Below, one piece after another: positions 1 through 54,166 of a DNA stretch of 54,166 nucleotides. The translations under genes and the position numbers were made by a program. The DNA is from a virus. The stretch lies in the IMG/VR virus record IMGVR_UViG_3300030380_000295, positions 1 through 54,166 of that record. One strand, written 5' to 3'. How positions within the stretch are numbered: position 1 is the stretch's first letter; each line of letters opens with the position of its first letter. The notes under the pieces were generated by a model. It was not told where the DNA came from, did no database searches, and saw nothing but the letters and a program-made list of their open reading frames with translations.

Positions 1-100
1 TACCACCATTCTTAATAGATATAGCACCTTGAGAAATACTAACTCCATCTGAACCACCAAAGGTAGCTGTACCTGTTACTGCAGGTGAAGAAATAGTAGG
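1..100. repeat. Terminal overlap with the window end (contig closure)
   Basis: Positions 3-100 are identical to 54069-54166. Position 1 also matches 54067 and position 2 differs (a versus g), a synonymous change in a glycine codon. The repeat lies inside a fibre gene whose frame stays open across the joint, so it most simply reflects a circular or circularly permuted assembly. Because the fibre carries diverged internal repeats (a similar segment lies near 190-290), collapse of a real internal repeat is the alternative. Confidence 0.8.
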
Positions 101-1513
101 AGTTGTTAATGTTTTGTTTGTTAAAGTATCTGTAGTTGTTCTACCTACTAATGTATCTGTTGTAGCAGGAAGAGTTATTGTTACATTACCACTGAACGCT
201 GAGTGTGCAGGAGCTTGTAGTCTTGCATAGTGTGCGTTAGAAGACTCACAGTAAAAATCTACATATGACTGTGTACCACCATTTTTAATCTTAATTCCAC
301 CTTGCTCAAGAACTATACCATTTGTAGAGCCACCACCGACTCCAATAGATGTAGTAATCTCTAAAGCTGCAGGTAAAGCAAAGTCTAATGTATTATCTGA
401 ATCTTCATAAGTAACTGATATATTAGATTCTGTGTTAGAGGTAACCATAGCTCCAACAGTATCAGAAATAGTTTCTGCTAATGTAACACCACCTATAGTA
501 ATTGCATCAGCTTCTAATGTACCATCTATGTCTGCATCACCACTAATATCTAATGTGGCTGCATCTAACTCACCACTGATAGTTATATTTCTACCACCAG
601 TTATGTCTTTGTTTGAATCTGTAATTATAGCTTTACTTGCTATAACTGTTCCGTTTGTTATACCATCTATAAGATTAATGTCTGCAGCACTTGCTGTAAC
701 ACCATCAAGTATATTAAGTTCTGAAGTAGTTGCAGTTACTCCATCTAACAGATTAATCTCTGCTGCTGTCGATGTAACTCCGTCAAGTATATTGAGTTCT
801 GCTGTTGTAGATGTGACACCATCGAGTAAATTTAGTTCGGCTGCTGTAGATGTAACACCATCAAGGATGTTTAGTTCAGCAGCAGTTGATGTAATTGCTG
901 TACCATTGAAGTTAATACCATCTAGGTAAGCTATACCATCAATGTATAAGTCTTTCCATTCTTGGGTAGAACTTCCTAAGTCATATGTATTATCATCATC
1001 AGGTATTATGTTTGAGTCTACGTCAGCTCCAAAGACTACATTGTCTGAAGCAGCATCACCAAGAGTAAGTGTACCACCATTAAAAGTTGTTGTTCCTGTT
1101 ACTGTTAAGTTACCACCAACAGCTACATTACCTGTTGTGGTTATTGAATCTATATATGCATCTTTGAAATATAGTGAAGATGTTCCTAAGTCTACATCAC
1201 TATCTGTTACTGGTAATACAGCTCCATCTTGAATTCTTATTTGCTCTACTGCTGCAGAAGAAACTTCTACAAAGACTCCCCATCTGTTGTTTGTACTATC
1301 TACTTCTATTTTATTTAAGAAATCTAAATCTCCAATCTTAAATATATTACCACCTTGTCCGGCTGTGCCATCGTGTCTGTGCCCTGTAGAGCTTGCACTG
1401 CTAGAACTGTAAGCAAATGCATTAACTAATTGATTGTATTCATTGTTGAATAACGCAGCAGTTATAGTATCTCCATCTGCAAACGAACTCTGTCGTGTAT
1501 ATGTTTGTGCCAT
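1..1513 (-). CDS. Large tail fibre, N-terminal part (continues at 54166)
   Basis: Reads from ATG at 1513 (MAQTYTRQSSFADGD) to the window edge without a stop, and continues in the same frame into 51329-54166. If the ends are joined the protein is about 1416 residues. Residues 1-45 are probably the virion-attachment end. Between about 660 and 895 lie six near-identical 14-residue units of the type TSTAAELNILDGV, a short repeat common in marine phage fibres and expected to form an extended trimeric shaft. Downstream come modules with IKNGGTQSYVDF and LPATTDTLVGRTT. It lies directly behind the 535-aa tail protein. Fibre identity is secure from composition and position; the receptor is unknown. 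Confidence 0.85.
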   Translation of the reverse strand, partial: MAQTYTRQSSFADGDTITAALFNNEYNQLVNAFAYSSSSASSTGHRHDGTAGQGGNIFKIGDLDFLNKIEVDSTNNRWGVFVEVSSAAVEQIRIQDGAVLPVTDSDVDLGTSSLYFKDAYIDSITTTGNVAVGGNLTVTGTTTFNGGTLTLGDAASDNVVFGADVDSNIIPDDDNTYDLGSSTQEWKDLYIDGIAYLDGINFNGTAITSTAAELNILDGVTSTAAELNLLDGVTSTTAELNILDGVTSTAAEINLLDGVTATTSELNILDGVTASAADINLIDGITNGTVIASKAIITDSNKDITGGRNITISGELDAATLDISGDADIDGTLEADAITIGGVTLAETISDTVGAMVTSNTESNISVTYEDSDNTLDFALPAALEITTSIGVGGGSTNGIVLEQGGIKIKNGGTQSYVDFYCESSNAHYARLQAPAHSAFSGNVTITLPATTDTLVGRTTTDTLTNKTLTTPTISSPAVTGTATFGGSDGVSISQGAISIKNGG

Positions 1514-1516
1514 TTA

Positions 1517-3124
1517 TTATCTCCTGCCTGAAGGTACGTAATTTATATAAAGTCCATTAATGGTATATGGAGCTTTCGTATCATCACTAATTACTGTAAA
1601 ACTATTACTATGTCCACTACCTTGTAGTGCAACTCTTGTTAAAGGATTTTCTGCTCCACCAAATACGTTTGTATTAAATAAAGCTTCACCTAATATTGAT
1701 GGTGGGTCTATAATTCCTAAATCAAAAGGGTTTGGTGGTTGTGGAATATCGGTACTACCATAATCGAATCTAACTTGAACATCTGGTTCTACAACACCTT
1801 CTGCACTTGCAGAGACTTTTAAATAATGTAAAGTCTTTAATGTTCCTAAATCTCCATAGTCATAGTCTGGAGTTGCATAACGTGCTAAAATACTAGAGCC
1901 ATCAAATGTATTCCCAGTATCATGTTGATAAATGTACCCTTCAGTATCTCCATGATAATACTGTTCAACATTATTACTGTCAAACCCTGATCCAATAGCA
2001 GTAACTTCTAAACTTCTTGTTTCAGACCATTGAAATCCTTCAGGTCTTAGTGTTCCTATAATTCCTTTTTGTTGTGTCTGTTCTAGACTATCATTACAAT
2101 AAAATAATCTATATTGCGATTTATCTCTTAGTACAACGCTACTTATTATAAAGCTATTAATGCTTTCTGTCAAGTCTGTAACTAATGGTTGTATAGCCTT
2201 ACTTACAGTTCCTAATTCAACGTCACCAATTCTTGCTGTACCTGCAACTGTTCTTAGTCCATCAGGTGCTAAAAATATTAAGTCACCACCAATCTCTTGA
2301 ATACTGTAGCCACTTAAACAACCTACGTTTTTTGTAACTGGTACTATTGCAATATTACTTGCATCATTTATATTTATAAGTTTAAATATACTGTTTGTAC
2401 AAAATATAAATAACTCATTACGGAAACCTTTAATACCTTCTATTTGGTCTTCTAGTACTATTGAACCTGAACCGCTTCCACTAAAACTTGTTGGGTCTAA
2501 AGTAGAACTATAAAATACTGTATTTAAGTTATCTTCTACTCCTCCAACAATTAAATGTTTATCGTGAGTTGTAACATATTTTGCATGTTTAGTTCCAGTG
2601 ACGGTAATTTCTTCTGCAAAAAATGTTCTAGTACTTAAGTTTCCTGCCCCCTCCATTCTAAATAGATAAGGTTTATTTGCACCATCTGATATAATAACTT
2701 GACCATAATCAAATGTAGCACCATCAAACAATGTAAATTGACACTGCCCTTGTCCAGTTCTAGTAAGTGTACTACGTCCTGTAAATGCTGTATGATTGTC
2801 TCCACTTCCAGATACAGAAGCTCTTCCTATGTTTAACCAATTCTGTCCATCGTTACTAAAAAATATACCAGTACCTGCAGTAACTATAACACCATCAGCA
2901 TAAGTAAACGTACCTAGTATATTAGTTGCACCACCAGTAGGTCTTGTTGCATTAGTAGTACCAAATTTTTGATAGCCATTAATACGTCTATATCCACCCT
3001 CTGTAGATACTTCAAAGTTTCTAAGTTCTCTAGCTACACCGGGAGTTCTTAATAAGTCTATTGAGTTAGCAGACTTAACTAAACCACCATCACATGCAAC
3101 TGTATAAGGTTGCGATTGTGCCAC
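1517..3124 (-). CDS. Podoviral tail-hub / stabilisation protein (P22 gp10-like)
   Basis: The 535-aa product begins MAQSQPYTVACDGGLV and has an early RNFEVSTEGGYRRINGYQKF segment typical of podovirus tail proteins that build the tail tube or plug the portal channel. The rest is beta-rich with repeated short strands and no membrane segment. Its start overlaps the end of the 255-aa adaptor gene by one base, and the large fibre follows, the usual order adaptor - hub - fibre. Assignment to the P22 gp10-like family rests on recognition of the N-terminal pattern and position. A T7 gp12-like label is the alternative. Confidence 0.7.
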   Translation of the reverse strand: MAQSQPYTVACDGGLVKSANSIDLLRTPGVARELRNFEVSTEGGYRRINGYQKFGTTNATRPTGGATNILGTFTYADGVIVTAGTGIFFSNDGQNWLNIGRASVSGSGDNHTAFTGRSTLTRTGQGQCQFTLFDGATFDYGQVIISDGANKPYLFRMEGAGNLSTRTFFAEEITVTGTKHAKYVTTHDKHLIVGGVEDNLNTVFYSSTLDPTSFSGSGSGSIVLEDQIEGIKGFRNELFIFCTNSIFKLININDASNIAIVPVTKNVGCLSGYSIQEIGGDLIFLAPDGLRTVAGTARIGDVELGTVSKAIQPLVTDLTESINSFIISSVVLRDKSQYRLFYCNDSLEQTQQKGIIGTLRPEGFQWSETRSLEVTAIGSGFDSNNVEQYYHGDTEGYIYQHDTGNTFDGSSILARYATPDYDYGDLGTLKTLHYLKVSASAEGVVEPDVQVRFDYGSTDIPQPPNPFDLGIIDPPSILGEALFNTNVFGGAENPLTRVALQGSGHSNSFTVISDDTKAPYTINGLYINYVPSGRR

Positions 3125-3891
3125 TAGAAGTATCTCCTATCATCTGTAAAGTAAGTCGGTGATGGATTAAGAAGATTAGATTTCATCTGTCTCATACCTT
3201 TTTTATAATCATCCATAGCAAAAGCTGCTTGTTGTGGGCTTTCTTTAAATTGCCATACGTAATATCTAGCTCGTGAAGTTATTACATTCGCATACTGATC
3301 TGGTAATATAATTTCATCACTAAAAGCTGATAGTGCAGTAGGTGCATTATAAGCATAAAAATGTACGTTATAAACTTTGTCGGGGATAGGACTTAATCCA
3401 AATTTACGATGATCTGGACTACGAATAACATATTTAGGCTGTCCATATTGTTGAGTATCTGCATCATCATTATTTTCTGCATCTCTTAAATATCTTGTCC
3501 AATCCTCTAAAGTAATAAATTTTAAACCCTGTGAAACGTAAGGAGCTGTTTCTCCACTTACATTAATTGTGGTAAGATAAAAATCATCCCAGTCTACTGA
3601 TGAATAGTCAGTGGTAATACTAGAACTTCCTTCTTTTAAAGTGTACCATCTTGTACCTGCTGTAGTTGCTACAGTAACATTCCCATAAAAAGGATCAGTT
3701 CCTCCACTTGCTGCAACTGCAAAAAATGGAAGTTGTGGTTCTTCATTAGCAATGTCGTTTAAAGATTTGTTAATAGAATTTTTAACAAAGTTTTGTATTC
3801 CTGTTGCAGTAGCAAACGTAGACGAAGTTAATTCAATTTCATTTAGTTCTCTAAGAACATCGTTTGTTAGTGTCAGGAATGTTGTTGCCAT
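3124..3891 (-). CDS. Head-to-tail adaptor / tail tubular protein
   Basis: The 255-aa product starts MATTFLTLTNDVLRELNEIE, a helical N-terminus typical of podoviral adaptor proteins (T7 gp11 / P22 gp4-like), and ends in a helical LLNPSPTYFTDDRRYF tail. The middle has short tryptophan-rich strands (WYTLKEGSSSITTDYSSVDW). It sits between capsid-proximal small genes and the tail hub, where the adaptor that docks under the portal is normally encoded. No catalytic motif is visible. Confidence 0.7.
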   Translation of the reverse strand: MATTFLTLTNDVLRELNEIELTSSTFATATGIQNFVKNSINKSLNDIANEEPQLPFFAVAASGGTDPFYGNVTVATTAGTRWYTLKEGSSSITTDYSSVDWDDFYLTTINVSGETAPYVSQGLKFITLEDWTRYLRDAENNDDADTQQYGQPKYVIRSPDHRKFGLSPIPDKVYNVHFYAYNAPTALSAFSDEIILPDQYANVITSRARYYVWQFKESPQQAAFAMDDYKKGMRQMKSNLLNPSPTYFTDDRRYF

Positions 3892-4067
3892 TATTTTTTA
3901 CCTTTAGCTTTTTTCTGTGCTGTTTTACTTAATTGATTAAAATGAAAAACCGGTTTACTTGTTTTTGTATGAGTTTTATTAGAGTGGACTTTACCATCAG
4001 GCATTTTATGTGTACTGCCTTTAAACTCTTTACCATCTCTAAAATAATGTTTTACACCTTTAGCCAT
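3891..4067 (-). CDS. Small basic protein, 58 aa
   Basis: ATG at 4067 to TAA at 3891, beginning MAKGVKHYFRDGKEF and ending lysine-rich (KTAQKKAKGKK). The stop overlaps the next start by one base (TAATG). The reading matches the compact spacing of its neighbours. It sits between capsid and adaptor genes, so it may be a minor virion or DNA-binding protein. The function is not recognised. Confidence 0.7.
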   Translation of the reverse strand: MAKGVKHYFRDGKEFKGSTHKMPDGKVHSNKTHTKTSKPVFHFNQLSKTAQKKAKGKK

Positions 4068-4069
4068 GA

Positions 4070-4216
4070 TTAATTAGGATTTTTAAAATCAACTAAACCA
4101 CCATCGGTGTACATCATACGTGTTTTACCACCATCCATTTTTTTCTTTCTTGCTTTTGAAGCAGCAGCTTTACCTGCTTTATCATAAGAATATTTTTTTC
4201 CATTTACCATTGGCAT
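4070..4216 (-). CDS. Small basic protein, 48 aa
   Basis: ATG at 4216, preceded by GGAGAAATATT as a ribosome binding site, to TAA at 4070. The product starts MPMVNGKKYSYDKAGKAAA, is rich in lysine, and ends in a TDGGLVDFKNPN segment. It lies two bases before the 58-aa gene and just past the terminator behind the capsid gene. The 'DGG' style tail resembles short marine phage structural proteins. The function is unknown. Confidence 0.65.
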   Translation of the reverse strand: MPMVNGKKYSYDKAGKAAASKARKKKMDGGKTRMMYTDGGLVDFKNPN

Positions 4217-4241
4217 AATATTTCTCCAGTTAATATATTAG

Positions 4242-4288
4242 TTAAAAGTGTAAGGGGGAAGCGAACACCTGATTCCTTCCCCACTTAC
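4242..4288 (-). terminator. Intrinsic terminator behind the capsid gene
   Basis: On the minus strand a 12-bp stem (GTAAG, a bulged T, GGGGAAG paired with CTTCCCC and CTTAC; arms 4276-4288 and 4250-4261) closes a 14-base loop and is followed by ACTTTT. It begins 8 bases after the capsid stop codon. It probably raises capsid mRNA over downstream tail mRNA by partial termination. Confidence 0.85.
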
Positions 4289-4295
4289 GGATTGC

Positions 4296-5285
4296 TTAGT
4301 CTACTACATAGAAAGCAGATGCTAGAGCTTCTGGTCTAAGTACTTCCGCACCATAGACATGAAGACCTCTAACTATATCACCAAATGAATCTGGATCACG
4401 AATGACCTCAGTTGATGTTATAGCTTGAGCAGTAGCTGTAGACGATATGTGTCCTGCTAATACTTTACCAGTAGCGTTAGACGTACTAGCAACGTTATTA
4501 GATTTGTACATATCAAATCCACGTAGTTTACCACTAGCAACTAAACCATTTCTCAATGATCCTTGACCTGCATTGAAGTCAACAGATAGTAGTTTAGAAC
4601 CAGATTGTGAAAGCTCTTCGTAGAACGAAGGTGGTGCTAAGAACCATCTTCCTTCTTCAGGTATGCTTTGGTCATCTAGTAATCTAGCCATTCTAGCCAT
4701 AAGGTCTAGAGCATCTACACCAGTTCCGTCAGAACCTAAAAGGTCTACAGAATTAGTAGCGTGAGCTAGTGTTGCATCAGCAGTAGAGCTGTCTGAACCA
4801 ATAACGTGGTCAGGTGAACTTGACGATACACCTGCAAACATTTCAGCAATAACTCCTGCATCAAATGCATCTCTCAATGCATAAGCAGCAGATGAACTAG
4901 CTACTTCTTTAAAGTTCACGTGAGACATTGAAGTTTCAATATCATCAACGATGAATTTAAAAGCGTTAGCTACGTCAACGACCATAGTAAGTTCTTGGTC
5001 AGTCAATGCTGTTTTAGTTACGTTAGCACCTCTCTCATATTGATAGACGGTGATTTCCGGTTCTTTAATGATTCTTACAGTATCTCCGAAAGCAGATATT
5101 TCTCCTGAGTAATCAGTATTAGTGATTGCTTCTGCTACCGAAGCTTTTCTGAAAAAGTTTAAAACCTTTTTAGAATAGACTTTCGGTAAGAAAAAGGAGT
5201 TAGTCTGACCACTTACGGAATTACCAAAGTTACCATTAGTATCAGTTGATTGCTCAAATAGAGCATCAGATTGATTAAATGCCAT
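4296..5285 (-). CDS. Major capsid protein
   Basis: The 329-aa product follows the scaffold gene and precedes a strong terminator, the standard place for a podoviral capsid gene. The N-terminal segment (FLPKVYSKKVLNFFRKASV) and the following GDTVRIIKEPEITVYQYERG strand pattern match the HK97-fold T7-like capsid proteins of marine podoviruses. Later a WFLAPPSFYEEL segment and a C-terminal VIRDPDSFGDIVRGLHVYGAEV are typical of the P domain. There is a clear ribosome binding site (AAGGAGAATAATT before ATG). Confidence 0.9.
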   Translation of the reverse strand: MAFNQSDALFEQSTDTNGNFGNSVSGQTNSFFLPKVYSKKVLNFFRKASVAEAITNTDYSGEISAFGDTVRIIKEPEITVYQYERGANVTKTALTDQELTMVVDVANAFKFIVDDIETSMSHVNFKEVASSSAAYALRDAFDAGVIAEMFAGVSSSSPDHVIGSDSSTADATLAHATNSVDLLGSDGTGVDALDLMARMARLLDDQSIPEEGRWFLAPPSFYEELSQSGSKLLSVDFNAGQGSLRNGLVASGKLRGFDMYKSNNVASTSNATGKVLAGHISSTATAQAITSTEVIRDPDSFGDIVRGLHVYGAEVLRPEALASAFYVVD

Positions 5286-5314
5286 AATTATTCTCCTTGA
5301 ATATTATATTTTGG

Positions 5315-6187
5315 TTATCCAATAATTCTACCTTCCTCTAGGGCTTTGTCGATTTCACTTTCGAGTCTATCGTACTCATCCATAGATAAGGCAGCAATTT
5401 CCTGTTGTGTCCAAATCTTAGGTTCAGTTACGTCTGCAGGTTTGGTAGTCTTAGTAGATACTAAATCTGCTGCATCTGTCCTTGATTTGGTAGGAGTTGA
5501 TTTTTCAGGCACGATTCCATTTTCAGCTTTAAAAAGATCGATGGCTTTACTTGCAAGAGTTGCATTGTTTGGATTATTATAAATCCAATCTTTGATCTCT
5601 TCTGGTTGATTATCTGCCCAATCATGGAATGCATCACTACTTCTAAGTTCATCAAAGTCAGGATGTTTATTCAACAAATCTTTCTCTGCTTCTCTTTTTA
5701 ATATTTCTGATTCACGATTCTGCATTGCATCTAATCTTTCTTGCAGTGTTGCAAGTTTCTCTTCACTTTGCAGATGGGCTACGGATTCAACCACTTCATA
5801 AACATCAGGATATTGAGATTTAAATTGTTCTAGTTCTTCGGGAGTTTTAGGAGCTACATACTCAGGCTGCGTTTCTGTAACCTTTTGTAATAACTCTTGT
5901 TCTCGAGTTCTAAAATTATTTAAACTATTATCATAATGTTTTTTTAAGTCATCATATCTTTTTTTGTAATCTGGACGTTTATGAGTTTGTTCTTTAGTTG
6001 GAGCAGGTTCTGCATTCACAGGTGCTGCCTCTTCTTCTGAACTTACTTGTGGACGTTCAAAAAACAATCCTTCTGCCGTATCTCCATGTTTAGGCATTAC
6101 ATTATCTGTGTGCCATGTTTTTTTCTGGTTATACGGATTTGGTGTTGCTTCTACGGATTCCTCCTGTATTTGTTCAACTTCTGTCAT
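5315..6187 (-). CDS. Capsid scaffolding protein
   Basis: The 290-aa protein is strongly charged and helical, with a long coiled-coil segment around residues 75-170 (DYKKRYDDLKKHYDNSLNNF, then glutamate- and glutamine-rich heptads) and a proline-rich N-terminus. It lies just upstream of the capsid gene, where T7 gp9-like scaffolds are found. The charged C-terminal helix (YDRLESEIDKALEEGRIIG) would be the capsid-binding end. The ribosome binding site is AAGGAGAACCAAA. Confidence 0.8.
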   Translation of the reverse strand: MTEVEQIQEESVEATPNPYNQKKTWHTDNVMPKHGDTAEGLFFERPQVSSEEEAAPVNAEPAPTKEQTHKRPDYKKRYDDLKKHYDNSLNNFRTREQELLQKVTETQPEYVAPKTPEELEQFKSQYPDVYEVVESVAHLQSEEKLATLQERLDAMQNRESEILKREAEKDLLNKHPDFDELRSSDAFHDWADNQPEEIKDWIYNNPNNATLASKAIDLFKAENGIVPEKSTPTKSRTDAADLVSTKTTKPADVTEPKIWTQQEIAALSMDEYDRLESEIDKALEEGRIIG

Positions 6188-6202
6188 TTTGGTTCTCCTT
6201 AA

Positions 6203-6275
6203 GGGCTTGTGCTATTTCCAAGGTAGCCTATTCTAAAAACGTCTTTTTTATTAGGGGCTTGTCTTACAAGGTAGC
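6203..6275. repeat. Duplicated GGGCTTGT...CAAGGTAGC element
   Basis: The 138-base gap ahead of the scaffold gene holds two related units, 6203-6227 and 6255-6275, each starting GGGCTTGT and ending CAAGGTAGC. The second forms a CTTGT-CTT-ACAAG hairpin. A third GTAGCCTA fragment lies at 6311. No gene is seen here. It may be an RNA processing or stability element of the capsid transcript. Confidence 0.45.
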
Positions 6276-6325
6276 TAAAGGTTATAAATTGGTAGGGGTT
6301 ACTGACGTAAGTAGCCTACCGGTTG

Positions 6326-7036
6326 TTAGCTTCTGACGTAAGCTCTGGTAGAAAGCATAGACTTTTTAAGTTCGTCACCCACTAAATCATCTTCCTCTTT
6401 TATCATCGCTTGACTACCTACAGTTTCTTTCGTCACTCTAATGTCTTGCGTTTGAGGTTCGGGTTGAGCTTTATAAACAGTCTCATCTTCTTCCATTACA
6501 CCGCCATCAGCCATATCTCGTCTTCCATCTGCAGCAGCTTCTGCTTGTTTCATCATAGACATTAAAGTGTCTTCTCCGATTTCTTCAGTTGCTTTTGCAG
6601 TAAAGACGAATTCCCCATCCGATAGCCTTGCGGGTATCGAATCGGACCTACCAGTTCCCGGACCTTCTACAGTACCAGAACCAGTAAATTCTGTTGCACT
6701 CTCGACTACTTGATCAAATAACTCACTGAGTCTATCATCTTTTTCGAGAGCATCTATTAAATAATTTCTATCTTCATTAGACAATGTTTCTTCTACAACA
6801 TAGTCTACATAATCTTCTTCCATTTCTTCGTCAGGAAGCATAGGTTGTTCTTGTTCCATTGGCATAGGTTGTTCTTCAACTTTAGCAGGTGCTACAGATA
6901 TTGCAAGTGCATTCATCTGATCATCTATTTCTCCACCTTCTGCTTTCTTTACTCGTAGTATAGCAAAGTCTTCACCACTAATCTTGCCATCTTTATTAGT
7001 ATCTAATTTTTTTTGTTTACCTTTTAACTTTGCCAT
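6326..7036 (-). CDS. Acidic structural protein with an EF-hand loop
   Basis: The 236-aa, strongly acidic protein has a canonical-looking 12-residue calcium loop near residues 12-24 (DTNKDGKISGED: Asp1, Asn3, Asp5, Gly6, Ile8, Asp12). Around residues 120-150 is the motif GTGRSDSIPARLSDGEFVFT, which recurs in many phage virion-associated proteins beside portal and capsid genes. Its ATG overlaps the preceding stop codon (TAATG). The role is unknown; a minor capsid or portal-associated factor is likely. Confidence 0.75.
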   Translation of the reverse strand: MAKLKGKQKKLDTNKDGKISGEDFAILRVKKAEGGEIDDQMNALAISVAPAKVEEQPMPMEQEQPMLPDEEMEEDYVDYVVEETLSNEDRNYLIDALEKDDRLSELFDQVVESATEFTGSGTVEGPGTGRSDSIPARLSDGEFVFTAKATEEIGEDTLMSMMKQAEAAADGRRDMADGGVMEEDETVYKAQPEPQTQDIRVTKETVGSQAMIKEEDDLVGDELKKSMLSTRAYVRS

Positions 7037-7266
7037 TAGTCTTCCTTTCTATTTAGTGTTACTTTTACTTCTTCTTTAAGTTTACTCAATGTTTCCACTA
7101 AAGCCCACTTCCCCCGGTTGAGGAACAATTCCTGTTCCGATGTTGCCACCACCAGACCCTGTACGGTCAAGTTCTTCTGGTGATTGAGGTGGTCCTGTAG
7201 GGCTTCCCATGCCTGCGGGTTGTTGACCAGTGGGAGGAGTTTCTTCGCCTGTTGTTTGCTGAGCAT
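7036..7266 (-). CDS. Small protein overlapping the portal 3' end
   Basis: The 76-aa product starts MLSKQQAKKLLPLVNNPQAW. It overlaps the portal gene by 185 bases in another frame, yet resembles a small helical protein (PQAWEALQDHLNH... then RGKWALVETLSKLKEEV) that often sits after the portal gene in marine podoviruses. It ends TAATG with the following start, which argues for translational coupling. A chance overlap is possible because so much lies inside another gene. Confidence 0.6.
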   Translation of the reverse strand: MLSKQQAKKLLPLVNNPQAWEALQDHLNHQKNLTVQGLVVATSEQELFLNRGKWALVETLSKLKEEVKVTLNRKED

Positions 7267-9289
7267 TTTGCATTCCTATTATTTGGGCAGCTATTGCAGC
7301 TTCTTCCGGACTGTTTAGAATTTCTTCTGGGTCTAGGTCGAGACTGAAAGCTAGTTCACTAATTAACTTAGACATCTTAACAAATGGTGCAACTGCAGGA
7401 TTTTGTGCAGTTTGCAAGAACATTGTAAGTCTTTGTGATCTAACTTCTTTCTGCATGAGACTTGCTGTACCCATTGCTTGTATTTCTAGATCACCAACAA
7501 TATCTAAATCTTCTTCTATAAATTGCATATTCCAATGGAAGAAAGCTTCTCCTAAAGGTTTAAGCAAAAAATCGTCAATGTTTTTTATAACTGTTTTAAT
7601 ATTTAAACTTGATGCACCGAGTAGCATTGACATACCTGATGCAGTCCTAGTCATGCTCTGTACTCCTGTCTGCCCATGAGAGTAACTAGGTATTCCAGTT
7701 TGTTCGTCTGCAAGTTGTCTAAACTTGTCAAACATCATCATATTTTCTTGTGCTGTATTTGGAAACTTAATTCCATGTATAGACTGTCCCGGCATTCCTG
7801 CTTGTCTTCTAAATATCTTTCCGGGATATATATCCATAGACTGTCCACCTACTAAAGCAGACTCATCTACATCAAATACTAGTGAACCTGATAACGCTAA
7901 GTTATCAATAGCCATCCTAGCATGTCCATTCATTATTTGTTGAGAGTCTAACATGTTTTCAGGAACTCCAATACCAAAGAAACTATATGGATTCTTTTCG
8001 TAAGGGAATGCATGATAAGGTAATGTTGGAGGTGTAAACGGATTTACAACAGCTCTCAATAAATTCTGTCCACATACCCATGCATTAATCTGTACTTCAT
8101 CTAAATCATCTACTGTATCAGGTAAATTAATTCCTACTTCACGAGCATAGTCTGCATCCATAACTCCCCAGTATTCTAGTATTTCATATCTGTCTGAGTA
8201 GTCTGCTTCACTTCTATCTTCGTCTGCAGTTATTTGATCTTCAAAGTCACGAGCTTCATAATTTGGACCCATTTGTAAAACATTTCTAATAGCATCCTTA
8301 TCAAAGTAAGGCATGTGTCGAAGATTACGAACTTGACTTCTATTAAACTTATGTCTGTGAACAATGTAATCACACTCTTCCATTGTAGTAGCATTAGGGT
8401 CAGGATAAAAATCCCAACAACTTACAAACTCTACTCTGGGAACTCGTACATGTGTAGGTGTATAATTTCTACCTTCTTCTCCAGTTGTCCAACGATGTAA
8501 TGTTTTATTAAAACTAAATGGTCCTTTAAGTATTCCAGTACCAAGCATAGCTGATTCAAACAATGCATTACGTAATTCAGATACACCATTTGATTCTTCT
8601 AGTTGATCATGAATTAGTTTTTCCATATTCCTAGCAGCAATTTGTGCAGGGTTGATACTAGGTACAGGCATAGGAGAACGACCTGCTGTTAAAACTATTT
8701 CTCCATCCTGTCCTGTATAATTATCTTCTAATGAAGATAGAAAACTTTCACCACTTGTTAAAGTAGCTCCGGGTTTTAAAACATTACCATCACCTTCGAA
8801 TCCAACATCAAAAGGATTAGAAGTTACTTCTACTTGTGAAACATCTATACCACTTTCTATTTGTGGTCCTTCAATACTAACTGGTGCTTGATTTAATTCT
8901 ATGTGAGCTTCTTTGGCTATACCTTCCGGTAGCCTTGTTTCTTTTACTGATATTGGAAACTCACCTGTTCCAAACAGTACGTCAATAAGTTGACCATAAG
9001 CAGCTACAGTTTTAGTTTTGGTAACTTTAATAAAAACTCTTGACTTTTCAGATTCTCTAAACTTAACACGCTTTCCGTATAACCCTCTAAAGTTTTGATA
9101 AGATTCTAACCATCTATGTTCATCACCTTGTCTAGCTCTTTCTGCATCTGAAAAACGACTTTTAATAATACCTACGAGGTTTCTGCTTTGATCTTCCTCA
9201 AGCTGTAAGGCTTTACCATCTTCACCTTCTACATCTTCGTATAGATTATCTGCATTTAAAAATGTATTTTCTTCCATATTAATATCCAA
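7082..9289 (-). CDS. Portal protein
   Basis: The 735-aa product follows large terminase and precedes scaffold and capsid genes, the expected place for a portal. It has the FRESEKSRVFIKVTKTKTVA region and a central WDFYPDPNATTMEECDYIVH segment common to large podoviral portals. Next come LPYHAFPYEKNPYSFFGIGV and MTRTASGMSMLLGASSLNIK, the usual portal helices. The C-terminus is Gln/Pro/Gly-rich and probably disordered. The start overlaps the terminase end by 11 bases. Confidence 0.88.
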   Translation of the reverse strand: MDINMEENTFLNADNLYEDVEGEDGKALQLEEDQSRNLVGIIKSRFSDAERARQGDEHRWLESYQNFRGLYGKRVKFRESEKSRVFIKVTKTKTVAAYGQLIDVLFGTGEFPISVKETRLPEGIAKEAHIELNQAPVSIEGPQIESGIDVSQVEVTSNPFDVGFEGDGNVLKPGATLTSGESFLSSLEDNYTGQDGEIVLTAGRSPMPVPSINPAQIAARNMEKLIHDQLEESNGVSELRNALFESAMLGTGILKGPFSFNKTLHRWTTGEEGRNYTPTHVRVPRVEFVSCWDFYPDPNATTMEECDYIVHRHKFNRSQVRNLRHMPYFDKDAIRNVLQMGPNYEARDFEDQITADEDRSEADYSDRYEILEYWGVMDADYAREVGINLPDTVDDLDEVQINAWVCGQNLLRAVVNPFTPPTLPYHAFPYEKNPYSFFGIGVPENMLDSQQIMNGHARMAIDNLALSGSLVFDVDESALVGGQSMDIYPGKIFRRQAGMPGQSIHGIKFPNTAQENMMMFDKFRQLADEQTGIPSYSHGQTGVQSMTRTASGMSMLLGASSLNIKTVIKNIDDFLLKPLGEAFFHWNMQFIEEDLDIVGDLEIQAMGTASLMQKEVRSQRLTMFLQTAQNPAVAPFVKMSKLISELAFSLDLDPEEILNSPEEAAIAAQIIGMQNAQQTTGEETPPTGQQPAGMGSPTGPPQSPEELDRTGSGGGNIGTGIVPQPGEVGFSGNIE

Positions 9290-11000
9290 AAGTAGAATCA
9301 GAAGCTTCGAATGTACGTTGCTTTAAACGTATCATATCTGAAATAGGGTCTGACATTCTGGGTCTACTCATTATTAAATACCTTAATGCATCATAAGCGT
9401 GATCCTGTGCATGTGTATCTACATCCTCAGGATTCGTTTTAGACAAAGGTATACTTTGTAATTCTTTTACTAAGTCAGGACAAGTGTTAAATATTTGCAA
9501 GCGTGGTCTACTTTCTGGATTTGCTTGTTTTAAATATTCGTGTATTTGCACTTTACCTGCTATTCTATTTTTATCTGCCCTTCTAAGTTTATGTCCTGAT
9601 TTAATCAAGACTTCACCTATCGTAGGTCCTGTGTATCCTGTCCTAGCCCATGCTGCAGTATCTAATACTCCCGGGATTGAACGATACTCTTCTTTTTCTC
9701 TTTCGGTAATCTGTGCTCCAAGTGCTTCACCCGTAAGACCTTTTTGATAAAGTTCTCTATATATAATGAGGGTCTTATCCTGTGGGTCAACAGCAGCCCA
9801 GAGACAACAGCTTTCCGAAGCGTATCCATAGTCAATACCTTTTATTCGTTCCCAATGTAAGGGTATGTCAAAAGGTGGTATGACATGAATAGATGGATCA
9901 AACTCTACAAAAGCTGCTCCTTCATTTACTTCCCAGTTACCTTCTAATAATTGTTTTCTTTGGATTGGAGGTAGTGAAAGGAGCATGCGTTCATACTCAC
10001 CATCTTTTGCTAAGTAAGGATTATCTACTAACTTAGCCGGAATAAACTTTCTTGTTAAACCGTCAGAACCTATAAAAGATTTATTAGGTTCATCTGATTC
10101 CAAATATCTTTTCTTTACCCAGTGTGCTCCAACACCTCCCGGGTTTGCAGTACAACGTAAATAAGTTTTAATACTAGGGTCTGTTGTTCTTAAACGTGAA
10201 GCTAAATAGTTCCACCCGAACTCAGTTGGTAAATGAGTTATCTCATCAAAACCTATCCAACTGTATGCTTGACCTTGATATCTATATACGTCTGCATCTT
10301 TTTCCAAGAAACCAAATTCTATTTTAGCTCCACTTGGAAAGTTCCAAATCTTTTCTACTTCTCTAAACTTTGCACCGGGAAAAGCTTTTGGATATAATTC
10401 TCTACTCTTATCTATCAGTTCTCGTAACTCTGGCATAGACCTTCTAAGTATTAAAGCTCTATGTCCTTTTACGTGACAGTTTCTTAATGGATCAATTAAC
10501 ATGGCAAAACTTTTACCACCACCTGCAGCACCACCATAAAGTACATCCTTTTCGTCTGCTGCTAAGAAATCTGTCTGTGGTCCTTCGTTTGGCATAAAAG
10601 CAACAAACGAATTTGTTTCCTCTAGATGAGCCTGTACAGAATCTGCGAGTTGAGTAACTTCGTTTTCAGTTACTACCTTCCCCTCTTTTGATACTGTCCG
10701 TTCATCCGATGCGTTCTCAAACTTGCGGATTGTTGTTTCCTGTTGTCTGAGTGTTTGTTTTTTGGACCGTAATTTTTTTTCGAGTTTTTCAACTGTCTTC
10801 CTCTTTGAAGTTAATGATCTCTTAGCTGCCATTTTTTTCTTCTGTGCAGTAGAGTATACATATTTAGATTTAGACCCTTTAGGTCTTCCTCCCTTCTTTC
10901 GAGGTGTTCCGTCTTTCTTAAGTATAAGGTTACCTTCAGAATCTGTCAAGTATTGAGTTGAATTTATTTTTGTCTGATTCTTCTTGTCTTTGTCTGTCAT
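9279..11000 (-). CDS. terL: Terminase large subunit
   Basis: The 573-aa packaging motor ATPase/nuclease. Residues about 30-100 form a basic AT-hook-like stretch (RKKGGRPKGSKSK) and a coiled coil. The ATPase domain has Walker A GGAAGGGKS (around residue 156) and Walker B SWIGFDEI. The nuclease domain begins at IKGIDYGYA, where the Asp is the first metal ligand. The basic N-terminal extension is unusual and may hold DNA. The start overlaps the 99-aa gene by 65 bases, and no later Met fits as well. Confidence 0.92.
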   Translation of the reverse strand: MTDKDKKNQTKINSTQYLTDSEGNLILKKDGTPRKKGGRPKGSKSKYVYSTAQKKKMAAKRSLTSKRKTVEKLEKKLRSKKQTLRQQETTIRKFENASDERTVSKEGKVVTENEVTQLADSVQAHLEETNSFVAFMPNEGPQTDFLAADEKDVLYGGAAGGGKSFAMLIDPLRNCHVKGHRALILRRSMPELRELIDKSRELYPKAFPGAKFREVEKIWNFPSGAKIEFGFLEKDADVYRYQGQAYSWIGFDEITHLPTEFGWNYLASRLRTTDPSIKTYLRCTANPGGVGAHWVKKRYLESDEPNKSFIGSDGLTRKFIPAKLVDNPYLAKDGEYERMLLSLPPIQRKQLLEGNWEVNEGAAFVEFDPSIHVIPPFDIPLHWERIKGIDYGYASESCCLWAAVDPQDKTLIIYRELYQKGLTGEALGAQITEREKEEYRSIPGVLDTAAWARTGYTGPTIGEVLIKSGHKLRRADKNRIAGKVQIHEYLKQANPESRPRLQIFNTCPDLVKELQSIPLSKTNPEDVDTHAQDHAYDALRYLIMSRPRMSDPISDMIRLKQRTFEASDSTFGY

Positions 11001-11235
11001 ACTTCTTATCTATATGTTTTTTTAGTCCCATTCTTGAAAGTTTACGATTCGTACTGGCTTCTAGCCAATCTACTGCAACCGCTAAACTAATCTCATCGTT
11101 TCGTACCATTTGTGATACAACATTTAAAGCATGTATCTGTTCATCAATAGGTTTTAAATAACCATCTACTTCTGCATCAACTTCATAACCAAAAGGTATT
11201 GTTGATGTTTTTCTTTTTATATATCCTTCTTTCAT
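10936..11235 (-). CDS. Small helical protein upstream of large terminase
   Basis: The 99-aa product has a GYEVDAEVDGYLKPIDEQI segment followed by helices (VDWLEASTNRKLSRMGLKKH) that look like a helix-turn-helix, then a charged tail. It lies between the IscU gene and large terminase, overlapping terminase by 65 bases. A DNA-binding packaging accessory is plausible. I do not recognise a named function. Confidence 0.7.
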   Translation of the reverse strand: MKEGYIKRKTSTIPFGYEVDAEVDGYLKPIDEQIHALNVVSQMVRNDEISLAVAVDWLEASTNRKLSRMGLKKHIDKKYDRQRQEESDKNKFNSILDRF

Positions 11236-11648
11236 CTTTGATTATGTGTTCTATGTGCTATTTTACTTTCCCAATCTTCAATAGCTTTAGCTATACTTTC
11301 TTCTGCTAATACACTACAATGTAATTTAATTGGAGGTAAGTCTAGTGCTGCTGCTATGTCTTTATCTTTTATTTGCTTTGCTTCTTCAACTGTCTTACCT
11401 TTGAGCATCTCGACAAACATAGTACTAGATGCTATTGCAGAACCACAACCATATGTTTTAAACTTAACGTCTTCTATTGTGTCTCCATCAAGTTTAAGCT
11501 GTAGTCTCATTACATCTCCACATGCAGGTGCACCAGTCATACCTGTAGCAACATTAGGGTCTGTAGGATCAAACCTACCTACTGCATGTTTCTCAGGTTC
11601 ATTGAGGACACTTTCAAATCTTTCTATTACTTGTTGTGAATAAGCCAT
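11232..11648 (-). CDS. iscU: Fe-S cluster assembly scaffold IscU
   Basis: The 138-aa protein is close to full-length IscU. It keeps the three ligand cysteines and the conserved Asp (GAPACGDV, YGCGSAIASS, KLHCSVLAEE), plus the LPPIK motif that in bacteria binds the HscA chaperone. IscU holds a nascent [2Fe-2S] cluster built by a host IscS cysteine desulfurase, so the phage protein could plug into the host system. It is embedded in the packaging operon with overlapping neighbours, which suggests late co-expression with virion genes. No other isc gene is present. No Fe-S client protein was identified in this window. Confidence 0.93.
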   Translation of the reverse strand: MAYSQQVIERFESVLNEPEKHAVGRFDPTDPNVATGMTGAPACGDVMRLQLKLDGDTIEDVKFKTYGCGSAIASSTMFVEMLKGKTVEEAKQIKDKDIAAALDLPPIKLHCSVLAEESIAKAIEDWESKIAHRTHNQR

Positions 11649-11794
11649 TACTTTTTAAATATTCGATCCCAATTATCATCAAACTGTTGTTGAGATACTG
11701 AAGTCTTTCTAGGTCTAGAGCCTTTACCTACACGTCCACCATTCTTCTTATTTGTCATAAGAACTGGCTTTTCATTACTTCCTAACTGTGGCAT
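11648..11794 (-). CDS. Small basic protein, 48 aa
   Basis: ATG at 11794 to TAA at 11648, sharing one base with the IscU start (TAATG). The product begins MPQLGSNEKPVLMTNKKNGG, has a GGRVGKGSRPRKT basic patch, and ends in FDDNWDRIFKK. It continues the run of small basic proteins encoded from 12.5 kb. The function is unknown. Confidence 0.65.
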   Translation of the reverse strand: MPQLGSNEKPVLMTNKKNGGRVGKGSRPRKTSVSQQQFDDNWDRIFKK

Positions 11795-11795
11795 C

Positions 11796-12083
11796 TTACC
11801 ATTTAACCTTGTCAGCCCAATACGCTGCTGACATCTTACCTTTTGCTATGTTCTTACCATGACGTGCTTTAAAAGACTTACGCTTTGCTTTCATCTTAGC
11901 AGACTCACCTGCTTTAGGCTTACCTGCAGTCTTTGCACCTTTCTGTCCAAACCTTATGGTTTTAATCTTTGAACCCTCTTTAGCCACAACTATATGTGAC
12001 TTCTTTGGATGATTCGGAGTACGTTTAGGCTTGTTGTAGCCAGAGACTCCTGCTCGTTTTAATCTACTATCTTTCTCTGCCAT
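11796..12083 (-). CDS. Conserved small basic phage protein, 95 aa
   Basis: Very basic protein starting MAEKDSRLKRAGVSGYNKPK. The blocks RTPNHPKKSHIVVAKEG, AGKPKAGESAKMKAKRKSF and GKNIAKGKMSAAYWADKVKW recur as a unit in marine phages and some algal viruses (I recall a DUF6321-type family; unchecked). It overlaps its upstream neighbour by one base. High charge suggests nucleic acid binding, possibly packaged with the genome. Confidence 0.8.
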   Translation of the reverse strand: MAEKDSRLKRAGVSGYNKPKRTPNHPKKSHIVVAKEGSKIKTIRFGQKGAKTAGKPKAGESAKMKAKRKSFKARHGKNIAKGKMSAAYWADKVKW

Positions 12084-12325
12084 TATCTTTTCTTTCCTTT
12101 ATGTAGTCCATGTTTAGCATGTTGCTTACCTTTCTTTGTAGCTGCTCGTTTCTTTTTATTAGCTGCTGCTAGTTTCTTTCTTCCTGCTGCAGTTGATTTA
12201 AGTTTCTTTATTGTAGCTGCAGGTGCATAAACCTCACCAGTCTCTGAAGACTTCTTACCACTAGCAGTTCTCCACTTCTGTTTAGTCCACTTCTTTAAAG
12301 ACTTCTGAGACTTTTTAAGTGCCAT
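12083..12325 (-). CDS. Conserved small basic phage protein, 80 aa
   Basis: Lysine-rich protein with the pattern SLKKWTKQKWRTASGKKSSE followed by a GEVYAP motif and a long basic tail. The pattern is known from small proteins of marine phages and large algal viruses (a DUF5872-like family by my recollection). It sits in a chain of one-base overlaps with the 61-aa and 95-aa genes. The family has no established function; DNA condensation is a guess. Confidence 0.75.
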   Translation of the reverse strand: MALKKSQKSLKKWTKQKWRTASGKKSSETGEVYAPAATIKKLKSTAAGRKKLAAANKKKRAATKKGKQHAKHGLHKGKKR

Positions 12326-12510
12326 TACTTATAGCCTCCACCTGCTTTTTTATATTGACTTGCTAACAGTTGAGCTTTCCTAGCACTCCATTGTCCGGGT
12401 TTACCACCTTTACTTCCTGCTTTGATCTTATTAAATAGTCTTTTACGCATAGTAGGCTTAGTGTAGTTCCCTGCTTTATTTACTGTTGATTTCTTTTTCT
12501 TGGCTGCCAT
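12325..12510 (-). CDS. Conserved small basic phage protein, 61 aa
   Basis: Product MAAKKKKSTVNKAGNYTKP... ending with the block GGKPGQWSARKAQLLASQYK and GGGY. This QWSARKAQ block is a recognisable conserved motif in marine viral small proteins. It overlaps small terminase and the 80-aa gene by one base each. With its two neighbours it forms a conserved trio. Function unknown. Confidence 0.75.
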   Translation of the reverse strand: MAAKKKKSTVNKAGNYTKPTMRKRLFNKIKAGSKGGKPGQWSARKAQLLASQYKKAGGGYK

Positions 12511-13007
12511 TATTCTTCCTCTTCATCATTAATTTTTCCCACATGAGGTTGTTGGAATCCAACTTCTGTTTCATCGTAGGTGTCTTCTTCTTCATAGGTT
12601 ATGTCCTCTGCTTCTGCATCTATAGGAGCTTTGTCTGGTAATATAAAGATACCACTAGATGCTTGCATATTAATATCTAACTTCTCAGACTTTGAAACTC
12701 CTACACGATCTAATAAAGATTGTGCAGCTACCAGTTTGTTACTAGCCTGAGGTATTGGTTTATCTGAATCCATAATCTCTAATAGCTTAAAAGCTGCTTT
12801 AGGGGCATTGTGAGCTAACACATCTTTAGTTAGTTCTAATACTTCGTTCTTCAAAGCTTTTAAAACTTGGTAGTGTCCACCAGAATAACCTGCTAATTCT
12901 GCTGCTACTTTAGCATTACCTTCTGTTTCTATAAGATTATCTAAGAATAACTGTTGTTTTTCTGTAAGCTGTCTAGCTTGTTGAGTTGTTGGTATAATAC
13001 TGCTCAT
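12510..13007 (-). CDS. terS: Terminase small subunit
   Basis: The 165-aa product has an N-terminal helix-turn-helix (LTEKQQLFLDNLIETEGNAK then VAAELAGYSGG) of the terminase_2 type, a helical middle and a strongly acidic C-terminus. It is the first gene of the leftward arm. The -10 box (13015-13020) ends only 7 bases before ATG and no Shine-Dalgarno sequence lies at normal distance, so the transcript may be leaderless. Confidence 0.8.
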   Translation of the reverse strand: MSSIIPTTQQARQLTEKQQLFLDNLIETEGNAKVAAELAGYSGGHYQVLKALKNEVLELTKDVLAHNAPKAAFKLLEIMDSDKPIPQASNKLVAAQSLLDRVGVSKSEKLDINMQASSGIFILPDKAPIDAEAEDITYEEEDTYDETEVGFQQPHVGKINDEEEE

Positions 13008-13014
13008 GTAAACT

Positions 13015-13042
13015 AGTATAGGTTCTCCTGAAAAAAAGTCAA
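13015..13042 (-). promoter_or_regulatory. Leftward sigma70-like promoter
   Basis: On the minus strand TTGACT (13037-13042), a 16-base spacer and TATACT (13015-13020). Predicted start lies at about 13008, next to the small terminase ATG. It would drive the leftward late arm. Its -35 box is part of the inverted repeat GTCAAG-aagga-CTTGAC shared with the rightward promoter. Confidence 0.7.
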
Positions 13043-13054
13043 GAAGGACTTGAC
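13038..13054. promoter_or_regulatory. Operator-like inverted repeat between the -35 boxes
   Basis: GTCAAG, five bases, CTTGAC: a perfect 6-bp inverted repeat that overlaps the -35 boxes of both divergent promoters. A dimeric regulator here could control both arms at once. The symmetry may instead arise simply because two -35 boxes face away from each other. Confidence 0.45.
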
Positions 13055-13078
13055 AAAAAGCTCTCTGGACTGTAGAAT
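13050..13078 (+). promoter_or_regulatory. Rightward sigma70-like promoter
   Basis: Consensus TTGACA (13050-13055), a 17-base spacer and TAGAAT (13073-13078). It points toward the early arm, although about 860 bases lie before the first gene. The transcript would cover the structured control region. Confidence 0.7.
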
Positions 13079-13210
13079 GAGGCTTGTCCGGTAGGCAGGT
13101 TAGTACCTATAGGATACACCCTCTACTAATAGTCTATTAAGCCCGACCTAACTGGTTGACATCCTAAACCCGATAAAATGTATAACCACACCATAGATAT
13201 ATACGGAGGG

Positions 13211-13449
13211 TGGTATGGTCTCCTGCGTCCCCCTCGAGAACCTGACGTATAAGTAGGTGATAAGACCTAATAGACATTCCTTAAACAAACTAGCAAGACT
13301 AAATAAACTTCAAGACTATTGAGTCCTACCTGATGTACTTCAGTAAGCATTACATAGTCTTAAAAGATCAGAAGCTTTCAAAGTTTATGTAGTCTTAGCA
13401 AGCCTCACATTGCTTATCAAGCTTGCCGGACTACTAAGTGTAGGCTTCA
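13211..13449 (-). pseudogene. Decayed inverted copy of the 91-aa gene and its terminator region
   Basis: Collinear blocks match the reverse complement of 14171-14526. TATGGTCTCCTGC (from 13218) matches near 14513. AGGTGATAAGACCT (13254) matches near 14440-14453. ACAAACTAGC is present in both. AAAGATCAGAAGCTTT (13363-13378) matches 14332-14347. CTTAGCAAG, CCTCACATTG and AGGCTTCA (13394-13449) match the first third of the 91-aa gene. Stops and deletions break any frame. It is a vestigial, inverted duplicate. Confidence 0.75.
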
Positions 13450-13454
13450 TCTCC

Positions 13455-13554
13455 AAAAACTATCTAGTTTACAAAGATTATAAAGTTTGTAAGCATTAAT
13501 AATATTATGTTTAAACTAATAACTTCATAAACTTCAAAGGGTTAGATAGTTTTT
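13455..13554. repeat. 12-bp inverted repeat closing an AT-rich loop
   Basis: AAAAACTATCTA (13455-13466) is the exact reverse complement of TAGATAGTTTTT (13543-13554). The enclosed 76 bases are very AT-rich and include a smaller ACAAA...TTTGT hairpin. A run of T or A flanks each arm, so it could act as a bidirectional terminator or a structured RNA. Confidence 0.6.
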
Positions 13555-13835
13555 GTAGTATTTCATAAACCATTCCGTATCCATATCACAAGTATCCTTA
13601 GTTCGATATAGTCTATTAGTATAAGAGCAATCTAGACATTCATTCGATTGGTCTAATCAGTTGCGTTTATCCCCCTGTCTTTTACTAGCAGAAGCTTTGA
13701 GCAGCTTGCTATCCTTGAAAGACTAATCCCATACTCCTGCCCTGAAACTGTGTGTTTCTAAGACCTTGTAACGTCATAACTATCATATATATTCTTCCTG
13801 TATATTTATTTACATTACATGAACGCTTGTACATC

Positions 13836-13893
13836 ACAAGAGTCAAGACCCTGTAACAGCTAAAGCTTAACAGGCTCTAAACACTGCTCTTGT
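13836..13893 (+). other. Nested hairpin in the early leader
   Basis: ACAAGAG (13836-13842) pairs with CTCTTGT (13887-13893). Inside, CCTGT (13850-13854) pairs with ACAGG (13870-13874), enclosing AGCT-AA-AGCT. It lies about 50 bases before the first early gene and would form in its 5' leader. Confidence 0.45.
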
Positions 13894-13942
13894 AATCTAA
13901 AAGCTTTTCATGTTTAATGTATTTATTTACAGGGAGAATATT

Positions 13943-14125
13943 ATGATACTAATAACCTTTCAAGATCAAGAAACTCATCAGTTTCAAAACAGTTTTATGG
14001 CAAAGTCTTTCATTGGATATCAATCCACTCAAAACATCTTTGTTGTAAAAGTCAGATGTGATAAGGCATCTGATTATACTGCAATCGAAGATTATCTTAG
14101 ATTGCTTAATACTAATATCCAATAA
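13943..14125 (+). CDS. Early hypothetical protein, 60 aa
   Basis: I choose ATG at 13943 because AGGGAGA lies at proper distance. An in-frame ATG at 13910 has no such site. The product begins MILITFQDQETHQFQNSFMA and is a small alpha/beta protein without recognisable motifs. First gene of the rightward arm; such positions often hold host take-over proteins. Function unknown. Confidence 0.65.
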   Translation: MILITFQDQETHQFQNSFMAKSFIGYQSTQNIFVVKVRCDKASDYTAIEDYLRLLNTNIQ

Positions 14126-14142
14126 AACTAAGGAGTTATAAT

Positions 14143-14418
14143 ATGGATACTACATTTGATATGAAAAAAGTGAAGCCTGAAACACTTAAAGGTCAGGCAA
14201 CCTATAACCAATGTGAGGGCCTTGCTAAGAAGTTCTCATATGGTTTGAAAGGCAAAGAGTGGGGAGAATCTTACTCTAGAATTAGAGCTTGCTTACTGAA
14301 TGAAAGATCAGAAGGCACACTTTCCTTTCAAAAAGCTTCTGATCTTTATAAAAAGAAGAAGCTTCCTAAAGTATATACAGATAAAATATCTAATTATCTT
14401 GATATACATTCCGGCTAG
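14143..14418 (+). CDS. Early hypothetical protein, 91 aa
   Basis: Basic protein starting MDTTFDMKKVKPETLKGQAT, preceded by AAGGAGTTATAAT. No known domain is recognised. It is followed by two terminators, so it ends the first short early transcript. A degraded inverted copy of part of it lies at 13.25-13.45 kb, which shows local duplication of this gene. Confidence 0.7.
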   Translation: MDTTFDMKKVKPETLKGQATYNQCEGLAKKFSYGLKGKEWGESYSRIRACLLNERSEGTLSFQKASDLYKKKKLPKVYTDKISNYLDIHSG

Positions 14419-14429
14419 TTTGTAGCTCT

Positions 14430-14466
14430 AAAAGGGAGTAGGTCTTATCACCTGCTCCTTTTTTTA
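14430..14466 (+). terminator. Intrinsic terminator 1
   Basis: GGAGTAGGT (14435-14443) pairs with ACCTGCTCC (14450-14458), one G-U pair, loop CTTATC, followed by seven T. Upstream A residues also make it a possible terminator on the other strand. Confidence 0.88.
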
Positions 14467-14482
14467 TTCTCGGGGACTAAGT

Positions 14483-14509
14483 AGGCTTGGCAGTAGCCAA
14501 GTCTTTTTA
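14483..14509 (+). terminator. Intrinsic terminator 2
   Basis: AGGCTTGGC (14483-14491) pairs with GCCAAGTCT (14496-14504), one G-U pair, loop AGTA, followed by TTTTTAT. It lies 25 bases after terminator 1, so the two act in tandem to isolate the upstream early transcript. Confidence 0.82.
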
Positions 14510-14576
14510 TTTGCAGGAGACCATATCCATATTAAATATTTATTTTAGGTACTTCGTATATCTTAGTATTCAGTAG

Positions 14577-14700
14577 GGGCAACAGGTGGAGGGCATACTG
14601 TAGATAAACTGTATATATCCTGTATATAACATGTATATATCCTGTATATATCCTGTGGATAACTTAATATTATATTAATTAGGGGGCAAGAGGTGGAGGG
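14577..14700. other. Candidate replication origin with 11-bp iterons
   Basis: Six tandem 11-base units of consensus CTGTATATATC fill 14598-14663. The last, CTGTGGATAAC, contains TGTGGATAA, a perfect DnaA box on the minus strand (14654-14662). On both sides stands a near-identical GGGGCAA(C/G)AGGTGGAGGG block (about 14577 and 14684), and very AT-rich DNA follows. Iterons at one helical turn spacing beside an AT-rich tract are typical of replication origins. Transcriptional control is the alternative. Confidence 0.65.
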
Positions 14701-14738
14701 AGTTTAATATATAGTTTAATTATATATTTAAAATAAAT

Positions 14739-14780
14739 GATATAATAGACTTGACAAGATCATGCCGGTTGGGATAAACT
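14739..14780 (+). promoter_or_regulatory. Early promoter copy 1
   Basis: TTGACA (14751-14756), 18-base spacer, TAAACT (14775-14780). The upstream bases ATATAATAGACTTGACAAGA recur at the second copy near 15.33 kb. The leader holds a CGGTG-CAAC-CACCG hairpin (14791-14804) and a strong AGGAGG site. Confidence 0.75.
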
Positions 14781-14842
14781 TTAAAGCGTTCGGTGCAACC
14801 ACCGGACATTTGTTTAAATATAATAACCTGAGGAGGTTTAAC

Positions 14843-15040
14843 ATGGCAGTAGATATAAATTTACACCGAGTAACTGATGTGATTGTTCAAAAACATACTC
14901 ATGATAGAGCTGATGGAGAAAGTTGGTTTGTTACTAAAGATATAATAGTAATAGATGATAGTGGTAATGAAATTCTTAAATTAAGTTTGTTTGGTGAGAA
15001 CTTTGATCAATTAAAATTTAAAAAGCCTGAGGAGGTATAA
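14843..15040 (+). CDS. Early hypothetical protein, 65 aa
   Basis: I place the start at ATG 14843, behind CTGAGGAGGTTTAAC. An in-frame ATG at 14762 lies inside the promoter and is rejected. The product begins MAVDINLHRVTDVIVQKHTH and ends with a beta-rich LKLSLFGENFDQLKF. Small proteins of this appearance are common in phages. First gene of a three-gene unit. Function unknown. Confidence 0.75.
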   Translation: MAVDINLHRVTDVIVQKHTHDRADGESWFVTKDIIVIDDSGNEILKLSLFGENFDQLKFKKPEEV

Positions 15041-15135
15041 TGGAAAAGATTATTCAAGACTGGGAGCTAGTTAAACAGCTCATCAAAGATATTGAAGATA
15101 CTAGTGATGATGAACTTAACTTCGAGGAGGACTAA
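15040..15135 (+). CDS. Tiny acidic protein, 31 aa
   Basis: ATG at 15040, overlapping the previous stop, with a near-perfect CTGAGGAGGTATA site, to TAA at 15135, itself overlapping the next ATG. The product MEKIIQDWELVKQLIKDIED... is helical and acidic. The strong ribosome binding site and coupled overlaps support it as a gene despite its length. Function unknown. Confidence 0.6.
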   Translation: MEKIIQDWELVKQLIKDIEDTSDDELNFEED

Positions 15136-15320
15136 TGACATTTAGAACTCAAGATTTAGCTTTCGATCACTATCGTAATAAAGGTTTTAGATATGATAAC
15201 TCCATGAGTATCCGAGAGGATAAATGGTACATGTTTAGAAAAGGCAACCGCTATATAGTTATAACTCCCAAGTATGATAATATACTGGGAACTAGTTGGA
15301 TAGCGAGAAGCTTTTATTAG
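15135..15320 (+). CDS. Early hypothetical protein, 61 aa
   Basis: Starts MTFRTQDLAFDHYRNKGFRY at the overlap TAATG, with CGAGGAGGAC just ahead. The composition (aromatic, basic, alternating strands KWYMFRKGNRYIVITPK) suggests a small beta-sheet fold. It closes the unit driven by promoter copy 1. No family recognised. Confidence 0.7.
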   Translation: MTFRTQDLAFDHYRNKGFRYDNSMSIREDKWYMFRKGNRYIVITPKYDNILGTSWIARSFY

Positions 15321-15327
15321 TATAATA

Positions 15328-15369
15328 GATATAATAGACTTGACAAGAATGGGCGAGTCGGGTTATACT
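15328..15369 (+). promoter_or_regulatory. Early promoter copy 2
   Basis: TTGACA (15340-15345), 18-base spacer, TATACT (15364-15369), with the same upstream TATAATAGAC block as copy 1. It drives the 133-aa gene. Confidence 0.78.
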
Positions 15370-15390
15370 TTTAGGGCTTCGGCAATGGAG

Positions 15391-15411
15391 GTATCTCTTA
15401 GATACTTTTTT
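15391..15411 (+). terminator. Weak hairpin-plus-U attenuator in leader
   Basis: GTATCT-CTT-AGATAC followed by six T, lying 20 bases after the promoter copy 2 -10 box. The stem is short and AT-rich, so it may only reduce or pause transcription. Confidence 0.45.
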
Positions 15412-15443
15412 AATAATAATAATACCTGAGGAGGTAACAAGAT

Positions 15444-15845
15444 ATGAGTAAAACTACTTATACTGTAAAAGGGAGTGCGACTTCCACATCAATCGCAAAT
15501 GCACCATTATCAATCCAAAAGATTTGGAATAGAGGAACTGAGTTAGGAGTAAATATCCTAAGAGTCAGAGCTGTTCAAGATCGTAATGAGATATCTACTG
15601 GTGCTACATTCGATGGCTATCACAAAGATAAAGTTTCTATTTATAGTCAGAAAGACAATCCTGCTAGAGAGCTTTGGTTCAGAAGGTTTGTTAAGTTGAA
15701 TGAAGCTAATAAGAGTATGCAAGTTCTTGAAGTTGCAGATAACTTAGATGTTCAAGATACATTTGAAGTTATGGACTCTTACAATACATTTGCGAATGGT
15801 AATGTATTTACTAGGTTCTTCAGAAAAGCCTTTAGCTTAGTCTAA
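15444..15845 (+). CDS. Early hypothetical protein, 133 aa
   Basis: Begins MSKTTYTVKGSATSTSIANA behind CTGAGGAGGTAACAAG. It is a mixed alpha/beta, basic protein with no motif I recognise. Its own promoter and very strong ribosome binding site predict abundant early expression, as for host take-over or DNA-binding proteins. A structured RNA element follows its stop. Confidence 0.75.
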   Translation: MSKTTYTVKGSATSTSIANAPLSIQKIWNRGTELGVNILRVRAVQDRNEISTGATFDGYHKDKVSIYSQKDNPARELWFRRFVKLNEANKSMQVLEVADNLDVQDTFEVMDSYNTFANGNVFTRFFRKAFSLV

Positions 15846-15852
15846 AGCAATC

Positions 15853-15966
15853 GTGTAGCTAAGTGGGAGTGAGCCTTTTAAAATCCAGTACCATTAGAGT
15901 ATAGGTTAGGCTGAAAGTAAATAAGAACTAAACCACCATGCACTACTTAGCTACACACTTTTTTAT
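15853..15966 (+). ncRNA. Candidate structured RNA closed by a 12-14 bp stem
   Basis: GTGTAGCTAAGT (15853-15864) is the exact complement of ACTTAGCTACAC (15945-15956), extended by G-U and G-C pairs. The 80-base interior has a further AGCCT/AGGCT pairing. A T-rich tail (ACTTTTTTATTT) follows the closing stem. It is either a small RNA ending at a terminator-like stem or a leader for the next gene, whose AAGGAGATAGAT site starts at once after it. No known RNA family is recognised. Confidence 0.55.
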
Positions 15967-15980
15967 TTAAGGAGATAGAT

Positions 15981-16706
15981 ATGCCAAGTTACAAATTACT
16001 ATCACAGGGTAGTATGAAGATTGACAAGAGCAACAAGATACAAGATAAATACTTCAGTAGAATATTATATCTTGCACCACACAACTTAGCTGATGGCAAG
16101 CGTACTGTATGTCCATATGCTACAGTTGCTAAATGCCATGAACCATGTTTAAATACAGCAGGTATGGGTAAGTTTTCCAATGTACAACAATCTAGAATAC
16201 GTAAGACTTTGCTGTTCTTGGATGAGTATGATACCTTTATGGAGTATCTTATACAGGACATCAACAAGTTTATTGGAGAGTGTTACAAGCTTAACAAGAT
16301 ACCATGTGTCAGGCTAAATGGTACTTCGGATATACAATGGGAACATCAGTTGGTTGATGGTAGGAATGTGTTTGAGATATTCCCTGATGTATTGTTTTAT
16401 GATTACACCAAGATACCTACACGAAAAGTTTCACATATCAAAAACTATCATCTGACTTGGAGTTATTCAGAAGCTAACGACAAGTATGCTAAGTTATTTG
16501 ATGATGTACAATGCAACAAAGCTGTTGTATTTAGAAAAGAATTACCTGAGACTTTCAGAGGTCTCAAAGTAATAGATGGTGACAAACACGATATGAGATT
16601 CCTTGACGAGTCTAATGTAGTAGTCGGACTGACTGCTAAAGGACCTGCTAAGAAAGATTATTCAGGGTTTGTTGTTGATAATTTAATAGAAGCGAGGGCA
16701 ATATAG
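15981..16706 (+). CDS. Conserved phage protein, GP88/DUF7227-like
   Basis: The 241-aa product has a cysteine cluster CPYATVAKCHEPCLNTAG near residues 43-60, then KFSNVQQSRIRKT, PCVRLNGTSDIQWE and a DVLFYDYTKIPTR segment. These blocks recur in a phage family that I associate with 'gene product 88'. Its reaction is not established to my knowledge. The three cysteines could bind metal. It lies after a structured RNA and starts a run of overlapping small genes. Confidence 0.78.
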   Translation: MPSYKLLSQGSMKIDKSNKIQDKYFSRILYLAPHNLADGKRTVCPYATVAKCHEPCLNTAGMGKFSNVQQSRIRKTLLFLDEYDTFMEYLIQDINKFIGECYKLNKIPCVRLNGTSDIQWEHQLVDGRNVFEIFPDVLFYDYTKIPTRKVSHIKNYHLTWSYSEANDKYAKLFDDVQCNKAVVFRKELPETFRGLKVIDGDKHDMRFLDESNVVVGLTAKGPAKKDYSGFVVDNLIEARAI

Positions 16707-16927
16707 TGGCAGATATAACAGCAAGACAGCATAATTTTATTTCGAATACTCATAGATATATCGAAGAAGTTATTGACGATTCAGAGACAATAGAAGAACT
16801 TAGATCAGATATTTTCCATATGAAAGAAAGAGTAAATACAGATTATAATTATACAATGGACTTTATTGATGAATTAAAAAACGAAATTAGTGACCTAAAA
16901 CAAATGGTGGAGGACTTACAAAAATGA
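16706..16927 (+). CDS. Coiled-coil protein, 73 aa (GTG start)
   Basis: GTG at 16706 overlaps the preceding TAG. The product is acidic and helical with heptads (IDELKNEISDLKQMVEDLQK) suggesting a dimeric coiled coil. It overlaps the next gene by four bases. Function unknown. Confidence 0.65.
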   Translation: MADITARQHNFISNTHRYIEEVIDDSETIEELRSDIFHMKERVNTDYNYTMDFIDELKNEISDLKQMVEDLQK

Positions 16928-17184
16928 GTAATGAATTCAGAGAACAAGTATTAGAATATGTAAGTGATACAGTAGGTGAGATGTGGCAGTTAGATACACG
17001 ACCTGACTTAGAGCAAGACTGTGTTGATTTTATAGTAGACGAGTATGTTGATGAAGGGTTTTCAAAAGATGATTTGTATATAAACTTTTTAATTATAAAG
17101 TTTTTATCTAATCATTGCAGAGATGCAGTATCATCACAAGATTTAGATTATATGGCACAACAACAACGAGGTAATGAAATATGA
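16924..17184 (+). CDS. Early acidic hypothetical protein, 86 aa
   Basis: Begins MSNEFREQVLEYVSDTVGEM and is acidic and mostly helical. ATGA overlaps join it to both neighbours, showing translational coupling. No recognised domain. Confidence 0.68.
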   Translation: MSNEFREQVLEYVSDTVGEMWQLDTRPDLEQDCVDFIVDEYVDEGFSKDDLYINFLIIKFLSNHCRDAVSSQDLDYMAQQQRGNEI

Positions 17185-17519
17185 AAGCAATATTAATAAA
17201 CGTAAAAGACCAATCAATAACTGAAGTGGAACATGATAATACTCTAGATAATATCTATGAGTTATTAGACTGTAGAACTTTTGATGTAGTTAGGATTGAT
17301 GAAGTAGATAGTATCTATATTGATGATGAAGGTTTGTATGTAGAAGACCAGTTATTCTTTGAGTTTGGTGGTGATGCACAATCTGTTAGATTGGCAGGTA
17401 ATGGATTAATCCTTGGCGTAGATGATCAAGGTTATTCTACTAGCCCTAAGATAACTCTTGAAGAAGTTCAAGGTAAAGTAGGTTTCTTACCTAATGGATA
17501 TACTACATACAAATGGTAG
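17181..17519 (+). CDS. DUF3846-like early protein
   Basis: The 112-aa acidic protein starts MKAILINVKDQSITEVEHDN. It follows the DUF3846 pattern: an N-terminal strand, an isoleucine/leucine helix (LDNIYELLDCRTFDVVRID), DDEG turns and a late GNGLILGVDDQG block. The family is widespread in phages and plasmids and has no settled function. It overlaps the next gene by seven bases. Confidence 0.7.
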   Translation: MKAILINVKDQSITEVEHDNTLDNIYELLDCRTFDVVRIDEVDSIYIDDEGLYVEDQLFFEFGGDAQSVRLAGNGLILGVDDQGYSTSPKITLEEVQGKVGFLPNGYTTYKW

Positions 17520-17752
17520 ACGTTGAAGTTTATGAGTATGATTACAATGGTACTATGGTTCAATGGTATTGGAGTGATCAGAAAAAGAAAAAATGGAAGA
17601 CTTGGAAACCTAAGGTTGAGGATGTACTATTAGTAGACTTGACAGACGAAAAGCAAAATGGTATAATTGCCTTAGAAATTTTTGAGGGGATAATGGATAG
17701 AGAACATCCTAAAAAAGTTAAAGCAAAAGGAATATATAAAGTAAGGAGATGA
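17513..17752 (+). CDS. Early hypothetical protein, 79 aa
   Basis: Begins MVDVEVYEYDYNGTMVQWYW with a lysine/tryptophan-rich block (KKKKWKTWKPKVEDV). It is beta-rich with a charged C-terminus. It abuts the next gene directly. No family recognised. Confidence 0.65.
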   Translation: MVDVEVYEYDYNGTMVQWYWSDQKKKKWKTWKPKVEDVLLVDLTDEKQNGIIALEIFEGIMDREHPKKVKAKGIYKVRR

Positions 17753-18031
17753 ATGGAAAGTTATTTAGTAGAGGTTATAGATGAAGATAATGAATCTAGT
17801 GTTGTTATGAACTTTGCAGAAAGCATACAAGAACTAATAGATAATATAGTTTGTATGGACCAATTTATATTTATTACAAATATTAAAAGAGTATCTGATA
17901 ATAAAGAGATTAAATTAACCAAAGATGTTATAGACTTAGAAGACTTAAGAATGTATAGATTACTAATTGATGATGAAGTATCACTAAGACAAATACTAAC
18001 AAGCAACGAGGATAATAATACTATACAATGA
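17753..18031 (+). CDS. Early acidic hypothetical protein, 92 aa
   Basis: Begins MESYLVEVIDEDNESSVVMN, acidic, alternating strands and helices. GGAGATGA at the end of the previous gene serves as ribosome binding site. It ends in an ATGA overlap with the next small gene. Function unknown. Confidence 0.65.
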   Translation: MESYLVEVIDEDNESSVVMNFAESIQELIDNIVCMDQFIFITNIKRVSDNKEIKLTKDVIDLEDLRMYRLLIDDEVSLRQILTSNEDNNTIQ

Positions 18032-18177
18032 GAATAGGTAAACAACAAATAGAACATACTTCTAAGACTGGTTCTAGAGGTAAAAAGACTTCGATTGGTA
18101 GAGGAAATGTAGGTTACTCTACTATGTCGAAACGTAAACGACAAACCTACAAAGCTTATAGAGGGCAAGGAAAATGA
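18028..18177 (+). CDS. Small basic protein, 49 aa
   Basis: ATG 18028 to TGA 18177. The product has GSRGKKTSIGRGNVG and KRKRQTYKAYRGQGK blocks, a pattern I recognise from small proteins shared among marine phages. The ATGA overlaps on both sides support it. High Lys/Arg content suggests nucleic acid binding. Confidence 0.72.
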   Translation: MRIGKQQIEHTSKTGSRGKKTSIGRGNVGYSTMSKRKRQTYKAYRGQGK

Positions 18178-18296
18178 AAACAAAAGACCTAGAAAAATTA
18201 TTTAAAGATAGACTAGCTCAAGATGGAATCAATAAAGCATGGATGGATGAGAAGTTAGTGTTTGTTGGTTTTGAAGATGATGAAGAGGAAGAGTAA
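18174..18296 (+). CDS. Small protein with acidic tail, 40 aa
   Basis: ATG 18174 to TAA 18296, starting MKTKDLEKLFKDRLAQDGIN and ending in six acidic residues out of seven. Coupled by overlap to the preceding gene, with AAGGAAA as weak ribosome binding site. Function unknown. Confidence 0.6.
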   Translation: MKTKDLEKLFKDRLAQDGINKAWMDEKLVFVGFEDDEEEE

Positions 18297-18791
18297 TTGA
18301 ATATATTTTATTTTAACAAGTGTCCCATCAAAGCAGCAGAAGATCAACCTGATAAGATGCTAGTCAAGATGCCATTAGAAACAGCACAGATGTTATGCAC
18401 AGCTCATAGAGAGCTTGATGGTGACGAGTATGCTGATGCTAATGGTTTATACAAACGAGCATATTGGAATCACCCATGTACTATTTGGGCTAGAGAAGCT
18501 AGTGGTAACTATGAATGGTTATATCAACACTTCATTGCTTTATCTTTTGAATACACTTATAGGTATGGTAAGCAACATGCAAGCTATGTTAAGTTACACA
18601 AAGCATTAGCTAAATGCCCTGACAATATAACACAAGGTAGAATAACTAAGCTTGCACAAGCTATGCCTGATGAATATAAACATCCTGACCCTATCGTTGC
18701 ATACAGGACCTACGTAGTAAATGAAAAGCACTATGCTAAATGGGAGAAGGGCAGAGACAAACCTAAATGGTGGTCGCATGACAGAGTATGA
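18297..18791 (+). CDS. Conserved phage protein, 164 aa (TTG start)
   Basis: TTG at 18297 follows the previous stop directly and gives the expected MNIFYFNKCPIKAAEDQPDK start. Blocks VKMPLETAQMLCTAHRELDG, HPCTIWARE and NYEWLYQHFIALSFEYTYRY define a widespread phage family. I am not sure of its function; a DNA-repair role has been attached to similar proteins, which I cannot confirm from sequence. Confidence 0.78.
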   Translation: MNIFYFNKCPIKAAEDQPDKMLVKMPLETAQMLCTAHRELDGDEYADANGLYKRAYWNHPCTIWAREASGNYEWLYQHFIALSFEYTYRYGKQHASYVKLHKALAKCPDNITQGRITKLAQAMPDEYKHPDPIVAYRTYVVNEKHYAKWEKGRDKPKWWSHDRV

Positions 18792-18951
18792 TGCACATAA
18801 AATATTCCAAGAACAACAAGAACGTAACAGAGTAACAGCACTTCATGCTAATGATGGAGTGATTGAACTACGGTACGCAGATGGAACAAGAGAAATTTAC
18901 AGAAAACGTAAATGGTTAACTGGTTTTAAATTAATAAGGAGAAGACAATGA
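18778..18951 (+). CDS. Hypothetical protein, 57 aa
   Basis: ATG at 18778 (MTEYDAHKIFQEQQERNRVT) overlaps the previous gene by 14 bases. An earlier in-frame ATG at 18721 would overlap by 71 bases and is less likely. It has a short helix and a beta hairpin (GVIELRYADGTREIYRKRK). Function unknown. Confidence 0.6.
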   Translation: MTEYDAHKIFQEQQERNRVTALHANDGVIELRYADGTREIYRKRKWLTGFKLIRRRQ

Positions 18952-19565
18952 AAATTGTAACAACACTAATAGCACTATTAACATTGGTAGTTGGAACTAA
19001 TATCTTTCTAAACGTACAAGAGCAAGACAGGTTAGAAACTGCTTTAGTATTATTAGATTCAAGAATTAATTCTAACAAAACAACTATTGAAAATATTGAA
19101 GATTATATAGTAGATGTAGGAATGGACTTTGAAACTATGAACTTTATCATGATGGATAATATAAAAGATGTAGCTACTGCTTTAGAAAAACATAAGCATG
19201 AACCTGTATATATCGAAGTTCCATCAGTTAAAATAAAAGAACAGCCCAAGCCTGTTAAAGAAGAAATACTAGAAAGAACCTATGATCCTGAAACTAAGTT
19301 ACATATTCCTAGTCTACCTGTTCCGGTAGTTGTTTGTCCTAAAGCAAACAATAAACTAGGTAAGTTTATTAAAGACGTGTCACTACGAAGAGATTACAAG
19401 TTTATTATAAACTATGATATACTAAATAATAAAATAGATAACGTGAGGTTTGATAAAAAAATACCTAGTAAATTAAAATCAGCTATGATAAACTACATAA
19501 ATTCTTTTACGATCAATGGTGATGTAACAAATTGTAAACTATCAATTAAAGTATTGGAGAACTAA
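18948..19565 (+). CDS. Membrane-anchored protein, 205 aa
   Basis: Residues 2-22 form a hydrophobic segment (IVTTLIALLTLVVGTNIFL), an anchor or signal peptide without a clear cleavage site. A helical region, a proline-rich linker (KIKEQPKPVKEEI) and a C-terminal alpha/beta domain follow (RRDYKFIINYDILNNKIDNV) that recalls TonB C-terminal domains. The domain would lie in the periplasm. It could act in superinfection exclusion or envelope remodelling; that is a guess. Confidence 0.65.
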   Translation: MKIVTTLIALLTLVVGTNIFLNVQEQDRLETALVLLDSRINSNKTTIENIEDYIVDVGMDFETMNFIMMDNIKDVATALEKHKHEPVYIEVPSVKIKEQPKPVKEEILERTYDPETKLHIPSLPVPVVVCPKANNKLGKFIKDVSLRRDYKFIINYDILNNKIDNVRFDKKIPSKLKSAMINYINSFTINGDVTNCKLSIKVLEN

Positions 19566-19772
19566 ATGCAAGAATTCTATAGACTAACAAACTCTGAGTA
19601 CAAAGAATGGAATAACTTTTGTACGGAGAACTATAAAAATATATATGAAAATAAAGATGGACATGTAGTACACTACATACCTACATCAGATACCTTTCAT
19701 TTATATATAGATTCAAATGAACAATCAGGTATGCAAAACTTTTTAGAAAAAATGCTTGCATATGATTTATAG
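19566..19772 (+). CDS. Early hypothetical protein, 68 aa
   Basis: Begins MQEFYRLTNSEYKEWNNFCT, preceded by TTGGAGAACTAA. Rich in aromatic and polar residues, no motif recognised. The next promoter (19756-19784) overlaps its 3' end. Confidence 0.65.
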   Translation: MQEFYRLTNSEYKEWNNFCTENYKNIYENKDGHVVHYIPTSDTFHLYIDSNEQSGMQNFLEKMLAYDL

Positions 19773-19784
19773 CTGTGGTATAAT
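19756..19784 (+). promoter_or_regulatory. Promoter for the replication genes
   Basis: TTGCAT (19756-19761), 17-base spacer, perfect TATAAT (19779-19784). Start expected near 19791, giving a leader of about 190 bases before the SSB gene. Confidence 0.8.
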
Positions 19785-19790
19785 GCACTC

Positions 19791-19950
19791 ACTCAAAGAC
19801 ATGACCTTGATATTAAAGGCTTTCCTTGAGTCACCGAGTAGCATTAGCCCTCTATCTCCATCCTCCTCAAGGAGCTACTTGGTTCAGTTATCTGAGGTGA
19901 TGGGGCAACTGGCTCATAGCCCCAACTCGAAAGAGTTAGCTATGGTTTTT
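19791..19950 (+). ncRNA. Structured leader with terminator/antiterminator switch
   Basis: Predicted stems: ACTCAA/TTGAGT (19791-19796, 19826-19831) enclosing CCTT/AAGG; CCGAGTAGC/GCTACTTGG (19834-19842, 19874-19882); TCAG/CTGA; and TGGGGC/GCCCCA (19901-19906, 19919-19924). The last stem competes with CATAGC/GCTATG (19915-19920, 19939-19944), which encloses a perfect AACTC-GAAA-GAGTT tetraloop hairpin and is followed by GTTTTT. That is the form of a riboswitch or autogenous attenuator ahead of SSB. No known aptamer class is recognised. Confidence 0.6.
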
Positions 19951-19982
19951 ATAATACTGTTAAATAATAAAGGAGAAAAGAT

Positions 19983-20396
19983 ATGGCAGTAGTTAATGGA
20001 ACTGCGTATTGGGCAAGTATTAAAACACCTAATACCAAATTTGAACCTGTATACACAGTCAACCTAGTAGTTGATGAAGATACAGCAAATGATTTTGCGT
20101 CAAGAGGACACAAGATAAAACAGATGGATGAAGGTCCATCACTTGTTATCAAACGAAAAGTTAATGGACCAAATGGAATGGTTCGTACAGCACCTAGATT
20201 ATTAGATGCTGAAAAGAATGAAGTTAATTATTCAGTTGGTAATGGTTCTAAAGTAAGAGTACAATTCAATGAGTACGAAGGCGAGAATAAGTATGGTCCT
20301 TATACAGGGTTAGACTTACAAGCTGTTCAAGTACTTGACCTTGTTGAGTACCGAGCTGAGGATGGTGCAGAATTGTTAGACGGAGAAGAATTCTAA
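19983..20396 (+). CDS. ssb: Single-stranded DNA-binding protein (gp2.5-like)
   Basis: The 137-aa protein begins MAVVNGTAYWASIKTPNTKF with a beta-rich OB-fold pattern (YTVNLVVDEDTANDF, KVRVQFNEYEGENKYGPYTG) and ends in an acidic tail with terminal Phe (LLDGEEF). In T7 gp2.5 the acidic tail with terminal Phe recruits the polymerase and helicase. It is the first gene behind the 19.78 kb promoter and precedes primase-helicase and polymerase. Ribosome binding site AAGGAGAAAAGAT. Confidence 0.85.
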   Translation: MAVVNGTAYWASIKTPNTKFEPVYTVNLVVDEDTANDFASRGHKIKQMDEGPSLVIKRKVNGPNGMVRTAPRLLDAEKNEVNYSVGNGSKVRVQFNEYEGENKYGPYTGLDLQAVQVLDLVEYRAEDGAELLDGEEF

Positions 20397-20674
20397 TGGT
20401 AGATACTCCACAATTACAAGGTGCACCAATTACAATTAATCAAGACGATGGTTCAGCCAAAGTCTATGATTCAGGATTGTTATCACTTGAAGCACAACAG
20501 GCTGTAGATATGATTGCCTTTATCGCAAGATTAAGACAAGTATTAGATGCATCTGGACAGGTATTCAGTAATGTAGTAACCAATAACTTAACAGAAGAAG
20601 CTATGGTCGAAGAACTAACTTCCGAAGAAGAGGTTGTTGAAGAGGACAGTGCTGATGAAGAAGACACTAAATAA
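20396..20674 (+). CDS. Acidic hypothetical protein next to SSB, 92 aa
   Basis: Begins MVDTPQLQGAPITINQDDGS, overlapping the SSB stop by one base, with a helical middle (LSLEAQQAVDMIAFIARLRQ) and a very acidic C-terminus (17 acidic residues in the last 25). Proteins beside phage SSB genes with such a tail may be assembly partners of the replisome. Function unknown. Confidence 0.7.
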   Translation: MVDTPQLQGAPITINQDDGSAKVYDSGLLSLEAQQAVDMIAFIARLRQVLDASGQVFSNVVTNNLTEEAMVEELTSEEEVVEEDSADEEDTK

Positions 20675-20689
20675 TAGTGTCGACAACTC

Positions 20690-20723
20690 GAGGGCAGATC
20701 GTAATGGTTTGCCCTCATTCTTT
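20690..20723 (+). terminator. Hairpin between SSB unit and primase
   Basis: GAGGGCA (20690-20696) pairs with TGCCCTC (20710-20716), loop of 13 bases, followed by ATTCTTTTAT. The U-run is interrupted, so partial termination or mRNA protection is more likely than a full stop. Confidence 0.6.
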
Positions 20724-20737
20724 TATGAGGAGGATAA

Positions 20738-22390
20738 ATGGAAGAAAGTAATTGGGACAGACACAAACTACCATGTTCTAAATGTGGTGGAAGTGATCCT
20801 GTATCTACAAACAAAGATGGTTCAGGTTATTGCTTTAGCTGTAACCACCATTACAAAAACTATCAACAAGAAGTAGATGGTAATATCATAGACATGGTTT
20901 CTCACAAAGAACCAAGTACATTTTTAAACTCATACACAGGAGTCTTTGGTGATCTGACAGATCGTAAGATCAGTGAAGCTGTTGCCAAGAAGTACGGTGT
21001 ACGTGTTGTGTATGATAGTCAAGGTAACGTAGCTAAACATATCTATCCATACTACAATAGCAATGAAGTTGTTTCAACTAAGACCAGAACTGTAAGCACA
21101 AAAGGTTTTGTAGTTGACGGTGGCTATGAAGGTACAGGTTTGTTTGGTGAGCAACTCTTTGGTAAAGGTGGTAAGTATCTTACTATTACCGAAGGTGAGT
21201 GTGATGCTATGGCTGTGTATGAAATCTTTGATAAGAAGTGGGCATCAGTATCTGTTAAACGTGGTGCTCAAGGTTCAGTCCGAGATATTAGAGACAGCAT
21301 AGAGTTTGTTGAATCATTTGATAATGTTGTTCTCTGCTTTGATAATGACAAGTACGGTAGAGAAGCAGCACGTAAGATTGCACGTATTATAAAACCGGGC
21401 AAGGCTAAGATAGTTACACTACCTGAGGGATTTAAAGATGCGAATGCTATGCTTGAACAAGGACAGTATGCACAGTTTACTAAAGCATGGTGGGATGCTA
21501 AGACATACACACCATCTGGTATCATGGAACTGTCTAGTGCAAAAGATAAATGGTTGCACCGAGAGCAGAAAGAAAGCATTGCGTATCCTTGGGAAGGACT
21601 CAACAAGAAACTATATGGTATGCGTAAAGGAGAGTTAGTTACGTTGACTGGTGGTACAGGACTTGGTAAGTCAAGCATCACTCGTGAGCTTACTCACTAC
21701 CTGATAAAGAATACCGAAGACAATGTAGGTATCATAGCATTAGAAGAGAACTGGTTGAGAACTGCTGATGGTATAGTATCTATCGAAGCTAATGATCGTT
21801 TGTATTTAGAAGAGAAAAGAAAGAACTATACTGACGAGCAACTGCAAGAGTTGTTTGATAAAGTTATACAGAAAGATAAAGTATTTATACATGCTCATCT
21901 AGGAGCTACAGATATAGACGAAATCTTTTCTAAACTAAGATACATGATTGTTGGTTGTGAATGTGATTGGGTAATCGTGGATCATTTACACATGTTAGTT
22001 AATCAGCTTACGGAGTCAGACGAACGTAGAGGTATTGATTCTTTAATGAATAGATTACGTTCACTAGTTGAAGAGACTGGTGTAGGTATGTTCTTAGTAT
22101 CTCATTTACGTAGAGCATCAGGTGATCGTGGACATGAGCAGGGTATCGAAGTATCTCTATCTCATCTCAAGGGATCTCAAGGTATCTCACAACTATCAGA
22201 CTGTGTGATTGCATTAGAACGTAATCAACAAGCAGAAGATGAAACCGAATCTAATACAACTAAAGTTCGTGTACTTAAATCTAGGTACACAGGTGATACG
22301 GGATTAGCTTGCAGCTTGCTTTATGATGTACAGACTGGTAGAATGAATGAGGTTACTGACGAAGTAACTCTTAATGATTTACCTTTTTAG
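20738..22390 (+). CDS. DNA primase-helicase (T7 gp4-like)
   Basis: The 550-aa bifunctional replication protein has the T7 gp4 order and length. An N-terminal zinc site (CSKCGG ... YCFSCNHH, four cysteines) recognises the priming site. The TOPRIM primase domain shows EGECDAMAVYE and CFDNDKYGREAARKI. The RecA-like helicase has Walker A GGTGLGKSS (about residue 306), Walker B WVIVDHLHML, then FLVSHLRR and the LKGSQGISQLSD block. Start behind GAGGAGGATAA. All key motifs are intact. Confidence 0.96.
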   Translation: MEESNWDRHKLPCSKCGGSDPVSTNKDGSGYCFSCNHHYKNYQQEVDGNIIDMVSHKEPSTFLNSYTGVFGDLTDRKISEAVAKKYGVRVVYDSQGNVAKHIYPYYNSNEVVSTKTRTVSTKGFVVDGGYEGTGLFGEQLFGKGGKYLTITEGECDAMAVYEIFDKKWASVSVKRGAQGSVRDIRDSIEFVESFDNVVLCFDNDKYGREAARKIARIIKPGKAKIVTLPEGFKDANAMLEQGQYAQFTKAWWDAKTYTPSGIMELSSAKDKWLHREQKESIAYPWEGLNKKLYGMRKGELVTLTGGTGLGKSSITRELTHYLIKNTEDNVGIIALEENWLRTADGIVSIEANDRLYLEEKRKNYTDEQLQELFDKVIQKDKVFIHAHLGATDIDEIFSKLRYMIVGCECDWVIVDHLHMLVNQLTESDERRGIDSLMNRLRSLVEETGVGMFLVSHLRRASGDRGHEQGIEVSLSHLKGSQGISQLSDCVIALERNQQAEDETESNTTKVRVLKSRYTGDTGLACSLLYDVQTGRMNEVTDEVTLNDLPF

Positions 22391-22398
22391 GAGATAGT

Positions 22399-24132
22399 AT
22401 GAAAGAAATTGTATTTGATATAGAAGCTAACGGTTTAAAGCCTGATAAGATTTGGTGTATTGTAGCCAAGCCTTTAGGTGAGGCTGTAGTTTCATTTGGT
22501 CCGGATAAGATCAAAGAAGGTATAGATTATTTAAAATCTGCTGACTCACTAATTGGTCATAACATTTTAGGCTTTGACTTACCTGTTATCAAAAAGTTAT
22601 ATGGAGTAGATTTTACCAAACATAAAATTAAAGATACGTTAGTTATGTCTCGCTTGTTTAATCCAGTACGTGAGAATGGACATAGTTTAAAAACGTGGGG
22701 ATACATTATAGGTTTTCCTAAAGATGAACAGCCCGAAGATTGGGATTGTTTTTCTAAAGACATGCTTACGTATTGTCAAAAGGATGTAGTTTTAAATGAG
22801 AAAGTTTACTTACGTTTACTAAAAGAAGGTGAGAACTTTGATGAAGAGTCAGTCAATTTAGAGCATGGAGTTGCTACCGTTCTAAAAGATCAAGAAGATA
22901 TTGGATTTGAATTTAATCAAGAATATGCAATGATGCTTGTTGCTCAACTCAAAGAACGTATGTTTCAAGTTGAGAAAGAAGTACAACAGGTCTTTAAACC
23001 TAAGATGGTTGATATAAAACAAGTCGTACCCAAACGAAAGAAAGATGGTACATTATCTAAATCAGGATTAACAGTTGAAGAATATGACAGACTGATAGCA
23101 TCTGGAGATTACTTACCTTTTATGAGACAGAAGTTACAACCTTTTAACTTAGGTTCTCGTAAACAGATAGGGGAATATCTCACAGACTTTGGATGGAAAC
23201 CTAATAGGTTTACTCCTACAGGTCAGCCTATCGTAGATGAATCTTCGTTAGCTAAAGTTAAAAAGATTCCGGAAGCTCGTTTAATAGCAGAGTTTCTTTT
23301 GCTACAAAAACGTATAGCTCAAATTGATTCATGGATATTATCGGTTCAAGAAGACAACAGAGTACATGGGTTTGTAATACCTAATGGTACAATAACTGGT
23401 CGTATGTCGCATCGTGCTCCTAATGTTGCACAAGTTCCCAGTGTAGTTAGTGAGTATGGAAAAGAATGTAGATCATGTTGGACTGTACGTGAAGGTTACA
23501 AATTAGTAGGTATAGATGCAAGTGGTTTAGAATTAAGAATGCTTGCACATTATATGGATGATAAGGAATACACAAATGAGGTTACAGAAGGAGACATACA
23601 CACAGCTAATCAAAAAGCTGCAGGACTTAAATCAAGAGATCAGGCAAAGACATTCATCTATGCATTTATATACGGAGCAGGAGATGCAAAAATTGGGTCA
23701 GTGGTTGGAGGAGGTAAAAAGCTTGGAGCAGAACTTAAGCAACGCTTCCTCGATAATAACCCATCACTTAAAGTTCTTAGAGAAAGAGTATCTAGAGCAG
23801 CTAAACGAGGATACCTCAAAGGATTAGATGGTCGTAAGATATTTATTCGTAATGAGCATGCAGCACTAAACAGTTTACTACAAGGTGGTGGTGCAATTGT
23901 TATGAAACGAGCTTTACTTATGTTAAATAATTTGATACAGTTACAGTCTTTAGATGCTAGATTTGTTGCGAACATCCATGATGAATGGCAGATGGAAGTA
24001 CGAGAAGATATCACCGACTTTGTAGGTGAGTTAGCTGTACGTTGTATAGAAGATGCAGGTAAGTATTACAATTTACGTTGTCCACTTACTGGTGAATATA
24101 AAATAGGAGATAACTGGAGTGAAACCCATTAA
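22399..24132 (+). CDS. polA: DNA polymerase, family A (T7-like) with proofreading
   Basis: The 577-aa enzyme has a 3'-5' exonuclease (FDIEANGL, LIGHNILGFDLP, YCQKDVV) and a polymerase with motif A GIDASGLELRMLAHY, motif B RDQAKTFIYAFIYGAG and motif C IHDEWQ. The tyrosine in IYAFIYG matches T7 Tyr526 (E. coli Phe762 position), a state often linked with lytic phages. T7 polymerase is 704 residues. The thumb region between residues about 195 and 255 is short, so a thioredoxin-binding loop would be reduced. No fused DnaJ zinc domain is present, unlike that reported for phage HMO-2011. Confidence 0.96.
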   Translation: MKEIVFDIEANGLKPDKIWCIVAKPLGEAVVSFGPDKIKEGIDYLKSADSLIGHNILGFDLPVIKKLYGVDFTKHKIKDTLVMSRLFNPVRENGHSLKTWGYIIGFPKDEQPEDWDCFSKDMLTYCQKDVVLNEKVYLRLLKEGENFDEESVNLEHGVATVLKDQEDIGFEFNQEYAMMLVAQLKERMFQVEKEVQQVFKPKMVDIKQVVPKRKKDGTLSKSGLTVEEYDRLIASGDYLPFMRQKLQPFNLGSRKQIGEYLTDFGWKPNRFTPTGQPIVDESSLAKVKKIPEARLIAEFLLLQKRIAQIDSWILSVQEDNRVHGFVIPNGTITGRMSHRAPNVAQVPSVVSEYGKECRSCWTVREGYKLVGIDASGLELRMLAHYMDDKEYTNEVTEGDIHTANQKAAGLKSRDQAKTFIYAFIYGAGDAKIGSVVGGGKKLGAELKQRFLDNNPSLKVLRERVSRAAKRGYLKGLDGRKIFIRNEHAALNSLLQGGGAIVMKRALLMLNNLIQLQSLDARFVANIHDEWQMEVREDITDFVGELAVRCIEDAGKYYNLRCPLTGEYKIGDNWSETH

Positions 24133-24433
24133 AGATTCAAGTAGAAAAGGAGACTTTGCAGAGTATTACGCAGTCACATGGTTGTGGGATAATGGCTATG
24201 AAGTCTTTCAAAACTCAGGATGTACTGGTCCTGTTGATATGATTGCGTTAGATAAAAAAGGTAAAACAGTTTTGATTGATGTGAAAACATTACAGCCTGA
24301 CTACAGAAATAAAACAGGCAACAGAGTTATGTTTAAAACAGGAAGAACAAAACTTCAAGAAAAATTAGACGTACAGTTTTTACTTTTTAATCCTGATACA
24401 AGAGAACTTAAATTTGCAGAGCATAAAAAATGA
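24119..24433 (+). CDS. PDDEXK-type endonuclease, 104 aa (GTG start)
   Basis: GTG at 24119 overlaps polymerase by 14 bases; AGGAGATAAC lies upstream. The small nuclease fold is visible: GDFAEYYAVTWLWDNGYEVF with the helix Glu, GPVDMIALDKKGKTVLIDVK with Asp and the D-x-K dyad. That matches Holliday-junction resolvase-like or VRR-type nucleases. It takes the place of the T7 gp3 endonuclease between polymerase and exonuclease, so resolving recombination branches before packaging is likely. Confidence 0.82.
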   Translation: MKPIKDSSRKGDFAEYYAVTWLWDNGYEVFQNSGCTGPVDMIALDKKGKTVLIDVKTLQPDYRNKTGNRVMFKTGRTKLQEKLDVQFLLFNPDTRELKFAEHKK

Positions 24434-25296
24434 AAAAGAAATTAGTTAATATCGTACCTGATATATATAAAGCTATTGCTCCCTTAACAAAAGGAGAAGG
24501 CTTAGATATTTCAGAAGAAATGATTGATTCATTTGGTGAAGATATGAAAGCAGCTATGCGAGATTGGGTTAAGAAACAACCTAAGACTAAAGATTCTTTG
24601 CGTATGTCTAACATAGGTAAGCCTGCTAGACAGCTTTGGTATAACAAGCATTCTAAAATCAAAGCTAAAGATTTACAGGCTACGTTAATGATTAAGTTTT
24701 TATATGGACATATTCTAGAAGCTCTTGTAGTCTTTCTTGTTAAGTTATCTGGACATAAGATTACCGATCAACAGAAAGAAGTAAACGTAAATGGTATTAA
24801 AGGACACATGGATTGTAAAATAGATGGAGAGGTAGTAGATATTAAATCTACATCAGGTTTTGCTTTTAATAAATTTAAGAATGGAACTCTACCTGAGAAT
24901 GATAGCTTCGGATACATGGCACAGCTTGCCGGATACGAAGAGGCAGAAGGTACAGATCAAGGAGGTTTTCTAGCCATCAATAAAGAAACAGGAGAACTTT
25001 GGTTCTTTCGACCGGATGAGCTTGACAAACCTGATATAAAGTCTAAAATTAAAAGGTTAAAGGCAACTCTAAAAAAGCCTGAACCTCCTGAGTTATGTTA
25101 TCAACCGATAGCAGATGGTGCTCAGGGCAACTTCAAACTTCCGAGAGAATGTACATGGTGTCCTCATAAAATAGAATGCCACTCGGAGTCTAATCACGGA
25201 CAAGGACTTCGTATTTTTGATTATGCGAGAGGTCCTGTTTTTTTCACAGATATAGTCACTGAACCTAGAGTTCGGGAGATAACCCATGAATGGTAA
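24430..25296 (+). CDS. PDDEXK exonuclease (Cas4/RecB-like)
   Basis: The 288-aa protein shows GIKGHMDCKIDGEVVDIKST (Asp and D-I-K of a PD-(D/E)XK site), a following helix with FGYMAQLAGYEEA and a C-terminal cysteine group CTWCPHKIEC that recalls Cas4-like nucleases, which can hold an Fe-S cluster. Only three of the cysteines are in this block, with one more upstream (LCYQP). It probably replaces T7 gp6 exonuclease in recombination and host DNA degradation. It overlaps both neighbours. Confidence 0.82.
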   Translation: MKKKLVNIVPDIYKAIAPLTKGEGLDISEEMIDSFGEDMKAAMRDWVKKQPKTKDSLRMSNIGKPARQLWYNKHSKIKAKDLQATLMIKFLYGHILEALVVFLVKLSGHKITDQQKEVNVNGIKGHMDCKIDGEVVDIKSTSGFAFNKFKNGTLPENDSFGYMAQLAGYEEAEGTDQGGFLAINKETGELWFFRPDELDKPDIKSKIKRLKATLKKPEPPELCYQPIADGAQGNFKLPRECTWCPHKIECHSESNHGQGLRIFDYARGPVFFTDIVTEPRVREITHEW

Positions 25297-25537
25297 AAAA
25301 AGTAAATTAATACGTAGACAAGCAGAAAAACTTCAGGTACAATGGATCAATAGTTTGTTGACAGAGGATGCAGATAAAGTAACTCCACAAACTTTAGATC
25401 AAGCATTACCTGATCAAGAATATTATTATAAAGGATACACAATTCATCATTCGTTTATGAATCATAAGTGGGTTGAAAAGAAATTAAAAAAGAATTTTGA
25501 TTTAACACTAGATGAGTTATTAACTAGTCATGCCTGA
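25286..25537 (+). CDS. Hypothetical protein, 83 aa
   Basis: Begins MNGKKSKLIRRQAEKLQVQW, overlapping the exonuclease end by 11 bases. Basic N-terminus, YYYKGYTIHHSFMNHKW in the middle. It lies in the nucleotide and recombination gene block. No family recognised. Confidence 0.68.
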   Translation: MNGKKSKLIRRQAEKLQVQWINSLLTEDADKVTPQTLDQALPDQEYYYKGYTIHHSFMNHKWVEKKLKKNFDLTLDELLTSHA

Positions 25538-25715
25538 AGTTCATCTAGATGATTTAAAATTAGAGGACTTACTATTTATAGTAGGTGGTTCAATCTTTCA
25601 AGGGAGTACTGCTGACGATATAGAGTTAGAAGTATTATTAAAACTTGAAGAGCTACTTAATAGTAAACTTGATGAAAGATTAAATGGCATCCCTGAAGAT
25701 GCTGTCATACACTAA
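25530..25715 (+). CDS. Acidic hypothetical protein, 61 aa
   Basis: Begins MPEVHLDDLKLEDLLFIVGG, acidic and leucine-rich, likely helical. It overlaps the previous gene by eight bases. Function unknown. Confidence 0.6.
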   Translation: MPEVHLDDLKLEDLLFIVGGSIFQGSTADDIELEVLLKLEELLNSKLDERLNGIPEDAVIH

Positions 25716-25724
25716 GGAGATAGG

Positions 25725-25997
25725 ATGGAATATAAATTTGATGAGAACATAAACTTGAAAACAGTACATCAGTATATCGATAGTACCTACACTCAACACT
25801 ATGCTCATTCTAAATATCAGGCAACCGATATGATTATAGATGCAGGACATGGTGAGGGTTTTTGTATAGGAAATATTATGAAATATTCTATGCGATATGG
25901 GAAGAAGAATGGTAAGTCAAATAAAGATTTACTTAAGATTATACACTACGCATTGATAGCTTTGTACTTAAATCAGGATGAAAACAAAAATGATTAA
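25725..25997 (+). CDS. DUF3310-like protein, 90 aa
   Basis: Contains HYAHSKYQATDMIIDAGHGE, then FCIGNIMKYSMRYGKKNGKS and a final DLLKIIHYALIALYL. The order His-Tyr, Ile-Asp, G-N-x-x-K-Y, GKK, and a C-terminal leucine helix is that of DUF3310 phage proteins, which often sit beside nucleotide metabolism genes. It precedes NrdA and overlaps it. Ribosome binding site AAGGAGATAGG. Confidence 0.72.
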   Translation: MEYKFDENINLKTVHQYIDSTYTQHYAHSKYQATDMIIDAGHGEGFCIGNIMKYSMRYGKKNGKSNKDLLKIIHYALIALYLNQDENKND

Positions 25998-27867
25998 AGA
26001 ATATTTAGGAATACAAATAGATTACAGTAAAGATAAAAAACTAGATAAGTTTAGTATTGATACTTTGTCCGATAGATACTATTGGGAAAATGAGAAGAGT
26101 CCACAAGAAGCTTTTGCAAGAGCTGCAGTTTTTGGAGCTACATACAAAGGACAAATAAATTTTAGTTTAGCACAGAGGTTATATAATTATGCATCCGATC
26201 ATTGGTTTATGTTTAGCACTCCTATACTTAGTAACGGGGGAACAACTCGTGGCTTACCTATTAGCTGCTTTCTCAATTACGTACCTGATTCGAGGGTTGG
26301 TCTTTCTGATCACTATGATGAAAACATATGGCTCGCAAGTTCAGGTGGAGGTATCGGTGGATATTGGGGAGATGTTAGGAGTGATGGTGTGTCAACTGGC
26401 AACGGTTCTCGTTCTACTGGATCAATCCCGTTTATGCATGTTGTAGACTCTCAGATGTTAGCCTTCAATCAAGGCACTACAAGACGAGGAAGTTATGCTG
26501 CATACTCTGACATATCTCATCCGGAGATTGAAGAATTTATTAACATGCGTAAGTCTTCTGGTGGAGATATTAATAGAAAGAATCTTAACTTACACAACGC
26601 AGTCAACATAACTAATGAGTTCTTAGAAGCTGTTAAGACTGACGATGAATGGAGATTGATAGACCCTAAGACTAATGAACCTACTAAAGTTATTAGTGCT
26701 AGAGAATTATGGATGCGTTTACTTGAGACTAGAGCAGAGACTGGTGAGCCTTATTTAATTAATATAGATACATGTAATGAAGCATTACCGGCAAAACAAA
26801 AAGAGTTAGGTTTAAAAATTAATCAAAGTAACTTATGCTCTGAGATTACTTTAGCAACAAACGATGAACGTACTGCTGTTTGTTGTTTGTCTAGTGTTAA
26901 TTTAGAATATTATGATACATGGAAAGATGATGAAAAGTTTATAAAAGATTTAGTAACAATGCTTGACAATGTTCTTGAGCATTTTATTGGAGAGATAGTA
27001 CACACAGAAAAATTAGGTGGTTACACTGCAAATTATAAGAGGTTTAAAAGTTATGTTAAAGAAGGTAAAAAAGGTTTGGTTAAAGCTGCGTACTCAGCAT
27101 ACAGAGAACGATCAATTGGATTGGGTGCAATGGGATTCCACTCATACCTCCAAAGTAAAGGGCTATCTTTTAATGGTCTTCAACAGACTGGGATTAACAA
27201 CACCATATTTTCTACTATTAAATCCAAGGCTTCGGAAGCTACTACTCTACTTGCTGAAATGCGTGGTGAAGCTCCTGATGTACATGGTAGCAATAAGCGT
27301 AACGCTCATCTTTTGGCTATTGCTCCTAATGCCAGTAGTAGCATTATATGTGGTGGTACTTCCCCTAGTATTGAACCATATCGTGCTAACGTATATACGC
27401 ACAAAACTTTATCAGGTAACTACAAAGTTAAAAATAAATTTCTAGAAAAACTTCTTAAACAGAAAGGACTTCTTGCAGATGAAAGAGAAAAGGTATGGAA
27501 AGATATTTCAAATGAAAGAGGTTCTATACAAAATATTAAAATATTTAATAAAGAAGAAAAAGAAATATTTAAAACAGCAGATGAAATAAATCAATTACAT
27601 TTAGTAGAACACGCAAAGATTAGACAAGAATATATTTGTCAAAGTCAAAGTGTTAATCTTTTCTTTGTGCCACCGAAGGCTACAGAATCTCAAAAAGTAC
27701 ATGATGAATTTTTACAATACTTAAATGATGTTCATTGGTATGCTATGCATAATTTAAAATCATTGTACTATTTAAGATCAGATGCTGCTAAGTCTGCAGA
27801 AAATGTAAACGTAAGAATACCTAGAATTAATTTAGAAGACACAGAATGTATAAGCTGTGAAGGATAA
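25978..27867 (+). CDS. nrdA: Class I ribonucleotide reductase, large subunit
   Basis: The 629-aa protein reduces ribonucleoside diphosphates. It shows the active-site pair PISCFL and CCLSSVNL, the thiyl-radical site QSNLCSEI with conserved Asn, Cys and Glu, and a C-terminal redox tail CISC. It is shorter than E. coli NrdA (761 residues) and begins directly in the catalytic barrel, so the N-terminal ATP-cone that mediates dATP inhibition is absent. ATG at 25990 is an alternative start. With NrdB it feeds replication of this AT-rich genome. Confidence 0.95.
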   Translation: MKTKMIKEYLGIQIDYSKDKKLDKFSIDTLSDRYYWENEKSPQEAFARAAVFGATYKGQINFSLAQRLYNYASDHWFMFSTPILSNGGTTRGLPISCFLNYVPDSRVGLSDHYDENIWLASSGGGIGGYWGDVRSDGVSTGNGSRSTGSIPFMHVVDSQMLAFNQGTTRRGSYAAYSDISHPEIEEFINMRKSSGGDINRKNLNLHNAVNITNEFLEAVKTDDEWRLIDPKTNEPTKVISARELWMRLLETRAETGEPYLINIDTCNEALPAKQKELGLKINQSNLCSEITLATNDERTAVCCLSSVNLEYYDTWKDDEKFIKDLVTMLDNVLEHFIGEIVHTEKLGGYTANYKRFKSYVKEGKKGLVKAAYSAYRERSIGLGAMGFHSYLQSKGLSFNGLQQTGINNTIFSTIKSKASEATTLLAEMRGEAPDVHGSNKRNAHLLAIAPNASSSIICGGTSPSIEPYRANVYTHKTLSGNYKVKNKFLEKLLKQKGLLADEREKVWKDISNERGSIQNIKIFNKEEKEIFKTADEINQLHLVEHAKIRQEYICQSQSVNLFFVPPKATESQKVHDEFLQYLNDVHWYAMHNLKSLYYLRSDAAKSAENVNVRIPRINLEDTECISCEG

Positions 27868-27870
27868 GAT

Positions 27871-28092
27871 ATGACAGAAGAAAAATTTGACAGAATGTAT
27901 GAGAGTAGATTTGATGCTCTCCAAAAGAAATATGAAGCTGAGATAGCTATAGCTAGAACAGAATTAGATACTTACTTTCAATTAAGTGTGGGAGTAGCAG
28001 AGCATCCCCACGTTATTGAATCAATGGATGTACTTTTTGATCAGTTAGCTAACGCTCAAGAAAAATTAGACTTACTAATTAAGGAGTTTTAA
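27871..28092 (+). CDS. Helical hypothetical protein, 73 aa
   Basis: Begins MTEEKFDRMYESRFDALQKK and is almost wholly helical, with heptads suggesting a coiled coil. It lies three bases after NrdA and overlaps the next small gene by one base, inside the nrd operon. Function unknown. Confidence 0.65.
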   Translation: MTEEKFDRMYESRFDALQKKYEAEIAIARTELDTYFQLSVGVAEHPHVIESMDVLFDQLANAQEKLDLLIKEF

Positions 28093-28250
28093 TGGAAGAT
28101 TCATTTAGTCAGTTTTGTAGGAGGATGTGGTTAGACCATTGTGATGATAATAAAACACCACATTCTGTAACATACACAGAAGCAGAATATAAAAAAGAAT
28201 TTAACAAATGGCTACTGAAAAAGTATGCCGAAGAACAGGAAAAAACATGA
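28092..28250 (+). CDS. Small protein preceding NrdB, 52 aa
   Basis: ATG 28092 (TAATG overlap) to TGA 28250. The product MEDSFSQFCRRMWLDHCDDN... ends KWLLKKYAEEQEKT. It has aromatic and cysteine residues and no known domain. It ends in an ATGA overlap with the chosen NrdB start, which supports both assignments. Confidence 0.65.
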   Translation: MEDSFSQFCRRMWLDHCDDNKTPHSVTYTEAEYKKEFNKWLLKKYAEEQEKT

Positions 28251-29233
28251 GCTTATTAGGAACACAAAATTATTTTAAACCATTCGAGCATCCTTGGATG
28301 TTTGACTATTGGGATTTACAGCAACAGATGCATTGGATACCTAATGATGTACCTCTCAACACTGATGTAAAGGATTGGAACAATCATCTTACAGATGAAG
28401 AACGTAATTTAGTTAAACAAATATTTAGATTATTTACACAGTCAGATGTAGATGTAGGTGCAGCTTATATTCATAAGTATATGAAATTGTTCAGAAAACC
28501 AGAGGCACAATTAATGATGTCAGCATTTGCTAACATGGAAGGAATACATCAGGTTGCTTACAGTCAGCTACTAGAAACAATTGGTATGTCAGATAAAGAG
28601 TACAAAGCTTTTGCTGAATACGAAGAGATGGCTAACAAACATGAATATCTTTTAGACTTTAAACCTACAAGAAACAATAAACCAGAAATTGCAAAAGCGT
28701 TAGCAGTATACTCTGCATTCACCGAAGGACTACAGTTGTTTAGTAGCTTTGCAATCTTGTTAAACTTTCCTAGATATGGTAAGATGAAAGGTATGGGTCA
28801 GATTGTTACATACTCTATACGTGACGAGTCTCTACATGTTGAAGCTATGACTAAATTATTTAGAGAGTTTATAAAAGAAAATCCTGAGTTGTGGACTGAC
28901 GATCTGAAGAAAGAACTATATGATATCTGTAGAAAAATGGTAGAGCTAGAAGATAAATTTTTAGATTTAGTATTTGAGATGGGTAATCTTGAAGGACTTA
29001 CTAAAGATGAAATGTATGCATACAACAGATACATAGCTGATAGAAGATTATTACAGTTGGGATTAAAACCAAACTTTAAACAAAAAGACAATCCTTTGGA
29101 GTGGATTGACGAAGTAATAGGTGTTGAACATCAAAACTTTTTTGAAGGTAAAGCAACATCCTATATGAAAGCAGGGCTAAGAGGAAATCATGGAAGTTTA
29201 ACTTTTACGGAATTGCAAAATGAAAAAGAATGA
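28247..29233 (+). CDS. nrdB: Class I ribonucleotide reductase, small subunit
   Basis: I start it at ATG 28247 (MSLLGTQNYFKPFEHPWMFD), coupled by ATGA. An in-frame ATG at 28208 lies inside the previous gene. The 328-aa protein has the dimetal site: SDVDVGAAY, MEGIHQVAYSQLL (Glu, His and the candidate radical Tyr in E-x-x-H-x-x-x-Y), AFTEGLQLF and RDESLHVEAM. It ends in an acidic tail that would dock into NrdA. All ligands are intact. Confidence 0.95.
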   Translation: MSLLGTQNYFKPFEHPWMFDYWDLQQQMHWIPNDVPLNTDVKDWNNHLTDEERNLVKQIFRLFTQSDVDVGAAYIHKYMKLFRKPEAQLMMSAFANMEGIHQVAYSQLLETIGMSDKEYKAFAEYEEMANKHEYLLDFKPTRNNKPEIAKALAVYSAFTEGLQLFSSFAILLNFPRYGKMKGMGQIVTYSIRDESLHVEAMTKLFREFIKENPELWTDDLKKELYDICRKMVELEDKFLDLVFEMGNLEGLTKDEMYAYNRYIADRRLLQLGLKPNFKQKDNPLEWIDEVIGVEHQNFFEGKATSYMKAGLRGNHGSLTFTELQNEKE

Positions 29234-29438
29234 AGCCACATTAATTAGTTATAAATTAGTAATGGATCAAAAAGGAAAAGTGTATAGTGAACGTAGCATT
29301 AGTGATATAGATCAACTCGAAGAAAGATTTAATCCTATTTTATTTAATACTTTAAAGACTACACTGCGAAGAGCATCCTCTGAACTAGATACTATTCATA
29401 ATAAAATTGAAGCAGATTTAAATTGTAGAATTCAATAA
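29220..29438 (+). CDS. Last rightward gene, 72 aa hypothetical
   Basis: Begins MKKNEATLISYKLVMDQKGK, overlapping NrdB by 14 bases. It overlaps the cyclase gene tail to tail by 21 bases. I see no terminator between the converging arms. Function unknown. Confidence 0.6.
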   Translation: MKKNEATLISYKLVMDQKGKVYSERSISDIDQLEERFNPILFNTLKTTLRRASSELDTIHNKIEADLNCRIQ

Positions 29439-31199
29439 CGTATAAATTTTTAGTGGCTCTGTTTTACCTTTTACAGGTATTGGTTTTAAAACTTTAAAAA
29501 CATTTGAGCACTTAGATGTGGTTACATGAGTAATCAATAGATCATGTCCTGCTTCTTTACATGCTGACTCTGTTCTAGCTGCAGTATTAACAGCATCACC
29601 TATAGCTGTATAATCGAAACGTGATTCACTACCCATGTTTCCTATTACAGCTTCACCACTATTAATACCAATCCCAATAGCTATGGGATCAATGTTTTGG
29701 TTTTTTAATTCTTCATTCAAAGTTATCATTCCTTCTTGAATATCCAACGCACAGTCTACTGCTTTCTGTTCGTGTCCTTCCAAGTCTAATGGTGCTCCGA
29801 AGATAGCCATCATTGCATCACCAATATATTTATCTACCATACCACCATGTTTCTGAACAGCCTGTTGTTGTACAGTCAATGCTTTGTTCATAACATATGT
29901 TACATCTTGAGGATCAAGCTTCTCTGACATAGCTGTAAATCCTCTTACGTCTGTAAATAAAAAGGTACAGTACCTCTTTTCTCCACCCAACTTTAAAAGC
30001 TCCGGATTGTTTTGTAATCTCTTTATTTGAGCCGGGTCTAAATAGTGTTCAAACTGTTTTTTAATTTGCTGACGAAGTTTAAATTGTGTCCTATAATTTA
30101 GATAAAAAGCTACACTTGCAGTTATAAACTGTGAGATCAAAGACCACGACACATCTATCAAGATTCCACGCTGAATTAAGTAGTATCCAGAAAACGCTGT
30201 TAGAGCACCGATAAATCCTGCTAATACCAGTCCAAGGGTAATACCAAATACGTTTAATACAAGCCAAATACAGGCGATTGAGAGGGTAAATATGAGTACT
30301 TCTGCAGCTAGACTGTAATCAGGTATGTAAGGGCTATTCTGGACCAAGATTGACTCGGCTAATGCAGCTTGAATTTTGTGTGGTTCTAGTAATCCAACCG
30401 GTGTACTTAGCTGTGGCATAACACCGTTAGCTGTCACTCCAACAATCACAAACTTATCTTGGACAGACATATCTTTTAATGTTGTAGAAGGGGTATCAAC
30501 CCAACTAATCCACTTACGACCAAGAGAGTCTACAGGTACAGCAGGAATTCCTTTTACTCTAACTTCTTCTATACCATTTTGATTTGTTTTAATTACATAT
30601 GTATCAGCACCTGCTAAAACTTTTAAGACTTGTGTACCAAAAGAAGCTACCCAACCATCCGGAGTTCGCATTAACAAAGGTAGTCTTCTAACCAATCCAT
30701 CTACATCTATTGGAGCAGATGCAATCCCTTGAGTTGCTTTAGATTTTAACAAGTCTATATTCTCTACGACACCTGATAATTCATAACCACCTATATCATC
30801 TCCTAATATAACTGTTCCTTCTGTTCTAGGAAACTTACCATTGTTATATTCAAACATAGATAATATACTTGGATGCAATCCTAATACATTTGCTAACTCT
30901 TCATCACCTCCAAATCTATCAGGCTCACTAAATGATATAACATATCCAACACCTATAGCTCCACGATTCAATAACTCCATATGTATTTCAGCTAACCTTT
31001 GACGAGGTAAAGGATAACCACCTTCTCTTTGTATATCCTCCTCAGTTATGTCAAGGGTTGTAAAGTATCCTGAAGCTGACTGCTCTGGAATTAATGCATC
31101 AAAAGTTTTTAACTTCAATACTTCTAGAGGTAGCATATTAAACACAAGAGGAATACCAAGAAGCACTGTGAGTCCTAACCATTGTAATGTTTTTATCAT
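29418..31199 (-). CDS. CHASE2-domain adenylate cyclase (class III)
   Basis: The 593-aa inner-membrane protein has an N-terminal membrane segment (residues 5-25), a periplasmic CHASE2-like sensor to about 270, two to three membrane segments (about 285-365, e.g. ACIWLVLNVFGITLGLVLAG) and a short coiled coil. The cytoplasmic cyclase domain keeps both metal Asp (FLFTDVRGFT and KYIGDAMMAIFGAP), adenine-selecting Lys and Asp (DKYIGD, FDYTAIGDAVN) and catalytic Asn and Arg (AVNTAAR), so it should make cAMP. ATGA overlap with the FecR gene. Complete signalling enzymes of this type are rare in phages. Confidence 0.92.
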   Translation of the reverse strand: MIKTLQWLGLTVLLGIPLVFNMLPLEVLKLKTFDALIPEQSASGYFTTLDITEEDIQREGGYPLPRQRLAEIHMELLNRGAIGVGYVISFSEPDRFGGDEELANVLGLHPSILSMFEYNNGKFPRTEGTVILGDDIGGYELSGVVENIDLLKSKATQGIASAPIDVDGLVRRLPLLMRTPDGWVASFGTQVLKVLAGADTYVIKTNQNGIEEVRVKGIPAVPVDSLGRKWISWVDTPSTTLKDMSVQDKFVIVGVTANGVMPQLSTPVGLLEPHKIQAALAESILVQNSPYIPDYSLAAEVLIFTLSIACIWLVLNVFGITLGLVLAGFIGALTAFSGYYLIQRGILIDVSWSLISQFITASVAFYLNYRTQFKLRQQIKKQFEHYLDPAQIKRLQNNPELLKLGGEKRYCTFLFTDVRGFTAMSEKLDPQDVTYVMNKALTVQQQAVQKHGGMVDKYIGDAMMAIFGAPLDLEGHEQKAVDCALDIQEGMITLNEELKNQNIDPIAIGIGINSGEAVIGNMGSESRFDYTAIGDAVNTAARTESACKEAGHDLLITHVTTSKCSNVFKVLKPIPVKGKTEPLKIYTLLNSTI

Positions 31200-32278
31200 G
31201 AGCCTTGCCTTATCTTTATTGTTGATGAACCACCACCATTTACTTTGATGGTATGAGATACTCCGTCTTGTATTAAAATAAGAGTAAAACTTTCGTCACT
31301 ACCTGTATCTAATCTAAAAGAACTTTCTATATTTCTACGAAGACTTATTGTTTGTCCTTGTACTATAGTTGTAATTTGTGTATCAGCATCCTGTCCTATC
31401 TGTGTACCTACTAATGTAAATCCAGATACATCTTTTAGTTTATCTTCCTCTTCGTCTACTTGCAATACATCTAATACATCTAATAAGTCTTCGAGAAAGT
31501 TTACATCTAAATAATTTATATCTAATTCTGTAAACTCTAACTCTGCTTCTGCATCTAAAAAGTCTTCATTTAAATAGTCTATATCTAAATCATTAAAATC
31601 TAAAAATCCAGATGAGGAAGATACTGAAACTTCTTGAGCAAACTGTGGGTCTTCTTTTGGAGGTGTTACAATAAGCATGTTATCTATCAAGTCTAATGTA
31701 AGATCAAGGATTACTGGCTTACTTGGCGAGTTCTCAAAGACTGATACGCTTGTTGCTTGGAAAGGTTTGTTAAGTACAACAGTGCCTGTAGCTGTAGATA
31801 CAAGTATCTCACCACTAGATAAACCTTCTTCATCTGGTAAAAGTATTATTAAAGACCTGCCAAGTTCGTCTACAGTACAAGTAAAGTCTGTACCACGAAT
31901 TGCTATGTTTGCTGTTGGTGTTGAGAGATTAATGTTTTCTTTATTAATCTTACCAAGACTACTAGTGACAAATCGTATTGTGCCACTAGCAAATTGTAGA
32001 GCCATCTTAGATTTAGATGGGTCTGGATCGTAGATGTACTCATCAATAATTAACTGAGAATGTTCAGTCAATCGTACACGACTATCATCTAGAAATGTAA
32101 TGCCTAACCTTCCATTAGACGTTTGTACATTATCGTAACTGTCTATATCAAAAGCTAGGGTAGCAGCGTAAGCATCATCTCTTACAACTCTACCCGAACC
32201 TTCTAATTCTGTAATGCTTCCTATATCAGCAAGAAGTGGACAAGCCACCATCAGACTGAACCACACAGACTGTTCCAT
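31196..32278 (-). CDS. FecR-domain secreted protein
   Basis: I choose ATG 32278 (MEQSVWFSLMVACPLLADIG) because it gives a signal peptide and ACAGG lies six bases upstream. ATG at 32311 is alternative. The 360-aa product shows the FecR pattern: GSGRVVRDD, FLDDSRVRLTEHSQL, FASGTIRFVTS and TPTANIAIRGTDFTC. The C-terminal half is acidic with repeated DLDIDYLNEDFLDAEAEL-like stretches. FecR proteins commonly pair with CHASE2 cyclases in bacteria, so it may be the periplasmic partner. It overlaps the curlin-like gene by 53 bases. Confidence 0.85.
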   Translation of the reverse strand: MEQSVWFSLMVACPLLADIGSITELEGSGRVVRDDAYAATLAFDIDSYDNVQTSNGRLGITFLDDSRVRLTEHSQLIIDEYIYDPDPSKSKMALQFASGTIRFVTSSLGKINKENINLSTPTANIAIRGTDFTCTVDELGRSLIILLPDEEGLSSGEILVSTATGTVVLNKPFQATSVSVFENSPSKPVILDLTLDLIDNMLIVTPPKEDPQFAQEVSVSSSSGFLDFNDLDIDYLNEDFLDAEAELEFTELDINYLDVNFLEDLLDVLDVLQVDEEEDKLKDVSGFTLVGTQIGQDADTQITTIVQGQTISLRRNIESSFRLDTGSDESFTLILIQDGVSHTIKVNGGGSSTIKIRQGS

Positions 32279-32936
32279 TACTGCCTGTCGAATCGATTCT
32301 AAGCCAATCATTATCTAATGTACTCTGTTGATCTACGTTAAATGTTCTGGAACTACCTGTTTGATCTAAGTAAAAGTATCCTCCGGCATAACCATCACCA
32401 TCGAAAGTTACGCTGTTAGAGTTACCATCTATATCTACATAGCTTGTACCTGAGTCATAATCAATATCAAAGTCTAGTGTGTTACTATCACCTTGTATAA
32501 TCCAATCAAGATCAGTTGTACTTGCCATAGCTACAGTTGCAAGGTCTAAAGTAAATGTATTACTTGTACCTGTTACATCTACATTTAAGTTTGAACTATC
32601 AGCTCCATATGTGTTTGTTGGATCAACCTGTATATTAAACGTGTTACTGTCTCCATCAAACTCAAAGAAGCCTGTTAATGTATCAGCCAGAATATCTCCA
32701 AGAAATTTATTTGAGTCACCTATTTGATTTATGTCTAGTGTCATACTAGAACCATCTAAATCTAAAGGAGTCATTGTTCCTGCAACTGCATCAGTACCAC
32801 CAATGATGTTACCTGAACCTAACTGCTCTAAATCTATGTTAGCTGTAGCTCCTGACTGATCAACGTATATTTCGTTATCAGCCCCGAATGTCAATGCACT
32901 CACCACAATCAATAGGCTTAATGCTATCTTCTTCAT
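32226..32936 (-). CDS. Curlin-like repeat protein
   Basis: The 236-aa protein has a signal peptide (KKIALSLLIVVSALTFGA) and six to eight repeats with the curlin spacing, such as LEQLGSGNIIGG, LDINQIGDSNKF, FDGDSNTFNIQV, WIIQGDSNTLDF, YVDIDGNSNSVTF and FYLDQTGSSRTFNV. Curlin (CsgA/CsgB) repeats follow Q-x-G-x-x-N; here Asp and Gly often replace Gln, so the fibre surface would be acidic. The end has two cysteines (TVCVVQSDGGLSTSC). Encoded beside CsgG and CsgF, it is their likely exported substrate. It overlaps CsgG by 59 bases. Confidence 0.8.
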   Translation of the reverse strand: MKKIALSLLIVVSALTFGADNEIYVDQSGATANIDLEQLGSGNIIGGTDAVAGTMTPLDLDGSSMTLDINQIGDSNKFLGDILADTLTGFFEFDGDSNTFNIQVDPTNTYGADSSNLNVDVTGTSNTFTLDLATVAMASTTDLDWIIQGDSNTLDFDIDYDSGTSYVDIDGNSNSVTFDGDGYAGGYFYLDQTGSSRTFNVDQQSTLDNDWLRIDSTGSNGTVCVVQSDGGLSTSC

Positions 32937-33741
32937 ATTCCCAATATCCTCTATCTATTCCTGTTTCTATTATATTTAAAACACCTGTCTCTACTGCTCT
33001 TTGCAAAGCTATAGATACAGATTCGTTTTCTGTAAACCCTCCTTCAACTTCGACAAGTTCAGTTCCAAGTTCTATGAACCGAAATATATCTTGTGACAAA
33101 CCTACAGATAAAATACTTTTAGAGACTAATACCTCTATGAGTACTTCACCTGTGCTTACAGAAACCAATCGTAGGGAGATACTGACTGTATCTTCTCGGT
33201 ACTGTTTACTCGTACCTATGCCTAAATATCTAGCACCTAATCCACCACTACTCAGATTTGTATCGTAACTAATAACTCCACCTTGTACTAACAAACCTGC
33301 AAAGAGTAATGGTTTTAATTTATTATCCTCTTTGAATTCTTTTCTTGTTGTTCTTATGAGCTGTCTTTCTTTTGTAAGATCATCTAATCCTACTCGTTCT
33401 ACAACTTTAAAGAACTTCCCATCTGCAGCATGCTTAAAAGCCCTGATTAAAAAAGCTTCAGGTGCTTGGGTAATTGCTGTACTAAAAAGAGCAAACTCAC
33501 TGTTACTTTTACGTTGCCCTGTCAAGTCTTTGAAGCTGTTAGGGTATACTGCAATTGTCGGCTTATTTAAAGCTGCCGGTAAATCTTTTAATTCTTTTGA
33601 CTGTAAATCTAATACAGATGATTCTTGTATAACTATGTTAGGTATACCACCTGTAGTTAATAATGAATCATACTTGATAGCACAACTAGAAAGTAAAAGA
33701 CCCAATAGGCAAAGTGATAATTGTTTCATTCCCTTCTGCAT
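32878..33741 (-). CDS. csgG: Curli secretion channel CsgG
   Basis: The 287-aa lipoprotein (E. coli CsgG 277) has signal sequence and lipobox LLLSSC. Family features are KPTIAVYPNSFKDLTGQRKS, the constriction-to-beta region FFKVVERVGLDDLTKERQLI, GLLVQGGVISYDTN, GLGARYLGIGTSKQYREDTV and VSLRLV-type strands ending in TGEVL. CsgG forms a nonameric outer-membrane pore. The true start may be the second ATG (33729, MKQLSLCLLG). It overlaps CsgF by up to 56 bases. The C-terminal extension DCGECIDIRG contains two cysteines. Confidence 0.92.
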   Translation of the reverse strand: MQKGMKQLSLCLLGLLLSSCAIKYDSLLTTGGIPNIVIQESSVLDLQSKELKDLPAALNKPTIAVYPNSFKDLTGQRKSNSEFALFSTAITQAPEAFLIRAFKHAADGKFFKVVERVGLDDLTKERQLIRTTRKEFKEDNKLKPLLFAGLLVQGGVISYDTNLSSGGLGARYLGIGTSKQYREDTVSISLRLVSVSTGEVLIEVLVSKSILSVGLSQDIFRFIELGTELVEVEGGFTENESVSIALQRAVETGVLNIIETGIDRGYWEYEEDSIKPIDCGECIDIRG

Positions 33742-34201
33742 CCGTTATTTTTAGTGTGATATATTCTCCATCTGCTTCATACTCAATTGTATTACCTTCT
33801 AGTTCTACTTGACCAGACTCAGAGGGATTCTCTCCAAATAAATTTTCTACTAACTGCCTAGATAATTGTGCATATATTCTAGACTCTAAGTTTCTAATAA
33901 ATCTGGCAAGTGTTGTGTTCTTTGCTTCTCGTGCAAGCTCATCTTGATAAGCCTCTACCTCTGCTTTAATGGCTTCTTTCCTATTGAACTCTTGATTTTC
34001 TATTGTAAGGTAATGAGAGCTTGTGTTGTCACCCGAAAAGCTAGGGTTCTTAAACTTATGTACTAACTGATCTGCAGCTAGTGTGTTAATAAGAAACATT
34101 GACAAGATCATAAATGTTAATGCAACTATCTGTAACACCGACATGATAGCTACTTGTTTCATTGGGTGTATGTCTTCAATCTTAATCTTTTCTTTGATCA
34201 T
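33686..34201 (-). CDS. csgF: Curli assembly factor CsgF
   Basis: The 171-aa protein carries a signal segment (MKQVAIMSVLQIVALTFMIL ... NTLAA) and then DQLVHKFKNPSFSGDN. That is the CsgF mature N-terminus, the part that inserts in the CsgG pore (E. coli FQFRNPNFGG). The following NRKEAIKAEVEAYQDELARE and LESRIYAQLSRQLVENLFGE helices and a beta C-terminus (ITLKITDAEGNETIITLPIG) fit the family. The first 13 residues may be non-native; ATG at 34162 is alternative. It overlaps the upstream holin-like gene by 20 bases. Confidence 0.88.
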   Translation of the reverse strand: MIKEKIKIEDIHPMKQVAIMSVLQIVALTFMILSMFLINTLAADQLVHKFKNPSFSGDNTSSHYLTIENQEFNRKEAIKAEVEAYQDELAREAKNTTLARFIRNLESRIYAQLSRQLVENLFGENPSESGQVELEGNTIEYEADGEYITLKITDAEGNETIITLPIGSFTF

Positions 34202-34532
34202 CTCTATCAGCTTTTGCGATCTTGTTACTATCTATAAGTTGTGGTACTCCTAGTATAGTTTTGATAAGTGTATCTTGACGAATGATCTCATTGTCTAAAC
34301 TACGTACTCTGTCTATTAAGGCTACTAAGATACCATGCTGTGAATCTAACTTAGTACCTAGTCTTAGTTCCATTTGTTCTATTTGGTCAGCAACTTTATC
34401 ATCGAGTACATCAAGTTTAGTTTCCATACCATCAATAATACGATTAATAAGTTTCCAAATGAAGAAACCTAATCCTAATGCAGCAGCTATTGGAAAACCT
34501 ACTTCATTAATAAACTGAATTGCTTGGTCCAT
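34182..34532 (-). CDS. Holin-like membrane protein with coiled coil
   Basis: The 116-aa product has one membrane segment (GFPIAAALGLGFFIWKLINR, residues 12-32) and a long coiled coil (METKLDVLDDKVADQIEQME...). This matches the small one-segment holin-like/BhlA-type proteins. It sits between the three-segment holin cassette and CsgF. A holin or antiholin role is likely but not proven. Confidence 0.68.
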   Translation of the reverse strand: MDQAIQFINEVGFPIAAALGLGFFIWKLINRIIDGMETKLDVLDDKVADQIEQMELRLGTKLDSQHGILVALIDRVRSLDNEIIRQDTLIKTILGVPQLIDSNKIAKADRDDQRKD

Positions 34533-34605
34533 ATTTTGAGATGCAACTTCCCTGTGAAGCTAACAATAGCGTTCTTTAAAAATCCTTCTTAAGTTTTAGT
34601 AGTGG

Positions 34606-34683
34606 TTAGAAAAAGTAATAGTATCCCGCAACTATTAAATATGCCCAACCAACAATACATACAACGCAGACACTATTGGTCAC
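34606..34683 (-). CDS. Possible 25-aa membrane peptide
   Basis: GTG at 34683, overlapping the preceding gene, to TAA at 34606. The peptide is MTNSVCVVCIVGWAYLIVAG followed by YYYFF, a single hydrophobic span. It lies in a gap of about 140 bases within the lysis region, where tiny membrane peptides are common. The weak start makes it uncertain. Confidence 0.35.
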   Translation of the reverse strand: MTNSVCVVCIVGWAYLIVAGYYYFF

Positions 34684-34861
34684 TGCTTTCAGTTGATTTA
34701 CACTCCGTTTTATTAAATTCATTCCATCTTAGGAATTTCTTGGTTTCTAAATCCCAAAACAATCCTTTATAACAATTATCTTGAGAGCCTTCTTCTTCGT
34801 TGTCGTGCCCGAACCAATTCCACCGTCCGTCCTCGATAACGTCTTTTAATTTCTGTTTCAT
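34673..34861 (-). CDS. Hypothetical protein in the lysis cassette, 62 aa
   Basis: Begins MKQKLKDVIEDGRWNWFGHD, overlapping the holin stop by one base. Tryptophan-rich and acidic (CYKGLFWDLETKKFLRW). No membrane segment and no known domain. Position suggests a lysis-associated role. Confidence 0.65.
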   Translation of the reverse strand: MKQKLKDVIEDGRWNWFGHDNEEEGSQDNCYKGLFWDLETKKFLRWNEFNKTECKSTESSDQ

Positions 34862-35331
34862 TAATCTTGTTTATTAGAAGCTCCAAAGTAAAAGCTTATT
34901 ACTGCAGAGGCTAGTCCTCCTAAGTAACCTAGTACTAAGTTTATTAATGCTTCTGAATTCTGTTCTGGTGGCTGTAAAGTTACTAAAAATATGTAGCCTA
35001 AGAAACCACCTACTGTTGCTATACCCATAATACGTGCTGTCCAGTCTTTACTAAACTTACCTCTAGCATCTTGTATGTCTGCTGTCTCAAGCTTAAAGAC
35101 ATCTACTTCAAGCTCTTTCATCTGGAGTTCAAACTCTTGTTCAGCTTTTTTAAGTTCAAGCATTTGCTCTGGTGTAGCTTCTTGTATAGCCTTCTCAATA
35201 GCTTTTGGTGTATTAGGTACTCCAAGTACATCTGCTATCATATTAGCTGCCATGCCTCCCATAGGACCGCCTAGTGCAGTGCCTATTGTAGGTGCTACTG
35301 CTCCTACTAAACTCTTTAACATATCTTTCAT
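34861..35331 (-). CDS. Holin (three-segment, gene-transfer-release type)
   Basis: The 156-aa protein has an N-terminal glycine-rich hydrophobic helix (VGAVAPTIGTALGGPMGGMA), a helical EATPEQMLELKKAEQEFELQ stretch, the conserved DIQDARGKFSKDWTARIMG turn and two C-terminal membrane segments (ATVGGFLGYIFLV, LINLVLGYLGGLASAVISFY). That is the pattern of the 3TM holin family found in alphaproteobacterial phages. It would set lysis timing. No separate endolysin gene is visible nearby. Confidence 0.85.
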   Translation of the reverse strand: MKDMLKSLVGAVAPTIGTALGGPMGGMAANMIADVLGVPNTPKAIEKAIQEATPEQMLELKKAEQEFELQMKELEVDVFKLETADIQDARGKFSKDWTARIMGIATVGGFLGYIFLVTLQPPEQNSEALINLVLGYLGGLASAVISFYFGASNKQD

Positions 35332-35477
35332 TCTTCGTCCTTATATATTACTTCCATCATATCTTCAAACATTAATCTATAATCTTCTAAAGACATAAAG
35401 GGCATATCTTGTTTTACTTGATGTAGGCAGTACTTCCTGTAACAACCTTCTAATTGATCTTCTAAATACAGTATCAT
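35328..35477 (-). CDS. Small conserved phage protein, 49 aa
   Basis: ATG 35477 to TGA 35328, overlapping the holin start (ATGA) and the ejection-protein stop by one base. The product MILYLEDQLEGCYRKYCLHQ ... YRLMFEDMMEVIYKDEE is of a type I recognise beside late genes of marine phages. Function unknown. Confidence 0.72.
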   Translation of the reverse strand: MILYLEDQLEGCYRKYCLHQVKQDMPFMSLEDYRLMFEDMMEVIYKDEE

Positions 35478-38400
35478 TATATCGTCCTATTCTTTTTTGT
35501 CAATTTTTTGGTAACTTTAAACTGAGCATTGTCAAATAATATGTAGTCGTCATTAGCATGAATACTATCATATCCTAAATCAGTTAAGGTGTTTCGTAAC
35601 TGGGTACTTTGTTTTATATCTAATAAAGGTTTAGTAACTTCTGGAGGATGTTTTGTGAAGTCTTGTATTAATTTTTGAGTGTCAGTATAATCATTTAATA
35701 AATTTTTAACCAGTTGTTTTGCATTTTGTTTATCTAACCTAGACCCGTTAATTAACTTGTCTTGCATTTCTTTGTTGTCTTGTAACAACTTAGTAAACTC
35801 TGAACCTGTTAGTTGATCTTCAGAGATTTGACCAAGCTCAAGAGGATTCACAATACTAAGTTTACCTATATATTTTATTTTCTTACCGCCTGATTTTCTA
35901 GGTTTAGTTGTAGCTCTTGGTCCTATGTTAGCTGCGTATTGTAACTCTTCGTCTAAGACGTTTACTAAGTCTGAGTCTACATATCTTACTACATCTTCTT
36001 TAACTGCTTCGGTAAAGAAGCTTGCTTCAATTTTTTTATACAATGGAGTTTTTAGATCAGACTCAAATATAGGCTCAGCTTTTCTAACTTCTTTAGTTAA
36101 ATGTCTAATTACATCGTCTTTATGTGAATCTTCTGTGAGAGTTCTAACTTGTGTAGCTTTTGTAGTATCAGCAATTTTATTTGCAAGTCCTCCTAAAGCA
36201 AAACCTCTACGATCTTCCACGTCTGTAGCTAAGACTCCTCCTAGTTCTGCGTATGTAAAAGGCATACCTCTTACTTTCTTTTCATCTGGTTCTTCGGAGG
36301 CATTAGGTACATCAACTATACCACCTTTTGCAAAACTGTAATCTCTAGTAGACTGTGCAAATCTACCTTTTTGTTTTCTTTCAGTTCCTGTAGGAAACAT
36401 ACTACCCCAAACAGCTTTGTCAGTTCCTCTACCAGATTTCTTCATAGAGTCTCGGATGTCTTTAGGTAACGCACTATAAAAAGGTACGTTAGTATATAAA
36501 GTTTCAATCAATCCTTTTCTGTACAAGACTGAATCAAAGACATCACTAACAATTGGACCTGTTGGAGTTTTTAAAAGTGCTCCGGCTTGACCACTACCAT
36601 AGGTTGCATTTTGATTAAAACGATACGCATAATCAGCAGGACCTAATCCTCCCCATCTTTGAACAGCTTCTAATACAATCGTACCATCATCTTCTTCTAA
36701 ACTTCTACCTCCACTCCTAACTGCGTTCATAAAGACTGCAATGCTTGTCATAGCTAAAGCTGTACCGGCAATCCTAGCAGAAGTTTGTCGTTTGTTTTCT
36801 ATGAGTCCTTCATTAATCCATCTCTTAAGAATGGTGTTGTTAAATACTGTTGGGTATCCTGCAAACTGAGCTAATATTTGTCCGGCAGGATGTGAGAACC
36901 ATAAAGGTCTGTTAGCTTCTGCAGTTGATGGGTTTAAAATAATTTCTCTTGTAAATCTATTAGCTCCTTTTTGGTAGTGATTTTTGTAAAAAGCAATTTG
37001 TTTGTTTTGTTCGAACTTACCTAAAGAAGAAGCTGTTCCTTGTCCTCTACCCTCATCAAACACTCCATCTTTATCTAAAGACCTTGCGTACCATTCTCTT
37101 GCAAATCTATCGTGAACACCAAGTCCATCTAAATGTTTTTTAATATATTCTTTCTTCGACTTACTTAGTGTCTTAACACCAGTTGCATCTAAATGTAAAT
37201 CTCTAGCGTGTTCTCTAATGATTCTTTTACCAGTTGTAAAAGCTGCTAACTGAACTGAGCCAGTCCATGAAGATAAGAAGTTTGCTTTGAAAAAAGCATT
37301 CTGCATTTTTTTAGCAAGTCCTCCTTCTAAAGCTTCACCAGTTAAACTTTCAATTCTATCCATGACAGCTTGTTCCATAGCTAGTCCGACTTTGTAAGCT
37401 TCTGTCCAATACTCGTCTTGCATATCTGCAAAACCTTTTACTTCTTTACCTCTCACTCGTCTTGCAAAAAACTTAATTTTGTCTATATCTTTTTTAACTC
37501 CTTTAACAATAGACTTTCCTACTTCTTTACTAGCTGCAAACTTACCACCTACTGAATCTATACGAGTTAAAAGTATTAGTGGTTCTGTTAAACTTGATAA
37601 TGTAGCTAACGGAAGGTGAGCCATTTGTTGTGATAGCTTAATAAAATCTAACGCTCCGACACCATATTTATTTTTAATTCTTATTTGATCAGTGTCTAAC
37701 CCAGTAACTCGTTCATGCATTAAACGTAGTCTACGAATTGTTTCGTCTATTTCATCTTCATTAATTTTTTCTTTACGTAATTCATTTCTAATAGGTATTA
37801 AAAATTTTTTTTCAAATGCAGCTTTGGTCTTGCCAAAGAACTGCGTTCTAGTAATGGCACGAGATGCATCAGTTACATAAGCCTCTAATACTTTTTCTAC
37901 ATCATTTTCTAAGTATGGAGCTAAAATATTATCATCTATTTTTGAAAATACTCTGTGTTGTAAAAACTGATGTCCTCCTCCGGCATTGTCTTTTGTTCCA
38001 AACTGAAAAGGTGTATGTCTTTTTTCAAGCATGTTGTTTACAATCTGCGTAGCTTTTAACTCTCTAGCTGCTAGTTTTTGTGTATCAGTTAGTTCTTCAA
38101 ATAAGCTAGTCTTACCTTCGCTAACTTCTTTAACAAAGTCTCTTTCAAATACTTCTTGATCTATCCATCTTGCATCTGCTCGTAACACTTTTTCTTCTTT
38201 ACCTGTAGCTCTCACTGCTTGAATGTAAGAATCCTCGGAGTACATATTTTGTGGGAGAGAATGTTCTGAGTCTTTAATAATATCTATTAATCCATCTTTG
38301 TCTGCTTTAATTTTAGAATGAGAAAAATGTCTTGGAAAGAAATGATCGACAAATTGATCTCTAGTTAATAAGCCTGTTGAAACACCTTCTTCAAATATTT

Positions 38401-39787
38401 CATTTAAAGTTTGTCTAATCTGAATAGCTGATTGTAACACTGCAGGTCCTACATAATCAGCTTTACCAGAGTCTACAAGATTATTAAACTCTTTATTTTT
38501 AAGCCTAAGTAAATAACCTAAATCATCATTTTGTTTTTTATTAAGTGTATTGTTAAAAGCTGTGCGTAGTCCTACTTCTCTATTCAGTGGATTAATTGCT
38601 TCTCTTATTTTAAATAAATACCCATGAGTTCGTTCACTCAATGCTAGTCCATAAGATTCACGTTCTAAACCTTTCGCACCTTCTTTAAATGTACGTGCCC
38701 AATCATATCTAAAGTTTCCTAGTAATCTCTGTAAAGTTTTAGAGTTTTGTGCCATACCAACAAATTGTGTAGTGTATTTACCAAATGTGTTGGCTAATAA
38801 CTGATCTCTCTTTCTTAATCTTTTTTCTTTATCAGATTTGACAACTAATTCATCGGTAGCTTTATCAACTCCAAATGCTTCTTCTTCTATTTTACGATCT
38901 ACCTTTTCAGCTTGTTTGATGATAGCATCTTCATCGGAATATTTACTAATCTTTTCACTAAGTCTTGGAGACATACTTGAGAAAGCTCCAAGTGATCCTC
39001 CAAACACACCACCCAAACCTAATCCAAAAGCACTCGATAAGGCGGTTTGCCCTATATCTATTTGATCTCGTAAATCTAATTCAACGTCTGCTTTTTGTAA
39101 GAAGTAATCATGAGCACCTGCCCACACTGAACCTTCCGCAGCTCCTACAATTGCCGGACGTTTTGCAGCTTGTAAACTATCTGACGTAACTTTTTTCAAA
39201 CCCTGCTTAGCAACTTGTTTTGCTGACAAAGCTGCAGCACTAGACATTCCCGCAGTCGGCACAAAAAATGCAGCAGATAACCAGTTTAAAGGATCAGCAA
39301 TAACATCAACAGCCATATCACCTGCTAACTGTAAATACTGTCGTGTGCTTCCTATTTCAGCATTATCAAAAACATTTCTTAAATATCTGTAGTCTGCTTT
39401 TGCTTCTTCGGACCACCCTTTTATTTGTCCTGATCGTACAAAAGCAGAAGATAATGAAAAATCTGTGTCTCTAAGATACTCAAATATATCTTCATCAGTG
39501 CCAATGCTTTCCATAAATCGTTCAGCACGAGTCTGAAACTCTTCATTTTTTTCAAGTTCATCAAGTGTGTAAGACCTACCAAGTGTAAGAGCTTCTGGAT
39601 TTTTTTGGATTTTATTTCTATAGTCAAGCATAATAGCATCAGAATAAGAAGACTCTTGAGGTCTTTCTGGTTGCTGTTGCATATTAGCGTAAGCACTAAA
39701 ACTAGAATTAGTTGTAGTTTGAGGTTGTGTGGTTGCTAGTGGTTTGTCACGTACAACACTTAAATATTCGTCAAAGATGTCAGCCAT
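35477..39787 (-). CDS. Giant internal virion (ejection) protein, 1436 aa
   Basis: The largest gene. Its product is mainly helical with glycine/alanine-rich hydrophobic stretches near residues 170-190 and 245-270 (GLGLGGVFGGSLGAFSSM), a basic central region, and a segment HPAGQILAQFAGYPTVFNNT typical of podoviral ejection proteins, comparable to T7 gp16 (1318 residues). The last 150 residues (KYIGKLSIVNPLEL ... LGYDSIHANDDYILFDNAQF) look like the end of an ADP-ribosyltransferase-like or related phage effector fold. It probably forms part of the channel ejected into the cell envelope. Confidence 0.82.
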   Translation of the reverse strand: MADIFDEYLSVVRDKPLATTQPQTTTNSSFSAYANMQQQPERPQESSYSDAIMLDYRNKIQKNPEALTLGRSYTLDELEKNEEFQTRAERFMESIGTDEDIFEYLRDTDFSLSSAFVRSGQIKGWSEEAKADYRYLRNVFDNAEIGSTRQYLQLAGDMAVDVIADPLNWLSAAFFVPTAGMSSAAALSAKQVAKQGLKKVTSDSLQAAKRPAIVGAAEGSVWAGAHDYFLQKADVELDLRDQIDIGQTALSSAFGLGLGGVFGGSLGAFSSMSPRLSEKISKYSDEDAIIKQAEKVDRKIEEEAFGVDKATDELVVKSDKEKRLRKRDQLLANTFGKYTTQFVGMAQNSKTLQRLLGNFRYDWARTFKEGAKGLERESYGLALSERTHGYLFKIREAINPLNREVGLRTAFNNTLNKKQNDDLGYLLRLKNKEFNNLVDSGKADYVGPAVLQSAIQIRQTLNEIFEEGVSTGLLTRDQFVDHFFPRHFSHSKIKADKDGLIDIIKDSEHSLPQNMYSEDSYIQAVRATGKEEKVLRADARWIDQEVFERDFVKEVSEGKTSLFEELTDTQKLAARELKATQIVNNMLEKRHTPFQFGTKDNAGGGHQFLQHRVFSKIDDNILAPYLENDVEKVLEAYVTDASRAITRTQFFGKTKAAFEKKFLIPIRNELRKEKINEDEIDETIRRLRLMHERVTGLDTDQIRIKNKYGVGALDFIKLSQQMAHLPLATLSSLTEPLILLTRIDSVGGKFAASKEVGKSIVKGVKKDIDKIKFFARRVRGKEVKGFADMQDEYWTEAYKVGLAMEQAVMDRIESLTGEALEGGLAKKMQNAFFKANFLSSWTGSVQLAAFTTGKRIIREHARDLHLDATGVKTLSKSKKEYIKKHLDGLGVHDRFAREWYARSLDKDGVFDEGRGQGTASSLGKFEQNKQIAFYKNHYQKGANRFTREIILNPSTAEANRPLWFSHPAGQILAQFAGYPTVFNNTILKRWINEGLIENKRQTSARIAGTALAMTSIAVFMNAVRSGGRSLEEDDGTIVLEAVQRWGGLGPADYAYRFNQNATYGSGQAGALLKTPTGPIVSDVFDSVLYRKGLIETLYTNVPFYSALPKDIRDSMKKSGRGTDKAVWGSMFPTGTERKQKGRFAQSTRDYSFAKGGIVDVPNASEEPDEKKVRGMPFTYAELGGVLATDVEDRRGFALGGLANKIADTTKATQVRTLTEDSHKDDVIRHLTKEVRKAEPIFESDLKTPLYKKIEASFFTEAVKEDVVRYVDSDLVNVLDEELQYAANIGPRATTKPRKSGGKKIKYIGKLSIVNPLELGQISEDQLTGSEFTKLLQDNKEMQDKLINGSRLDKQNAKQLVKNLLNDYTDTQKLIQDFTKHPPEVTKPLLDIKQSTQLRNTLTDLGYDSIHANDDYILFDNAQFKVTKKLTKKNRTI

Positions 39788-42364
39788 TTAATTTAAAAAA
39801 TAAGGTTTAAATATTTTTCTTGCACGTTCTACGGTAGCTTTATCTGTCCTATCTGTATGATGTTTTTCAAGATATAAATCTAAAGCTGCTTCGTATTGTT
39901 CTTGAGGAGTTGTAGCATTTAATAATCTTTTAAACAACACATCCGAACCATCAGCTTCAAACAAGTTTGCCAGTATTAATTCTTGTTGAACTTCCGGTGA
40001 TAACTGTCTAGCTATAGAATCTTTACTTTGAAATTCTCGTTTTGCAATTTTTTGTAATTCTGACTTAATTGTTTCTTCGGGTGTTTGTTTCGCTTCTAGT
40101 CTACTTCTTTCTTCTGCAATTAATTTATTAATTCTATCATCATTATCTTTGATTGCTTGAGTTTGTGGTAAAGTTGGTAGATTGTTTTGTTTTCTAATAT
40201 TATTTGCTCTATTAACTGCAGTAACTAAAGAGTCTTTAAGAAACTGTCCTGCTCCTACAGCAGTAGAATTAGCAGTTGGATTTATTGCATCGTAGTTAAA
40301 ATCGCTTTCTACCTCAATAATTGCTTGGAGTAATTGATTTGTAACAAGGTTAGCTTTTTCCATAGGTTGATTTAATCTACCCGAACTAAAACTCCATTCA
40401 ATAACAGGAGTAACAGACTCTATGTTTATACTAGGGTCTAGTTCAACTAGATTTTTTTTTTGATCCTCTACTTGAGGATTAGTAAGCTGTTCTTCTAACT
40501 CTTGTCTTTCTTCTTTTAAGTCGTCAAGTTTTTCTAATTGAGCATCGTATCTGTCTTGAGGTAAGTTTTGTTCTAATTGTGGAAGTCTATCTTCAAGACT
40601 TTGAATTTGAATATCAAGCCTGTCCATTTGAGATCGTAACTCTCTACCCTGTATTGGGTCTTGTAATCTTCCTAAATCAAATTCACTGAATCTTCTAATT
40701 TGTGATTCCATGTTTGCGATATCTCTAGGCGAAGCAGGTCTTGTTTGTCTTTTACCAGTAAAGTCTACAGTTGTTACTACTTTGTTTTCAATATCTTGTT
40801 TCAACTGTTCAATTCTAACAGTATTCATACGTGTAGCTTGTATTTGATTTGGACCTAGTAATGCTTCGTTAGCTACAAGTTCACGAACTTCTTCTTTAGA
40901 AATTGATAAAGGAACTTGGTCGTACAAAGAGTTAATTAACTCACTTTTTGTATTTGGGTCTAAAGGTGTTTTTACAATTCGATTGACTTCATCAACAACA
41001 GCTTTTATTTGTTCTTCATCTGTAGCTTTACTAAACTCTTCTGTTACTTTATAACCTTTAGAACTAATTTCAATTTTAGGTCTTAAAAGTTTATCAAACG
41101 GTCTAGTGTCAATGGTAAACTCTTCTCCAACAAAAGGTGATATTTTACCAACACCACTTCGATCTGTAACTAATTGTTGAATAGTATATGAATTACTAAA
41201 TAATCTTAGAGTAATATCATCATTTAGATTACGTTCCATTTGTCTATACTCATCACTAGCCGGATCAAGTTTTAAAATATCTTTTAAAAATTCTTCTTTA
41301 AATCCTCTTTCATCTCGCAGTTTTAAATATAAACCAGTAGAGTTATTTAAAAATTGTTCTTTAAAAAATCCATTATCAGGGTCGTTTAAGTAAGCATTAA
41401 ACTCTCCCATCCTTACTCCACCTGCAATTTTTTCTCGGTGTTTCATATAGCTAGGAAGGTCTTTTTCTGCAAAGGGTCTGAGTGTTTGATCTCTTTTTAA
41501 TAATACATCACCCTTACGTAGACGAGCTTCTAAGTCTTGTAAAGAATTTATCATTGAAGTTTGTGTTGCTTCATCTCCTTTATCATCCCATCTCATTGAT
41601 GTGTTTCTAAAGTTTGTGTAGGACTCTTGAAATGCTTTGTCTAAGCCTAAATTTGTTACAGTCTTCTGTAATCCTTGTAATGAGTTTACTTCAGATAATT
41701 TTTTATCCCAGACACTACCTTCTCTTTTTCTACCAACAGTTAGTAGTGATCTTAAATTATTAATGTCAAAAATACTCCCACCCATATTACGTTGTAATTC
41801 TTTTGACTTTTTAGTTAGCTGAATATTAAGATCAGCTTCTGAACCTAAACCTAGTTGTTTACTACTAACACCAAAATCTTTTATTCCTGAACTCCAGTCT
41901 TTTTGATTAGCTAATAAATTTTTTATTTGATCTGCTTTATATAATTCGTAATGTCTTATTTTATCTCCGGCACTTAAAACTTTATCTCCACCTTCTGATT
42001 TTAATTGTCGTTCATAAATAGGAGAATAAATTTTATCAAAATCGTTTTGGAATGTTTCATTTCCATATGCTGAATCAAAATCAGTAATCTTATGTTGTTC
42101 AAATGGGTCATATAGTTGAGCAGCAGTTTGTATTTTTTTATGATAAAGTTTAGAATTAATCATATTTAACTCATTGTTATCTTTCATTTCTGTCATTCTA
42201 CGTTTTAACGCACTATTGACTAAACTTTGTCCGGCAACAAGCGTTCCTAAAACCATAAGTTTTTTCTGATCTTTTCTTCTTCGTTTGTCAGCTTTTTCTT
42301 GACGTGATCTTTGTTGACTTAGTAAAGATTCACCAATACTTTCTATGCTTTCTCTTTCTGCCAT
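39788..42364 (-). CDS. Internal virion protein with lytic transglycosylase domain
   Basis: The 858-aa protein is helical and charged for about 660 residues (several coiled coils, e.g. LDIQIQSLEDRLPQLEQNLP). It then carries an SLT-like domain: LLQAIIEVESDFNYDAINP with the catalytic Glu, then STAVGAGQFLKDSL, and a late EQYEAALDLYLEKHHTD helix. Virion transglycosylases open the peptidoglycan during DNA injection, as in T7 gp16. Here the domain sits at the C-terminus of a separate protein. It may also serve at lysis, since no free endolysin is seen. Confidence 0.82.
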   Translation of the reverse strand: MAERESIESIGESLLSQQRSRQEKADKRRRKDQKKLMVLGTLVAGQSLVNSALKRRMTEMKDNNELNMINSKLYHKKIQTAAQLYDPFEQHKITDFDSAYGNETFQNDFDKIYSPIYERQLKSEGGDKVLSAGDKIRHYELYKADQIKNLLANQKDWSSGIKDFGVSSKQLGLGSEADLNIQLTKKSKELQRNMGGSIFDINNLRSLLTVGRKREGSVWDKKLSEVNSLQGLQKTVTNLGLDKAFQESYTNFRNTSMRWDDKGDEATQTSMINSLQDLEARLRKGDVLLKRDQTLRPFAEKDLPSYMKHREKIAGGVRMGEFNAYLNDPDNGFFKEQFLNNSTGLYLKLRDERGFKEEFLKDILKLDPASDEYRQMERNLNDDITLRLFSNSYTIQQLVTDRSGVGKISPFVGEEFTIDTRPFDKLLRPKIEISSKGYKVTEEFSKATDEEQIKAVVDEVNRIVKTPLDPNTKSELINSLYDQVPLSISKEEVRELVANEALLGPNQIQATRMNTVRIEQLKQDIENKVVTTVDFTGKRQTRPASPRDIANMESQIRRFSEFDLGRLQDPIQGRELRSQMDRLDIQIQSLEDRLPQLEQNLPQDRYDAQLEKLDDLKEERQELEEQLTNPQVEDQKKNLVELDPSINIESVTPVIEWSFSSGRLNQPMEKANLVTNQLLQAIIEVESDFNYDAINPTANSTAVGAGQFLKDSLVTAVNRANNIRKQNNLPTLPQTQAIKDNDDRINKLIAEERSRLEAKQTPEETIKSELQKIAKREFQSKDSIARQLSPEVQQELILANLFEADGSDVLFKRLLNATTPQEQYEAALDLYLEKHHTDRTDKATVERARKIFKPYFLN

Positions 42365-42366
42365 TA

Positions 42367-42978
42367 TTATTTCCTTTCTAATAAACTTTCAGTTGGTTGT
42401 CTTTCAGGTTTTGCAAGTAAACTTTGTTTAATACCTTCAAAGTCTACATCTTCTAATCGTTGTTTTATTTCTTGTGGTATTTCTGTTCGAGCTAAATCAT
42501 CTTGTAATTTTTCTAACGCTTTAGGATTCCTTAAAACAGCTTCTTTGTTTTTCAACAGCTCCTCTGTTGCTGTATTGTCTTCTGGTGTTATATCTTCTGG
42601 ATCATCACCATCATCAGTATTAATAACTGGATCAACACCTACGTTTTCACATAAAGCTAATAACATATACATTACAGGCTCAGCAAGCAACATCATCATG
42701 TCAGGATTAAATTGTCCTTTACTGTATCCTATAAACAAAAGCATTTCTGTAACTTTAGCAACACTCATCCCATCATCTAATAAATTTATAATAGGTTCTA
42801 AGTTTTCTTGTTTAAGAATTTCAAGAAACACAGCTTCTCTAGCTTCTTTAATATTTGTATAAACAGGAGGTTGTTCCCAAGGTTGTCTAGCATCAGGACT
42901 GTTTGTTAAGGACTGTCCGGGGATTGGTCCTTGAAAAGGATTATATTCGTTTAATGCTTGTTGATTTAATTCTGCCAT
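42367..42978 (-). CDS. Probable internal virion protein, 203 aa
   Basis: Begins MAELNQQALNEYNPFQGPIP. It is acidic with a hydrophobic helix (MMMLLAEPVMYMLLALCENV, residues about 94-115) and a charged C-terminus. It lies between two large virion genes with spacings of one to two bases. Function unknown; a small ejection-apparatus component is likely. Confidence 0.68.
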   Translation of the reverse strand: MAELNQQALNEYNPFQGPIPGQSLTNSPDARQPWEQPPVYTNIKEAREAVFLEILKQENLEPIINLLDDGMSVAKVTEMLLFIGYSKGQFNPDMMMLLAEPVMYMLLALCENVGVDPVINTDDGDDPEDITPEDNTATEELLKNKEAVLRNPKALEKLQDDLARTEIPQEIKQRLEDVDFEGIKQSLLAKPERQPTESLLERK

Positions 42979-42979
42979 C

Positions 42980-43993
42980 TTATGATGCTCCTCTTATGCC
43001 CATAGACTCGTATAACCATTGATCATACCCGTACCCATATCCCGGAGTTGCACTTGGATCAAAACCTTGTCCAAAGCCATAATGATTATTCCAAGTATTT
43101 TGAGCATTTGACATATTGTTAATATATGATTGATTGTAATCATAACTCCATGTAGGAGCTGTCATGTTATAGATTCCTCCTTGATCAGTCGTAGGACCTA
43201 ACAGATCAGATGCATAGATGTTAGTTCCTCCTGTAGTTCCAAGTTCTTCCTGACCAGAGCCAATAACTCCATATTGACCAAGAGTTGATGCTGTACCTAA
43301 TGCTGTACTTCCAACACTAGCTGCATCACCAACTGTACCTACTATTGGAATTTCGGTGTCTCCAATCTTTTTCATTGTGTCTTTAACTTTACCTGCAACT
43401 CCCGGACTAGTTTCAGGTTTAGGAGTATCTGTTGCATCAGGTGTAGTAGTAGTAACTTCATCAATCTTAGGAGGTGTATAACCTAAAATATTACCTTTTC
43501 CTTCCTGAATATTTGCAATTCTCTCTACACCTTCGTTTGAATAATCAAATTTAAATACACTATTTACATCTCGATTATTCCAACTGTTTGTAAATTCTTC
43601 TCCAAATCTACTAAACCAACTACCGCCTGCTTCAGAAGTACTTGCACTAGTTAAAGCATCAAAGCCTGCTCCTAATCCATTCGTAATTGTACTAAAGATT
43701 TTTTTAGGTGCAGAAGCTACATAATTAATTGCATTGCCTACAAACTTAACAGCAGTTCCGACAGCAGTTCCAAAAGCACCAGATGCTCCTGCTGCAATAT
43801 TAGCTCCAAATCCTGCCATTAACTGTCCAATTCCCGGCATCACCATCATCATAGCAATACTACCAAGTGGACCTAGCTTTCCAAATACTTTAGCAAAAGG
43901 TTTTAAAACTGATTTAAAAGCTTTACCAATCTTTCTACCAATCTTTTTAATTCCTCTTCCAATTTGCTTTATTTTTTTTCTTAAAAATCCCAT
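42980..43993 (-). CDS. Amphipathic/hydrophobic virion protein, 337 aa
   Basis: The first 45 residues are strongly basic and amphipathic (KKIKQIGRGIKKIGRKIGKA), followed by a long hydrophobic Gly/Ala/Met region (SIAMMMVMPGIGQLMAGFGA). The rest is low-complexity, rich in Thr, Gly and Tyr. A cationic helix plus hydrophobic span suggests a membrane-inserting ejection protein. No family recognised. Confidence 0.7.
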   Translation of the reverse strand: MGFLRKKIKQIGRGIKKIGRKIGKAFKSVLKPFAKVFGKLGPLGSIAMMMVMPGIGQLMAGFGANIAAGASGAFGTAVGTAVKFVGNAINYVASAPKKIFSTITNGLGAGFDALTSASTSEAGGSWFSRFGEEFTNSWNNRDVNSVFKFDYSNEGVERIANIQEGKGNILGYTPPKIDEVTTTTPDATDTPKPETSPGVAGKVKDTMKKIGDTEIPIVGTVGDAASVGSTALGTASTLGQYGVIGSGQEELGTTGGTNIYASDLLGPTTDQGGIYNMTAPTWSYDYNQSYINNMSNAQNTWNNHYGFGQGFDPSATPGYGYGYDQWLYESMGIRGAS

Positions 43994-44002
43994 ACTAATA
44001 TC

Positions 44003-46414
44003 CTATGTTAAAAATCCATCTAATAGTTGCTTACCTGCATTCATATACTTTGTCCAGTCACCACCTTCGTAGTTTCCACTTTCATTACCAAGCATTGCTA
44101 TATACATTGCAGACTTTCGTTGCTCGTAATTATCAGCAGACCTAAATGCATAATCAGCTTGATCTCTTAACTCTTGCCACATAAAAGCTTGAGCTTGCTG
44201 AGATAAACCAAATGCATTCTGAGCGTTCTGTTGATTAACAGCATTAACTGCTGCAGTGTTTGCAGTATTAAGTTGTCTTCTCCATTTAACGTCAGCTTGT
44301 AATACAGCTTGAGTATTCTGAGCATTCCACTGATTCCTTGCAAAATCTTGTTGTGAATTAAATTGATCTATCTGTGCTTTCATTTGTGCATCAGCCTGTG
44401 CAATACCAATTTCATTCTGAACTCTTCTAGCTTCTGCTGAGTTTTGTTGAGCAGTATTAAACTGTTCCATCGCATTTGCTTGAGAAGCGTTGAACTGTTG
44501 ATTTTGTTGATACAAGTTAGCCATAAACTGATTAGTTTGATTCTGACTTGTTGAATTAAATTGTTCTGCTGCATTTGTTGCTGCTTGATTGCTTAATAAT
44601 CTTTGTTGTTCTTGTTGAGCTTTTAATACTTCTGTCTGTTGTCTATTACTTAAGTTAGCCATGTCCATGCTTAAAAAAGCTTGAGCATTCTGTGCTGATA
44701 GTTTTGTGTTACTATCGAGCGTTGCTAAATCTAACTGAGCTAGGGAAGCTGCTTCTTGTATTACAGCTTGTTGCTGATTACTTGCATTTGTTAATGCAAC
44801 TGTTTGTAAAAATTTACTATTACTTAACTGAGTTTGTTGATCAGCACTAAACTGTGCCATATTCATATTAAAGACGTTTGAAGCATTTGTCAAGGCTGTT
44901 TGCTGTCTCATTTGAGCATTTTGTATTTCAGCCTGTGCTTCTATACCTTTTTGTTGAGATACAGATTGTTGTATAGCCTGTGCATTAGACTGAGCTAAAG
45001 GCATGGCTGACTGTATAATTGCATTAAATAATGCATCTCTTCCAACAGTCGATGTATCTAAACCTCTTGATGCCATCATTTGATTAACAGCCGATACAGC
45101 AGGTCTAGCCCATGTAGGAATTTCTCCACTGTCTAATCCTTTAAGAAGATTATCCATCTGAGTACTAACTAAAGCATCTTCAGGAAGACCTTCAATCATT
45201 CCTCGTTCTTCTTCCGTAAAGTCCATTAACCTAGCTTCTAAGTCTTCTGGATCATTACCTATAGCTTCTATTTGATCTTCGGTAAGTCCTGCATTTCGTA
45301 ATTGTTTTTTAGCTCTTAATACTTTTGGTAAATCTAAACCTTGGACAGCTTGTTCAGGTGCTATAGCTCCATCAGATAAAACACCAACAACTCTGTCTGC
45401 TAAAGCTTGATTAGCTGCTTCATCTTCTACAGTAACTCCAGTAGCTGCTTTAGTTAAAGCTTGAGACTGCATGCCTGCAATAGCTTCTTTACTAAGGTTA
45501 CCTGTTTGTGCGTTTATAACAGGAGCTTCTTTTATTTGATCAGCCGAGTATGTACTTGCTTTAATTCTTCTAGCATCTCCTGCTCCTTTAACTGTACCGG
45601 TAACTACAGTTTCTGAAGGTATTTCTTCATCTTCTCCAAAGATTGTAGTCGTTCCTACTTTAGTAGGCTCTGCCATTGATACAACTTCACTAGCAGGTCC
45701 TTCCTCTATCATCTGAGGTTGAGCTATTTGAGGCATGTCTAACGTACCTGCTTTAGCAGCTTCTAAATCTGTTGCTGATCTTTCATATCTTTGTTGTCTT
45801 GCTAACTCTTGTTCAGGTGTTAAGTATTGTTGGAAACCCACATCTGGAACAATCCATCCTCTTTCGGTATAAATTTGTGTTTGTCCATCAACGACTTGTG
45901 TGTCTCCTACTTGTGGTCCTGCATCTGTAGGAGTTGGAGTAGGAGTAGGTGTAGGACTTGGACTAGGGCTTGGACTAGGTGAAGGTGAATAGTCAAAATA
46001 CTCTTCTTCGTCTGGACGAGGATTGTAACCTGTAAAAATTTCTCTTTCTCTATCAATATCAGAAAAATCATCTAGAGTCTTTGTCGTATTTGTTGTCGTA
46101 GTCATATCTTCAGTTGTTTGATTGTTTTCTGTAGTAGTAGTAGCTGTAGGTGCAGGACTAGGTGCAGGACTAGGTGCAGGACTAGGTGCAGGACTAGGTG
46201 CAGGACTAGGTGCAGGACTAGGTGCAGGTGTTGGTGCAGGAGTTGGAGCAGGAGTTGCAGTCTTTTTTTCTTCTTTACTAAATGGTCCAAAACCTGTATC
46301 CATAAACTCTCGTTCAAAGACTCTATTGCCTTCACGATATCCTACACGACCACCTAAACGATAGTCTTGTCTTTTAGGAGTATAACGCTTTCTATGTTTA
46401 GTTTTATTCTTCAT
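44003..46414 (-). CDS. Structural protein with Pro-Ala repeats and Gln/Asn-rich coiled coil, 803 aa
   Basis: The N-terminus is basic (RQDYRLGGRVGYREGNRVFE). Residues about 52-90 are a Pro-Ala/Ser/Thr repeat coded by a 12-base tandem array, and a second Pro-Ser/Thr tract lies near 146-166. The C-terminal 350 residues are Gln/Asn/Ala-rich heptads (long helical rod). Such proteins occur among marine podovirus virion genes. Function unknown; the repeats are likely flexible linkers of variable length. Confidence 0.72.
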   Translation of the reverse strand: MKNKTKHRKRYTPKRQDYRLGGRVGYREGNRVFEREFMDTGFGPFSKEEKKTATPAPTPAPTPAPSPAPSPAPSPAPSPAPSPAPSPAPTATTTTENNQTTEDMTTTTNTTKTLDDFSDIDREREIFTGYNPRPDEEEYFDYSPSPSPSPSPSPTPTPTPTPTDAGPQVGDTQVVDGQTQIYTERGWIVPDVGFQQYLTPEQELARQQRYERSATDLEAAKAGTLDMPQIAQPQMIEEGPASEVVSMAEPTKVGTTTIFGEDEEIPSETVVTGTVKGAGDARRIKASTYSADQIKEAPVINAQTGNLSKEAIAGMQSQALTKAATGVTVEDEAANQALADRVVGVLSDGAIAPEQAVQGLDLPKVLRAKKQLRNAGLTEDQIEAIGNDPEDLEARLMDFTEEERGMIEGLPEDALVSTQMDNLLKGLDSGEIPTWARPAVSAVNQMMASRGLDTSTVGRDALFNAIIQSAMPLAQSNAQAIQQSVSQQKGIEAQAEIQNAQMRQQTALTNASNVFNMNMAQFSADQQTQLSNSKFLQTVALTNASNQQQAVIQEAASLAQLDLATLDSNTKLSAQNAQAFLSMDMANLSNRQQTEVLKAQQEQQRLLSNQAATNAAEQFNSTSQNQTNQFMANLYQQNQQFNASQANAMEQFNTAQQNSAEARRVQNEIGIAQADAQMKAQIDQFNSQQDFARNQWNAQNTQAVLQADVKWRRQLNTANTAAVNAVNQQNAQNAFGLSQQAQAFMWQELRDQADYAFRSADNYEQRKSAMYIAMLGNESGNYEGGDWTKYMNAGKQLLDGFLT
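46149..46256. repeat. 12-bp tandem repeat coding for Pro-Ala linker
   Basis: Six identical GGTGCAGGACTA units (46149-46220) and three diverged units to 46256, in frame with the 803-aa gene. The identity suggests recent expansion or contraction by slippage. A second, more diverged array lies at about 45930-45985. Confidence 0.85.
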
Positions 46415-46656
46415 TATTTAGCCTCGAAAAGCTTGTCAAGTTTCTCTTCTATTTTGTCTAACGTATCAAACACACGAGCCATATCATCTTTAACTTCTTG
46501 TTTAGTTACGTATTCTTTTGCCATTTCTTCTCTTGTTTTATTTAAAAGTATGTCGAGTCTTTTAATCTCTGATGTGTTTTCACGAATGCTGTAAAGGATG
46601 GGAGCTACAACTAATGTTAGAAATATATTCCATAACAACCATCCAGTAAGTTCCAT
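46414..46656 (-). CDS. Membrane-anchored coiled-coil protein, 80 aa (holin-like)
   Basis: One membrane segment at residues 4-22 (TGWLLWNIFLTLVVAPILYS), then a charged coiled coil to the end (MARVFDTLDKIEEKLDKLFE). Similar in plan to the 116-aa holin-like protein at 34.2-34.5 kb. It could be a second holin or antiholin, or a virion-linked membrane protein. Overlaps its neighbour by one base. Confidence 0.65.
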   Translation of the reverse strand: MELTGWLLWNIFLTLVVAPILYSIRENTSEIKRLDILLNKTREEMAKEYVTKQEVKDDMARVFDTLDKIEEKLDKLFEAK

Positions 46657-46657
46657 T

Positions 46658-46975
46658 TTAGTTTGCTGCTATATAAGCTTTACCAGTTGTTACTGCACCA
46701 GTGTAAGATGATTTATCATCACTAGCACCTTTAACATCTGGAGTATCATCATTTGAATCAACAGGTTCGTAAGCTAGTATAGTTTCTAAGTGGTCAACAT
46801 TACGTTGTACCATTTCATTTATCTCGGCTTGTGACCAGTCACCTGCTACAGCGTTTCCGTCTGCGTCAGTTTTACCACCTGCATAAGGTGATTTATTACC
46901 ATTAGTATTAATGTCAGTAATAGCTGTTACGCTATCTGTTGCTGCTGTTAAACATTCTGCTACTGTTTGAGCCAT
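46658..46975 (-). CDS. Hypothetical virion-region protein, 105 aa
   Basis: Begins MAQTVAECLTAATDSVTAIT. It has a YAGGKTDADGNAV turn and a WSQAEINEMVQRNVDHLETI helix. It lies between the YadA-like fibre and a membrane protein with one-base spacings. A short tail accessory is possible. No known domain. Confidence 0.68.
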   Translation of the reverse strand: MAQTVAECLTAATDSVTAITDINTNGNKSPYAGGKTDADGNAVAGDWSQAEINEMVQRNVDHLETILAYEPVDSNDDTPDVKGASDDKSSYTGAVTTGKAYIAAN

Positions 46976-46976
46976 A

Positions 46977-49265
46977 CTATTCTCCGTTTAATTTACTTTC
47001 TAATTCTTCGACTTTTGCCGAAAGTTCTTGTACTGCTTTAGTTAAAATTGGTATGAGTGCCGCCTCTGCAACTCTTTGTTGTCCTGTACTATCATCATCA
47101 TCCCACATACTAAATCCATTTTTAATATCACTATGTTTATCAATAGCTGCTTTAACTTCTTGTGCTATAAAACCATGTTGACTTTTTTCGCTTTTGTATA
47201 CCTCTGTAGAACCTTCTTCGTAACCTTTAAACTCTGTAGGTAAATCACCTTTATTTCTGTAATTAAAAGTTACAGGTCTTAAATCGTTTATAAAGTTTAT
47301 TCCTACTGTAGAATCTACAATATCTTTTTTAACTCTTTCATCCGAAACAGTAGCCCACGTTGCTACACCATGCTGTGCTCTTATGTCAGAAGTGTTATTG
47401 CCTAGAGTTGTGTAGCCGGGTGCACAATCAATGTTATATCCTAGTCCGTGTGCTTGATTACCTCCCGCAGTTGTAGAATCAGTATAAGCACCAATAAGTA
47501 TATTACCACTACCTGTTGTGAGATTATCTCCATAAGTTCCTGTACTATAACCAAGAAGAGTATTACCATTTCCAGTAGTTATTTCATTACCTGATAGACC
47601 ACCTACACATGTATTTGTATCACCTGTCGTGCAATCTTGTAAAGCTAAATGTCCATATGCTGTGTTATTAGAAGCTGTTGTGTTAGCTGATAAAGCACCA
47701 TAGCCCATTGCTGTGCAAGAGTTTCCTGTAGTATTAGCATCTAAGGCTAACCCACCTACAGCAGTATTATCACCACCTGTAGTGTTTGCCGACATAGCAT
47801 TGTAGCCAATTGCTGTATTGTAAGTTGCAGTTGTATTAGCATCTAAGGCATAAGCACCTACAGCAGTACATTGTGCTCCTGTAGTGTTTCCTAATAATGC
47901 TACATAACCTACAGCAACATTATTTGCTGCGGTTGTACTAGCACCAAGAGCCGACCTACCAAGAGCTGTGTTGTAATTACCAGTAGTATTAGCATCAAGT
48001 GAATTTGCACCATAAGCTACATTTTGTGTTCCTGTAGTATTAGCTACCATGGAATTTAAACCCATTGCGGTATTAGTGCTTCCAGTTGTAGTTACTTTAA
48101 GAGCCTGATGTCCTACTGCTGTATTGTTACTAACAGTAGAATCAGCTAATGCAAATGCCCCTACTGCAACATTTTGTGCTCCTGTTTGATTGTCTGTTAA
48201 AGCAGCATATCCTAAAGCAACATTATCATCCGCAGAAGTGTTTGCGTCTAAAGAATATGTTCCTACTGCTACATTTTGAGTTCCTGTAGTATTTGCTCCC
48301 AAAGCACTTGTTCCAACTGCTGTATTATTACTTGCAGTAGTGTTTGAATCTAAAGCCTCTTTACCAACTGCTGTATTGTTTGCTCCTGTCGTATTATTCT
48401 GTAAAGTTGCATATCCAACTCCAGTATTACTTGCTCCTGTAGTATTTACTTGTAAAGCTACTCTACCAACTGCTGTGTTAAAAGATGCGGTTGTGTTTGC
48501 ACTTAATGATGATGTACCTAAAGAAGTGTTATATGAACCAGTTGTATTAGCATCAAGAGCGTTTGAACCTATTGCTGTGTTTTGTGTTCCTGTAGTGTTT
48601 GCATATAAAGCTTGATAACCAACTGCTGTGTTGTAAGAAGCTGTGGTATTAGCACCTAAAGCATGAACACCTAATCCAACATTCTGTGCTCCAGTAGTAT
48701 TAGAATCTAAGGATAAACCTCCAACTGCTGTATTATCAGCACCTGTAGTGTTTGCTCCGAGTGCTGAGTAACCTATTCCTGTGCCATAACTTGCAGTAGT
48801 GTTTGCATCTAAAGCCGCATAGCCCGTAGCAGTATTTCCTGTTCCTGTAGTGTTTGCTGCTAAAGCACTTCTGCCAACTGCTACGTTGTAATTTGCTGTA
48901 GTGTTTGCTACTAAAGAATTAAATCCGAATGCTGTATTGTTCTCTCCTGTCGTATTTACTAATAAAGAGTTTAATCCTACAGCAGTATTATTTGATGCAG
49001 TAGTATTATCTCTTAAAGCATTCATTCCTACAGCAACATTCTGAGTGCCTGTGGTGTTTGCATATAAAGTTTGATAACCCACTGCAACATTATTATCACC
49101 AGTAGTCAAAGCTCCAAAAACCCTTACACCAACACCTGTATTATAATTAGCAGCATCTATAGTACCAGTCGCATCATTACCAATCATAATTGATGAAGTA
49201 CCAAAAGCTTTTGATGTCAGTGCTGCTGAATTTAATACTTCACTCGTTACTTTAGTTATTGCCAT
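46977..49265 (-). CDS. Tail fibre with YadA-like head repeats and S74 chaperone
   Basis: The 762-aa fibre begins MAITKVTSEVLNSAALTSKA. It then carries about forty 14-residue repeats of the form NTAVGYQALYANTTG, the pattern of YadA/trimeric adhesin head domains, expected to form a trimeric left-handed beta roll. The last 130 residues are an intact peptidase S74 intramolecular chaperone: TVSDERVKKDIVDS with the catalytic Ser and Lys, then SQHGFIAQEVKAAIDKHSD and a closing coiled coil. It should trimerise and then cut off its chaperone. Confidence 0.9.
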   Translation of the reverse strand: MAITKVTSEVLNSAALTSKAFGTSSIMIGNDATGTIDAANYNTGVGVRVFGALTTGDNNVAVGYQTLYANTTGTQNVAVGMNALRDNTTASNNTAVGLNSLLVNTTGENNTAFGFNSLVANTTANYNVAVGRSALAANTTGTGNTATGYAALDANTTASYGTGIGYSALGANTTGADNTAVGGLSLDSNTTGAQNVGLGVHALGANTTASYNTAVGYQALYANTTGTQNTAIGSNALDANTTGSYNTSLGTSSLSANTTASFNTAVGRVALQVNTTGASNTGVGYATLQNNTTGANNTAVGKEALDSNTTASNNTAVGTSALGANTTGTQNVAVGTYSLDANTSADDNVALGYAALTDNQTGAQNVAVGAFALADSTVSNNTAVGHQALKVTTTGSTNTAMGLNSMVANTTGTQNVAYGANSLDANTTGNYNTALGRSALGASTTAANNVAVGYVALLGNTTGAQCTAVGAYALDANTTATYNTAIGYNAMSANTTGGDNTAVGGLALDANTTGNSCTAMGYGALSANTTASNNTAYGHLALQDCTTGDTNTCVGGLSGNEITTGNGNTLLGYSTGTYGDNLTTGSGNILIGAYTDSTTAGGNQAHGLGYNIDCAPGYTTLGNNTSDIRAQHGVATWATVSDERVKKDIVDSTVGINFINDLRPVTFNYRNKGDLPTEFKGYEEGSTEVYKSEKSQHGFIAQEVKAAIDKHSDIKNGFSMWDDDDSTGQQRVAEAALIPILTKAVQELSAKVEELESKLNGE

Positions 49266-49289
49266 GTCTTTATCTCTCTATAAAAATTT

Positions 49290-49634
49290 TTAACCGATTG
49301 TTTTTTGTACGCTTGTTGGTGTTATCTTCTCAGCTATCTCTGCATCCAAACCTGCTTTCAAAGCTGTAACAGTATCAGCAGTCAAAGCAGCCTCTACCCA
49401 ACCTTGTACTTTAGCAGCATCAAGACTTCCAAAGGCTACGAAGCTAGAGATACTATCTGTATCTAAACCTTGGCTTCCGTAGCTTGTAGCTGTCCAGTTG
49501 TTACCATCTGAGTCTTTGTTAGTGCCATCAGTTGCTGTTAGTCTCCAATGTACGTTATAAACGACATCACTATTGCTGTCTTTAGTTGGGTATGTATCGA
49601 CAGTACTTACATCCCATGCATATGAAATTGCCAT
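49290..49634 (-). CDS. Tail accessory hypothetical protein, 114 aa
   Basis: Begins MAISYAWDVSTVDTYPTKDS and has a beta-strand N-terminal half (NVHWRLTATDGTNKDSDGNN) with a helical Ala-rich C-terminus. Such small proteins often lie between fibre genes in marine phages. The function is unknown. Confidence 0.7.
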   Translation of the reverse strand: MAISYAWDVSTVDTYPTKDSNSDVVYNVHWRLTATDGTNKDSDGNNWTATSYGSQGLDTDSISSFVAFGSLDAAKVQGWVEAALTADTVTALKAGLDAEIAEKITPTSVQKTIG

Positions 49635-49650
49635 TTTTTATTCTCCTAGT

Positions 49651-49941
49651 TTATAATGTAGCTGCTTCATTAGCAGTCTTTTTCGCAGCTTTGACAGAAT
49701 CTGTCCATACTACATTTGCTATTGCTTGTACTTCAGCAGATTCACCAGATACATCTGTGTCTGTATGTGTCCACGAACTTCCATCATGTGATGATGTAAC
49801 ACATGAAACTACGTGTCTACTAAAAGACCTAGTTAGCTCTACTCCATCTTCTTTGATAACTGTAGCTGTACGAACTTGTATATCTTTACCTGTTCCTACT
49901 ATTTCTATTTTATCTTCTTCTGTTGTTTTTGTTATTGCCAT
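49651..49941 (-). CDS. Tail accessory hypothetical protein, 96 aa
   Basis: Begins MAITKTTEEDKIEIVGTGKD, beta-rich (VRTATVIKEDGVELTRSFSR), ending in an Ala/Lys helix. The first residues (MAITK) match those of the neighbouring fibre. It may be a fibre tip or assembly partner. Function unknown. Confidence 0.7.
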   Translation of the reverse strand: MAITKTTEEDKIEIVGTGKDIQVRTATVIKEDGVELTRSFSRHVVSCVTSSHDGSSWTHTDTDVSGESAEVQAIANVVWTDSVKAAKKTANEAATL

Positions 49942-49952
49942 TTTTAATACTC

Positions 49953-51140
49953 CTAATTACTTTGATAAACTGCGTTAAATATAACCCTTACACCTGACAC
50001 ATTTGCATAAGAAAGATTAGATAGTTTATTGGTTGCTCTAAAATATACAGATGATTCTAAATTTAGTGACATATCAGTGTATGAACTATTTGTGTGAAAG
50101 CTTATTGTACCACCACCATAATTGGTTACATTACTAGCAAAAGGCAAACTCATATAGAAAGTTGAACCACTTGATGATGACGCAATAGTTACATCAGCAC
50201 TAACAAAGACCAATCTTCCTATTTTGGTGTAAGAAGCATATTGAATAGTTAAACCAACTCCACTTGTAGGTGTCCAAGTACCTTCTTCATAATCGTCAAG
50301 TGCGTTAGCTGCTGCTGTGTCTCCGTTGAAGGTAAGACCACCACCTGCGAGCATACGAAATTCTTCTGTTCCTCCATCTGCAAATATTAAATCTCCTGTA
50401 TTATAATTTGGGTGTATAGACCATTCATTTGAATTAGCTGTATTTGTTAAGGTTACTTTTGCTGCTGTATTGTTTGCACCTGATAAATGAAAACCACTAC
50501 TAGGACTCGCAGTTCCTATGCCTACGTTTCCACCTTGAGGGTTTATTGCAAAAGAACGATTTACAGAGTAATCAGTAGGTTTTTTACATTGTAAATAGCC
50601 TGCGTAGTCATTAGCTGATGCATTAATGATACCCATAAGTATCTCATTGCCTGTCCACGTTCTATCATAATATCCAAGTCGTAAAAAGCCTTGAGGTGTA
50701 GTTCCCGAAGTTCCGGGAAGTGCCATAACACTAGCAGTTCCAGAGACATCTAAATCTAATGTGGGAGCAGATGTTCCTATACCTACGTTTCCAGAGGAAT
50801 CGATACGCATGGCTTCAGCATTATTACCTGTGGATAATGTTAAAGCTTTATTAGCAGGTTCATACTCAATAGCACATTCAACATCATCATCTACATCACC
50901 AAACAATATTCCAGAGTTTTGGTCTGCATCTGTTTTAAATTGCATGAACACTCTATCACCTGTTCTCTGCAGTCTGAGCATTGAATCAGAGTTAAATGAA
51001 TCTCCTGAATCTGTACCTACAAGTAGATTACCGCTTCCAATTGAAACATTCTCAGAACTATCAATAGTTATAGCAGTCGCATTAGACCCGTCAACAATCC
51101 CCGGAGTGCTTGAAAGTTCTACTGGTATTTTAGTTGTCAT
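49953..51140 (-). CDS. Tail fibre, 395 aa, without S74 domain
   Basis: Begins MTTKIPVELSSTPGIVDGSN. It contains modules AMRIDSSGNVGIGTSAPTL and NPQGGNVGIGTASPSS, shared with the large fibre, then GDTAAANALDDYEEGTWTPT, a common entry to phage receptor-binding tips. The last 90 residues are a beta-rich tip domain. It follows the S74 remnant directly (4-base gap). It has no C-terminal chaperone. Confidence 0.85.
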   Translation of the reverse strand: MTTKIPVELSSTPGIVDGSNATAITIDSSENVSIGSGNLLVGTDSGDSFNSDSMLRLQRTGDRVFMQFKTDADQNSGILFGDVDDDVECAIEYEPANKALTLSTGNNAEAMRIDSSGNVGIGTSAPTLDLDVSGTASVMALPGTSGTTPQGFLRLGYYDRTWTGNEILMGIINASANDYAGYLQCKKPTDYSVNRSFAINPQGGNVGIGTASPSSGFHLSGANNTAAKVTLTNTANSNEWSIHPNYNTGDLIFADGGTEEFRMLAGGGLTFNGDTAAANALDDYEEGTWTPTSGVGLTIQYASYTKIGRLVFVSADVTIASSSSGSTFYMSLPFASNVTNYGGGTISFHTNSSYTDMSLNLESSVYFRATNKLSNLSYANVSGVRVIFNAVYQSN

Positions 51141-51144
51141 ATCT

Positions 51145-51345
51145 TTATCCCTCTAGAGTTTCTATTCTAGCTTTTAATTCTTCTATTATTGTTTGTTGTT
51201 CTTTCATACCTGCTACTAAGTGAGTTACAAGTTTGCTGTAATCCATTTGATAATACTCTTCTTCTGAACCTGATACTGCATTTGGTACTACATCTAATAC
51301 TTCTTGTGCTATCAAACCTTCATCAGCTTTACCAAGCAGTTGCAC
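51145..51345 (-). pseudogene. Orphan C-terminal half of an S74 chaperone domain
   Basis: A 66-residue frame reads GKADEGLIAQEVLDVVPNAV, then YYQMDYSKLVTHLVAGMKEQ and a final coiled coil. This is the second half of the S74/intramolecular chaperone domain seen whole in the 762-aa fibre. It is in a different frame from the large fibre, whose stop at 51329 lies inside it. The first half, with the catalytic Ser-Lys motif, is missing. It is either a deletion/frameshift relic or a separately translated chaperone peptide (ATG at 51345). Confidence 0.75.
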
Positions 51346-54166
51346 TACTTGAAGTTGAAATGCTTCCTACTTCACCATTACCATTAAAAAATAATTTATG
51401 TTTTCTTGTGCTTGTTGAGACTACACCAGAATACATTTGATAGTCTTGAATAGATGAACCTTGTACCGATGCACTTGGAGTAGCAGTACAAGCTATATGA
51501 ACACTACCATAAGTATCAATATTTAATCTACTTGTGCTACCACCTGAACCTAATGACAATGTATCAGTGCCATGGTCGTAACCTACAGAACCACGATAGG
51601 CTGCTGAACCAGAAGTACCATCCGCAAACATTAGATAAGACTTGTGAGAGCCGTGTGAAGAAGCAATCGTTATACCGCCTTCATCATCTGAACCTACAAC
51701 TAAGTTATCTGAATAGTAACCTGTAGGGTCTGTATTGTTTATGCCTACTTTTCCATTAACATCAATACGCATTCTTTCTGTGGTGTTAGTTCTAAATGCC
51801 ATGTGATTATCAGCATGGTCATAGCTAATTCTACCTATGTCGTTATCAGAAGCATCGCCAAAATCAATAAAACTAGCAGCTCCGTCTGCAACATTAAATC
51901 TTAATCCGTCTTCATCGGCATGAGAGATATTAACTTTCATGTTTGGACTCGTAGTTCCTATACCTACGTTCCCTGAAGAATCAATACGCATTCTTTCTGC
52001 ACCAGAATTAGTATGAAAACTCATGTAATTAGATGCGTGACTGTAGACTAAACCACCTTCGTATTGTTGAGTTGTGGTTGTTCCGTCTGCAAAGTTAATA
52101 GAGCCTTGAGCACTTGAGCCTGAATAAACAGTTAAACCTGCGGAATTACTGCCTGAACCAACTACTAAATGCGGTGCATTAACTCTTTGGTCAAAAGAAG
52201 AAGGACTAGAAGTTCCTATGCCTACTCCTGTACCATTTATAACAAGTTGATTAGAGTTATTTATACCAAATAAATGACTGCTTCCTGTTGGTACATTATA
52301 AAACCAAGTACCTGCTGTACCGTCACCACCAATCCATCTATCTCCTGCTGAACCTGTATTGCCACTTGTACCCTCTACAGCTAAATATCCTGTTGCTTCT
52401 ACAATGCCTGTAACATCTAAACCTGTAGAATCTATAACAACTCTTTCAGTACCACCGGTATCAAAACGTATCTTATCTTCGTCAGTGCTTTCTTCTACCT
52501 GTATCTTTGTATCACTATCTGAATCTTTTAGTTCAATAGTAGCTACAGTAGTATTAGTAAATGTTGTACATTCTACTTTAGTTCCTGTTGGAGGAGCTTC
52601 ACTAAATGTTAGTGTGCTACCAGAAACTGCATATGTATCTTTGTGTTGGAATACACCATCAATAGTTACAAAGGTTGCATTCTCATTAGAAGGTGAAACA
52701 CTTAAAGCTAGTGTAGTATCTGAACCATCACCAGTCATAGTATCGACTGTTGGTGCAGTTCCTACAACTCCCACTTCCATAATGTAAGCAACTACTTTAT
52801 TACCATTAGCAGGGGCTGTACCAAATGTTAATGTTGTGCCGGATAAAGTGTAAGAGTCTTGTCTTTGGAATACACCTTCATTAAATATAATTAATCTGTC
52901 TTCATTGTTTGCAGAAATAGTTTTAGATAGTGTAAATGCAGTTGTGCTACCATCACCTGTAAACTCATCTCTTACAAATGATGATGAGCTTCCACCACTA
53001 CCACCTGAACCTGCAATAGCTCCCCACTCACTTGTATAGCCTTCAAACTGTGATGTACTTGTATTGTATCTAAATAGACCTTCTGCAGCAGTTGGTCGTT
53101 GTGCTGTTGTACCTTTAGGTATTAATATAGCATCTGTATTAGACCCCGCATCTATAGAAACTGTTGGTGTAGTTTGATTAATACCAATTCTATTTGTACT
53201 TACGTCTGCAAATAATACTCCGCTATCTACGTTTAAGTCTCCAGAGAAAGTACCTGTTGTAGCGGACACAGCACCTGAAAATGTTCCTGTAGTTGCTGTA
53301 ATACCTGCAGTTACTAAATTAGCAGCAGCGTATCCAGTTGCTCCAGTATTTACTGTAGTACCGGGAACTGTCTGTGTATCTGTAAATAATCTAAATGTAT
53401 TGTCAGTAGAAGCATCAAAGAATAAACCTGCAAATTTAGTTGTACTTGATTCTACATACTTACCGTAGAAACCAAAGTCACTAGAGTTGCCTGTGTTCTC
53501 GTCTAATAGACCTGTGAAGTTAGAGTCACTAACTACTGAACCTGTTTGTGTTGTTGTTCCTGTAACTGATAAATTACCTGCTACTGTCAAGTTATTTGCT
53601 ATTGTAATATCATTAGCTAACTTATCACCTGTAACTTGGTCATCTGCAATGTGTACTGTATCAATAGCTCCATCTGCAATCTGAGCAGAATCAATAGCAT
53701 CGTCTGCCATCATAGAGTTTACTATGACATCGTTACCTATAACTAAGTCAATAGTACCATCACCATCTTCATATGTAGCTGCAATACCAGTTTCAGTATT
53801 ACTTGAGAACATAGCACCGACAGTATCTTGTACAACTTCGGTTAAATCAATATTTGCTGAACCATCAAAGGATACACCATGTATAGTTCTAGGAGTTGTT
53901 AAAGTAGCTGCTGAACCTGTAATATTACTTGATGTTAAAGCAATAGTACCTGTAGTTGAAGGAAGTGTAGCAACAATGTCACCACTAAATGCACTATGAG
54001 CAGGAGCTTGTAATCTTGCTTTGTGAGCATTACTAGATTCACAATAGAAGTCTACATAAGATTGTGTGCCACCATTCTTAATAGATATAGCACCTTGAGA
54101 AATACTAACTCCATCTGAACCACCAAAGGTAGCTGTACCTGTTACTGCAGGTGAAGAAATAGTAGG
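51329..54166 (-). CDS. Large tail fibre, C-terminal part (joined to 1-1513)
   Basis: The frame is open from the window end and in phase with the fibre at 1-1513 across the terminal overlap. It holds repeated modules: EVVQDTVGAMFSSNTETGIA-type units, two DGSTTAFTLSKTISANNEDR-like adhesive domains (about 52.55-52.95 kb), and several ERMRIDSSGNVGIGTTSPN units. It stops after SISTSSSATAW, where sister fibres continue into an S74 domain. The C-terminal chaperone is thus broken. Confidence 0.85.
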   Translation of the reverse strand, partial: PTISSPAVTGTATFGGSDGVSISQGAISIKNGGTQSYVDFYCESSNAHKARLQAPAHSAFSGDIVATLPSTTGTIALTSSNITGSAATLTTPRTIHGVSFDGSANIDLTEVVQDTVGAMFSSNTETGIAATYEDGDGTIDLVIGNDVIVNSMMADDAIDSAQIADGAIDTVHIADDQVTGDKLANDITIANNLTVAGNLSVTGTTTQTGSVVSDSNFTGLLDENTGNSSDFGFYGKYVESSTTKFAGLFFDASTDNTFRLFTDTQTVPGTTVNTGATGYAAANLVTAGITATTGTFSGAVSATTGTFSGDLNVDSGVLFADVSTNRIGINQTTPTVSIDAGSNTDAILIPKGTTAQRPTAAEGLFRYNTSTSQFEGYTSEWGAIAGSGGSGGSSSSFVRDEFTGDGSTTAFTLSKTISANNEDRLIIFNEGVFQRQDSYTLSGTTLTFGTAPANGNKVVAYIMEVGVVGTAPTVDTMTGDGSDTTLALSVSPSNENATFVTIDGVFQHKDTYAVSGSTLTFSEAPPTGTKVECTTFTNTTVATIELKDSDSDTKIQVEESTDEDKIRFDTGGTERVVIDSTGLDVTGIVEATGYLAVEGTSGNTGSAGDRWIGGDGTAGTWFYNVPTGSSHLFGINNSNQLVINGTGVGIGTSSPSSFDQRVNAPHLVVGSGSNSAGLTVYSGSSAQGSINFADGTTTTQQYEGGLVYSHASNYMSFHTNSGAERMRIDSSGNVGIGTTSPNMKVNISHADEDGLRFNVADGAASFIDFGDASDNDIGRISYDHADNHMAFRTNTTERMRIDVNGKVGINNTDPTGYYSDNLVVGSDDEGGITIASSHGSHKSYLMFADGTSGSAAYRGSVGYDHGTDTLSLGSGGSTSRLNIDTYGSVHIACTATPSASVQGSSIQDYQMYSGVVSTSTRKHKLFFNGNGEVGSISTSSSATAW
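54067..54166. repeat. Terminal overlap with the window start
   Basis: Identical to 1-100 except for one base (54068 g, position 2 a). See the entry at 1-100. Confidence 0.8.

Follow-up and report, generated by a model that had tools for sequence, protein, structure and literature searches.

The window, by which we mean the whole analysed stretch of 54,166 bases of a virus record, carries on its minus strand six genes that overlap or nearly abut one another in an operon-like manner. Read along that strand, they encode p116 (34182-34532), CsgF (33686-34201), the outer-membrane pore lipoprotein CsgG (32878-33741), a curlin-like substrate (32226-32936), a FecR-domain protein that is predicted to be exported (31196-32311) and a CHASE2-domain class III adenylate cyclase (29418-31199). 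An earlier note on this DNA had recognized five open reading frames at 29418-34201 and named them CsgF, CsgG, curlin-like, FecR and CHASE2 cyclase, and both the reading frames and their names are borne out by Pfam and by relatives. In profile searches, CsgF (PF10614, 1.5e-20), CsgG (PF03783, 5.7e-50), FecR (PF04773, 3.2e-11, residues 62-150), CHASE2 (PF05226, 3.4e-28) and Guanylate_cyc (PF00211, 7.7e-22) all lie beyond the curated cut-offs, and the curlin is placed via its relatives. The module starts one gene further upstream than that note had it, at p116, and abuts lysis genes. Its GC content of 35% is like that of the rest of the window.

CsgG has the lipobox LLSSC and aligns to solved E. 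coli CsgG structures with E 1.4e-45, and mature CsgF starts with KFKNPSFSG. Together with a curlin-repeat substrate, these components make up a type VIII (curli) secretion system, T8SS, as had been proposed from the sequence. CsgE and CsgC are absent from the cluster, also in agreement with the proposal, and no CsgE gate was found among the module genes scanned with Pfam. In loci L032, L043 and L061, a small membrane ORF stands on its own between p116 and CsgF. The window CsgF has a similar N-terminus, as if this ORF had been fused to it in place of the usual signal peptide. The C-terminal end of CsgG carries a CxxC motif (C279, C282).

Taken alone, the window curlin reaches only E=0.52 for Curlin_rpt in Pfam and 0.002 for the NCBIfam CsgB and CsgA families. 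A profile of 24 relatives of this protein matches a four-protein profile that includes the counterparts from Melnitz and HTVC008M with a probability of 99.8 and E 6e-29. We place the protein in the curlin family because this group includes the Melnitz positional counterpart, which itself passes the Curlin_rpt cut-off. By sequence, the window substrate is a diverged curlin, far from canonical. It is acidic, with 36 D/E against 5 K/R, and has a signal peptide, so that its description as an acidic, predicted exported protein holds. AlphaFold2 gives a model (mean pLDDT 76) that, outside the signal peptide, is all-beta. Foldseek searches with this model gave no solved relative at E<=0.001; the CsgA fibril appears only at E=3.1, and the top-ranking, non-significant matches are to further beta-rich proteins, frequently solenoids. 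Two C-terminal cysteines, C224 and C236, are invariant in the 24 relatives, and a disulfide role of this pair and the CxxC motif of CsgG is possible.

The FecR protein consists of a hydrophobic stretch at residues 16-34 followed by the FecR domain at 62-150, with no other Pfam domain. A function as iron or anti-sigma regulator of the FecIR type is rejected, since there is no anti-sigma part before the membrane anchor. Its structure model is uninformative (mean pLDDT 37). The pairing of FecR and CHASE2 that had been pointed out is real, with FecR as a predicted exported protein and not an anti-sigma factor. The cyclase combines a CHASE2 domain and membrane segments with the full catalytic set in the motifs FTDVRGFT (D417), DKYIGD (K457, D461) and DAVNTAAR (N538, R542), and it aligns with solved adenylate cyclases. 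By the established rules for class III cyclases, K457 together with D535 points to ATP, not GTP, as substrate. The cyclase is dispensable, as it is absent in 7 of 43 loci with a complete interval from FecR to p72/NrdB; in six of these seven, only 7-16 bases separate FecR and p72. A change of the cAMP level in the infected cell had been suggested. The enzyme behind this suggestion is genuine, but a core function in cAMP signalling does not stand, given that several close relatives have lost the cyclase gene and retain the other module genes. With FecR retained more often than the cyclase, cAMP signalling is best viewed as accessory. Sinorhizobium CHASE2 cyclases answer a signal that is sensed via an outer-membrane protein (PMC13001267), which makes envelope sensing plausible for the phage enzyme. 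A biofilm-regulating operon of Burkholderia (PMC5192318) likewise has an exported FecR-domain protein beside a CHASE2 sensor and is linked to biofilm formation; there, in contrast to the phage module, the sensor is a histidine kinase, and curli genes are not mentioned.

The first module gene, p116, encodes 116 residues with one N-terminal membrane segment and a coiled coil. In 74 of 80 loci ascertained through CsgG it immediately precedes CsgF; the remaining loci are truncated. HTVC008M and Melnitz have two copies each of a homologue of 92-115 residues. From position and copy number, p116 is probably the 'histidine kinase' of the published gene set. An actual histidine kinase is rejected, as no kinase domain (HisKA/HATPase) was found in Pfam or NCBIfam; the protein gives a weak holin-like PHROG match. 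Two annotations that steer present models, 'histidine kinase' and the 'iron regulator' FecR, are therefore called into question.

Upstream of p116 on the same strand lie the small ORF p62 (34673-34861) and Hol156 (34861-35331), a membrane protein with two strong hydrophobic segments. The homologue of Hol156 in L085 gave no Pfam match, and there was no strong match to a PHROG holin family; we classify the protein as holin-like from its predicted membrane segments and its linkage to endolysin. Of 80 loci ascertained through Hol156, 74 have a phage-lysozyme relative close to this gene, in many cases directly abutting it. The lysozyme precedes the module in the lineage of the window and follows it in a lineage similar to HTVC023P, and Hol156 is 76% identical between the two. 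In the window itself no lysozyme was found beside Hol156, and its place is filled by the gene of a large virion protein (35477-39787) that matches an endolysin family. The link to lysis that had been proposed for the cluster thus gains support from gene position, that is, from the adjacency to holin and lysozyme. The records of HTVC008M and Melnitz annotate no lysis gene beside the module.

The unit of holin and curli module is preceded by a sigma-70-type promoter, TTGACA-16-TATAAT (35476-35503, minus strand), which matches the consensus at 12 of 12 positions and lies in the 145-bp gap before Hol156. Shuffled windows are expected to contain 0.05 perfect matches each. A perfect promoter with a spacer of 16 or 17 is found at the corresponding position in each of the 11 close relatives that have enough upstream DNA; it is not conserved before Hol156 in other clades. 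Two more perfect matches are found in the window, at 2173 (minus) and 17639 (plus). No RNA families or tRNAs were found in the window, and thus not the glutamine riboswitch of Melnitz.

The TerL protein of the window phage is 64.5% identical to those of HTVC103P, HTVC104P and HTVC115P, and identities to the same phages amount to 50-58% for the capsid and 51-52% for the DNA polymerase. Protein similarity therefore suggests a podophage related to HTVC103P, possibly of a sister group of the HTVC103P-types. The HTVC103P-type group was described in PMC8528129; in PMC10504331, HTVC103P-types and HTVC023P-types appear as two distinct types, both unclassified. Judging from its relatives, this ocean phage probably infects SAR11. 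A second set of curli loci, such as L058, has structural genes related to HTVC023P. The HTVC103P-related lineage is the third pelagiphage type known with a curli module.

Contrary to what had been suggested, the combination of the five genes, cyclase included, had been reported before. PMC9599517 (2022) described CsgF, CsgG, CsgA/B, FecR, often a second CsgA/B, and adenylate cyclase after a 'histidine kinase' in nine HTVC023P-type podophages and, on re-examination, in pelagimyophages, and the records of HTVC008M and Melnitz show this gene order as well. The pelagiphage module reported there and in PMC7029224 resembles that of the window in its order, in the lack of CsgE and CsgC and in its absence from the SAR11 host. 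The window differs from the HTVC023P-type system by its relation to HTVC103P, by the lack of a second curlin and by a p116 without kinase domain, and from the published pelagiphage systems in general by the slot on the holin side, its own promoter and the possibility of a swap for another cassette. Melnitz, a phage of Methylophilales (PMC9004378), shares p116-like genes, CsgF, CsgG, curlin, FecR and adenylate cyclase with the window; in contrast, it is a myophage, it has a second curlin, and no annotated lysis gene adjoins its module. PMC9004378 reports csgA and csgB as missing from Melnitz, while the record itself annotates two curlin-repeat proteins. The gene set as such is therefore not new. 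New are its occurrence in the HTVC103P-related lineage, the inclusion of p116, the slot on the holin side, the swap, the dispensability of the cyclase and a bacterial operon. Since 2020 it has been asked why phages that infect streamlined bacteria of the ocean should encode a secretion system absent from their hosts.

A scan of IMG/VR with the window CsgG returned 455 viral contigs that encode relatives. Among the best 80 of these 455 loci, the order p116, CsgF, CsgG, curlin, FecR, cyclase is unvarying; the curlin gene is present in 80 of 80 and CsgF in 78. The neighbourhood survey advised in the earlier note gives a fixed order that recurs in these 80 loci and is explained neither by chance nor by a chimera. 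The scan with Hol156 shows that the slot can hold something else: its 80 loci comprise 62 with the curli module, 13 with another cassette, 4 that are too short and 1 with a different content, and no locus holds both curli module and alternative cassette. In four alternative-cassette loci, DNA similarity to the window breaks off where p116 starts (34528) and is regained from 29225 on, in p72, a convergent plus-strand gene next to NrdB (29220-29438; homologue HTVC115P gp34). These breaks place p116 inside the swapped unit and Hol156, p62, p72 and NrdB outside, with p72 as the far boundary of the slot; p62 is kept in the alternative-cassette loci.

Of the three proteins encoded by the alternative cassette, the first has Asn/Thr repeats, a predicted signal peptide and a Cys-containing C-terminal domain, the second is acidic, 660-860 residues long and likewise has a predicted signal peptide, and the third is a membrane/coiled-coil protein of 113-122 residues. 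The cassette is seen in L240 (1253-4771) and also in L234, L239, L243, L255 and L303, and among isolates in HTVC023P (gp45-48), Mosig (Mosig_202-200) and HTVC033P (gp46-44). The Cys-containing domain of the first protein is conserved. One of the cassette proteins is of a type annotated as carbohydrate-binding in HTVC033P. Relatives of the first gene occur in the isolates HTVC023P, Mosig, HTVC115P, HTVC033P, Baldr and HTVC202P, usually accompanied by relatives or positional counterparts of the third; the long middle proteins were matched across isolates mainly on position, size and acidity. The alternative first gene is present in 0 of 18 curli records and CsgG in 0 of 21 other records, and a local search of 80 plus 80 loci found no overlap of the cassettes; this exclusivity is strong only for complete isolates and the shared slot, as many records are fragments. 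A same-site swap in myophages is unsupported, since the alternative cassette of Mosig sits elsewhere. We tentatively propose, at somewhat less than an even chance, that the curli module and the unrelated three-gene cassette are functional equivalents in a slot tied to lysis, both remodelling the cell surface or outer membrane as the host dies and each with a small membrane/coiled-coil partner. The swap offers a concrete comparison, in that any activity shared by the two cassettes is likely the one under selection.

A bacterial counterpart was found in L086 (Hyphomonas sp. TMED17), where a 705-kb contig with bacterial flanks carries contiguous genes for CsgF, CsgG, curlin, FecR and CHASE2 cyclase. 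It is the only one of the 80 loci examined in genome collections with the five-gene operon on a long, bacterially flanked contig. The L086 CsgF, FecR and cyclase are 36-42% identical to their counterparts in the window. Unlike the window, L086 lacks p116, has a curlin of 504 residues and a GC content of 52%. The CsgG tree places L086 within the phage-type clade (100/99), with weaker support for its position inside the clade (92/86), where it forms a long branch. A CHASE2 gene near csgF was found in none of 21 further genomes from the same order that encode CsgF. According to the literature, FecR and cyclase do not occur in bacterial curli operons; L086 is an exception and shows that the pair can belong to such an operon. 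CHASE2 cyclases are common in Alphaproteobacteria, the L086 enzyme being matched at E<=1e-60 in 137 of 385 sampled genomes, and FecR proteins lie near a CHASE2 cyclase in 7 of 20 loci examined there.

With pore, surface partner and cargo kept together, the simplest reading is export and display of the curlin-like protein at the cell surface, coordinated with lysis, to which we give about an even chance. The six genes would form a horizontally moving phage T8SS module that occupies a swappable slot where the late region ends, just after the holin. The Sec machinery of the host would export CsgG, CsgF, curlin and FecR late in infection. CsgG with CsgF would form an outer-membrane pore through which the acidic curlin passes, and CsgF would hold it at the surface, where it would form a fibre or coat on dying cells and cell debris. 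Such a coat may favour aggregation or the capture of neighbouring hosts. FecR and CHASE2 may report the state of envelope or export and set the cAMP level as an optional accessory. The location on the holin side suggests export near lysis, although a host-type promoter could also act earlier. Surface display is favoured by the retention of CsgF, which a bare pore does not need, and of curlin in the loci surveyed, and by the position of the module beside holin and lysozyme, which recurs in two podophage lineages with the order reversed. It is further favoured by the predicted signal peptides of the replacing cassette, by the co-occurrence of the five genes in one bacterial chromosome, by the dispensability of the cyclase, and by the second curlin of HTVC008M (gp018; L082 6639-7964), in which a PA14 domain (2.7e-6) is fused with curlin repeats (5.2e-8). 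PA14 domains are common in adhesins. This second, more canonical curlin of the myophages is absent from the window module, which weakens the reading, as do the non-canonical window curlin, the fold search without significant match and the lack of a CsgE among the module genes scanned. No clumping was seen in Melnitz-infected cells (PMC9004378), which also counts against display.

The adjacency to lysis genes fits a role in outer-membrane lysis equally well. A CsgG:CsgF ring, perhaps with p116 as coiled-coil partner in the inner membrane, might replace or assist spanins, with curlin as plug or timer. Spanin genes often lie after endolysin and holin, as the module does, and Hol156 and lysozyme adjoin in both orders. 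Matches to holin and Rz-like spanin families were obtained for p116 and for the third protein of the alternative cassette, yet at noise level (E 0.0008 to 0.07). Regulation of lysis by CsgG was proposed in PMC9004378. Neither Melnitz nor HTVC008M has a lysis gene annotated next to the module, and a lysis device leaves the retention of curlin and FecR unexplained; we regard it as unlikely. Masking of receptors against other phages by the exported coat, proposed as superinfection exclusion in PMC9599517, could account for two interchangeable secreted cassettes that never co-occur, as different masking systems. The position on the lysis side suggests late expression, when exclusion helps little, and renders this improbable. 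Uptake of nutrients or cofactors through an ungated CsgG pore during infection, suggested in PMC9599517 and PMC7029224, agrees with the lack of CsgE in the cluster. It is very improbable, as it explains neither the holin-side position nor the conservation of CsgF and curlin in nearly all copies. The five-gene operon of L086 could suggest a host-derived chimera or misassembly, an artefact that is refuted by recurrence of the same junctions in dozens of independent contigs and in the isolates HTVC008M and Melnitz, and that is at odds with the base composition of the module, which matches the window and not L086.

The contigs L085, L087 and L089-L091 were treated as phage contigs and excluded from the bacterial count, based on phage genes (L085, L087) or on similarity to HTVC008M on short contigs. 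These module-bearing, phage-like contigs have been binned into bacterial genomes of a public collection and can mislead studies of origin.

Follow-up and report, generated by a model that had tools for sequence, protein, structure and literature searches.

The locus analyzed here raises the question of why phages should keep an adenylate cyclase under strong selection when class III cyclases and cyclic-nucleotide-binding proteins are both missing from most of the SAR11 bacteria presumed to be their hosts. Phage cyclases accompanied by curli genes have already been published. The window (the entire 54,166-nt stretch of IMG/VR record IMGVR_UViG_3300030380_000295) had been reported in a preliminary description to hold a complete CHASE2 adenylate cyclase through which a phage would make host cAMP under the control of an extracellular sensor.

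Ribonucleotide reductase (RNR), DNA polymerase, terminase, portal and capsid genes surround the cyclase cassette within the window, whose two ends overlap by 100 nt (99/100 identical) inside one tail-protein gene that runs off both of them; this overlap points to a nearly complete genome of about 54.07 kb. The nearest matches to the terminase (64%), DNA polymerase (51-52%) and capsid (50-58%) come from the Pelagibacter phages HTVC103P, HTVC104P and HTVC115P, with the HMO-2011-type phages next closest for the terminase and among the next for the capsid. By these markers the source is a short-tailed marine phage of the HTVC103P/HMO-2011 type with a near-complete genome of ~54 kb. Its host is likely, but not certain, to be SAR11, since the hosts of the uncultured HTVC103P relatives (group IV) are unknown (PMC8528129). 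HTVC115P shares the flanking genes, i.e., RNR (its small subunit being 67% identical to that of the window) and a small gene resembling the 72-aa phage protein, which in the window lies tail to tail with the cyclase gene with a 21-nt overlap, but it carries gp35-gp39 where the cassette stands. This suggests that the junction between the replication and virion arms of the genome is a variable site, and that the cassette is inserted there. Elsewhere in the window, an IscU/NifU-like Fe-S scaffold gene (11232-11648, minus strand) lies beside the terminase genes; its iscU match (E 5.5e-46) is under the cut-off of the model, and its phrog_8429 label is that of an auxiliary metabolic gene. A virion-side protein (46977-49265, minus strand) with many near-identical 'NTTG..N.A.G..AL' repeats and a chaperone-like C-terminal end is reminiscent of tail-fibre proteins.

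In favor of an assembly chimera, in which bacterial DNA has been joined onto a phage contig, phage-like cassettes are also encountered in bacterial bins. However, the junctions with the RNR and membrane-protein genes are the same in the independent contigs L002-L005, L007 and L069, the GC content is uniform (0.360 vs 0.358), and phage isolates carry the cassette, so that the probability of such an artefact, which the preliminary description had itself raised, is practically nil and it can be set aside. The bacterial bins in question comprise four contigs (L085, L086, L090 and L108) binned as Pelagibacter, Neomarinimicrobiota and Flavobacteriaceae, which are probably phage contigs in bacterial bins; in L108 (G433), IscU-like and IscA-like genes also lie close to the csg cassette.

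The cyclase ORF is intact, with both the CHASE2 (residues 18-303, E 3.4e-28; PF05226, 99 bits) and the Guanylate_cyc domain (residues 410-588, E 7.7e-22; PF00211, 78 bits against a cut-off of 21.9) matching Pfam far over cut-off, and hydropathy alone placing hydrophobic segments before (~5-28) and after (~308-342) CHASE2. As had been described, the catalytic residues are in place: the metal-binding Asp417 and Asp461, the adenine residue Lys457 and the transition-state residues Asn538 and Arg542. Among the phage cyclases (n=83), both aspartates and the Lys457 position are invariant (83/83 each), and N538 and R542 are each kept in 82/83. The ATP pair had been given as Lys/Asp, but the residue paired with Lys457 is Thr531, which in PDB alignments falls on a Thr in both cyanobacterial CyaC (1wc1) and Pseudomonas CyaB (3r5g), which are class IIIb enzymes; the position holds Ser in 8/83 phage cyclases. 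Hence, on account of this Lys/Thr pair, the protein is classed as IIIb, and its sequence features are those of a membrane-anchored class IIIb cyclase whose product would be cAMP. The dN/dS of the gene is 0.06-0.10 across informative phage pairs (the near-identical pair L078/L079 being uninformative) and that of the catalytic domain is 0.08; the cyclase is thus under strong purifying selection. This retention of catalytic residues and strong purifying selection across the phage copies is new here. The cyclase of the isolate Melnitz, a Methylophilales phage (L084:8826-10877), has Ser for the catalytic Asn and is the sole copy with Asp at the Thr position. It stands apart in this from the remaining phage copies, and its activity may be altered or lost.

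The cyclase is not a lone gene; it closes a tightly packed CsgF-CsgG-curlin-like-FecR-cyclase operon (Table 1), which by its gene content is a phage type VIII (curli) secretion system (T8SS) cassette. From the 116-aa gene to the cyclase, successive genes overlap by 20, 56, 59, 86 and 4 nt, the 86-nt value depending on an uncertain FecR start codon for which a later ATG is possible. The curlin-like gene lies where HTVC008M and Melnitz have their 'curlin associated' genes; its product stays below the Pfam Curlin_rpt (PF07012) cut-off that the Melnitz counterpart reaches, has weak NCBIfam CsgA/CsgB matches (E 0.002), and yields a beta-rich AF2 model (pLDDT 84) with no significant match in a structure search of the PDB. 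In the AF2 model of the FecR protein, residues ~30-200 resemble the FecR-type domains of PupR and BDI_1681, i.e., FecR-type anti-sigma signalling domains, and the C-terminal half has no confident fold. Its C-terminal end carries a conserved N-G-G...I-x-I-x-Q motif that looks like half a curlin repeat, by which FecR might contact the fibre. No CsgE family match was found among the cassette proteins with Pfam and NCBIfam, and pelagiphages likewise lack CsgE (PMC9599517); since CsgE is not essential for curli (PMC7029224), its absence does not bar membership of the T8SS.

Table 1. Features of the cyclase cassette and its borders (window coordinates)
Feature	Position	Strand	Evidence and remarks
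Ribonucleotide reductase small subunit	28208..29233	+	Pfam; convergent phage gene bounding the cassette
72-aa phage protein	29220..29438	+	phrog_27180; short HTVC115P match
CHASE2 + class IIIb adenylate cyclase (predicted), 593 aa	29418..31199	-	Pfam, residues, PDB alignments, dN/dS; last gene of the cassette
FecR-domain protein, 371 aa, hydrophobic N-terminus	31196..32311	-	Pfam FecR E 3e-11
Curlin-like repeat protein, 236 aa, hydrophobic N-terminus	32226..32936	-	Repeated N/G/Q-rich units; position
CsgG outer-membrane secretion pore subunit, LSSC lipobox-like start	32878..33741	-	Pfam CsgG E 6e-50 (PF03783, 170 bits); PDB CsgG E 1e-45
CsgF	33686..34201	-	Pfam CsgF E 1.5e-20 (PF10614, 74 bits)
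116-aa protein, hydrophobic segment + coiled-coil-like	34182..34532	-	PHROG, Pfam, hydropathy; just upstream of csgF
156-aa membrane protein, two hydrophobic segments near C-terminus	34861..35331	-	phrog_1544
Sigma-70-type promoter match TTGACA-N16-TATAAT	35476..35503	-	Perfect 12/12; precedes the cassette segment

The promoter match is conserved in position in L002 and L069, where its spacer is 17 nt, and perfect matches of this type number three in the window against 0.23 expected; the other two (TTGACA-N17-TATAAT) lie at 2145-2173 (minus strand) and 17639-17667 (plus strand). The gene just before csgF is labelled a histidine kinase in PMC9599517, whereas in the window it encodes a small membrane protein with a coiled-coil-like region, weakly holin-like. 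We set the kinase label aside, as Pfam searches with E up to 1 detect no kinase domain in this protein or in four HTVC008M/Melnitz counterparts. The proteins at this position are 92-116 aa long; the N-terminus is hydrophobic in the majority of them, and the tail resembles a coiled coil.

Contrary to what had been supposed, the presence of a cyclase in a phage is not itself novel. Pelagimyophages were described as carrying curli genes in 2020 (Zaragoza-Solas 2020, PMC7029224), and CsgF, CsgG, CsgA/B, FecR and adenylate cyclase were subsequently described in HTVC023P-type podophages, nine genomes of which have the T8SS, and in myophages (Wittmers 2022, PMC9599517). The same study found the phage T8SS genes expressed in metatranscriptomes and proposed for the cassette an alphaproteobacterial origin with transfer between phage families (PMC9599517), and the cyclase is annotated in the isolates HTVC008M and Melnitz. 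The window is therefore a further member of a known group in another phage lineage; a limited literature search yielded no earlier account of such a cassette in phages of the HTVC103P/HMO-2011 type. It shares with the HTVC023P-type podophages and pelagimyophages the order CsgF-CsgG-curlin-FecR-(curlin)-adenylate cyclase, with the cyclase last, but differs in its phage lineage (by TerL, DNA polymerase and capsid) and in lacking the second curlin gene. As in HTVC008M and Melnitz, a CHASE2 class III cyclase closes the cassette, but their cyclases are only ~32-33% identical to that of the window and form a separate deep branch in the cyclase tree.

Gene order is the same across the 80 viral loci nearest to that of the window, some having a second curlin gene before the cyclase. 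Wherever the flank was long enough, FecR (54/54), curlin (40/40), CsgG (32/32), CsgF (28/28) and the small membrane protein (22/22) stand upstream of the cyclase, in loci chosen by similarity to the window cyclase, so that the arrangement may differ around phage cyclases less closely related to it. This constant placement behind FecR, curlin, CsgG and CsgF is new here. A lone host-derived cyclase was rejected, as FecR accompanied the gene in every locus with a flank long enough to tell. The suggestion that FecR is its partner has gained from this and from the direct adjacency of the two genes, and is now likely. In L069 (3569-8324), CsgF, CsgG, curlin and the first ~110 FecR codons are 86-95% like the window, whereas the remainder of FecR and the cyclase are much less so (66% for the cyclase); this drop suggests a recombination point inside the FecR domain, and hence that the FecR C-terminus and the cyclase travelled together. 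Separately, the unannotated 1499-base record OR851715.1 (Salmonella phage S.Kent 1-2-1) has a CsgG match and may be bacterial DNA.

Bacterial T8SS operons have been said to exclude FecR and the cyclase (PMC9599517). A scan of bacterial genomes, however, recovered CsgF-CsgG-curlin-FecR-cyclase operons in Hyphomonas TMED17 (L088, a 705 kb contig) and two Caulobacteraceae MAGs (L087, L091). Ordinary chromosomal genes lie on either side in L087 and L088, the two inspected closely, and in the bacteria the GC content of the operon is somewhat under that of the flanks. The phages and these three loci are split from 30 other alphaproteobacterial CHASE2 cyclases in the cyclase tree (SH-aLRT 100) and from 26 other loci in the CsgG tree (support 100/100), and no FecR or cyclase homologue lies within the fetched flanks of those 26. 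Taken together, the trees and this absence point to a rare variant as the kin of the phage cassette, and away from the curli operon that is common in alphaproteobacteria; judged by its genes, the cassette shares common ancestry with the variant. Such chromosomal operons of the same order, grouping with the phages in both trees, are new here. The bacterial genes differ from those of the window in sequence (cyclase about 36-37% and CsgG 46-48% identical), in an additional ~100-aa tail on the cyclase, and in that the upstream small membrane protein was not detected. The ordinary caulobacterial curli operons were rejected as the direct donor, being outside in the CsgG tree and free of FecR/cyclase homologues nearby (26 loci), as was a Pelagibacteraceae host cyclase, for only two matches over the PF00211 cut-off occur in 79 genomes, both on contigs with a phage-type cassette. 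The search for a bacterial donor envisaged in the preliminary description thus yielded the nearest kin; on these unrooted trees, transfer between phages and bacteria may have run either way. The cyclase may have entered phages once or twice, with two label changes in the cyclase tree and phage CsgG forming one side of a branch at 92/79.

The reading that we favor, and hold to be fairly probable, is that the cyclase is the signalling end of a phage-borne curli secretion cassette akin to the rare alphaproteobacterial operon. A strong promoter after the virion genes would drive, and presumably time, the expression of one operon of overlapping genes, in the order two small membrane proteins, CsgF, CsgG, curlin-like protein, FecR protein and cyclase. 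CsgG and CsgF would form an outer-membrane pore exporting the curlin-like protein; the periplasmic FecR protein would signal the state of the pore or fibre by contact with the CHASE2 domain, and this would in turn set the activity of the cytoplasmic cyclase domain, so that a signal from the fibre could pass through FecR to the cyclase and on to its effect. This mechanism is supported by Sinorhizobium CyaD1, which makes cAMP constitutively without CHASE2 (PMC5498481), and by the Campylobacterota, in which CHASE2 cyclases are clustered with a FecR outer-membrane protein (PMC9239204). The latter cluster differs in having a phosphodiesterase and a TPR protein, and curli genes go unmentioned in the passage on it. 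Against the favored reading stand the sub-threshold curlin-like protein, the absence of CsgE, the lack of clumping with Melnitz, which has a related cassette (PMC9004378), the scarcity of cAMP-receptor domains in Pelagibacteraceae, which gives the output no evident reader, and the Melnitz cyclase without its catalytic Asn.

Some of these features would equally suit a lysis device, the main rival, in which CsgG-CsgF are a phage-controlled outer-membrane pore, FecR and the cyclase time its opening or lysis, and no surface fibres are made. The cassette comes directly after two small membrane proteins, one of them the weakly holin-like protein, behind one promoter; a lysis role for CsgGF has been proposed in the study that saw no clumping (PMC9004378), and the CsgE gate is absent. 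However, a bare pore needs no curlin-like protein, and one stands between CsgG and FecR in all 40 loci with enough flank, with a second such gene in many relatives, and we accordingly regard lysis timing as unlikely.

The preliminary description had the cyclase tune host physiology, for which a CRP-like receptor would be the usual route; the enzyme as such is intact and selected, with a complete class IIIb active site, and a host outside SAR11 may have CRP, given that the hosts of group IV are unknown. But a cNMP-binding domain (PF00027) was matched in only 4/79 Pelagibacteraceae genomes, one of the four being an FNR-like regulator (L110), and in none of the other 75, in a sample of possibly incomplete genomes and with a search positive in 10/14 known control genomes. 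Further, PF00027 is missing from the window and 12 other phage records (13/13), including the complete HTVC008M and Melnitz; Pelagibacter HTCC1062 is the host of HTVC008M, an isolate that has the same cassette. These domain counts in Pelagibacteraceae and phages are new here. The tuning of host physiology by this route is thus doubtful, and we consider it decidedly improbable, more so than lysis timing; if the host is SAR11, these domain counts suggest that the usual cAMP-CRP route is mostly closed. A narrow literature search found no report on SAR11 and cyclic nucleotides.

Returning to the favored curli-signalling reading, its bacterial kin constitute a definable operon in which FecR and the cyclase belong to the curli system. 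We tentatively suggest, as a possibility of rather low probability, that in a host lacking a class III cyclase and a CRP-type receptor the nucleotide of the cassette is read by a non-CRP receptor or within the cassette, making it a self-contained phage-borne second-messenger loop. If confirmed, this would mean cAMP signalling beyond the known receptor during infections of one of the most abundant bacterial groups of the ocean.
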